Positions 1 to 40,460 of a stretch of 40,460 nucleotides of DNA are shown one piece after another. The position numbers and the translations under genes are program-made. The notes under the pieces were generated by a model, which saw only the letters and a program-made list of their open reading frames with translations, was not told where the DNA came from and did no database searches. Position 1 is the first letter of the stretch, and each line of letters opens with the position of its first letter. The DNA is from Microcaldota archaeon. Lineage in GTDB: Archaea > Micrarchaeota > Micrarchaeia > Micrarchaeales > CABMGC01. The stretch spans positions 1 through 40,460 of the forward strand of contig JAJZKP010000007.1 of assembly GCA_021804105.1 (NCBI GenBank), in the 5' to 3' direction.

Positions 1-1
1 C

Positions 2-145
2 AGCGGAGCCTCATACGGCGGAGGTTCTGGCGGCAGCGGTAGCGATTCTGGGTCTGGAGGTTCAGAATATAATGGCGGCAATGGCGGTGAAGTCATACTC
101 CAGTGGACCTCTACATGGGGGTCGTGCAGTATCTCGTCGATATAG
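2..145 (+). pseudogene. 3' part of a Gly/Ser/Asn-rich (probably secreted/surface) protein, truncated by window start
   Basis: Frame 2 reads SGASYGGGSGGSGSDSGSGGSEYNGGNGGEVILQWTSTWGSCSISSI*; just upstream of the TnpB element. A similar-composition fragment lies downstream of the element. Confidence 0.4.
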
Positions 146-222
146 ATTAACTTTGGAGAGCAATAGCATAAATGATAAATGATTCGCCCCGCAAACCCAT
201 CATTTCAATGGCGGGTTAGGGC

Positions 223-962
223 GTGAAAAGGTATATAAAAATGGAAAGCAAAACAGGAAGCATGGAAACAATGCGTGCCTACAAGTTCAGGATATATCCC
301 GACACGAAGAGGCAGAAGGCAATAGACGACGCTATTTCCATGTTCCAAAGGCTTTACAACAAACTTCTTGAGAAGACGATAGAAGTGCACAAATCAAATC
401 CCAATTCAAAAATCTCGCAGAGAACAATAAACCAGTTCCTCAATGAAATAATAAAGGAGGACAAGGAGTATCTGCAACTCTACGCACACGTCAGGGTGGA
501 CATACGCAACAGACTTCTGAAGACATACCGGAACTTCTTCATGAGATGCCAGCAGAAGAAGTCAGGTGCAAAGATAAAGGCAGGATTTCCAAGATTCAAA
601 TCAAAGGACAGATTCAATTCCATAACGCACATAGAAAACAACGGTTCGTTCAGGATAGAAAAAGGAAGGCTGAGAGTGCCGGTATGAAGGTAATAAAAGT
701 AGATGCAAGGAACACCTCGAAGGAGTGCAGCAACTGCGGCAACATAATGGACATGCCATTATCCATGAGGGAATACAACTGCGACAGATGCGGCATGCGG
801 TTGGACAGGGACATAAACGCATCAATAAACATACTCAAAAGAGCTAGGGAGGGGCACTCCCAAAGTCACGCTCAGGGAGAGAGCGTAAGACCTCAACATG
901 AGGCATCTCTCGAAGAACTGAGAACATACCCTGCAAACGCAGGGGAAGCCAACGGCCTTTAG
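223..962 (+). pseudogene. tnpB: RNA-guided endonuclease TnpB (OrfB) pseudogene: N-terminal part 223-687 and C-terminal part in the 546-962 frame
   Basis: N-term MRAYKFRIYPDTKRQKAIDDA...FPRFKSKDRFNSITHIENNGSFRIEKGRLRV matches copy 2. The reading frame then jumps to AGMKVIKVDARNTSKECSNCGNIMD...CDRCGMRLDRDINASINI (TnpB zinc finger + RuvC-III). The centre of the protein is missing. Confidence 0.9.
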
Positions 963-979
963 TCGTTGGAGGATGTCAC
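850..979 (+). ncRNA. Candidate omegaRNA/reRNA scaffold overlapping tnpB 3' end and RE
   Basis: Tandem hairpins ACGCTC/GAGCGT (868-886), CCTCA/TGAGG (891-903), CCTGC/GCAGG (930-943), CCAACGGC/GTCGTTGG (949-969), ending GGAGGATGTCAC; the guide would start at 980. Confidence 0.6.
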
Positions 980-1126
980 AATACAAGCGGAACCTATTGC
1001 GATCATCCTGTCGGGTGCGGTTCTAGCGGTACTGCATCTGGCAGTGATAATAGTAGCGATAATGACTCCTGGATCACATTATGCCATTCGCAACGTCTCA
1101 TGAGCTATTATAAGCACAACATCTGA
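980..1126 (+). pseudogene. Orphan 3' fragment of a Gly/Ser/Asp/Asn-rich Cys-containing protein, downstream of the TnpB RE
   Basis: Frame reads NTSGTYCDHPVGCGSSGTASGSDNSSDNDSWITLCHSQRLMSYYKHNI*, with no start codon. Confidence 0.4.
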
Positions 1127-1168
1127 TTATTACATTGCGGTTGAGACGGCTCAATTGACTTGACTGTA

Positions 1169-1891
1169 TCAGCGTTTTTCCCCACCATCAACTGGTATTA
1201 CTGCACCATCAATCCACTCGGACTCGCCTGAGAGTAACCATACAACAACGCTTGCAACATCCTCCGGAGGGCATGCCTTTTCCCCAAGCTTTCTTAACGA
1301 CTTCCAATCCCTTCCTGGTACAAAGTCATGGTTCATGGCTCTGGGAGCAACAGCATTCACCCGTATGCCTTTCTGCGAGAGTTCCATTGCCAGTACCTCC
1401 ACTGACTTAGCTACACCGGCTTTTGTGGCCGAATAAGCCACATTTCTAACTCCTGTCGCATAGGTGCCGAAGACAGATGAGATCATTACAATTGATGATC
1501 CTGCCTTGAGGTCTTGCAAAGCCGCACTGAGTGCATACAATGGCGACTTAAGGTTTGCATCAATCATCCTGTCCAATTGCTCTTCTGTAAGCTCTTCTAT
1601 AGGAGAATCAATATAATCGCCAGCTATGAGCGCGAGGTGGTCAACGCTGCCGTATTTGTCCACTGCATCATGCACTAGCCTTTTGGCTCCTTCCATGCTT
1701 GATACATCACCAACAACATAATCTATCTGGCCGAAAATAGCCAGCTGTGCCTTCACGCTCTTAAGCCTATCCTCATTTCTGGAGGCGATAACCACAGAAG
1801 CGCCTTCCTTGAGCAGGAGGTAAGCCGTAGCAGAGCCTAGTCCCGGGCCTACCCCAACAACAAACACTTTCTTTCCAGCGAGTCTCAACAT
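1169..1891 (-). CDS. SDR-family NAD(P)-dependent oxidoreductase (FabG-like)
   Basis: Rossmann GxGPGLGSA motif, NLKSPLYAL, YSATKAGV catalytic YxxxK, GIRVNAVAP. Confidence 0.9.
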   Translation of the reverse strand: MLRLAGKKVFVVGVGPGLGSATAYLLLKEGASVVIASRNEDRLKSVKAQLAIFGQIDYVVGDVSSMEGAKRLVHDAVDKYGSVDHLALIAGDYIDSPIEELTEEQLDRMIDANLKSPLYALSAALQDLKAGSSIVMISSVFGTYATGVRNVAYSATKAGVAKSVEVLAMELSQKGIRVNAVAPRAMNHDFVPGRDWKSLRKLGEKACPPEDVASVVVWLLSGESEWIDGAVIPVDGGEKR

Positions 1892-1967
1892 AACACCAGA
1901 TTGGCTTAGCAGCGAAGTGCTATAAAGCTTTTTAAAGGCTGGCGTTTATTACTCTATATGTGGGTCT

Positions 1968-2396
1968 ATGGCTAGGGAAAAAAAAGTCGAAACTACGCGC
2001 AGGGCAGCGGTCAACCACCTTGCATATGTTCTTGAGCTTCTTGGAAGCATGTTTTACGTAATTGCTGCAGTATATGTGCTAAACTCCTTCAACGGTACAA
2101 TGCGCATTAATGCATATATCCTGTCCGGCGCAAGTTCCATGTGGTTCCCATTCTTCTATAGTGCTGCTTTTGTAGGGACTGTATTGCTGTTCATAGTCAG
2201 CTTCACCAACCTGATGAAAAGCAGATCATTCACTGCGCACAGATACGGCATGGTAGTGTCCGCAATAACCGGGTTCGCATGGCTTGGTCTAACTGCAGGA
2301 GACATATACCTCTCTCTGCTCGTTATCTTTGGATTTGTGATATCTGTTGTCGGAAGTGCATATGGGATGGTAGATCTCCTCGATGATGCGCGCTGA
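1968..2396 (+). CDS. Small multi-pass membrane protein, unknown function
   Basis: 142 aa ORF with about four hydrophobic segments. Confidence 0.6.
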   Translation: MAREKKVETTRRAAVNHLAYVLELLGSMFYVIAAVYVLNSFNGTMRINAYILSGASSMWFPFFYSAAFVGTVLLFIVSFTNLMKSRSFTAHRYGMVVSAITGFAWLGLTAGDIYLSLLVIFGFVISVVGSAYGMVDLLDDAR

Positions 2397-2447
2397 GACC
2401 AAAGGAAAGATAAATATAACTGGAAAGGCATATTGCTCTTGGATAAC

Positions 2448-2708
2448 ATGGGCGAGCCGGTATTAAGAGGCGCAAGATACAAGGTAACTTTTGCTACTGA
2501 AGATGAACTGCGCCATATGCTGGTTCGTGTTGTTCGCGTAAGGTCTGAAGGCAAGGCAGCGGCTTCGGCAAGATGGTCGACAAGAGCTGCAGGACTATCT
2601 GAGAGCCCAGCGCTCAGAAAAGAGCTTCTCAAAGATGAAATTGAATGGCAGGAATCATATGGCAAGCCGGAAATTGCAGAAAAGCTGCGCAGGTTCCTAG
2701 ATGAATAA
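2448..2708 (+). CDS. Hypothetical small protein
   Basis: ORF with ATG at 2448 (track start 2433 is TTG); MGEPVLRGARYKVTFATEDELRHMLVRVVRVRSEG... Confidence 0.5.
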   Translation: MGEPVLRGARYKVTFATEDELRHMLVRVVRVRSEGKAAASARWSTRAAGLSESPALRKELLKDEIEWQESYGKPEIAEKLRRFLDE

Positions 2709-2747
2709 CAACCAAGCGTGCTCTAGTTTTTAATACCCTATGCCATA

Positions 2748-3800
2748 ATGTTATTGAGGTACATGGGAATTCTCTCGACCATATCGTTCGTTGTAGTGGT
2801 AATAATAGTCGCTCTCCTTATGTATGCCCTTTTCAGTAGCGCTTTTCGGGGGGTCAGTTTATTCAACAACTATACCCAAGGGAATCGTAACATCTCCTAT
2901 ACTATTGTAACTACACAACAATTTGTTACGCATAACCAGACAGTAGCTTATGTGCTCAGCCTGATCAATCAGGATCGCGCCAACTACAGCCTTAACCCTG
3001 TATCGCTGTCAAATATTACTTCTGCGCAGCAGCACGCAGAAAGCATGCTCCTTAACAACTATTTCAGCCACTGGGACACACATGGGATGAAGCCGTACAT
3101 GCGATATACCCTCCTCGGCGGTAATGGGGCCGTGGACGAGAATATAGCTTATATGTACAACAGCAGCGGAATAAACGTGCTCTCCGATCTAAAGCAGATG
3201 GAATACAACTTCATGTACAACGATCTTGTGTGCTGCAACAATGGACACAGGAAAAATATACTTACGCCACAGCACAATCTTGTAAGCATAGGTGTGGCCT
3301 ACAACGCCACAAGCATCTACCTGGTAGAGGACTTCATAAATTATTATATACTGTGGCAGCCAGGAAGCCCTGGCATAAGTTCCACTGACCAAGTAAGCCT
3401 AAAAGGCACTATAGAAAACGGATACTCGCTTTCAGAGGTTCTCATAGCCTACGAACCGCCAGTTTCGAATCTTACGACATCACAGCTCTCCAAGGCCCCC
3501 TATAACTCATCATACAGCTTTCCGCCAACAGTTGCTGGCGTGGGCTATACCGTTGGTAGGGAGCATTATTACTACAATAACATAACTACAATCAACGCAA
3601 CCAGTTACGTACTCCAGGGCAGCAACTTTAATGTGCAGTTCAGCATGTCGTCTCTTATCAATCAATATGGGCCTGGCGAGTATACTGTTATGGAAGCTCT
3701 CACTAATAGTACTGCAAGCCAGAACTCTACATTTATAGGTGCAACATATACCTTCTTCATAAACGGTACTGGCAAACCTTTCGTACCTAATGCAGTCTAA
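2748..3800 (+). CDS. CAP-domain (SCP/PR-1-like) extracellular protein with N-terminal membrane anchor
   Basis: N-terminal TM; INQDRANYSLNPVSLS, AQQHAESMLLNNYFSHWDTHGMKPYMRYTLLGGNGAVDENIAYM, GHRKNILTPQHNLVSIGVAY are CAP signature segments. Confidence 0.85.
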   Translation: MLLRYMGILSTISFVVVVIIVALLMYALFSSAFRGVSLFNNYTQGNRNISYTIVTTQQFVTHNQTVAYVLSLINQDRANYSLNPVSLSNITSAQQHAESMLLNNYFSHWDTHGMKPYMRYTLLGGNGAVDENIAYMYNSSGINVLSDLKQMEYNFMYNDLVCCNNGHRKNILTPQHNLVSIGVAYNATSIYLVEDFINYYILWQPGSPGISSTDQVSLKGTIENGYSLSEVLIAYEPPVSNLTTSQLSKAPYNSSYSFPPTVAGVGYTVGREHYYYNNITTINATSYVLQGSNFNVQFSMSSLINQYGPGEYTVMEALTNSTASQNSTFIGATYTFFINGTGKPFVPNAV

Positions 3801-3915
3801 TCTGGTTCTAAATGGCAATAATGTATAATTAGCTTGTAACTGTTGGCAATCGCACCAATACGTAACCTGCGAAAAGGTTGCAATACATATGGCGTGTGAA
3901 TTCGCAGTGTTATAA

Positions 3916-5049
3916 TCACGGCAGGAAATCCTTGTTCTTTATCTTGTCCTTTATGTAGTCATCAACAAAAGTGAGCCTAGGTCCCTGTAGCGCATCCTGC
4001 TCAAGCTTCTTCTTCGACTTTATCATCCGCTCCAGTTCAGTCACCCATTCTTTGCTGTTGCTTATCCAATTATAATTCAGCATCTCCTGTGCCCGTTTCA
4101 GGTCTACCTCGCTTGCGTTTATCGTCATCTTGTTCAGGAAATCGTATCTATCAAGGTCTGACATAGTAACTCCGATGAACTTAGCTTCAGGAGTAGCGAC
4201 ATCGCTTCCTATATATGCAAGGTTTATGCTCCCTGTCTTTATCGTCCAGTATATATACCATCCCCATGCATCTGAGTCTGTGAATACGTACACGGGCAGG
4301 CCCCTGTCCGCCAGTTTCCTTATCAGCCTCCTTGTACCCCTTGCAGCCTGCCCCTGTGGGGTTATGAGTATAAAATTCTCCTTCTTCCAGAGGCCGTCCT
4401 CGTTCAGCCGTTGCCAAAGCGCGTCCTTTTCCACTACAAGCACGTACTTGGCTCTTATATCAACGAACTCTATGTCATTGTCTACATCGCTTGGTATGGC
4501 CCATCCGCTCCTTCCTTGCCTGGCACAATCTATCTCGAGTCTTTCCTTGCCGAACGTGTCCATAACCTTCATGTTCCCTGCAAGTACTCCCTTCCTGTTC
4601 GCATTCAGGTTTAAGTCCTCCCTCTTCACTTCTAAGGCTACTTCTATATCCTCTATGAGCGGGTTTGACTCCGACTGTTCGCTGAATACATTTTCGTCTA
4701 TATCCTCGCCAAGCGAGTACTTTAGCTGGTAAAAGAGCCCCCTTATGGTTGTGTGGAGATTTTCCTTCACGAACTTATGGCACTTTGCCGCAACTGCAAC
4801 AGTTTGCATAAACCTCTTGGATTGCGAGTAATTCAGGAATGTTCGTTCCTCCTTGGCCTTTCCAAGCTTGAGATAGCCTTCCTTCTTGTCATACTGTATG
4901 TTTGACCTTGTCCTGGAGAGAGTGATAAACTTTGGGCTCCTCCCTGCCTTTATGTCGGCAACAATACCCTTTCCCATATCTTCTATCTTCTTATCAGAAG
5001 CTACGTCGCTAGCAGCCATCTTCTCACTTTTGTTCTCTTCCCACAACAA
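3916..5049 (-). CDS. top6A: DNA topoisomerase VI subunit A (Spo11-like)
   Basis: [15 protein letters not shown] (catalytic Tyr region), [30 protein letters not shown] Toprim segment. Confidence 0.93.
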
Positions 5050-7003
5050 GCGGCTCCCTCTCCCGCGAGTCGCTTGTCATATACTTCCTGAGCTCCTTGA
5101 TCATCAAATCCCTTCTAGGGCTCTTCTTTAGCGCAAACGTGAGCACATCAGCTATATTCTTTACCGGCACGACCTTTATTCTCCTGAGGTCCTTCTTGTC
5201 TATGAAAATATCGTTTACGTTAGTACTCGGTATAAGCACTGCCTTCATATCCGCTTCTATTGCTGCCTGTATCTTGTTTGATATTCCTCCTACGGGGAGC
5301 ACGTCTCCTCTTACAGAGAGCGATCCTGTCATTGCTATTTCCTGGTTGACCGGTATGCCTTCCATAGCCGAGATGACTGCAACAGCCACAGATATGCTTG
5401 CGCTGTCTCCCTCCACGCCTTCATACGTCTGCAGGAACTGTACATGGATATCATAACTTGCAATATCCCTACCCATGTGCTTCTTTATCACTGCACTTAT
5501 GTTCTTTACTGCTTCCCTGGCGATCTTCCCTAACTTTCCTGTAGGTATAAGCTTGCCTTCAGTCCTTGAACTGGCAGGGGTGACTTCAGCTACTATGGGG
5601 AGCACTATTCCTGCAGACAGATACGATGATCCAACTATTGCAAGGCCATTGACCCTTCCAATAGCATAGCCCTCTGTCTTGAATATCTTATAATCCTTCC
5701 TATATTCTAGCGATTGCTCTACAAACTGGGCCTCTATCGGCTTCGAGAGCGTCAATGCTTGCTTTACATCTTCTGCTATCACTGACTTCCTGCCTTTTTC
5801 TGTCGCTATGTCGCCTGCAGCGCGTATCAGGCCGCCTAGGTCTCTAAGCACCAAGGTAAGCCTTCCCTTCCTTCCACTCCTTCTTCTGGTCTCATCTATT
5901 ATTGCCATGCACGCGTCGTAATCGAAATGCGGTATCTTCTTGTCCTTCATGACTTCCTGGGCTATAAACCTTATTATCTTATAACGGTTAGCTTCTGTGT
6001 CAGGCATTGAAGACTGCATGTATACCTCATATCCATACCCTCGTATCCTTGACCTAAGGGCCGGATGCATCTTCTGTATGTCCTGCAGGTTCCCTGCAGC
6101 AACGAGCAGGAAGTCGCAAGGCACTGGCTCTGTTCTTACTATTGCTCCTGAGCTTAGCTCGCTCTGGCCCGTTATCGAATACTTCTTTTCTTGCATCGCA
6201 GTAAGAAGCTCCTGCTGAGACTTGGGTTCCAGATCAGCTACTTCATCTATAAAAAGCACGCCTTTATTGGCCCTATGGACGGCTCCGCCTTCCACCCTGA
6301 GATGGGGTGGCGTTCCAAGGCCCCCTGATTGCAGTGGATCGTGCCTTACATCCCCAAACAGCGCTCCTGCCCTAGACCCTGTGGCATCTACGAACGGTGC
6401 GTGAATCATTCCTGTGTTGTCTATTATGAGCTTCGGTTCGTTCGTATCGAACATGCCCGGCAATATTCCTCCTGCCCTGCGGACGCCGCTTACAAAGAGC
6501 GCAACGGCACCAAAGATCATTACGCCCAATATGAGTGCTGCAAATATCAGCAGGTCGTATCCTTGGAATATGCCAAGGAGTGCTACTGCCAATAGTATAA
6601 TCACTATGACAGCAAGTATAGGAGTTATATTGTTCCTGTTCTTGCCATAGTCGAGCCTGTTCTTCATTTTTTCTTTCTGCACTATTTGCCTGCCCTGCCC
6701 ATCCCCAAGCGGCTTCCCTGCTTCGGGAGGGTTTGGATAGGTCTTGACGCTCTTTACGATTGGCCTATTCTCGTCGTTCTGATTCCTGTAAACCAGCACA
6801 TCTTCAAGATCAGCAGCAGGCAACAGCTCTGCCATAGCTTGTGCCAGCATGGTCTTTCCGACTCCTGGTTCACCTATAAGCAGGCAATTCCTGTGCTGTT
6901 TAGCAGCCTTCTTTATTATTTCTACTGCATTATCCTGCCCTATTACCTGGTCGACTATCTTTTCCGGTATCTTGATATCTGCAGTAGTCTTGAATTTTTT
7001 CAT
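5024..7003 (-). CDS. lonB: Archaeal membrane-anchored Lon protease (LonB)
   Basis: Walker [14 protein letters not shown], inserted TM pair, Walker B GVLFIDEV, Ser-Lys dyad [13 protein letters not shown]...[13 protein letters not shown]. Confidence 0.95.
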
Positions 7004-7049
7004 AGCAATATCCTAATTCTACTTCAAAGCTTATAAACATACGTGAACC

Positions 7050-7171
7050 ATAGCGCTCTCTGGTGGCCAGAACGCGCCATTAGTGGAACTAATTCTATAT
7101 TTGAAATAGGAGCGTTTAGAGGGTGGGGAAGGACAATAAGAATATGCTCTAAACGCCGGAATACTTATTCC
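7050..7171 (-). ncRNA. Candidate structured ncRNA or alternative 5' leader of lonB
   Basis: Inverted repeats GCGTTTAGAG (7112-7121)/CTCTAAACGC (7147-7156), GGAATA-CT-TATTCC (7158-7171), TTAGT-GGA-ACTAA (7080-7092), GCGC..TCTGG-TGG-CCAGA..GCGC (7053-7077). TATA-like TTTATAAATATAT (7180-7192) reads on the minus strand. Confidence 0.35.
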
Positions 7172-7262
7172 AAAAAACATTTATAAATATATCTTAAAGA
7201 TTGCACGAAAGGAAAGATACGAAATGAATGCATCTCAACGAAGCGAGACAACTGCTTATTAA

Positions 7263-8459
7263 TTAAAGCCTGTACCTTAACAGTGCGCCGACCCCTCCAA
7301 ATCCGAGGAGAAACTCCTTGCCGTACGAGCTCTCACTCGATACGAATACCGTCTCAACCCCATTCTTATCCGCCATGTCTATTAATTCCCCAACCACGTC
7401 CGTCTCGCTAATCACTTCGAGATTGCCGTTGTCATCATGTTTCTGCTGCCTGCCTTCTCCAACCTCTATTCTCTCAAAGACCTGGTTACACGTGTTGCAT
7501 TTGTATGTTACTTTGTGTATCTCAAGTTCATCGTTCAGTATGAGCGTGTTTGCCTGGTTGTTATCCAGCGCCTTCCTAGTATTAGCATAGCCGTAAGTCG
7601 CCAGCCCACCCCTCGCCAGTTCCTGCTTGAATCTCTCTATAACTTTCCTTTCCTGGTATGCCTCCTGCTCCGCTAGCAGGTCAGATGCTTTTTCCACAAG
7701 CTCGCTCAATCCAAACTCATCTGTGTACCCGGTATCGTATACTCCCAGTATCTTTACCTGATAGTTTAAGGTATTGGACTTTGCGAAGTTCTCTTTTGTC
7801 GGCCCAGGGCCTCCTACTATAAGCCCCTTGAGCTTGAACTGATTCTGCGCAAAAGTAGCATTCACAACCTCGGATACTCTTGTGTAATACTCACCTATGC
7901 TCTCTTCTATCACCCTTTCATATCGAGCTGCGGACTGGCCGCCCTTCCTGACCTTGGCATGCACCATGGAGTTCAGTTTCTTTATGACTTGTATGTGCGA
8001 TCCCTTCAAAGTGGCTATAGTGGCTTCCCTGCCGTCCATCACCACCAACGCATATAGATCCTTAGAGCCGACCATCTCCTCAATTGGCCCGAGAAGAAAT
8101 GTGGAATCACACCTGTATATGTTGACCTTCAGCGGCAGCGGCGGCTCTATAGAAAAAAGTTCTATATCTACTTTTCCTGCATTTTTAGAAACATTACCTG
8201 CAAACACCACTATGCCGTTCTTCGGTGTTTCCCTGTAGAGCTTCAAGTATTGTATTATCTTGTCTATTGCGCTCTGAACATTCGTCCTTGTAGACTTAGA
8301 CTTTATGTTGCCAGATTCACTATGCTCCTGCCTTAGTTTGGCTATCTCCTCGGATATCTGGTACCCTGCAGGCACGTATATACTTATTAGCTCTGTGCCG
8401 TATCCGCGCACAGATTTTAGCAGCTTGATTTCCTTTATTATATCGTATTCCTTTTTCAT
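7263..8459 (-). CDS. prf1: Archaeal peptide chain release factor aRF1
   Basis: MKKEYDIIKEIKLLKSVRGYGTELISIYVPAGY, GIVVFAGN, GGQ motif RKGGQSAARYERV, GLIVGGPGPTKENF. The ATG at 8459 fits better than the extended track start at 8576. Confidence 0.95.
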   Translation of the reverse strand: MKKEYDIIKEIKLLKSVRGYGTELISIYVPAGYQISEEIAKLRQEHSESGNIKSKSTRTNVQSAIDKIIQYLKLYRETPKNGIVVFAGNVSKNAGKVDIELFSIEPPLPLKVNIYRCDSTFLLGPIEEMVGSKDLYALVVMDGREATIATLKGSHIQVIKKLNSMVHAKVRKGGQSAARYERVIEESIGEYYTRVSEVVNATFAQNQFKLKGLIVGGPGPTKENFAKSNTLNYQVKILGVYDTGYTDEFGLSELVEKASDLLAEQEAYQERKVIERFKQELARGGLATYGYANTRKALDNNQANTLILNDELEIHKVTYKCNTCNQVFERIEVGEGRQQKHDDNGNLEVISETDVVGELIDMADKNGVETVFVSSESSYGKEFLLGFGGVGALLRYRL

Positions 8460-8490
8460 TAGCCCTCCACTTATTATCTCGTACAAATAC

Positions 8491-9171
8491 CTATTTATCA
8501 CTATTCGCAAGTGCTCCGAGCTCCTCATAGATGGTGCGTGACAATCCATGCCCGTCGAGATTGCATCTTTTATCATTGCATATCTGCACCGCGCTCATGC
8601 CAAGCTTACGGGCTTCTTCTACATTCTCCTTGCTGTCATCAAGGAAGATTATTCTGTCAGGCTTCGTATGAAGTGCCTTGAATAGCATGTCGAATGCTCT
8701 TTTTGAGGGCTTGAAATACCTGGCATTATTGAGCTTCTCAAGGGTAATGGTCATACCCGGGCTTATCATCTCATTTATGCCCAAATTGCTTATGACGCGC
8801 TTCGCCCATATGTCAGGGGTATTAGTAAATATAGTCACTTTCGAGATTCTTTCCAATTTCCTTATCCCCCTGACCAGACGAACATCGCGTCCTATACCAA
8901 ACCTTCCCGGATCCATGTCATATACGCGATTCAGGAACCGCATCCTCTGCCTTCTATAGTGCCTGCAAATTCTACATACTGCGCCCGTGACCTTTCCATT
9001 GCCTATATCTTCCATTATGTCGTATACTGCTGCCTTTGGTATCCCCTCTTCTTTTGCGCAGTTCAGAAGGCGTTTGCCGGCGTAGCTGCATGCCTTCATA
9101 TATTTTCTGTGGGAGTACAGTGTGCCATCCATATCCAGCACTACGTACTCGTATCTGTTTACCATATCCAT
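8491..9171 (-). CDS. HAD-superfamily hydrolase (pyrimidine 5'-nucleotidase-like)
   Basis: VLDMDGTLYSHRKYM, VTIFTNTP, KPSKRAFDMLF, IIFLDDSKENVEEARKLGM. Confidence 0.88.
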   Translation of the reverse strand: MDMVNRYEYVVLDMDGTLYSHRKYMKACSYAGKRLLNCAKEEGIPKAAVYDIMEDIGNGKVTGAVCRICRHYRRQRMRFLNRVYDMDPGRFGIGRDVRLVRGIRKLERISKVTIFTNTPDIWAKRVISNLGINEMISPGMTITLEKLNNARYFKPSKRAFDMLFKALHTKPDRIIFLDDSKENVEEARKLGMSAVQICNDKRCNLDGHGLSRTIYEELGALANSDK

Positions 9172-9176
9172 GCCTG

Positions 9177-10475
9177 TTAGCCTATCCTCTCCTTTCCTAT
9201 ATACCCAACAAGAGCCTTTGGAATAGTTATGCTGCCGTCCTCGTTTGAATAATTTTCCACTATTGCCACAATAAGCCTTTCGATTGATCCGCTTGCCGTG
9301 GAATTGAGCGTGTGCACATATCTCCTTTCTCCTTTGTAATCATATCTGATGTTGAGCCTCAACGACTGCCAGTCAGTGCAGTTCGAGCATGATACGAGCT
9401 CCCTATATTCTCCTGTCGAAGGCATGTATACCTCTATATCAAACTTCTTCGCTGCCACTATTCCTATGTCACCCGTGCATATGTTGACAACGCGATACGG
9501 CAGTTCCAGCCGCCTGAAAATATCTTCTGCATTGGAAAGCAACTCCTCAAATATGGCCCATGAGTCCTCTTGCCTCGATACTACAAACTGTTCTACCTTG
9601 TAGAATTGATGTACCCTGAAGATGCCCTTTGTGTCCTTACCGTGGGCGCCTGCCTCTCTCCTGAAATTCGGGCTTATACCAACGAACTTTAATGGAAGGT
9701 CTTTTGCAGGGTAAACGGAATCTGAAACCATGGCTGCTATGGCGTGTTCCGAAGTGCTGATCAGGAAGAGGTCGTCATCAAGTCTTTCCAGGTCGCTTCT
9801 TTCCTGTGCCTCCTTTGGATCTGAGACCTTATACAGTGCCTCTTCGAAGTCGCCTAGTGCGGTAGCCCCCCTATAATACTTCTTCTTTATCATGAGTGGG
9901 GGCGCAATAAGCGTGAAGCCCTTGCTCACCATAATATCTATTGTGAACCGTATAAGTGCCTGTTCGAGGAGTGCTAGGTCCCCCTTGAGGTAATAGAACC
10001 TTGCGCCTGCTACCTCCGAAGCTTTCTCAAGATCTAGCAAGCCAAGCCTCTTCAAGAGTTCTGCATGGTTCTCCGCGTTTTTCCTTCTTGGTGTGCCCCA
10101 TTTTCTTACCTCAATATTTTCATTACCATCCTTCCCGTACGGCACCGACTCATGCAATGTGTTGGGCATATTCATGAGCAGATACGTAAGCCTATCCTGA
10201 TAGCTTGGCAATTCCGCCTCAATATCTGCTATCTTCTGCTTTACCTCTGCCAGTTCTAGTATCTGTCCCTCAGCATCCTTGCCTGCCTTCTTCAGATTTG
10301 CTACTTCCAGGCTGCCTTTGTTCTTCCTTGCTTGGAGGCTCTGGAGTTCGGTGCTAAGCTGCCTTGACTGCTCGTCAAGCTTTAGCAACTCGTCTATCGG
10401 GTAATCAGAATGCCTCCGTTTCAGCGACTCTCGTATGGCACCGAGGTTTTCCCTGACATGTCTTGCAGTTATCAT
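9177..10475 (-). CDS. serS: Seryl-tRNA synthetase
   Basis: N-terminal coiled-coil arm, then FTLIAPPLMIKKKYYRGATALGDFEEALYKV, SPNFRREAGAHGKDTKGIFRVHQFYKVEQF, ELVSCSNCTDWQSLRLNIRY. ATG at 10475; the track extension overlaps the tRNA. Confidence 0.95.
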   Translation of the reverse strand: MITARHVRENLGAIRESLKRRHSDYPIDELLKLDEQSRQLSTELQSLQARKNKGSLEVANLKKAGKDAEGQILELAEVKQKIADIEAELPSYQDRLTYLLMNMPNTLHESVPYGKDGNENIEVRKWGTPRRKNAENHAELLKRLGLLDLEKASEVAGARFYYLKGDLALLEQALIRFTIDIMVSKGFTLIAPPLMIKKKYYRGATALGDFEEALYKVSDPKEAQERSDLERLDDDLFLISTSEHAIAAMVSDSVYPAKDLPLKFVGISPNFRREAGAHGKDTKGIFRVHQFYKVEQFVVSRQEDSWAIFEELLSNAEDIFRRLELPYRVVNICTGDIGIVAAKKFDIEVYMPSTGEYRELVSCSNCTDWQSLRLNIRYDYKGERRYVHTLNSTASGSIERLIVAIVENYSNEDGSITIPKALVGYIGKERIG

Positions 10476-10535
10476 CGTACCAAGATAAATGATAAACTTA
10501 GGTATAAATACCTTATAAACAGAATAGGTCTCTAT

Positions 10536-10622
10536 GCAGGGGTGGCAGAGCCTGGCCAAATGCGACGGGCTTAGGACCCGTTTCCTTTAGTGGATGCAAG
10601 AGTTCAAATCTCTTCCCCTGCA
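10536..10622 (+). tRNA. tRNA-Leu (anticodon UAG), type II with long variable arm, no encoded CCA
   Basis: Acceptor GCAGGGG/CCCCTGC + A, anticodon arm ACGGG-CTTAGGA-CCCGT, variable arm TTCCTTTAGTGGATGC, T arm AAGAG-TTCAAAT-CTCTT; upstream TATA-like CTTATAAAC. Confidence 0.93.
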
Positions 10623-10733
10623 CATGCTCATGCAGCATATGCGCATGTATTAATGCGTATCAGTCTTTGCATGCGCCATGCCGACGGGCATATTGCTGTG
10701 ATGCTTCCAACCCTCCTGCCAAAGACCTTCTTG

Positions 10734-11486
10734 TCAATAGCATTCTACATAAAGTGGTAAATGGTCTGATACTACCTTGTTTATAACTCCAAAATCGGAC
10801 ACCCTGACGTCTTCCGAGGGCATTATATAATCTGCGAACTGCGCCGGCAGGCCATAATACCTTGTCCTGGTGGACATTATCTTATATTCTTTTATCAGGT
10901 TCCTTAATGGTATTCTTTCAAGTATGCTGATGCTCTCTGTATCCGGGTCCAGATTAAAGTCTCCGCATAATATCCTTTTCCCGGCCATGGGAGCTATTAT
11001 CCTGGATATATTCCTCGACTGTTCTAACGTTTCTGGATAGTCCTTCTTGTCAGGGGCTACGAATTTGCCGTGCAGATTCCATATGTTGAACTGCTCTCCT
11101 TTGGTGCTTATCCTGGTATAAAGCATATTAATTCCTATAGTAGACCATCTGTTATCTGACATTGTGTTCTTTCCGCCAAGCACATATTCCTCTTTGATTT
11201 CATCTACTCTCCAGCTATTCTTTACAAACGTCGCAAGACCGCGTTCATTCACCTGAGGTATTGAACTGCATGCGTAGAAATTAGGTAAGGCACGCCTGAA
11301 CTCTGTTACAATGTCTTCCCTGCCATCCTTGAAGACTGCGCTAGGCACACCTTTCTTGTTGTCAAGAACCTCTTGGAAGCAAAAGACATCTGTGGAATAA
11401 GCCTCTTCCTTTACGAATCCTATCAATTCGTCGAAAAGCTTGCCGCACCAGACATTCAGCGTTACTAGCCTCAGGATACCAACCAC
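10734..11486 (-). CDS. Endonuclease/exonuclease/phosphatase (EEP) family protein
   Basis: RLVTLNVWCGK, FCFQEV, ILCGDFNLDPDTESI, VVSDHLPLYVE motifs. Confidence 0.88.
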   Translation of the reverse strand: MVGILRLVTLNVWCGKLFDELIGFVKEEAYSTDVFCFQEVLDNKKGVPSAVFKDGREDIVTEFRRALPNFYACSSIPQVNERGLATFVKNSWRVDEIKEEYVLGGKNTMSDNRWSTIGINMLYTRISTKGEQFNIWNLHGKFVAPDKKDYPETLEQSRNISRIIAPMAGKRILCGDFNLDPDTESISILERIPLRNLIKEYKIMSTRTRYYGLPAQFADYIMPSEDVRVSDFGVINKVVSDHLPLYVECY

Positions 11487-11508
11487 TTTAACTTTGAAAT
11501 GAGAAGAA

Positions 11509-12351
11509 TTATAACTTTTCTATCTGCTCTTCCAGTACTCTCACGAGATCCTTGTCAGACTGGCACATGGTCTCAAGTACGTAATGCAGCCTGTTGGCCG
11601 GGTGCATTGTAAAGTGGCCCATTGCCTTAAGCCTCTTTAGGTCTGGAAGATCCTGCTTGCCCCCATGGTTGCGTGCAAGCATAAGTTTGTAAAAGGCTAT
11701 GAAGCCTGGGTGGGCAATCCTTATCTCTCCATCCAGAAGCTCATGGCTTATCTTCCTGCTTTGCGCTATGAGCATCGAGCTAGGGGGGTAGACGTACTCT
11801 GCCGATGGCCTAAATGGATGGTTTGACGAATAAGTCTGTGATAGCTCCGTTATTATGTCTATGGGCAGTCCCGTGCTTGAGAAAGTGCTTAGTGCTGGGC
11901 CACTAAGTATATGCCCATAGTGTTCAAGCGGCTCTTTCCTTAGTTCGACTTTCAATGGATCCAGCTCGCCTCCAAGATGGTCAAGAATGTGCTTGCCATT
12001 CTTCAGCGAAGCATCATCTATGACTATGTCAAGGTCTGTGGGCACGCGGTCTACGCGCGTGCCGCGCTTGGAGCTATCAAGCTGATATAAGAACACTGCA
12101 CCTCCAGCTATGGCCATCCAGGAATCCCTGGAGATTCCCTGCGTGTCCAAGAATCTTGCCATTTCGTTAAGCGATTCTATGAACTCGCGTTGTTCCTTGT
12201 TTAGTACAAGTGCATGGCCATTGCCGTTGCTGCTGCCATTCCTGTGTATATAAATGAGATCTGCGGCATCCTTGACGTGACCATTTCCATTCGTATTCTG
12301 CGCAGCATTGACCCCACGCCGTTGGTCGCTATCTAGCCACCTTGGAGCCAA
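11509..12351 (-). CDS. Nucleotidyltransferase-fold protein (AbiEii/antitoxin-like NTase fold)
   Basis: MAIAGGAVFLYQLD...RVPTDLDIVIDD gives the GG...DxD pattern of minimal NTase folds. Confidence 0.55.
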   Translation of the reverse strand: MAPRWLDSDQRRGVNAAQNTNGNGHVKDAADLIYIHRNGSSNGNGHALVLNKEQREFIESLNEMARFLDTQGISRDSWMAIAGGAVFLYQLDSSKRGTRVDRVPTDLDIVIDDASLKNGKHILDHLGGELDPLKVELRKEPLEHYGHILSGPALSTFSSTGLPIDIITELSQTYSSNHPFRPSAEYVYPPSSMLIAQSRKISHELLDGEIRIAHPGFIAFYKLMLARNHGGKQDLPDLKRLKAMGHFTMHPANRLHYVLETMCQSDKDLVRVLEEQIEKL

Positions 12352-12614
12352 GTTATCACCAGCTGCATCTAGCCTACACTGAACTATGCTAAAATGCGGT
12401 TGTGGGAGTGCTTAAGAGCTGAAATATTGCCAGAACCTAAAGCTGCAGAAGCACATTCCATATTGCTATTTGATGTAAGTTGTTTATAAATGTTGTGTCA
12501 GTTTTTAGCATCTTAAGGTTACCGATCCCGTCGCAAGCTGTTTTTCTGCAGGATTGTAATGAAAGAATAAATAGCTATCAGTTCAAAGTTATACTGCTAT
12601 TTGTTTGTGATATT

Positions 12615-13580
12615 ATGGAGTTGCTCGATAGGCCATGGACTGAGAAATACCGACCGTCCAACCTTAAAGAAGTCATAGGACAGGAAGCCATAGTTGACAA
12701 ATTGAAGGAATTCGTTAAGGCGAAGAGCTTCCCTAGTATGATCTTCTCAGGGCCAGCCGGAGTCGGAAAGACCACATCGGCAATAGCCCTCGCAAAGGAG
12801 CTTTATGGAAGCCAGATAAACGAGGCGTTCCTAGAGCTCAACGCAAGCGATGCAAGGGGAATTGACGTAATTAGGGGCAGGGTAAAGGAATTTGCAAGGA
12901 CTGTGCCTCTTTCAGGCGGCATGGTAAAGATAATATTCCTGGATGAGGCAGACTCGCTAACATCAGAAGCACAGCATGCTCTTAGGAGGACAATGGAGAA
13001 ATATTCCCTATCTACGAGGTTCATACTCAGTGCAAACTATGCTAGCAAGATCATAGAGCCCATACAGAGCAGGTGTGTTGTCCTTAGGTTCAAGCCCTTA
13101 AGAGAGGAGGAAATGAAAAAGTACATAGAGCGGGTTGCAAAGAGCGAAGGACTTGAAGTGGATGAAAAGGCCATTGAGGCGCTCCTTTATGTGAGTGAAG
13201 GAGACCTAAGGAAGCTCACTAATATAATGCAAAGTACTGCAGTATCAGAGAAGACTGTCACAGAGAAAGCCATTTACGAGATTGCGGCAAGAGCCAGGCC
13301 GAAGGAGATAATAGCCATGCTCAAGTATGCCCTAGCCGGAGATTTCGTCAAATCACGGGCAGAGCTTAATACACTGGTGCTATCGCATGGGATGAGCGGC
13401 GAGGACATCCTGTTGCAATGCTACCGTGAGGCACTGAACCTAGAAGTTGAGGACAGGCTCAAGCTGAAAATAATAAGCATGATCGGCGACTACAACTTCA
13501 GGATTGTAGAGGGCGCTAATGACAGGATCCAGCTTGAGGCTATGCTTGCAAGCCTTGCACTTGTCAGGGCCGACAAATGA
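12615..13580 (+). CDS. rfcS: Replication factor C small subunit
   Basis: RPWTEKYRPSNLKEVIGQEAIV, SGPAGVGKTTSAIALAKELYG, LDEADSLTSEAQHALRRTMEKYS (SRC/RFC boxes). ATG at 12615. Confidence 0.96.
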   Translation: MELLDRPWTEKYRPSNLKEVIGQEAIVDKLKEFVKAKSFPSMIFSGPAGVGKTTSAIALAKELYGSQINEAFLELNASDARGIDVIRGRVKEFARTVPLSGGMVKIIFLDEADSLTSEAQHALRRTMEKYSLSTRFILSANYASKIIEPIQSRCVVLRFKPLREEEMKKYIERVAKSEGLEVDEKAIEALLYVSEGDLRKLTNIMQSTAVSEKTVTEKAIYEIAARARPKEIIAMLKYALAGDFVKSRAELNTLVLSHGMSGEDILLQCYREALNLEVEDRLKLKIISMIGDYNFRIVEGANDRIQLEAMLASLALVRADK

Positions 13581-13608
13581 CACGTATTGTGTAAAACTGC
13601 ACATAATG

Positions 13609-13617
13609 TATATATAA
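13609..13617 (+). promoter_or_regulatory. TATA box upstream of candidate ncRNA
   Basis: TATATATAA in intergenic DNA, centre about 27 nt before the base of the predicted three-way junction. Confidence 0.5.
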
Positions 13618-13639
13618 CCAAGTTCAGATAATACTTGAG

Positions 13640-13760
13640 ATGAGAGTGATGACTAGCCAACACGAGCATACGGTAATCATATGCCGTACTGCAATACATG
13701 CCCAAAGGCAATACAGTTAGTCTCACTTGTATCAAATCCTCCTATCGGCCTTGATATACT
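13640..13760 (+). ncRNA. Candidate structured ncRNA or riboswitch-like leader (three-way junction plus extra hairpin)
   Basis: P1 GTGA(t)GACTAGC 13646-13657 / GTTAGTCTCAC 13716-13726; P2 GCATACGG 13666-13673 / CCGTA(c)TGC 13684-13692; P3 TGCC-CAAA-GGCA 13699-13710; P4 TGTATCAA 13728-13735 / TTGATATA 13751-13758. Confidence 0.5.
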
Positions 13761-13828
13761 GTTGCATCATGAACCATTGTTATGTGTGCAGCGCAGCAAC
13801 TTCGTATCGTTAATACCTGGTGATAGCC

Positions 13829-14356
13829 ATGGCTAAGATAACAACAAAGATCAAGGTACGGCAGATGAAGGATAACGATATCGCACCTATAGCGAGGCTC
13901 TACATCCGCGCTTTTTCCGAGCCTCCTTGGAATGAGAGATGGGCAATTAAGGATGTAGTTAAAGACATAACATACGCCAGGTCGCAGGAGCACCCAATAA
14001 TGCTTGTAGCAGTATCTGGAGACGCTCTGGTAGGATTCACGTGGGGCTATTCTCTTCGGCCTCGTGATTTTCCTTTCCTGGAAGGCCAGCTCTCTGCAAG
14101 GAGCATGTATGTCGACGAGATAGCTGTCTGCAATGAATTCAGGAAACAGGGGCTTGGCACCCTACTGTGCACCAACCTGATAAGTATGGCACGAGATATT
14201 GGCTTTGAAGAAGTAATTCTTCGCACAGATCTGAGGAACAATTCATCCATGAAGCTGTTCTCTTCATTGGGGTTTCGCGAGCTCGGGGTATCTGACCCGC
14301 AATATTCTTCAAGGATATACCTGAGAAAGAGCCTTTCCGGCCTGCTGAGGGAATAA
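13829..14356 (+). CDS. GNAT-family N-acetyltransferase
   Basis: MYVDEIAVCNEFRKQGLGTLLCTNLI, VILRTDLRNNSSMKLFSSLGFREL. Confidence 0.9.
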   Translation: MAKITTKIKVRQMKDNDIAPIARLYIRAFSEPPWNERWAIKDVVKDITYARSQEHPIMLVAVSGDALVGFTWGYSLRPRDFPFLEGQLSARSMYVDEIAVCNEFRKQGLGTLLCTNLISMARDIGFEEVILRTDLRNNSSMKLFSSLGFRELGVSDPQYSSRIYLRKSLSGLLRE

Positions 14357-14392
14357 TATAAACCTGGCAAGAGCCATAAAACACGTGTATTT

Positions 14393-15502
14393 ATGAACGA
14401 TTCAAGAGTAACAAAGTTGACAAAAGACCTTATAGATATAAGATCTGAAAGCGCAGAGGACGGTGAAGAAGAGGTATCAAAGTACATAAGTGCATACCTG
14501 AAGGAGATCGGGATAAAATCAAAAACAATAAGCTTCGGTAAGCACAGATCTAACGTGGTTGCGGAAATAGGCGAGGGGGAGGGCCTGATGCTTAATGGCC
14601 ATACAGATACCGTGCCAATCGGAGATCCATCTAAATGGAAGTGCGGTACGTCTGCTCGTATGGCGAACGGCAGAATCTATGGCAGGGGTGCCTCAGACAT
14701 GAAAGGCGGCATAGCTGCAATACTAGCAGCCTTGGGAACCGCAAGGCTTAGGGAACCGAAACGTCGCCTCCTGCTTGCATTTGTTGGAGACGAAGAGCGA
14801 AACCTGGAGGGCTCAAAGTGCTTGCTCTCTAGACACAAAAGCCTGTTTAATGGTGTACGTTGGGGTGTGATTGCTGAACCTACAGACCTGCTCATATGCA
14901 TTGCACAAAAAGGCATAGTGGAGTTCTCTATAACTGTAGCAGGTAAAGCTGCCCATTCGTCGCAACCATGGCTGGGCAGAAACGCAATTACTGATACAGC
15001 TAAAGCTATTGATGCCCTTAGCATGCTTCAGAGCCAATTCAAGGTCCATGATCACGTGCTTGGCACTGGCACGATCAATATCGGCAGGGTTTCCGGCGGA
15101 GTTGCTGCAAATGTAGTTCCAGAGAAGTGCAATCTTGAAGCGGACAGGCGCCTAGTTCCTGGAGAGAACGTACAGACGGCAATAAATGAGATTAAGGTAG
15201 CCCTGGAGCGTGTCAGAATCAGCTATAAGATGCATGTAACCCTCTCGCAGATGCCATATTCGTTGCCACGAAATTCATTCATTGCAAGATACCTGAAATC
15301 ACTCACTGGACGCGCATTTGCAGGAGTTTATGGATACACCGAAGCGCGACTTTACAAGGATATGGCCAATATCGATTGCGCTGTCTTTGGTCCAGGAACT
15401 ACGAAAGGCATACACGGCCCAAACGAATCTGTAAGGGTATCAGACCTTGAGAAAGGAACCATGTATTATTCACGTATAATAAACCAATGGCTCGCAGGAT
15501 GA
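14393..15502 (+). CDS. M20-family metallopeptidase (ArgE/DapE/carboxypeptidase G2-like)
   Basis: LMLNGHTDTVPIGDPSKW, GRGASDMKGGIAAILAAL, AFVGDEERNLEGSK, GPGTTKGIHGPNESV. Confidence 0.92.
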   Translation: MNDSRVTKLTKDLIDIRSESAEDGEEEVSKYISAYLKEIGIKSKTISFGKHRSNVVAEIGEGEGLMLNGHTDTVPIGDPSKWKCGTSARMANGRIYGRGASDMKGGIAAILAALGTARLREPKRRLLLAFVGDEERNLEGSKCLLSRHKSLFNGVRWGVIAEPTDLLICIAQKGIVEFSITVAGKAAHSSQPWLGRNAITDTAKAIDALSMLQSQFKVHDHVLGTGTINIGRVSGGVAANVVPEKCNLEADRRLVPGENVQTAINEIKVALERVRISYKMHVTLSQMPYSLPRNSFIARYLKSLTGRAFAGVYGYTEARLYKDMANIDCAVFGPGTTKGIHGPNESVRVSDLEKGTMYYSRIINQWLAG

Positions 15503-15503
15503 T

Positions 15504-16088
15504 TCAGGGCCTAATCCTACCTTCCTGTTTCTTTGCAAAGACAAGGTAAGCCGTGTGCCATATGCCTTTAGTTGATGGTCTTATGCCTTCTTCACGCACC
15601 AGCATATCGCGTACATTGACCTCAACCGTGTATATATCCTCAAACTTCAATGAGTTCAATTTCTTAACAAACGCCTTGACCTGTTCCATGTGTGGCAAGT
15701 ACCCTACTACGCGACCGCCTGGCGCCAACGCCTTCTTTGCGTTAGGCAGGGCCTTATCTGACGAAGGCATATCTAAAGCAATCATATCGACGTCTTTCTC
15801 ATCTATCCTATCAAGTACGTCGCCCTTTTTCAGCACAAGGTTATCAAGACCAAGAATCTGCCTGTTTTTCTCGGCTATAGCAATGAAGTCGTCACGCATA
15901 TCATAGCTGTATACTGCCTTGGCTACTCTAGCAAGACTGACTGCAAGCCAACCGCTGCCTGTTCCGGCATCGACGCATATGCTGTTCTTGTCAATTCCCG
16001 AGAAAGTAATTATTATGCCTATGTCTTTAGGAAGTATGACCTGCGGGCCTCTCTTGAGCTTCCTATACATCTGTGGATAAATAAACAT
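15504..16088 (-). CDS. trmI: tRNA (adenine-N1)-methyltransferase, TrmI-like
   Basis: RGPQVILPKDIGIIITFSGI, CVDAGTGSGWLAVSLAR SAM site, LDMPSSDKALPNAKKALAPGGRVVGYLPHMEQV, EGIRPSTKGIWHTAYLVFAKK. Confidence 0.88.
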   Translation of the reverse strand: MFIYPQMYRKLKRGPQVILPKDIGIIITFSGIDKNSICVDAGTGSGWLAVSLARVAKAVYSYDMRDDFIAIAEKNRQILGLDNLVLKKGDVLDRIDEKDVDMIALDMPSSDKALPNAKKALAPGGRVVGYLPHMEQVKAFVKKLNSLKFEDIYTVEVNVRDMLVREEGIRPSTKGIWHTAYLVFAKKQEGRIRP

Positions 16089-16092
16089 GGAT

Positions 16093-17406
16093 TCACAAGT
16101 TTGCAGTGGTCTTCATGCTGGCCTCTACTGGGGCTGCCAGCAGGCACGCCGCTGTGCTTCCGTATATGTCAACCTCTATGGTCTCCCCTAATTTAAAATG
16201 TTCGCTCTGTACTGCCACTTCCCTGTACGAGTCGTCTCTGCCTACCACTGACCCTTTCCCCCTTTCAGTAAGTAATATGCGCCTGCGTTCCCCTACAATT
16301 CTAGTAAGAGCTTCTATCTCTACTTGTCTTGTGAGCCTGTACATGCGTATACATCTATCTTTGACTACATTGTTGTCTAGTTGCTTTAGCTTTGACGCAC
16401 CCGCATGTGGTCGCGCCCCGAATCTGGATATATTTATCCTGCTAGGCCTTGTTTCTTCAATTATGCGCATGGATTCCTCAAAATCACTCTCAGTCTCGGT
16501 TGGATACCCAACTATCATATCTGTAGCTATGCTGATATCCCGAACTTTCTCTTTAAGCGCTAAGGCAAGACCTCTGAACGTTTCAGCAGTGTAATTGCGC
16601 TTCATACTCCTTAATACCATGTCACTACCCGACTGCACAGGTATGTGGATGAACTTGTATACCTTGCTATTCTTGTATGCCTCTACGAGCTGGTCTAAAT
16701 ACTTGTGCAAATGCTCTGGGTTCAGCATGCCTACCCTGATCTTGAAGTTTCCATCTATGTCAGTCGCAGCGGAGACTAATTCGGCAATATTTGTTTTCCT
16801 ATCAAGCCCGTATGCGCCCACATCCTGGGATGTCAGCTCTATCTCGCGTGCTCCGTTGCCTATCGCAGCTTGCATGGCTTTGAGTATGGTTTCCTGCGGA
16901 AAGCTGTTCAAAGGCCCTCTAGCATACCTGGTCTCGCAGAAATTGCAGCTGCTAAGACAGCCCTCGCTTATCGGTATCTTTGCTACTGTCGAGCTTGTAG
17001 CGACCAGATATGACACTTTGTCTACTTTGTGGTAATCTGTATACTGTGCAGTAACCCCGCTTTCTATCTCATCTACTGCCTCCCAGATTCTGTGTACATT
17101 TGCCGTGGTGACTATGCTAGATAACGGCACCCTCTTCAAAATCCTGTCCCTATTTGCACTTGCCATACATCCTGTCACTATTAACTTCCTGCCAAGGTGA
17201 GCCATCATTCCCAACCGGTCCAATATGCGTTGCTCTGTGGGCGTCTTAACTGTGCAGGTATTTACTATCACATAATCATAACTAGAGCCTGTGGCAAGCT
17301 TCCCAGAAGAGACTTCGTGGCCGTGCCGTCTCAGTACGCCTTCCATTATCTCACTGTCAGCCTGGTTTAGCGTGCAGCCGTATGTTTCTATTAATATCCG
17401 TGCCAT
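16093..17406 (-). CDS. Archaeal/eukaryal-type tRNA t6A37 methylthiotransferase (e-MtaB/CDKAL1-like radical SAM)
   Basis: IETYGCTLNQADSEIM, VNTCTVKTPTEQRI, ISEGCLSSCNFCETRYARG, SGSDMVLRSMKRNYT, DMIVGYPTETESDFE. Confidence 0.93.
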   Translation of the reverse strand: MARILIETYGCTLNQADSEIMEGVLRRHGHEVSSGKLATGSSYDYVIVNTCTVKTPTEQRILDRLGMMAHLGRKLIVTGCMASANRDRILKRVPLSSIVTTANVHRIWEAVDEIESGVTAQYTDYHKVDKVSYLVATSSTVAKIPISEGCLSSCNFCETRYARGPLNSFPQETILKAMQAAIGNGAREIELTSQDVGAYGLDRKTNIAELVSAATDIDGNFKIRVGMLNPEHLHKYLDQLVEAYKNSKVYKFIHIPVQSGSDMVLRSMKRNYTAETFRGLALALKEKVRDISIATDMIVGYPTETESDFEESMRIIEETRPSRINISRFGARPHAGASKLKQLDNNVVKDRCIRMYRLTRQVEIEALTRIVGERRRILLTERGKGSVVGRDDSYREVAVQSEHFKLGETIEVDIYGSTAACLLAAPVEASMKTTANL

Positions 17407-17474
17407 TGCTCCCTCTCCTCAGAAAGACTTATAAATAAGATAAGTCAATAAACATAATATCCTTTGTGATTTAG

Positions 17475-17651
17475 ATGGCATCAGCATCAGGTATGCCGGG
17501 AAAAATATGCTCTTCAAGCGGCAACCTTACTAACCAGTATGTTGAATTCAGCTGCCCGAAGTGTAACGACAGTAACATAATAAGATGCGATGAGTGCAGG
17601 AAGACCTATACTAGGTACAGGTGCTCTAAATGCGGGTTTGAGGGACCATAA
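17475..17651 (+). CDS. Small zinc-ribbon protein (archaeal COG2888/DUF1610-type), upstream of and overlapping aEF-1beta
   Basis: MASASGMPGKICSSSGNLTNQYVEFSCPKCNDSNIIRCDECRKTYTRYRCSKCGFEGP*; four CxxC/CPxC knuckles; stop overlaps the EF1B ATG (TAATG). Below the ORF-track length cutoff. Confidence 0.88.
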   Translation: MASASGMPGKICSSSGNLTNQYVEFSCPKCNDSNIIRCDECRKTYTRYRCSKCGFEGP

Positions 17652-17896
17652 TGGGAAAGGTTGCCACAGTCTTCAAGGTATACATCGAGAGCGGCAAGGA
17701 AGCCGAAGTAAGCAAAGAAATAAAAGACAAACTCAAACCTAATGGTTTCCAAATGGAGGAAGTGGCATTCGGTATAAAAGTGCTCAAGGTAATGTTCATT
17801 CACGAGGACGAGGACGGCAGCACCGCATACGAAAACAACCTTAGAAAGATAAAGGACGTTACCGAAGTAGAAATAGATGGCGAAAGCCTTCTCTAA
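17651..17896 (+). CDS. ef1b: Elongation factor 1-beta (aEF-1beta)
   Basis: MGKVATVFKVYIESGKEAEVSKEIKDKLK...EEVAFGIKVLKVMFIHEDEDGSTAYENNL. Confidence 0.9.
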   Translation: MGKVATVFKVYIESGKEAEVSKEIKDKLKPNGFQMEEVAFGIKVLKVMFIHEDEDGSTAYENNLRKIKDVTEVEIDGESLL

Positions 17897-17936
17897 TTAT
17901 TACTGCTAACGCACGTGACACTTCTGGGATAATAAA

Positions 17937-18050
17937 TTGAAAAGTGTGCGCTTGAGAATTCAACTCTACTTCTACAGGTCGGTGAGTAATACCACCGAAG
18001 ACGTTGTAAGAAGATATGTACGGGAAGACAACAATAAGAGACAGAGGAAC
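17937..18050 (+). pseudogene. tnpA: C-terminal remnant of IS200/IS605 TnpA (Y1 transposase)
   Basis: RIQLYFYRSVSNTTEDVVRRYVREDNNKRQ resembles the TnpA C-terminus (YxxxTVGxxTEExVRRYVEEQ); no N-terminal or catalytic portion. Confidence 0.6.
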
Positions 18051-18060
18051 TTACTAACCC

Positions 18061-18089
18061 AGAATCCCACACCTTTACGTGTGGGTTCT
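18061..18089 (+). repeat. Right-end-like hairpin of the TnpA remnant (alternatively a terminator)
   Basis: AGAA(t)CCCACAC-CTTTAC-GTGTGGGTTCT. The TTTA apical loop is shared with both TnpB RE hairpins in the window. Confidence 0.5.
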
Positions 18090-18200
18090 TTAACGTTTCG
18101 AGATCTCTATCAGTACTCATCTGAACAGTGAATATGACGCAGCAAAGGATTAAAATCCTGTACAGCTATGTATCTTAGCAAACCAAATTCTAGTGTGTCT

Positions 18201-20507
18201 ATGATAACCCAGATAGATCTTGAGAACTGGAAGACCCACGGCTCAAGCAAGATATCTTTTTCCAGAGGCACAAACATATTGATAGGCCAGATGGGCTCTG
18301 GCAAGAGCTCCGTTCTGGATGCCATTTCATTCGCTCTCTTTGGCACGTTCCCATCTATACAGCATCGGCGCGTGAACATCAGCGAGATAATTCGAAGTAG
18401 ACCAGAGCAGAAAGATAGTGCCACAGTAACCCTCCACTTTATCATAAACGGGGATAATTACATTGTAAGACGAAGCATCAGCAAGACTGGAGGCGCAAAG
18501 GCAGTGCTGGAGAAGAATGGCGAGTATGTCCAGTCGCAACCCCAACGTGTAAACGAGGAGATCATGAAAATACTTAAAGTCGATTACGATTTATTCTCAA
18601 AAGCCATTTATTCTGAACAGAACGGGCTTGACTATTTCCTTGATATCGGGCCTACTGATAGGAAGAAACAAATCGACGAGCTCCTAGGTCTGGATAGGTT
18701 TGCACTGGCACAGGACAACGTTACAACAATGATTAATAAGATTAAAGACCTTGCAGACGAGAATGAAAAAACAGCATCCGGTTTCGATATAGGAAAGCTA
18801 AAGGCACAGATGGAAGCACTTGAGAAGGAAATGTTAGATCTTGGTGCTGAGAGAAGAAGAATAGAACTTGAACTTGCCAAAGTGTCTACAAAAAAGGAAA
18901 AGTTGGACAACGAGTTATCGGAACTTAAACGCCAGTTCCAGAAGAAAATGAAGCTCGAGCAAGAGATAGTGTCCTCGAAGAGCAGGATTGAGACCCTCTC
19001 AAGGGAAATCGAAAAGATGGGGCCAATGGACGCGGATGACGAGAGCGAGCTCAACGCGCTTATACTGCGTACAAAGAAAGATGCGGAAAATGCAAAGCAT
19101 GAGCAGAGAGACTTGCAAGAAAGATGGCAGAGAGAACAGGCAAGGCTTTCTAATCTGAATGCAAGTCTTAATGCCTCAATGAAGGATAAGGCAGAGCACG
19201 ACAGGCTCATTGACGAACAGAAGAAGCTCGACAGGAAAACCCTCGAGTCAAATAGGCTGAAGATAAGTAAGAGTCTAGAAGTACATCAGAACGACCTTGC
19301 CAGAAATGCTGCTCTGATAGGCGAAAGCAGCAAATGGGCAAAGGAGCTTGAGAAGCATATCCAGAAGTGCCCTGTTTGCGAGCGTGATCTTGATGAAAGC
19401 ATGAGGCAAAGACTACTGGCCGACAAGGAAGGTTCAATAAGATCCATGGAACGTGAGATCAGGGAAATCTCAGCGATTATAGTCAAGGAGAAAGCAGAAC
19501 AGGAGAACAACAGCGCATTACTGAACAGATTAAGCGTTATAGAAGACAAGATAAAATCTTACGGTGACGTTGAGTCCGCAATATCCAATTTTAAGGCTTT
19601 GGCTAAAGCCGCACAGGATAACGCAAATAACCTCAGCTCGCTAATGGCAGCATCCGCCGAAGCGTTGACAAAGAAGAACGAAGAACTAATAAGACTAACG
19701 AAGAAAAAAGATGACTTCGAAAGAAGGTCAAGGTATCTAGAACAAAGATCTGAAGAGAAAAAATCCATGGAGGAAAAAGAAAGAAACAGCGCGGCTATAA
19801 AGATAGACCAAACAAAACTAGACTCGATTCAGGAAGACCTCACGCACCTTGTATCCGAATTTAGCAAGCTCTCAACAACTGTGGAATCATACAGGAAATA
19901 CGAGTCCGACAAGAAGATCCAGATAAGGGACAAAGGCATAGAAATAGATAAAGTTGATGCGCTTTACAAAGACATAACAAGGAAACGGGAGATAACAGAG
20001 AACCTTGCAAGGTTCAAGGTCTCATTGCAGGAAACCCAGACAGTACTGCGGACAAAACTTATCGATTCAATAAACAACGTGATGCAGGAGGTCTGGCCGG
20101 ACATATATCCGTATGGCGACTATTCCAGCATAATGATGAAAGCCACAGCTGAAGACTACGTGCTAAAAGTGAAGACCCACAGCACAGGAGCCGACAGTTG
20201 GCAGGATGTCGGAACCATAGCTAGCGGAGGCGAGCGTAGCATAAGCTGCCTCGCCCTCCGCATAGCCTTCTCACTGGTGCTCTCCCCTACATTGAGATGG
20301 CTTATACTAGACGAACCAACACACAACATAGACCAGCAAGGCCTGGAGCGCTTCATACGCATGTTCAATGAGGTCCTGCCGCGCATAGTTGATCAGACAT
20401 TCATAATAACACACGACCCCATACTCAAGCAGGCATATAACTCAAAGGTATACATGCTCAGCAGGAACAAGAATGAGGATCGCGAAACAGTAGTTGAGGA
20501 AGTGTAA
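18201..20507 (+). CDS. rad50: DNA double-strand-break repair ATPase Rad50 (SMC-like)
   Basis: MITQIDLENWKTHGSSKISFSRGTNILIGQMGSGKSSVLDAISFALFG, coiled coil, zinc hook CPVCERDL, ASGGERSISCLALRIAFSLVL, WLILDEPTHNID. Upstream ATG (18168) possible. Confidence 0.93.
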   Translation: MITQIDLENWKTHGSSKISFSRGTNILIGQMGSGKSSVLDAISFALFGTFPSIQHRRVNISEIIRSRPEQKDSATVTLHFIINGDNYIVRRSISKTGGAKAVLEKNGEYVQSQPQRVNEEIMKILKVDYDLFSKAIYSEQNGLDYFLDIGPTDRKKQIDELLGLDRFALAQDNVTTMINKIKDLADENEKTASGFDIGKLKAQMEALEKEMLDLGAERRRIELELAKVSTKKEKLDNELSELKRQFQKKMKLEQEIVSSKSRIETLSREIEKMGPMDADDESELNALILRTKKDAENAKHEQRDLQERWQREQARLSNLNASLNASMKDKAEHDRLIDEQKKLDRKTLESNRLKISKSLEVHQNDLARNAALIGESSKWAKELEKHIQKCPVCERDLDESMRQRLLADKEGSIRSMEREIREISAIIVKEKAEQENNSALLNRLSVIEDKIKSYGDVESAISNFKALAKAAQDNANNLSSLMAASAEALTKKNEELIRLTKKKDDFERRSRYLEQRSEEKKSMEEKERNSAAIKIDQTKLDSIQEDLTHLVSEFSKLSTTVESYRKYESDKKIQIRDKGIEIDKVDALYKDITRKREITENLARFKVSLQETQTVLRTKLIDSINNVMQEVWPDIYPYGDYSSIMMKATAEDYVLKVKTHSTGADSWQDVGTIASGGERSISCLALRIAFSLVLSPTLRWLILDEPTHNIDQQGLERFIRMFNEVLPRIVDQTFIITHDPILKQAYNSKVYMLSRNKNEDRETVVEEV

Positions 20508-20752
20508 ATGTTACGTCTTCCTGCGTGGACTTGCAACCATAAATAACATAACGCTCCAGGATGCCACTAACTTCATAATTGAAGCTAATTTATCCGACCC
20601 CCATCTACTCGCGTAAAAGGAGCACGTATAGCTTCAAAGTAATTGGACCTGAAGAGTATTGTGGCTGGGAACAGTTCCGTTGGGAAGAAATGTCAGTGCC
20701 ATTGTTCATGCCTATATGGCAGCAGCCAAAAGGAGCAAGTTTTATCTTGTGA

Positions 20753-21835
20753 TCAGATGGTAGGTAAACCAAACCCGCTGTCCTCTGTTTCTGCTTTTGG
20801 AGAAACAAGGGAGCTGCCAGACACTCCTGTGAATATTGCTATGACCTCTACCTTTCCGCTGTAGTTCGGGTCTAGCCTAGCCCCCCATATAACATTTGCG
20901 TTAGGAGCTGCGCTTTCTGTTAGCATAGACCCTATCTGGTTTGCTTCGCCCAGTGTCATATCCGGGCCACCGGTTATGTGCAGCAGTATTCCTGTCGCAT
21001 TTGAATAATCAACATCAAGGAGCTTGTTCTTAAGCGTACTCTTTACCACTTCCTGCACTCTATCGGCTCCCTGGCCGAAACCTACGCTTATCATGGCCAA
21101 CCCTCCAGCAGACATTATGGTCCTTACATCTGCAAAGTCTGTATTGATCAGGCTCGGTTGTGTTATTGCTTCTGTAATGCCTCTCACTGCCTTTGCCGTT
21201 ATCTCGTCAGCAAGTGCGAACGTTTTCTCTATTGGCAAGTTAGGATAGAGTTGAACAAGCTTCTGATTGTCTATAACTATGAGGGTGTCTATGTTCTTCC
21301 TAAGCTTCTCAATACCTTTTCGTGCAGTGTCAAGCCTTACGCGTTCAAGTGCAAAGGGTATGGTAACTATGCCAACCACTATAGAACCGCTGTCCTTTAT
21401 CACCCTGGCCACAACCGGCGCTGCGCCAGTTCCGGTTCCGCCTCCCATCCCTGCCGTAAGGAAAGCCAGATTAGTGTCTCTCACTAAGATCTCTATCTCT
21501 CCCCTCGATAGTTCCGCCGCTTTCTCCCCAACTTCAGGATATCCTCCTGCCCCCATGCCGTGTGTTATCGCTTTGCCCAACATAAGTTTGGAAATGTTAG
21601 GGTTTAGCATGCCCAACTGCTTCGCATCGGTATTAAATGCAAACAGTGCAGCCCCCTTAATATCCATTGAACTTAGCCTGTGCACTGTGTTGTTACCTCC
21701 CCCTCCTACGCCGACAACAGCTATCCTTGGCTTGAACATCTCATATTCGTCCTTCAAAGCCTGGTTCTGCGCAATCGTCTGGTCGTACATACCGAATGCC
21801 ATAAAATCGCCTAGCTCTATTTGGTGTAGCAGCAT
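20753..21835 (-). CDS. ftsZ: Cell division protein FtsZ
   Basis: VVGVGGGGNNTVHRL, FLTAGMGGGTGTGAAPVVARV tubulin signature, NTDFADVRTIM T7-like loop. Start may be the ATG at 21802. Confidence 0.96.
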   Translation of the reverse strand: MLLHQIELGDFMAFGMYDQTIAQNQALKDEYEMFKPRIAVVGVGGGGNNTVHRLSSMDIKGAALFAFNTDAKQLGMLNPNISKLMLGKAITHGMGAGGYPEVGEKAAELSRGEIEILVRDTNLAFLTAGMGGGTGTGAAPVVARVIKDSGSIVVGIVTIPFALERVRLDTARKGIEKLRKNIDTLIVIDNQKLVQLYPNLPIEKTFALADEITAKAVRGITEAITQPSLINTDFADVRTIMSAGGLAMISVGFGQGADRVQEVVKSTLKNKLLDVDYSNATGILLHITGGPDMTLGEANQIGSMLTESAAPNANVIWGARLDPNYSGKVEVIAIFTGVSGSSLVSPKAETEDSGFGLPTI

Positions 21836-21911
21836 TATATATCTTTCGAGGATGGCACGACAAATTATTGCACATCAAACCCGCAAGGCTTAATACGGTT
21901 AGTACATATGT

Positions 21912-23645
21912 ATGTTTATGTACAATCAGAAAATTGCTGCAATCTTCTACGAGATTGCAAACATGCTTGTGCTGGACAAGGGGGTGGACAGGAAGTTTGA
22001 GGTCCTCGCATACAGGAAGGCAGCCCAAACTATAGAAAGCCTTCAAGAAGACATTTTTGATTTGTACAAGAAATACGGTATAAAAGGGCTGATGGAGCTT
22101 CCTGGAATAGGGAAAAGCACAGCTGCTGCCATAGAAGAGTACATTGAGACTGGCAAGATGGCCAAGTACGAAAAGCTCAAGAAACTATACCCAATTGACT
22201 TTTTGAGCCTGACAAAAATACAGGGTCTTGGAGCAAAGAGCGTTTTTCGGCTTTATCAGGAGCTTGGAATTAAGAACGTTGCTGATCTTAAGGAAGCTGT
22301 GGGGAAGCACAAGATAAGCCAACTAGACGGATTTGGCGAAAAGAGCGAAGATGATATTGCAAAGGGAATCGCACAATTTGAGTCGAGCAAGGGTCGTATG
22401 CTGCTTGGCACTGCCCTTCCAGAGGCTGAAGCAATAGTAAAACAACTCAGAGACTCCGGTTTGGTTGAGAATGCTGTAATTGGTGGGTCTACCCGGAGAA
22501 TGAAAGAAACAGTAGGCGATATTGATATACTGGTTACTACTGAAAAGAGCAAGCCGGTTACGGATCTTTTCACAAGACTGAGCGGGGTCGAACGCATAAT
22601 AGCAACTGGCCCAACAAAGACCACTGTGCTACTAGGTATAGGAATTACGTGCGACATGCGCGTTGTAGAAAGCAAGAGCTTCGGTGCAGCATTGCAGTAC
22701 TTCACAGGAAACAAAGACCACAATGTAAGGCTGCGAGAAATAGCGATAAAGAACGGATGCAAGCTCAACGAGTACGGTTTATTTGACAAAAGAGGAAAAA
22801 GCATTGCAGGAAAGACCGAGGAGGAAATATACGAGAAACTGGGTATGGATCCAATGCCGCCAGAAATGCGGGAGAACAGGGGAGAGATAGATCTTGCAAT
22901 TGCCCACAAGCTCCCAGACCTTGTTGAATTAGAAGACATAAGAGGTGACTTTCACGTGCATACGGACCACAGCGACGGAGCTAATACTTTGGAGGAGATG
23001 GCCGAAGCAGCAAAAAAGCTTGGCCGTAGCTATATAGGCATAAGCGACCACTCAAAGAACGAGCGCATAGCCAACGGGATGGACGACAAGAAATTCGCAG
23101 TGCACCTTGACCAGATAGAGAGATTCCAAGAAAAGGTCAGTGGAATAAAGATACTAAAAGGTGCTGAAATAGACATACTCAAGGACGGAAGCCTGGATCT
23201 TGGCAACAAAATAATGGATCGAATGGATTATACGCTTGCAAGCATACACACTAACCTTTCGATGAGCAGGGAAGAAATGACAAAGAGGATAATAACTGCA
23301 TTCGAAACTGGTTACGTAAGCGTCTGGGCTCATCCGACAGACAGGATAATCAACGAAAGACCATCTATAAATGTGGACCTTGACAAGGTCTTTGAATCTG
23401 CAAAAGAGAACAACATTGTGATGGAAATTGATGCTCTCCCTGACCGGCTTGACCTTAATGACGAGAATATATTCAAGGCGAGAAAGTACGGGCTAAAGTT
23501 TTCAATTGATACGGATTCGCACAGCACTTCAAACTTTGAGTTGCTGAGATACGGCGTTGGCATGGCTAGGCGCGGATGGCTCACAAAGAATGATGTGGTC
23601 AATACCATGAGTTACGATCAAGTAATGAAATACTTCAAAAAGTGA
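21912..23645 (+). CDS. polX: DNA polymerase X family protein with C-terminal PHP domain (PolX)
   Basis: HhH motifs (LMELPGIGKSTAAAIEEY), GGSTRRMKETVGDIDILV, PHP segment DFHVHTDHSDGANTLEEMAEAAKKLGRSYIGISDHS. Confidence 0.94.
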   Translation: MFMYNQKIAAIFYEIANMLVLDKGVDRKFEVLAYRKAAQTIESLQEDIFDLYKKYGIKGLMELPGIGKSTAAAIEEYIETGKMAKYEKLKKLYPIDFLSLTKIQGLGAKSVFRLYQELGIKNVADLKEAVGKHKISQLDGFGEKSEDDIAKGIAQFESSKGRMLLGTALPEAEAIVKQLRDSGLVENAVIGGSTRRMKETVGDIDILVTTEKSKPVTDLFTRLSGVERIIATGPTKTTVLLGIGITCDMRVVESKSFGAALQYFTGNKDHNVRLREIAIKNGCKLNEYGLFDKRGKSIAGKTEEEIYEKLGMDPMPPEMRENRGEIDLAIAHKLPDLVELEDIRGDFHVHTDHSDGANTLEEMAEAAKKLGRSYIGISDHSKNERIANGMDDKKFAVHLDQIERFQEKVSGIKILKGAEIDILKDGSLDLGNKIMDRMDYTLASIHTNLSMSREEMTKRIITAFETGYVSVWAHPTDRIINERPSINVDLDKVFESAKENNIVMEIDALPDRLDLNDENIFKARKYGLKFSIDTDSHSTSNFELLRYGVGMARRGWLTKNDVVNTMSYDQVMKYFKK

Positions 23646-23866
23646 CTATGCAAATGCTGGTCCGGGACAACATATATGGAAGTTTCAATGTAACGGAATC
23701 TGTGTTAGTAGACCTGACAAACTCGAAGGCTATCCAGAGATTGAAATGTATAGCCGAAGCGCCTAGATTCCAAAATAACGATACGATGATCTCATCAAAC
23801 AGGTATCAACACTCTATTGGAGTAATGCTTCTGCTTAGAAAGTATGAAGCAGCCCCTAAGAACTAA
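23642..23866 (+). pseudogene. Truncated HD-domain phosphohydrolase (N-terminal part only), ending in IS605 RE sequence
   Basis: LVRDNIYGSFNVTESVLVDLTNSKAIQRLKCIAEA...RYQHSIGVMLLLRKY matches the start of HD phosphohydrolases; the HD catalytic portion is absent and the frame runs into TnpB-3'-like DNA. Confidence 0.7.
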
Positions 23867-23952
23867 GAACCGATAAAACACATCCTTTGCGGGATGCAGT
23901 GATTGCATGAACGCAAGGAAGCCCACACCGTTTACGGGTGGGAGGATGTCAC
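23860..23952 (+). mobile_element. Solo IS605/TnpB right end (omegaRNA-like scar)
   Basis: GAACTAAGAAC...GAACGCAAGGAAGCC + hairpin CCCAC-a-CCG-TTTA-CGG-GTGGG + AGGATGTCAC parallels GAACTGAGAAC...AAACGCAGGGGAAGCC + hairpin + GGAGGATGTCAC of the 5' copy. Confidence 0.75.
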
Positions 23953-24036
23953 TACATATCTATCTTCAAGACCTGCGAGGATAAAATATGACTACGGGCC
24001 GAAGATTGGAAGGCTACTTCAATAAGCAAGTGCTAG

Positions 24037-26220
24037 CTATCCTGCACGCCTGAGCGGTACTATATTGGCATCCTTTTGCTTTGTTGGCGTTACTCCAAGC
24101 GTAGTATACACAAACGTTAGGCAATCAGCAATCCACGACGTTTCTCTCTCGCTCGTAAGGCCCATTCCGTTCCCTCCGTTCTCATGGGATGAATGACCTG
24201 CCTTCATCTGCGTTACCAGAAGAACGGGATTATCAGAACTTGTGCTATTTTGAAGTGCTGCGGCGAATTTTCGTGCGTGCATTGGATGTGCCCGCGTGTC
24301 TAACTCCCCGCTCACTAACAATACTGCGGGGTAAGCTACTCCATCCCTAACGTTATGGAGTGGCGACGCCGGTAGTATAAAGTTCAGCTCCCTCTGTCTG
24401 TGCGGGTTCCCAAACTCATTCCTGCATAATATTCCGATGTCATAAAGGTCTCCCCTATACAGGTCGGTTACCGGTACCTCTGCAATGACGGACTTGCATA
24501 GGTCTGGACGTTGCACTGCGAATGCAGTCACAAGCCAACCTCCGTTGCTGCGTCCCCATACAGCTAGCTTATTACTTGAAGTATAACCTTGAGCTATGAG
24601 GAATTCTGCTGCTGCAATGAAATCATCGAACGAGTTCTGCCTGTTCTTATGTATGCCATCCATGTACCATGTTTCGCCACCCTCTCCCCCTCCTCTTATG
24701 TGCGCCTTTACATACACTCCTCCGTCCTCAATGAACGGTAGTATCTTGCTCTCGAAATCAGGTTCAATGGCTAAATTGAATCCGCCATATCCGTATAGAA
24801 CTGTTGGGTTTCGTCCATCAAGTGGAATCCCTTTCTTGTGCACCATAGTCATCTTTATGTATGTGCCATCTTTCGATTGGTATGATAACTCCTTTACCAT
24901 CACATTGCCGAAATCAAAATTGAATCTGGACTCTTCAATAGCATCCATCTCACCAGTGCGCATGTCTAGGTGATAGTGCCCTGGCGGTCTTATTGGAGAG
25001 CTTTCAGATATGGCAGCAATCTTCATTGAAGGATAATAATAGAACAAGCTCATCGTTCCAGTTCCATTTGCGATAACTTCACTGGTCAATCTTCCGCTCC
25101 TATTGAACAATTTCAGCGTCGTCTTTCCACCATCGTCTATATACTTGGCCAGTATGCTTCCGTTGTTGCAGCCTGATATGAAGCTGTGGAGCGTTTCGGC
25201 CTGCTCCTCTACTACTGTCTCCCAATTTCTTGCTGACGGCGCCTTTAGGTTCGCTCTGATTATCCTGCCCTTAGGTGCATTTATGGTCGTATAAGCGTAA
25301 GCATGATTCTCCTCTATATCAACTGCAAAGAAGACGGCATTCATACCAACATGTAGCGGCTTGACCGTAGGCGTTCCTTTTTCGCCTAGCCTCATGTAGT
25401 ATGAATCAACATTCATGTTGTCAGATACATGTATCATTAGGTATCTATGGTCATCAGATCCGTGCACTGATGTTGTCTTGCCAGATCCAAGTCCGCGTCC
25501 GAACATTTCCGTGTCTTCGGATTGCCGTGTTCCGAGCGCATGATAAAAGACATGTGCAACGCTTCTGGGCGACTTAACAAGATATGGGGCTGGCCATGAC
25601 GTATAATAAAATCCACTCTCATCCTGTTTCCATACCACCGAGGTAAATACTACATTGCCTATCATGTCCTTCAGCACATCTCCGCTCTCTACATCCAACA
25701 CTCTGATATCTGTCACGTCGCTACCGTGTTTCGTCACAGCGAAAGCTACCTTTTTGCCGCCCTGAGAAGGGAAGATGCTGTGCAAGGCTATGCTGCTGTC
25801 CCTGCTGAATGTATTAGGATCAAGTACTGCTTTCCACTCCCCAAAGGTTATACCATCGCCAATTACATCGGAATAATGCAGCACATGGAACGGTTTGCTG
25901 CCATCCTGCCTAAGCTGGAAGGCTCTTCCGTCACCTGCGCAGATAATTTCTCCAAAAAACGGTGTCTCAGGCAGACTATTCAACCTCTCTATCAGGTTGT
26001 CCCTCAATTCTCCATCTAAGTATCTGCGTGCCACGTCGTTCTGCTTGCGTATCCAGCTCTTGACCTCAAGGCTGCTGGAATCCTCAAGCCATCTATAATA
26101 ATCGGGGATAAGCCACCTCCCCCTCTGCTCTACAATCTTTTGGGCTCTACTGATAGGATATCTACTCTTCTCTCTAACCTCAGCCAGAACCATATACTCC
26201 CACAATGAAGTAACCGACAA
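24037..26220 (-). CDS. Prolyl oligopeptidase (S9A family)
   Basis: SRAQKIVEQRGRWLIPDYYRWLED, VLYGYGGFNLAIEPDF, VWGRSNGGWLVTAFAVQRPDLCKSVIAEVPVTDL, LDTRAHPMHARKFAAALQ, GHSSHENG. Confidence 0.95.
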   Translation of the reverse strand: MSVTSLWEYMVLAEVREKSRYPISRAQKIVEQRGRWLIPDYYRWLEDSSSLEVKSWIRKQNDVARRYLDGELRDNLIERLNSLPETPFFGEIICAGDGRAFQLRQDGSKPFHVLHYSDVIGDGITFGEWKAVLDPNTFSRDSSIALHSIFPSQGGKKVAFAVTKHGSDVTDIRVLDVESGDVLKDMIGNVVFTSVVWKQDESGFYYTSWPAPYLVKSPRSVAHVFYHALGTRQSEDTEMFGRGLGSGKTTSVHGSDDHRYLMIHVSDNMNVDSYYMRLGEKGTPTVKPLHVGMNAVFFAVDIEENHAYAYTTINAPKGRIIRANLKAPSARNWETVVEEQAETLHSFISGCNNGSILAKYIDDGGKTTLKLFNRSGRLTSEVIANGTGTMSLFYYYPSMKIAAISESSPIRPPGHYHLDMRTGEMDAIEESRFNFDFGNVMVKELSYQSKDGTYIKMTMVHKKGIPLDGRNPTVLYGYGGFNLAIEPDFESKILPFIEDGGVYVKAHIRGGGEGGETWYMDGIHKNRQNSFDDFIAAAEFLIAQGYTSSNKLAVWGRSNGGWLVTAFAVQRPDLCKSVIAEVPVTDLYRGDLYDIGILCRNEFGNPHRQRELNFILPASPLHNVRDGVAYPAVLLVSGELDTRAHPMHARKFAAALQNSTSSDNPVLLVTQMKAGHSSHENGGNGMGLTSERETSWIADCLTFVYTTLGVTPTKQKDANIVPLRRAG

Positions 26221-26265
26221 GAACGGTCTGATCTTTACTGGTTCTTAACCTTTATCTACAAATTG

Positions 26266-27534
26266 TCAATACCAGCCGCGCGCCTTCATCGCCTTGGCAA
26301 CCCTGTCAACAGCAATGATATATGCCGCTTCCCTCGGGGTTATTTTCTTGCCTTTTGCCTTGTACTCTTTCTGGGTCTTGACAACGCTACCAAAGGACCT
26401 TGTGACTATCGCGTCAAGCTTCTTGTACACGTCATCCTCGGTCCAATAATAGCCGTCCCTATTCTGCACCCATTCGAAATACGAGACTATAACCCCTCCA
26501 GAATTCACAAGGAAGTCAGGCATGTCTATTATACCGCGCTCGAAAAGTATCTTATCTGCTTCCGGTGTGACAGGTCCGTTTGCAAGCTCAAGAACAACAC
26601 TCGCATTTATCTTATCTGCATTATGCTTTGTTATCTGGTTCTCTATTGCAGCAGGTATCAATACGTCCACATCAAGCGTGAATAGTTCTTCATTGCTTAT
26701 CTTGCTTCCTCCTTTGTAATTATCCACACTACCTGTTTCCTCCTTTACTCTTGACAGTTTCTCGTAATCAAGTCCCTTCGGGTCGTATATGCCGCCCGCT
26801 GAGTCGGTTATTGCTACCACCTTTGCCTTAGCCAGCTTGGTTGCTATCTCAAATGCGAATTTCCCTGCATTGCCAAATCCCTGTATTGCTATTTTCGATC
26901 TGGCAAGATCCATCTTTGCCATCTTTGCAGTTTCTCGCAGCACGTACATTCCGCCCATTGCTGTGGAATCGTATCGCCCCTCAGAGCCGCTAAGTTCTAC
27001 CGGCTTCCCTGTTATCATTGCTGGGGCATGATGGCCTTCCAGCTTCTCATATTCATCTAGCATCCATGCCATTATCTGCGGCGTTGTATACACGTCTGGG
27101 GCAGGCACATCCCTATCTGGTCCGACGAACCTGCTGAACGCACGCATATATCCGCGCGAAAGATTCTCAAGTTCCTGAAGATTCATGCTCTTTGTGTCGC
27201 ATATAACCCCTCCTTTAGCACCGCCCAACGGTATGTCTGCAAGCGAGCACTTCCATGTCATCCATGCCGACAATGCCTTTACCGTATCAAGGTTCTCTTG
27301 CGGATGGAACCTTATGCCGCCTTTACCCGGGCCTCTCGCATCGTTATACAACACGCGGAAACCAGTAAATACCTTGGTAGTGCCATCCCTCATCTTTACA
27401 GGTATGTTTGCCACTACTGTCTGCTTAGGTTCCCTAAGCAGCGCATGTGCCTGCTTGTCCAGGCTCATGAGGTCTGCTGCCGCATCAAGTTGTGTTTGCG
27501 ATATCTTGAATGGGTCTAATTCTTCTCTTGCCAT
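26266..27534 (-). CDS. gdhA: Glutamate (Glu/Leu/Phe/Val) dehydrogenase
   Basis: GFRVLYNDARGPGKGGIRFHPQ, LSAWMTWKCSLADIPLGGAKGGV, FGNAGKFAFEIATKLAKAKVVAITDS. Confidence 0.96.
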   Translation of the reverse strand: MAREELDPFKISQTQLDAAADLMSLDKQAHALLREPKQTVVANIPVKMRDGTTKVFTGFRVLYNDARGPGKGGIRFHPQENLDTVKALSAWMTWKCSLADIPLGGAKGGVICDTKSMNLQELENLSRGYMRAFSRFVGPDRDVPAPDVYTTPQIMAWMLDEYEKLEGHHAPAMITGKPVELSGSEGRYDSTAMGGMYVLRETAKMAKMDLARSKIAIQGFGNAGKFAFEIATKLAKAKVVAITDSAGGIYDPKGLDYEKLSRVKEETGSVDNYKGGSKISNEELFTLDVDVLIPAAIENQITKHNADKINASVVLELANGPVTPEADKILFERGIIDMPDFLVNSGGVIVSYFEWVQNRDGYYWTEDDVYKKLDAIVTRSFGSVVKTQKEYKAKGKKITPREAAYIIAVDRVAKAMKARGWY

Positions 27535-27543
27535 AAAATCACA

Positions 27544-27849
27544 CTAAGCATTGACTTGCCTTTCGCAGAACCGCTCTATCTCGTGGTTAGCCTCATCTGG
27601 GCTCTTGCTCTTAATTATCTTTTCCACAAATCCCGCCTCGTCTATCTGCTTCGATATATCAACCGTAGCCCTAGCCACAGCTGTAGAATACCTCAAATTT
27701 ACATACTTGCTCACGGCAACCTGTGCTATACCCAGCTTCTTGGCTATTTCCTGCTGCGTCATCCCGTACCTCCTTCTCATCTGCTGTGCTAAATAAGCTC
27801 TTACTGCAGGTATCAATTCACTAGTGAGCAACCTACACTCCGGTTCCAT
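27544..27849 (-). CDS. HTH transcriptional regulator (archaeal COG2522-like)
   Basis: YGMTQQEIAKKLGIAQVAVSKYVN helix-turn-helix; 9-nt gap to gdhA. ATG at 27849. Confidence 0.8.
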   Translation of the reverse strand: MEPECRLLTSELIPAVRAYLAQQMRRRYGMTQQEIAKKLGIAQVAVSKYVNLRYSTAVARATVDISKQIDEAGFVEKIIKSKSPDEANHEIERFCERQVNA

Positions 27850-27905
27850 AATAATACTCTCTCCCCAAGCCTTAAAAACACTGTATGACTCTGCCAGCAT
27901 ATCGT

Positions 27906-27920
27906 CGTACTTATAGTACG
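27906..27920. promoter_or_regulatory. Inverted repeat CGTAC-TTATA-GTACG, candidate operator between the HTH gene and rps26e
   Basis: Perfect 5-bp arms around TTATA in the 123-bp divergent intergenic, next to TATATATAG. Confidence 0.45.
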
Positions 27921-27972
27921 GGTATATATAGAGATAACATTATAGTTCTTCTATAAACCATGTGGTATATTT

Positions 27973-28203
27973 ATGAGAGGACGAGAACCCCCGGTCCATT
28001 GTGACAATTGCGGTCGTATGGTACCTAGAAACAAAGCAGTAACTGAAGAAAAAAGAATAAATCTTGGCACTGATGCAAATGAAGGCAATATACGCTTCTT
28101 CACTTCAAGGAAAGTATACTATTGTATAAGCTGTGCGAAACATAGGGGTATATTCGAGAAGAAGAAACAGCAGGCGCAAAGAGCCGCAGCAAGGGGATAT
28201 TAA
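27973..28203 (+). CDS. rps26e: 30S ribosomal protein S26e
   Basis: PPVHCDNCGRMVPRNKAVTEEKR...VYYCISCAKHRGIFEKKKQQAQRAAARGY. Confidence 0.92.
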   Translation: MRGREPPVHCDNCGRMVPRNKAVTEEKRINLGTDANEGNIRFFTSRKVYYCISCAKHRGIFEKKKQQAQRAAARGY

Positions 28204-28219
28204 AGTCAATGGTGGGGGT

Positions 28220-29167
28220 TTGGCTATTGATCCTGACGACCTTTTAATCTTCAAGAAGCGGTTGAATAGCAATAATGAATTACCTAGCCCTGCAAATAGC
28301 GGTGAAAAGCTGCTGGGTATCTCAAAGGCTCAACCTACTGACTCCCTGCAGTCAGGGCAACAGCACGAACCAGCAAAGCAGACGCCTCATCTAGATTCTC
28401 AGGAAATACGTGTGCCTGAAAACACTGAAGAAGTCGTGTCCAGCAATATGGAGGAAGAAAAGCCCGAGGTTGAAGCTACGGCAAAACTGAGCAGGAGCGC
28501 CAAAGACAATGTGGCCGGTGCAAAAGGGCGTGCCTGCGTAAACCACCCATGGCGCAGGGCGTATTCTCTGTGCAACTACTGCAAGAGACCGTTCTGTTAT
28601 GCAGATCTCATGTCCTATAACAAGAATCTCTATTGCCTTGAAGACATAGACTATGTCTCAAGAAACACAGTACCTGTGAAGTACTCGCGCAACATATTGA
28701 CCAACCTCGCCGCTCTTGTGCTTCTGATCAACTCTGCAGTAGTGGTGTACCTAACCTACCCAAGTATCCTCTCGCTTCTAAATTCACTTGGCACACACAT
28801 AAGCGCAATAAACGTCCCTGGTGTCGCATTAACTACGCTAATTACCACTGCGATTTCTACTTTCTCTGCATATCCGTTCCAGTCAGTCTATGTTGCAGTT
28901 GCTCTGCTCTCATTTCTTTCCGGCATATCTGTCTTTGCATCAAGGCATGGATTCTATTTTGGGATAATTGTTGCATTCTTCACCTTGCTTGTATTCTCTT
29001 ACGAATACCTCTCCGGCATACAGTACACCTATATAATAATACTCTTGGGAATAGCATTTGTAGAAATAGCGGTGCTTGCGTACAGCAGGATGAGTTCTGT
29101 CACATTTGCTCCGGATGAGGACGCTGCACGTAAGTATATAGACTGGCCAAGACCAGAAACATTCTGA
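28220..29167 (+). CDS. Membrane protein with B-box-like zinc finger and C-terminal TM helices, unknown function
   Basis: ACVNHPWRRAYSLCNYCKRPFCYADLMSYNKNLYCLEDIDY, then 4+ hydrophobic segments. TTG at 28220 avoids the rps26e overlap. Confidence 0.65.
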   Translation: MAIDPDDLLIFKKRLNSNNELPSPANSGEKLLGISKAQPTDSLQSGQQHEPAKQTPHLDSQEIRVPENTEEVVSSNMEEEKPEVEATAKLSRSAKDNVAGAKGRACVNHPWRRAYSLCNYCKRPFCYADLMSYNKNLYCLEDIDYVSRNTVPVKYSRNILTNLAALVLLINSAVVVYLTYPSILSLLNSLGTHISAINVPGVALTTLITTAISTFSAYPFQSVYVAVALLSFLSGISVFASRHGFYFGIIVAFFTLLVFSYEYLSGIQYTYIIILLGIAFVEIAVLAYSRMSSVTFAPDEDAARKYIDWPRPETF

Positions 29168-29280
29168 CGAACATCTATCCTAATTTGTCTTTTAACGTAG
29201 AAATGGCGGGCCGCCGGGAAAAGGTTCCTGCAAGAGAACAACAAGAATGTGACTGCTTCCTATGCTAAGCACATGCTGCA

Positions 29281-31224
29281 TCATTTCAAACGCATAGAGT
29301 CGAGATCCATCGGTGCACGGGCTTCTACATGCATCTTGTTGCCAAGCGTTCTAGCAACATCCTCGCACTTTGATTCCTCTCCATGCATGGTGAATATCCT
29401 CCTTGGGAAGGGCCTAAGGTTGTCTATGAAGCGCAATAACTCTCTCCTGTCGCTGTGTCCTGAGAATCCCTCAACAGTCCTTACCTGCAAATTTATCTTT
29501 TCATTGACTAGTTTGCCATCCTCTCCAGGCAATGCAACTTCGCTAAGACCATTTTGCACCCTCCTCCCCAGAGAACTTACACTGTTGTAACCCACGAATA
29601 TAACCATATTCTTCGGATCTGCAGCTAGCGCCTTGAAATATTCAAGGCTAGCCCCGCCATTGAGCATACCTCCGCTTGCGAGTATCACTGATGGGCCCTT
29701 GTCCAGTATGCCTTGTCGTTCTCCCTTTGCTATCTCAAAGATCTCGCTCTCGAAAGGAGAGTTATTGCTCAATATTCTGTGTTGGAGACTTGTGCGCAAG
29801 TACTCAGGATAAGCAGTATGTATGGCGCTTGCCTCCAGTATCATACCATCTAGATATATCGGAACGCCTAGCTTATATCTGGGATTGTTAATTATGTAGC
29901 TCTCGAGCACAAGCATAAGCTCCTGGCTCCTTCCTACAGAGAACAACGGAACAAGGACCTTTCCTCCATTCTCCACGGTTCTCTTGATATTCTCCATAAG
30001 CTCTATCTCCGCATCGCGTCTGTTCTGTGTTATGTCCTTCGGGCCGCCATATGTGCTTTCCAGGAAGAGCGCATCTATCCTTGGATATCGAGTGTCTGCC
30101 TGGTCCAAGAGTCTTGTGAAACCGTACTTGAAATCACCAGTATCTACTATGTTGTATAGCCCTTCCCCTATGTGCAGGTGCACCGTACCGCTTCCAAGTA
30201 TGTGCCCTGCATTATGGTATGTGAGCTTTATTTCATCAGTTACATTGGTTACTTCGCCGTAATCCCTTGTTATCATGTGCATGAGCATTGACTTGATATC
30301 CTTCTCGCCATAAAGGGGCACGCCGCCGCCTTTCTGCACAAGTCTATTGTAGTCATAGAGCAGCAAGGCCGCTAGGTCCCTTGTCGGAGGCGTGCAGTAT
30401 ACCGGGCCCGTGTATCCAAACTTGAATAGGTAAGGCACGAAACCCATGTGGTCCATATGCCCGTGCGTAAGTATCACCGCGTCTATGTCGTTTATGGTTA
30501 TGTTGGCGCTGTCTAAGTATGGAAATGCCTTGTTCTCGAGGCTGCCCGCGTTTGCGTCTGCTCCTTTTATTCCGGGCTCAGGACTTATCCCGCAGTCTAT
30601 AAGTATCTTGGAGTGGTTAGTTTCTATTAGCAGGCTGCTTCTTCCAACTTCTCTAAACCCGCCCAACGCTGTGGCTTTCACCCAGTCGCTTTTTACAGCC
30701 TGTTGATTGATTTTCTTGCCGATACCGTTTAGGAACTTCTTCCTAAAATCGCTCTCCTTCATCAGCATCTGTCGTACCCCCTTGATAACATCGCTGTTCA
30801 TTGTGGGGATCCTGAGTACCTTAGGAACCCAGTTGGTCTCCTTCACTATCCTCATTAGCGTTGTGCCTCCCTTCCCAATTACTAAGCCAGGCTTGAGCGC
30901 CTCTATGTATACTTCACAGAATTCCGGCATGAACCTTATGCCTTCCTCTCCCACTCCTGCTTCTGGAGGTACTATCTCGCGTATCTTCTTTACGGCATCT
31001 TCCGGATCCGTAAGCGAGGATGGATCAGACCTAACAATGAGCCTCTTCTTTACAGCAGCACTAATGTTCTTTATGATACTCTCGTCGCCGTAAAGATAAG
31101 ATATATTCTTTACGTATATCGCTATGTCTGGCCCCTCATATTCGACCTTTGACAGAGCTGCGTCCTTTGGAACAAGATCCTTTATCTTGTCAACTACTTC
31201 CTTGTTCTCGCTTTCTTCACTCAA
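29281..31224 (-). CDS. aCPSF1/FttA-type KH + metallo-beta-lactamase/beta-CASP ribonuclease
   Basis: Two N-terminal KH-like segments (GLVIGKGGTTLMRI), ILTHGHMDHMGFVPYLF, GSGTVHLHIGEGLYNIVDTGDFKYG, FLESTYGG, VILASGGMLNGG, GFSGHSDRREL. Confidence 0.95.
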   Translation of the reverse strand: MSEESENKEVVDKIKDLVPKDAALSKVEYEGPDIAIYVKNISYLYGDESIIKNISAAVKKRLIVRSDPSSLTDPEDAVKKIREIVPPEAGVGEEGIRFMPEFCEVYIEALKPGLVIGKGGTTLMRIVKETNWVPKVLRIPTMNSDVIKGVRQMLMKESDFRKKFLNGIGKKINQQAVKSDWVKATALGGFREVGRSSLLIETNHSKILIDCGISPEPGIKGADANAGSLENKAFPYLDSANITINDIDAVILTHGHMDHMGFVPYLFKFGYTGPVYCTPPTRDLAALLLYDYNRLVQKGGGVPLYGEKDIKSMLMHMITRDYGEVTNVTDEIKLTYHNAGHILGSGTVHLHIGEGLYNIVDTGDFKYGFTRLLDQADTRYPRIDALFLESTYGGPKDITQNRRDAEIELMENIKRTVENGGKVLVPLFSVGRSQELMLVLESYIINNPRYKLGVPIYLDGMILEASAIHTAYPEYLRTSLQHRILSNNSPFESEIFEIAKGERQGILDKGPSVILASGGMLNGGASLEYFKALAADPKNMVIFVGYNSVSSLGRRVQNGLSEVALPGEDGKLVNEKINLQVRTVEGFSGHSDRRELLRFIDNLRPFPRRIFTMHGEESKCEDVARTLGNKMHVEARAPMDLDSMRLK

Positions 31225-31283
31225 TCAAATCACACAAAGTTATGCCTATCTTTCAATACTAGAATAGCTGCTATTACTTCTGG

Positions 31284-31922
31284 TTATTTAGGTAGCTTCT
31301 CTAGCTCCTCTTTGGAATACTCCTTGTACCCCTTCTTGGTTATTGCGACAACCCGTGTGCCATCTCCTGTGGCAGAGTCACGCCTCATGGCTATCTTGAG
31401 CCCCTTGAGGACGTGCTTAGCAGCATCTGCAGTTGCCATGTCTGGTGTATACACTCCCTCTATATAACCAAGCGCAGTAAGCGAACCGCTTCCCGTTGCA
31501 GTAAATTTACTCTCCTTGGTGTATCCGCCAAGTGGATCAATATTATACAGCTCCGGAACGCCCTTTCCATTCACGCCTGCAAGTATTAGCTGCACCAGAT
31601 ATGGGAACATCTTGTTCTCTTGAAGTATTATGGAGAGAAGTGAAGTTGCTGCTGTTGGCGAAAGGGTCTTACCTTCATCCATCATATACATTTCATTCTG
31701 TACCTTGAGCAGCTTGACCAAGTATTCAGCATCACCTACACCTCCTGCTATAGTTATGCCCAAATTATCACTTATCTTGTAAATCTTTATGGCTTCGGTG
31801 CTTGCTATGAACGTATCCATTGAGGCGCGCATATCTGACCCAATTACCACCCCATCTGAGCAGAGAATGCCCAGCGTAGTTGTGCCCTTCTTCACAGATT
31901 CGTAGAACTCTTTGCTATCCAT
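31284..31922 (-). CDS. psmB: Archaeal 20S proteasome beta subunit
   Basis: KKGTTTLGILCSDGVVIGSDMRASMDTFIAS with predicted N-terminal Thr after GT processing; GVGDAEYLVKLLK. Confidence 0.94.
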   Translation of the reverse strand: MDSKEFYESVKKGTTTLGILCSDGVVIGSDMRASMDTFIASTEAIKIYKISDNLGITIAGGVGDAEYLVKLLKVQNEMYMMDEGKTLSPTAATSLLSIILQENKMFPYLVQLILAGVNGKGVPELYNIDPLGGYTKESKFTATGSGSLTALGYIEGVYTPDMATADAAKHVLKGLKIAMRRDSATGDGTRVVAITKKGYKEYSKEELEKLPK

Positions 31923-32038
31923 TATTTGCACCTATCTAAACAGCAATAACTAAACCAAGCAACCAATCGGTCTGTAGGATCATGACCCAAGCTGCCATTG
32001 AAAACCGAAAAATAAAATTAATAAAAGAAATAAAATAC

Positions 32039-32284
32039 CTAAACTATTAAGCTACCGTTACCTATAAAATACTTGCTATTCTCCAGCAGCTCCGCATACG
32101 CAAATGTGCGATGCAATTTAGTTATCTTGACCACGTAGGTCTTTCCTGACCTGGCCTTGGCATTGCGTATGAAGACGACTACGTCGTTTATCTTACCTAT
32201 GCCCTCGCCTTTCGGATTCTTTGCATCTACCCGGACCTGATACGTTCCACCCTCTTCTAGTTCTCTTGCTACCCCAAATTCCAT
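32039..32284 (-). CDS. TRAM-domain RNA-binding protein
   Basis: Compact 81 aa: YQVRVDAKNPKGEGIGKINDVVVFIRNAKARSGKTYVVKITKLHRTFAYAE. Confidence 0.88.
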   Translation of the reverse strand: MEFGVARELEEGGTYQVRVDAKNPKGEGIGKINDVVVFIRNAKARSGKTYVVKITKLHRTFAYAELLENSKYFIGNGSLIV

Positions 32285-32584
32285 TTTTAGTCACCCAACT
32301 GTTTCTTCCACTATTCTTCTAGTGAAGTATCTCCTTGTTACGTCAATTATCTGGCCTGTTGACTTTGTTTAAGCCCCTTGTTGTATCCCACGCTTCGCAG
32401 CTCACGCCACGACCTTCACGCCCAATATCTTACTTACCCCATATTAAGATATTTAAAGCTTTTCTACTAATTCGTCAATAGAGCGATGATATCCTGGTCT
32501 TATTCTTAATGGCGGTTCGTGTTTGGCATCTACTACGTTTATTAATATCCTTCCAGAAGTATAATATTTGGCAATCTTGTCTAT

Positions 32585-34951
32585 GTGATTAATTTGAGCG
32601 ATGAGGCACACACTGAAGAGGATAATACTCAGCTACACCCAGATCACGCCGTACATGCTGAGCATCATACACATATCCAGCACAACAGGAAGAAACACGA
32701 AGCTATGCTCTTGGAGCTGCGTGAGTACATTACAAGTGGCAATCTCAAAATGTGCTTGATTCTCATCGCCATATATGCTGTAATAAGCCTAGTAATGTTC
32801 TGGTACATTACCATACACATCGGCTCTGTAGTTGCGGGTCCAGGAGGCGACGTATATCAGTCAATGTGGAACCTATGGTGGACTCCGTATGCAATATTCA
32901 CATTGCACACATCACCATATTTCACGAATCAGCTCTTCTTTCCCGTTGGTGCAGACCTGGTTACACAAACCCTCTTCCCGCTTGCAGGCATACTCACCGC
33001 GCCGATACAGTTGCTAGGCCTGCCAGTAGCATATAATATCGTATTCTTCCTTGGATTTATCCTCTCGGGCCTTTTCTCATTCATGTTACTACGTTACCTT
33101 ACAAAAGACAGCATAGCATCATTCATAGGCAGCCTTGTATTTACCTTCAGCCCAATGCACACTGCCCAGGCGATCGGCCATCTAAATTGGGCTTCGATAG
33201 AATTCGTTCCTCTCTTCCTGCTCTTATTCATATTGATGGTTAAAGAGAAGAAGTTCAGATACGTGCTCGGATCAGCTATTTCATTCCTCTTCCTAATCTT
33301 CTTCGGGGATCCTGAGCAGGGCATAATGATGGTGGCATTTGTAGGGGCTCTTGCCATATTCTACCTGCTCCTCAAGAGACGTACAGAACTGCTGAATAAA
33401 GGCTTTGTTATACGGTTCGGAGAAATGACAGCTATAATACTAATACTGGGCAGCCCGTTCCTGATACCGATAATTGGAGGATTGCTCTCCTCATCTACGG
33501 TCTCCACTGCAAGTCAGCTCTCCGGAACTGTAAACCAGATGCTCTGGAGCGACAACATTGCATCGTACTTCCTGCCCAGCTATTACAACGGCCTCTTCAA
33601 CGGCATCTCGCACTCATATTTCAATTCCATATATGGACTGCTGTACCAGAACCTTTTCTATACTCCTGACGTTACTGAGAAGGTCTCTTATCTTGGCTAC
33701 TCTGTGCTCTTCCTTGCTATGGTTGCGCTATACTTTGACTTCAAGAAACATAAACTGAGGAACACGGCGCTATGGGCAATACTTCTGCTTATATTCGGAT
33801 GGCTTTCATTAGGTCCGTATATTCAGGTAATGGGTACGGTCACCAGCATACCTGCAATATACGCTGTATACAGCCATATCCCAATATTCAACTTCATAAG
33901 GGAGCCGGGAAGGTTCGACATGATGGTTACGCTCTGCCTTGCCATCCTTGCTGCAATGGGCTTCGCGTATCTCACTGAAGGGAAGAGCAGCAACCAGAAG
34001 CTATTATATGCTGCAGTCTTCTTCGCACTTATAATGATCGAATATAATACCATGCCTCTATCACAATCCTTTGCAAATTCATTATCAGCAAACGCCACTA
34101 TACCCAAGGCATACAAGCAGATCGGTGCACTTCAAGGTAATTTTACTGTTCTTTCCTTGCCAATAGTTCCGGATACCAACTCAAGTGCGCCAGAACTATA
34201 TCCTGCGTTGGCTATGTACTACTCAACTGCTATGAACGGCAAGTCGATAATAGGCGGCTACACCAGCAGGGAAAACCAATCGCAGCTTGCTTCTGCCGAT
34301 GAGATACCGCTTGCATCTGCTGCAGCATATCTCCAGCAGGGATACGGGCTCATATATCCGTCACCTGTTGCTGGTAACTTCACAAACGAGACGCTCCTAT
34401 GGCTTGAAAATTATAACACGCAGTTCATAACTGTGACTAGATCTGCATATAACATATCTGAGCAATCCGCGATATACAATTATTTGTATGGCACATTTGG
34501 GCAGCCTTTATACACTAGCAACACCACATTCGTATTCGGAACTAAGAATGCTGTCCTGTCACATGCTAATAAAGCGCTCACCGCATACTCAATAGGAACA
34601 TGGATACCTGGATACAATTTCTGCGGCAGCCAAGGATGCAATGCATCATTTGGAACACTCTGGTGGGGTACTAATGCCAGAGGAGTCGACCTTTTCTCGC
34701 CAAACAAAACAAAAGTTATGATGAACTTTACAGCAGCTGCAGCAATTAACGGCACGCAATTATACGTCTATCTTGACAACGCGCAACTTGGCTCAGTGAA
34801 ACTTGGCGATACTCCAAGGGCGTATTCGCTTGGCTTCAATGCCAGCGCCGGGTACAATCAAGTAATCTTCTATGCTCAGAACGATACCGCACTGCCAAGC
34901 CCTTACGTTGTGTATGGGATAAAGAATATAACCTTTGCAAGGTCGACATAA
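32585..34951 (+). CDS. Multi-pass GT-C-type membrane glycosyltransferase-like protein with His-rich N-terminus
   Basis: Many TM helices; GGDVYQSMWNLWWTPYAIFT, SPYFTNQLFFPVGADLVTQTLFPLAGIL; C-terminal soluble region; adjacent flippase and GT2. Confidence 0.65.
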   Translation: MINLSDEAHTEEDNTQLHPDHAVHAEHHTHIQHNRKKHEAMLLELREYITSGNLKMCLILIAIYAVISLVMFWYITIHIGSVVAGPGGDVYQSMWNLWWTPYAIFTLHTSPYFTNQLFFPVGADLVTQTLFPLAGILTAPIQLLGLPVAYNIVFFLGFILSGLFSFMLLRYLTKDSIASFIGSLVFTFSPMHTAQAIGHLNWASIEFVPLFLLLFILMVKEKKFRYVLGSAISFLFLIFFGDPEQGIMMVAFVGALAIFYLLLKRRTELLNKGFVIRFGEMTAIILILGSPFLIPIIGGLLSSSTVSTASQLSGTVNQMLWSDNIASYFLPSYYNGLFNGISHSYFNSIYGLLYQNLFYTPDVTEKVSYLGYSVLFLAMVALYFDFKKHKLRNTALWAILLLIFGWLSLGPYIQVMGTVTSIPAIYAVYSHIPIFNFIREPGRFDMMVTLCLAILAAMGFAYLTEGKSSNQKLLYAAVFFALIMIEYNTMPLSQSFANSLSANATIPKAYKQIGALQGNFTVLSLPIVPDTNSSAPELYPALAMYYSTAMNGKSIIGGYTSRENQSQLASADEIPLASAAAYLQQGYGLIYPSPVAGNFTNETLLWLENYNTQFITVTRSAYNISEQSAIYNYLYGTFGQPLYTSNTTFVFGTKNAVLSHANKALTAYSIGTWIPGYNFCGSQGCNASFGTLWWGTNARGVDLFSPNKTKVMMNFTAAAAINGTQLYVYLDNAQLGSVKLGDTPRAYSLGFNASAGYNQVIFYAQNDTALPSPYVVYGIKNITFARST

Positions 34952-34958
34952 GGATTAG

Positions 34959-36581
34959 ATGGCTAACGATCAAAAAGCCGACGGCCTGGGAAGGCGAACA
35001 GCAAGAGTCCTGTCCGCAGTCCTCATTGGCCAGGTCATCAGCATATGTGTAACTGGCATAACAATAATACTACTTGCCAGGCTGCTGCAACCTTACCTCT
35101 ACGGTCAGTATACGTTTGCCTTCGGATACGCTTCATTCATTGATGCGGTAGGTGGCCTTGGCCTTGGCGCATATCTCAGCAGGCACTTCGCCATATGGGC
35201 GTTCAAGCGCAATGCAGAGCAGATGATGCGCGTCATGTCATCTGCGCTGCTTATTTTCTTGATATCTGCGGTTCTGATAACTGCATTAGCCATAACGCTT
35301 AGCGGTTATCTTGCAAATATAATTTATGCGGGGCTTGGCATACCCGAAATAACCCTGATCACTTCGTCCCTGATGATCTTCTTTGTCATGGCACAGTCTG
35401 TAGAAATGCATGCCCTTATTGGCCTCGGCAAAGGGGCATATTCCTCGTTCACTAGCGTGTTCGGGAATATTGTGCAGCTGATAGCTAGCGTTGGCCTCTT
35501 CGTATACGGCTTTGGGGTTGAAGGTGTGCTGGCCGGCATGCTGATTGGATATATAACAAGTGCTTCAATAGGCGCATTATTTGTATATCACTCACTCAGC
35601 AAGCACGGTCGCATACACATTGTAAGGCCAACGATGCAGGAGCTCAAGGAAACCGCTAGATTCGCCTTCCCTATAGGAGTCAATAACATGCTCAACGATG
35701 GAATGCAGAACTTCTCTATCCTGTTCCTTGGGCTCTTCGTTCCGGAGATATTTCTTGGAAACTATGGCGCTGCCCTGAAAGGGCTTACGGCAGTGATACT
35801 ACTACACAATAGCATAAACAACGTTCTGCTTCCAACCTTCTCTACTGCAGGCCTTACCAGGGCGAGAGAATCGCTTCATAAGGTTTACAACAAAGTGTTG
35901 AGTTACTCTCTTGTACTGATAATGCCGTTGCTTGTGTATGTGGCTGTATTTGCCATGCCGGCCATATACCTCTTCCTGTCCAGCAGCTATTCATATGCAC
36001 CCACTTACCTTTCGTTAATAATTATAGGAGCAATGCTTAGCACAGTCAGCCTTTTCATAAGCAGCCTTATAGTTTCTAGAGGTCTTACCTTGAAGGTCCT
36101 TAAGTACAACGCTGTAGTTGTGCTTGCAGAACTATGCTCTATAGCAATCCTGGTACCATTACTGGGCACATACGGGCATAACATGGCTGTTGTTGGAGCC
36201 ATAATCTCGATCTTCATGATAGGCAGCATTATTGCTGTCATTCTATTCGTCAGAGGAGCAAAGAGATTATTCGGGGTAAAGTTCGATGGCGATAATTTAC
36301 TGCGTATTTTTGCAAGCAACGGGCTTCTGGCAGCTGCACTTGTCACAACGCTTCTTGGGCTACAATATGCCACTGCCGGATCCATAAGCAACCCGGCGCT
36401 GGCAATCGAACTGCTATCTGGAATAATTGTCGCGCTTGTACTGTACCCTCCAGCAATATCATTGACTCGCACACTGGATAAGGATGACATGGCAAGCATC
36501 AAAGACGCAACATCTCAACTGCCCATAATAAGCCAGTCTGTAAAATTGTATATCGGATATGCGGAACTTTTCATGGATTAG
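34959..36581 (+). CDS. Polysaccharide flippase/Wzx-like (MOP superfamily)
   Basis: About 12-14 hydrophobic segments; LLARLLQPYLYGQYTFAFGYASFIDAVGGLGLGAYLSRH typical of polysaccharide-biosynthesis flippases. Confidence 0.85.
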   Translation: MANDQKADGLGRRTARVLSAVLIGQVISICVTGITIILLARLLQPYLYGQYTFAFGYASFIDAVGGLGLGAYLSRHFAIWAFKRNAEQMMRVMSSALLIFLISAVLITALAITLSGYLANIIYAGLGIPEITLITSSLMIFFVMAQSVEMHALIGLGKGAYSSFTSVFGNIVQLIASVGLFVYGFGVEGVLAGMLIGYITSASIGALFVYHSLSKHGRIHIVRPTMQELKETARFAFPIGVNNMLNDGMQNFSILFLGLFVPEIFLGNYGAALKGLTAVILLHNSINNVLLPTFSTAGLTRARESLHKVYNKVLSYSLVLIMPLLVYVAVFAMPAIYLFLSSSYSYAPTYLSLIIIGAMLSTVSLFISSLIVSRGLTLKVLKYNAVVVLAELCSIAILVPLLGTYGHNMAVVGAIISIFMIGSIIAVILFVRGAKRLFGVKFDGDNLLRIFASNGLLAAALVTTLLGLQYATAGSISNPALAIELLSGIIVALVLYPPAISLTRTLDKDDMASIKDATSQLPIISQSVKLYIGYAELFMD

Positions 36582-36586
36582 ATAAC

Positions 36587-37291
36587 ATGACATACTCTGA
36601 CACAACGCTTGTCATACCCACGCTTAACGAAAAGCATACACTGCCACTACTCATGCGTAGAGTGCTTGGAGAGTATCCTGGGCTTCAGATTCTAATAGTT
36701 GATGATGGCTCCACCGATGGAACCACAGAAGAGGCAGAGAAGTTCTATTCGAGCGGAAGGGTTGAAATAATAAACCGTAAAAGGCTAAAGAAGAAACCGG
36801 GATTGACGGCAAGCGTAATAGACGGCATAATGGCAAGTAAGACGCAATTCGTCATAGTAATGGATGCAGATATGCAACACCCTCATGAGAAGATACGTGA
36901 GATACACGTGAAGCTGGCAAGAGGATCCAAACTTGTTGTTGCGGTACGGGAGACGGTGATTAAATGGCCTTTCTACCGCAAGGTTATATCCAAATCATTA
37001 AGCGCCATGGGCTATCTTGTACTATTTGCAAGAGGCAAGAAGCTTGTCTCAGACATATTCTCTGGGTTCTTCGGAGCCGATAGGAAGACCGCAGCCAATA
37101 TAATATCTAAGAATCGCAGGCGATTTGTTGGAGAAGGCTATAAGGTGCTGTTCGACCTGCTCAAGTGCATCGATGCAAGGGACGAGATTGAGATATCTGA
37201 AGTAAAATATCATTTTGGAAACAGGAAGTTCGGCGAGTCAAAAGCCGGAGCCAGACAGGTGGTAGCCCTGCTAAGATCATACGTTACGTGA
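36587..37291 (+). CDS. Family 2 glycosyltransferase (dolichol-phosphate mannosyltransferase-like)
   Basis: TLVIPTLNEKHTLPLLMRRV, ILIVDDGSTDGTTEEAE, VIVMDADMQHPHEKI. Overlaps the pyrG 3' end by 15 bp. Confidence 0.92.
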   Translation: MTYSDTTLVIPTLNEKHTLPLLMRRVLGEYPGLQILIVDDGSTDGTTEEAEKFYSSGRVEIINRKRLKKKPGLTASVIDGIMASKTQFVIVMDADMQHPHEKIREIHVKLARGSKLVVAVRETVIKWPFYRKVISKSLSAMGYLVLFARGKKLVSDIFSGFFGADRKTAANIISKNRRRFVGEGYKVLFDLLKCIDARDEIEISEVKYHFGNRKFGESKAGARQVVALLRSYVT

Positions 37292-38899
37292 TTTAGCTGC
37301 TTCAATCAGGCTTACAAAGAGTGGAGCAGGAGTCTCAAATCTTGACTTCAGCTCTGGATGCGATTGCGTCCCTATCCCGAAACCAGTGGGCCATTCTACA
37401 AATTCCACTAATTTATTGTCTGCAGTTAAACCAGTTATTTTAAGTCCACTATTTCTAAGTGCCTTCCTGTAACTGTTATTGAACTCATAGCGATGCCTGT
37501 GCCTCTCGCTTATGACTCTTTTTCCATAAGCTCTGTAAGCTATAGAATCCTTATCCGGAAGGATGCATTTCTGGGCTCCAAGTCTCATAGTGCCGCCTTT
37601 GTTGGTTATGCGTCTCTGGGAATCAAGCAGGACGATGAGTTTATGCTTCGCCTTAGGATCGAATTCTGAGGAATTGGCTTCTCTAAGGCCTGCAACATTT
37701 CTCCCGTATTCCACTACCATGAGCTGCATTCCAAGACACAGCCCAAGGTAAGGTATGCCGTGCGTCCTTGCATGTCTTATTATGTTTATCATGCCCTCAA
37801 CTCCACGCGATCCGAAGCCTCCGGTCACTATAACTCCATGCATCTTATCCAGAGCATTGTAATCCCCTTTGCCATTCTCATAGTCTGTAGACTCAACCCA
37901 GTGTATATTGACCTTTGTATCCTCCTTTGCACCGGCATGCACCAAGGCTTCCTTTACGCTTGCGTATGAATCGCGCAGGTGGGTATATTTGCCCACTACG
38001 GCTATGTTTATCTCGCTTCTTGGAGATATAGTGCGCTTAACATTATCTTTCCACTTATGCAGCTTCTCTGTGTTCAGGTTTGCTGCATCAAGGCCAAGGT
38101 CTTTCAAGAGCATCTTATCGAAGCCAATGTCCATGAAATGCAGTGGTAGGTTATACAACGTCTTCTGGTCTTTGTCGTCTATAATCCTATCTTTGCTGAG
38201 GTTTGCAAACAGGGCCAGTTTTTCCTTTGTGCTCTCAAGGAGCTCCGCCTGGCTTCTGCATATTATAAAATTAGCCCGTATGCCATCCTGGAGTATCTGA
38301 CGCACACCTATCTGTGCAGGTTTTGTTTTCTGTTCGCCTACTACATCAAGCGTAGGCAGATACGTAAGGTTTATGAATACGACTTCATGCTTCAATGCTA
38401 GCTGGCGCATAGCTTCTATGAAATAGCTGTTCTCTATATCGCCTACGGTTCCTCCAACTTCTATTATCTGCACATCGGGTTTTTTCTCCAGAGAAACCTT
38501 CTCAATCCTACTTATTATCTCATCCGTAAGGTGTGGAATTATCTGTACTGTATGGCCAAGGTATCTTCCCTGTCTCTCCTTCGATATTATGGACCCGAAT
38601 AATTTGCCACCAGTTATAGACAAGTCTCCGGTAAGGCTCTTGTTTAGGAAGCGCTCGTATATTCCAAAATCCATATCAACCTCACTCTTGTCGTCGAGTA
38701 CGAAGACCTCGCCATGCTGGAAAGGGTTCATAGTCCCGCAATCAAAGTTGAGATAGCCGTCGAACTTCATTGGAAGGGCCTTGTAATTATAGAAGTCTAG
38801 TATGCGCAGGATGGATGATGTTACAACGCCTTTCCCAAGTCCACTCAGGAGTGATCCTAGGACTACTATATACTTTGTTCTTGCAGGCATGAAGCTCAT
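37277..38899 (-). CDS. pyrG: CTP synthase
   Basis: KYIVVLGSLLSGLGKGVVTSSILRIL, DGYLNFDCGTMNPFQHGEVFVLDD, GIPYLGLCLGMQLMVVEYGRNV glutaminase site. Confidence 0.97.
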   Translation of the reverse strand: MSFMPARTKYIVVLGSLLSGLGKGVVTSSILRILDFYNYKALPMKFDGYLNFDCGTMNPFQHGEVFVLDDKSEVDMDFGIYERFLNKSLTGDLSITGGKLFGSIISKERQGRYLGHTVQIIPHLTDEIISRIEKVSLEKKPDVQIIEVGGTVGDIENSYFIEAMRQLALKHEVVFINLTYLPTLDVVGEQKTKPAQIGVRQILQDGIRANFIICRSQAELLESTKEKLALFANLSKDRIIDDKDQKTLYNLPLHFMDIGFDKMLLKDLGLDAANLNTEKLHKWKDNVKRTISPRSEINIAVVGKYTHLRDSYASVKEALVHAGAKEDTKVNIHWVESTDYENGKGDYNALDKMHGVIVTGGFGSRGVEGMINIIRHARTHGIPYLGLCLGMQLMVVEYGRNVAGLREANSSEFDPKAKHKLIVLLDSQRRITNKGGTMRLGAQKCILPDKDSIAYRAYGKRVISERHRHRYEFNNSYRKALRNSGLKITGLTADNKLVEFVEWPTGFGIGTQSHPELKSRFETPAPLFVSLIEAAKSRNV

Positions 38900-39023
38900 T
38901 TGTAACCAAACGTTTTAAATACGGGCATGCCTGTGGGGCAATGGCCTACAACTATCGGAAGTCTTTTTAACACGCTTATCCAATAGTTAGTTTACCAATA
39001 ATCTGTATTCTTGGGTAATTTAT

Positions 39024-39539
39024 ATGGATGGCCTAAACGCGGGAAAGGATGCACCGAAAATAGTGAATGCGTATATAGAGATACCGAAGGGCAGCAACAT
39101 AAAGTACGAGTACGATGAGGATAACGGTATCATAAAAGTAGACAGAATATTGCACACATCTACCGTATACCCATTTAACTATGGGTTTGTGCCTGGTACC
39201 CTCGGCGAGGATGGCGATCCGATAGACATAATGGTGCTAAGCACTGCCTCGTTTGTTCCAGGCAGCTATGTTGTTGCAAAACCTATCGCTGTGCTAATAA
39301 TGAAAGATGAGGAAGGTGTTGACTGGAAGTTAATGGCTGTACCTGTAGAGAAGGTAGACCCTGAATACGGCAGATTTAATGATGTCAACGATCTAAGCGA
39401 GCACACGAAGGCAATGATCGCACATTTCTTCTCATATTATAAGAGCATAGAGCCTGGCAAGTGGGCAAAGGTAGAGGGATGGGCTGATGCAGCAAAGGCG
39501 AAAGAGCTAATCAAGGAAGCTATGGCACGAAAGAGATAG
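39024..39539 (+). CDS. ppa: Inorganic pyrophosphatase
   Basis: IEIPKGSNIKYEYDEDNGIIKVDRILHTSTVYPFNYGFVPGTLGEDGDPIDIMVL. Confidence 0.96.
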   Translation: MDGLNAGKDAPKIVNAYIEIPKGSNIKYEYDEDNGIIKVDRILHTSTVYPFNYGFVPGTLGEDGDPIDIMVLSTASFVPGSYVVAKPIAVLIMKDEEGVDWKLMAVPVEKVDPEYGRFNDVNDLSEHTKAMIAHFFSYYKSIEPGKWAKVEGWADAAKAKELIKEAMARKR

Positions 39540-39557
39540 GGCGTGGTTGAGGTGGCA

Positions 39558-39815
39558 ATGAGGCAAATCCGAAGTGAAATCACCTCAGATGCTCTTAAGG
39601 CTGCCCTAGAGAGAAGCTGGACAAGTCAGACAAGCGCCAACCCTGCCAGATGGTCAGAGGCAAATCCTGCATACGGTTAATGTGCCGTGACTGCTCTAAT
39701 AGTAAATGACTTTTTAGGGGGCAGGCTTGTCCGTGTTGAAGCTACTAGCCCTGAAGAAAAGGTATCCCATTACTTTAATGAGCTCCAAGGCGGACAGAGA
39801 ATTGATAAAATCTAA
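39558..39815 (+). pseudogene. YunG-like small protein gene, broken by an in-frame TAA and truncated at its 3' end by a TnpB element
   Basis: One frame reads MRQIRSEITSDALKAALERSWTSQTSANPARWSEANPAYG*CAVTALIVNDFLGGRLVRVEATSPEEKVSHYFNELQGGQRIDKI*. Homology continues across the TAA at 39678-39680; the end coincides with the element LE. Confidence 0.65.
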
Positions 39816-40460
39816 CACGCCCGCAAACTCCTATCCTTGAGATAGGAGTAAGGGCGTGTAAGAAGGTATATAAGAATGGAAAGCAAAACGGGAAGCATGG
39901 AAACAATGCGTGCCTACAAGTTCAGGGTATATCCCGACACGAAGAGGCAGAAGGCAATAGACGACGCTATTTCCATGTCCCAAAGGCTTTACAACAAACT
40001 TCTTGGGAAGACGATAGAAGCGCACAAATCAAATCCCAATTCAAAAATATCGCAGAGAACAATAAACCAATTCCTCAATGAAATAATAAAGGAGGACAAG
40101 GAATATCTGCAACTCTACGCACACGTAAGGGTGGACATACGCAACAGGCTTCTGAAGACATACCGGAACTTCTTCATGAGATGCCAGCAGAAGAAGTCAG
40201 GTGCAAAGATAAAGGCAGGATTTCCAAGATTCAAATCAAAGGACAAATTCAACTCAATAACGCACATAGAGAACAACGGTTCGTTCAGGATAGAAAAAGG
40301 AAGGCTGAGAGTATCAAAGATAGGAACTATGAAGATAGAACAGCACAGGAACATCATAGGAAACGTAAAGACGATGACGATAAAGAGGGAAGGCAGGGAA
40401 TACTATGCAGTATTCACCGCAGAGCAGATAATAAACCAACCAGAGGTAAAGGACACGAAT
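39807..40460 (+). mobile_element. IS200/IS605-family TnpB element copy 2, left part only (runs past window end)
   Basis: LE double stem ACACGCCC (39815-39822)/GGGCGTGT (39852-39859) enclosing ACTCCTATC (39827-39835)/GATAGGAGT (39841-39849); preceded by TTGAT; followed by a tnpB ORF near-identical to copy 1. Confidence 0.88.
39876..40460 (+). CDS. tnpB: RNA-guided endonuclease TnpB, N-terminal 195 codons, open to window end
   Basis: MESKTGSMETMRAYKFRVYPDTKRQKAIDDAISMSQRLYNKLLGKTIEAHKS...RLRVSKIGTMKIEQHRNIIGNVKTMTIKREGREYYAVFTAEQIINQPEVKDTN. Confidence 0.92.
   Translation, partial: MESKTGSMETMRAYKFRVYPDTKRQKAIDDAISMSQRLYNKLLGKTIEAHKSNPNSKISQRTINQFLNEIIKEDKEYLQLYAHVRVDIRNRLLKTYRNFFMRCQQKKSGAKIKAGFPRFKSKDKFNSITHIENNGSFRIEKGRLRVSKIGTMKIEQHRNIIGNVKTMTIKREGREYYAVFTAEQIINQPEVKDTN

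Follow-up and report, generated by a model that had tools for sequence, protein, structure and literature searches.

A candidate class of amino-acid-specific −1 frameshift switches in archaeal leaders, with a putative histidine version ahead of a GNAT–M20 operon

Introduction

Programmed −1 frameshifting, leader-peptide attenuation and the autoregulation of RF2 are already known. RF2 (prfB) is controlled by an autoregulatory +1 frameshift at a stop codon. T-box riboswitches read the charging of one tRNA via a specifier that matches the downstream pathway. In archaea, one case of −1 frameshifting has been proven (PMC8211752). Frameshifting at pheL has been described as incidental, and no starvation-specific trans-frame product is known (PMC5009743).

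We analyzed a 40,460-nucleotide stretch of archaeal DNA, called the window here. Positions 13609–13836 are probably the 5′ leader of a GNAT–M20 operon, acting as a histidine-responsive −1 frameshift switch. From the sequences of its relatives, we propose that archaea have amino-acid-specific −1 frameshift switches, in which an interchangeable codon after C_CAA, together with a stem-loop, senses tRNA charging. We assign this reading a probability of roughly 0.7; such leaders would sense His, Trp, Pro, Thr, Ser, Gly and Tyr/Phe tRNA, and the window would hold the histidine version with its regulator lost. Our search of open-licence papers returned no account of such frameshift leaders, an absence that is no proof of novelty.

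Results

All oriented features of the leader lie on the forward strand. The TATA box TATATATAA (13609–13617), which the sequence-only reading had placed correctly, predicts a transcript start near 13640; TATA boxes precede the leaders of relatives as well. Adjoining it is an imperfect inverted repeat, TGTGTAAAACTGCACA (13588–13603). The same reading had seen no long ORF and thereby missed two overlapping ones. The frame-0 ORF, MTSQHEHTVIICRTAIHAQRQYS (13649–13720), starts at ATG 13649, comprises 23 codons plus TAG, and encodes a peptide beginning MTSQHEH. It contains the proposed slip site C_CAA (13657–13660), read as CAA in frame 0 and as CCA in the −1 frame, and directly after it the codons CAC GAG CAT (His-Glu-His; 13661–13669), the proposed regulatory or ‘hungry’ codons. 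The −1 frame ORF (13657–13836) has 59 codons plus TAA (13834–13836) and overlaps the start of the next gene, ATG 13829. With 0.047 stops per codon, a run of 59 open codons has a probability of about 6%, so this frame could be open by chance; it also includes an ATG of its own, at 13681. The next gene encodes a GNAT acetyltransferase (13829–14356; Pfam Acetyltransf_1, 1.6e-13) and is followed in the operon by an M20 peptidase/deacylase gene (14393–15502; Pfam Peptidase_M20, 1.6e-28). Pairs of GNAT and M20 deacylase genes recur behind His leaders (L255, L261, L077, L079 and 13829–15502 in the window) and once behind a Phe leader (L263). They perhaps serve amino-acid salvage.

A blastn search with the whole leader gave largely chance matches, plus the first homologs. 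These first DNA matches were to the 5′ end of the ORF (genomes G047, G054 and G022), and a GNAT homolog lies ~480 bp downstream of the G022 copy. Further copies came from a search with the pattern MxxQHEH. Three loci (L076, L085 and L086) matched the DNA pattern, lacked the leader context and were rejected. Most copies have a second gene that overlaps the short ORF in the −1 frame and encodes a protein of 80–100 aa. Pfam assigned no family to this product. It is predicted to be a MarR-like winged helix (wHTH; pLDDT 89), and the nearest solved folds are MarR-type (Foldseek E ~0.01); its profile had no matches among PDB sequences. Profile and collection searches located the wHTH family in Micrarchaeota, Aenigmatarchaeota, Bathyarchaeota, Thermococci, Nitrososphaeria, Geothermarchaeota and others. 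Widening the search from the order to the phylum brought in no additional genomes. One contig titled Aquificota (QMPS01000117.1) carries a typical Bathyarchaeota-type leader with wHTH and is probably mis-binned. At ten loci (L176, L177, L191, L194, L196, L202, L210, L225, L238 and L245), all behind Tyr/Phe-coded leaders, the wHTH is fused to the N-terminal half of a transketolase, and the C-terminal half is the next gene.

A CTGYCC motif was found near the TATA box in 47 of 93 relatives, compared with 1.9 in shuffles. Directly 5′ of the TATA box, relatives such as L183, L197 and L201 show the inverted repeat GGGCAG...CTGCCCA, which is likely to be the operator of the winged-helix protein. The wHTH product and the conserved repeat near the TATA box together suggest autoregulation. 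For the window copy we infer a link, in that TGTGTAAAACTGCACA is possibly a degenerate form of the relatives’ operator-like CCTGYCCA repeat. GTGATG...CAACAC was also considered as a DNA operator. It was rejected because its right half varies (CAATAT, CAATGG, CAAACA), unlike the CTGYCC repeat, which is kept.

A winged-helix core was looked for in the −1 frame of the window and was absent; the frame has no recognisable domain. The lack of this core, and the presence of a single such leader in the window's genome, would be expected if the class were real and the window copy a decayed relic whose leader and fold survive without function now that the wHTH is lost, with GNAT made from its own start. 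Against this rather unlikely but still credible account, the SD-start region, MTSQHEH, C_CAA, the stem-loop and an open −1 frame whose end falls exactly on the GNAT start have all been kept, and L077 and L079 show the same leader ahead of GNAT and M20 genes. The MxSQHEH start of the frame-0 ORF is conserved in L077, L078, L079, L080 and L081, and the −1 frames of L077, L078, L079 and L081 also end at or adjoining the next gene. Translational coupling is suggested by the overlap between the end of the window's −1 frame and the GNAT start.

Comparison among relatives established that the −1 frame is coding. Of 100 non-redundant loci, 94 were scored, with a start 5, 8 or 11 nt 5′ of an in-frame CC codon; the remaining six, with a start 17, 23 or 26 nt 5′ of the CC codon in the same phase, were inspected by eye. 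At all loci, the start codon is in frame 0 and the wHTH in the −1 frame. From CCA to the core, the wHTH frame of the 94 loci has no stops in 1,366 codons, where 64 were expected, and the other frames have 43 and 86. The ratio of synonymous to non-synonymous changes among single-difference codons is 200:129 in the −1 frame versus 54:200 and 38:189 in the others, counted over locus pairs that are not independent. In 43 of the 94 loci, the stretch between 60 nt upstream and the core holds no ATG, GTG or TTG in the wHTH frame, and an in-frame start is present ≤45 nt upstream of CCA in 15. Since the choice of start for the 94 loci required the −1 phase, a frame-blind Shine–Dalgarno test is the fairer one; it favoured the −1 phase in 72 of the 87 loci with a clear match and another phase in 15. 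In the −1 frame, TAG may stand immediately 5′ of CCA, as it does in the window, which indicates that this frame is unread before CCA. Across the class, the −1 frame is thus conserved as protein, whereas that of the window is open but domainless. A conserved Asp in the wHTH frame was considered but dropped, as Y, N and H (NAT codons) occur at this residue besides the prevailing D; because these codons lie over the ATG, it is the ATG itself that is kept.

The P codon is CCA in 87 of the 94 loci. The site C_CAA does not match the slippery heptamer X XXY YYZ. It possibly permits single-tRNA re-pairing at codon positions 1 and 3, but not tandem slippage.

The start codons also bear on leader-peptide attenuation without a frameshift. 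Under that model, frame 0 would be a separate regulatory ORF, a ribosome stalled at the regulatory codons would remodel the stem-loop, and synthesis of the wHTH (or GNAT) would begin separately, either from a non-AUG codon close to CCA or from the gene's own start. Regulatory codons and a stem-loop fit this explanation equally well, and the GNAT gene does carry its own SD and ATG start. The codon after CCA is ATG in 7 of the 94 loci and often ATA or ATT, so that a start is conceivable in some loci; however, it is ACA, no known start, in 25. The frame relation moreover stays −1 despite start-to-CCA distances of 5, 8, 11, 17, 23 and 26 nt, and the coding signal of the −1 frame sets in at CCA itself. 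We therefore regard attenuation as unlikely and favour the frameshift.

The segment 13646–13726 has a predicted MFE of −26.9 kcal mol−1, compared with a shuffled mean of −14.7 (z −4.2; 0 of 200 shuffles as stable); this fold is a pick of the 40-kb window, and 3 of 882 GC-matched 81-mers are equally stable. For the wider segment 13636–13770, z was −3.07. The prediction reproduced the closed three-way junction described by the sequence-only reading, with one bulged U in the outer helix P1 (13646–13657 paired with 13716–13726) and a CAAA loop in P3 (UGCC-CAAA-GGCA), and it is more stable than shuffled controls. Two details changed. P2 (13666–13692), given as 8 bp, has 10 bp with one bulge, and the hairpin adjoining P1 is present but has 7 rather than 8 bp. 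P2 is the proposed frameshift stimulator and begins 5 nt 3′ of CCAA.

Conservation was borne out in part: a stem-loop at the P2 position recurs across the 94 loci, but the three-way junction does not. P1-like pairing is no commoner in relatives (0.336) than in controls (0.316), and P1 and the junction are specific to the window copy. A sliding fold test centred on CCA (n=94), using dinucleotide shuffles in which codons were not preserved, located extra stability immediately 3′ of CCA (mean z −0.97 to −1.05, SE 0.14). The best stems begin mostly 5–12 nt 3′ of CCAA, compared with the 5–9 nt usual for a stimulatory structure. With regard to attenuator-type hairpins, one localized stem-loop stands out alone in the leaders. 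The test showed one further stability peak upstream, over the repeat adjoining the TATA box. Pairing in the helix reaches 98% across 17 Bathyarchaeota-type leaders, and one pair only is changed on both sides. As this covariation is weak, the argument for the stem-loop is drawn from its position instead.

A standalone structured ncRNA or a metabolite riboswitch, as first suggested, is very improbable despite the stable predicted fold, since relatives translate this region, P1 is unconserved, the stem after the slip site alone recurs, and no Rfam family, T-box included, matched. What recurs together is a start codon, amino-acid-specific codons, C_CAA, a spacer, a stem-loop and an open −1 frame. 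The idea of a riboswitch-like leader of the acetyltransferase was roughly right as regards a structured leader, but a ligand-binding riboswitch is unsupported. The description as an undescribed RNA element was also roughly right.

The match between codon and pathway was likewise established by comparison. GNAT and M20 are no dedicated histidine genes, and the window leader lies outside the codon–gene count. Elsewhere, the frame-0 codon after CAA corresponds to the amino acid of the downstream enzyme in 22 of 23 loci, where 3.4 were expected. By distinct gene classes, the match is 11 of 12, against 1.5 expected; this is the safer figure because the random draws treat loci as independent. In the exploratory set, Trp leaders precede TrpB-like genes (L114, L148, L157). 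His leaders precede HisG (L071, L116) and HisRS (L088, L090, L100, L152), and Pro leaders precede ProB (L106), ProC (L200) and ProRS (L146, L242). Gly, Ser and Thr leaders stand before GlyRS (L095), SerRS (L158) and ThrRS (L094), respectively. The sole mismatch is a Phe leader before TyrRS (L232).

Predictions for longer downstream regions, fixed before annotation, were right in 6 of 6 cases in which one of the first four genes was a dedicated one (Thr–ThrRS, L246; Trp–TrpRS, L247; Trp–TrpB, L265; Pro–ProRS, L254; His–HisRS, L256 and L259); they were blind for genes and not for loci, as the leaders had been seen earlier and L246 and L254 are related to L094 and L146. The remaining predicted loci have downstream genes of unknown specificity and are outside this count. 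All 11 transketolase genes checked are preceded by Tyr/Phe leaders, a pairing that would fit a role in supplying aromatic amino acids. Some leaders have two or three tandem Q-[Y/W/F/H] units (L109 with QY, QH and QW; L173 with QY, QW and QF; L188, L189 and L191), as if they sensed several amino acids in turn.

Discussion

In the mechanism that we propose for the window copy, which we presume to be working, initiation would occur at ATG 13649 and the ribosome would read Met-Thr-Ser-Gln. When charged tRNA-His is plentiful, frame 0 would continue (QHEH...) to termination at 13720. When it is scarce, presumably in starvation, the ribosome would pause with tRNA-Gln on CAA and the A site empty, and the stem-loop at 13666–13692 would favour a one-base backward slip of the tRNA onto CCA. 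After this putative −1 slip, the frame would be read to 13836, ending on the GNAT start, and translation of GNAT would be coupled to the slip. For the majority of relatives, what the −1 frame encodes is instead a winged-helix protein or a fusion of winged helix and transketolase; the winged-helix protein probably regulates the operon to which it belongs. The choice between making this regulator and making the enzyme itself would then lie with the switch.

If true, this would give archaea a general tRNA-charging sensor, a counterpart of attenuators and T-boxes, and would be a productive, physiological use of hungry-codon frameshifting. The sensed amino acid would be set by one codon, which allows gene-by-gene testable predictions. 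Roles are also suggested for linked genes of unknown function, for example the GNAT–M20 pairs. Ordinary gene callers would miss or misplace the starts of such genes.

Programmed −1 frameshifting, as in dnaX, viral gag-pol and Saccharolobus solfataricus fucA1, resembles these leaders in its −1 overlapping frames, a conserved slip tetranucleotide, a stem-loop 5–12 nt downstream and an SD-like sequence upstream. The leaders differ in using C_CAA, 2 to 9 codons from the start, and in the amino-acid-specific codon that follows. The usual −1 product shares its predicted fold with MarR-type winged-helix regulators but has no Pfam family and is sometimes fused to transketolase. In starved E. coli, a P-site tRNA likewise slips when the A-site codon lacks its tRNA; there, hungry-codon frameshifting is an error, unlike the use proposed for the archaeal leaders. 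The trpL, hisL and pheL attenuators and the T-boxes also read tRNA charging through pathway-matched codons or a specifier, whereas the output of the archaeal leader would be a change of reading frame, and a T-box was not found. With prfB, the leaders share the logic that shortage of the factor decoding the next codon leads to a frameshift and thereby to control of the matching gene. In contrast to prfB, the archaeal frameshift would be −1, would take place at sense codons, and would serve at least seven amino acids.
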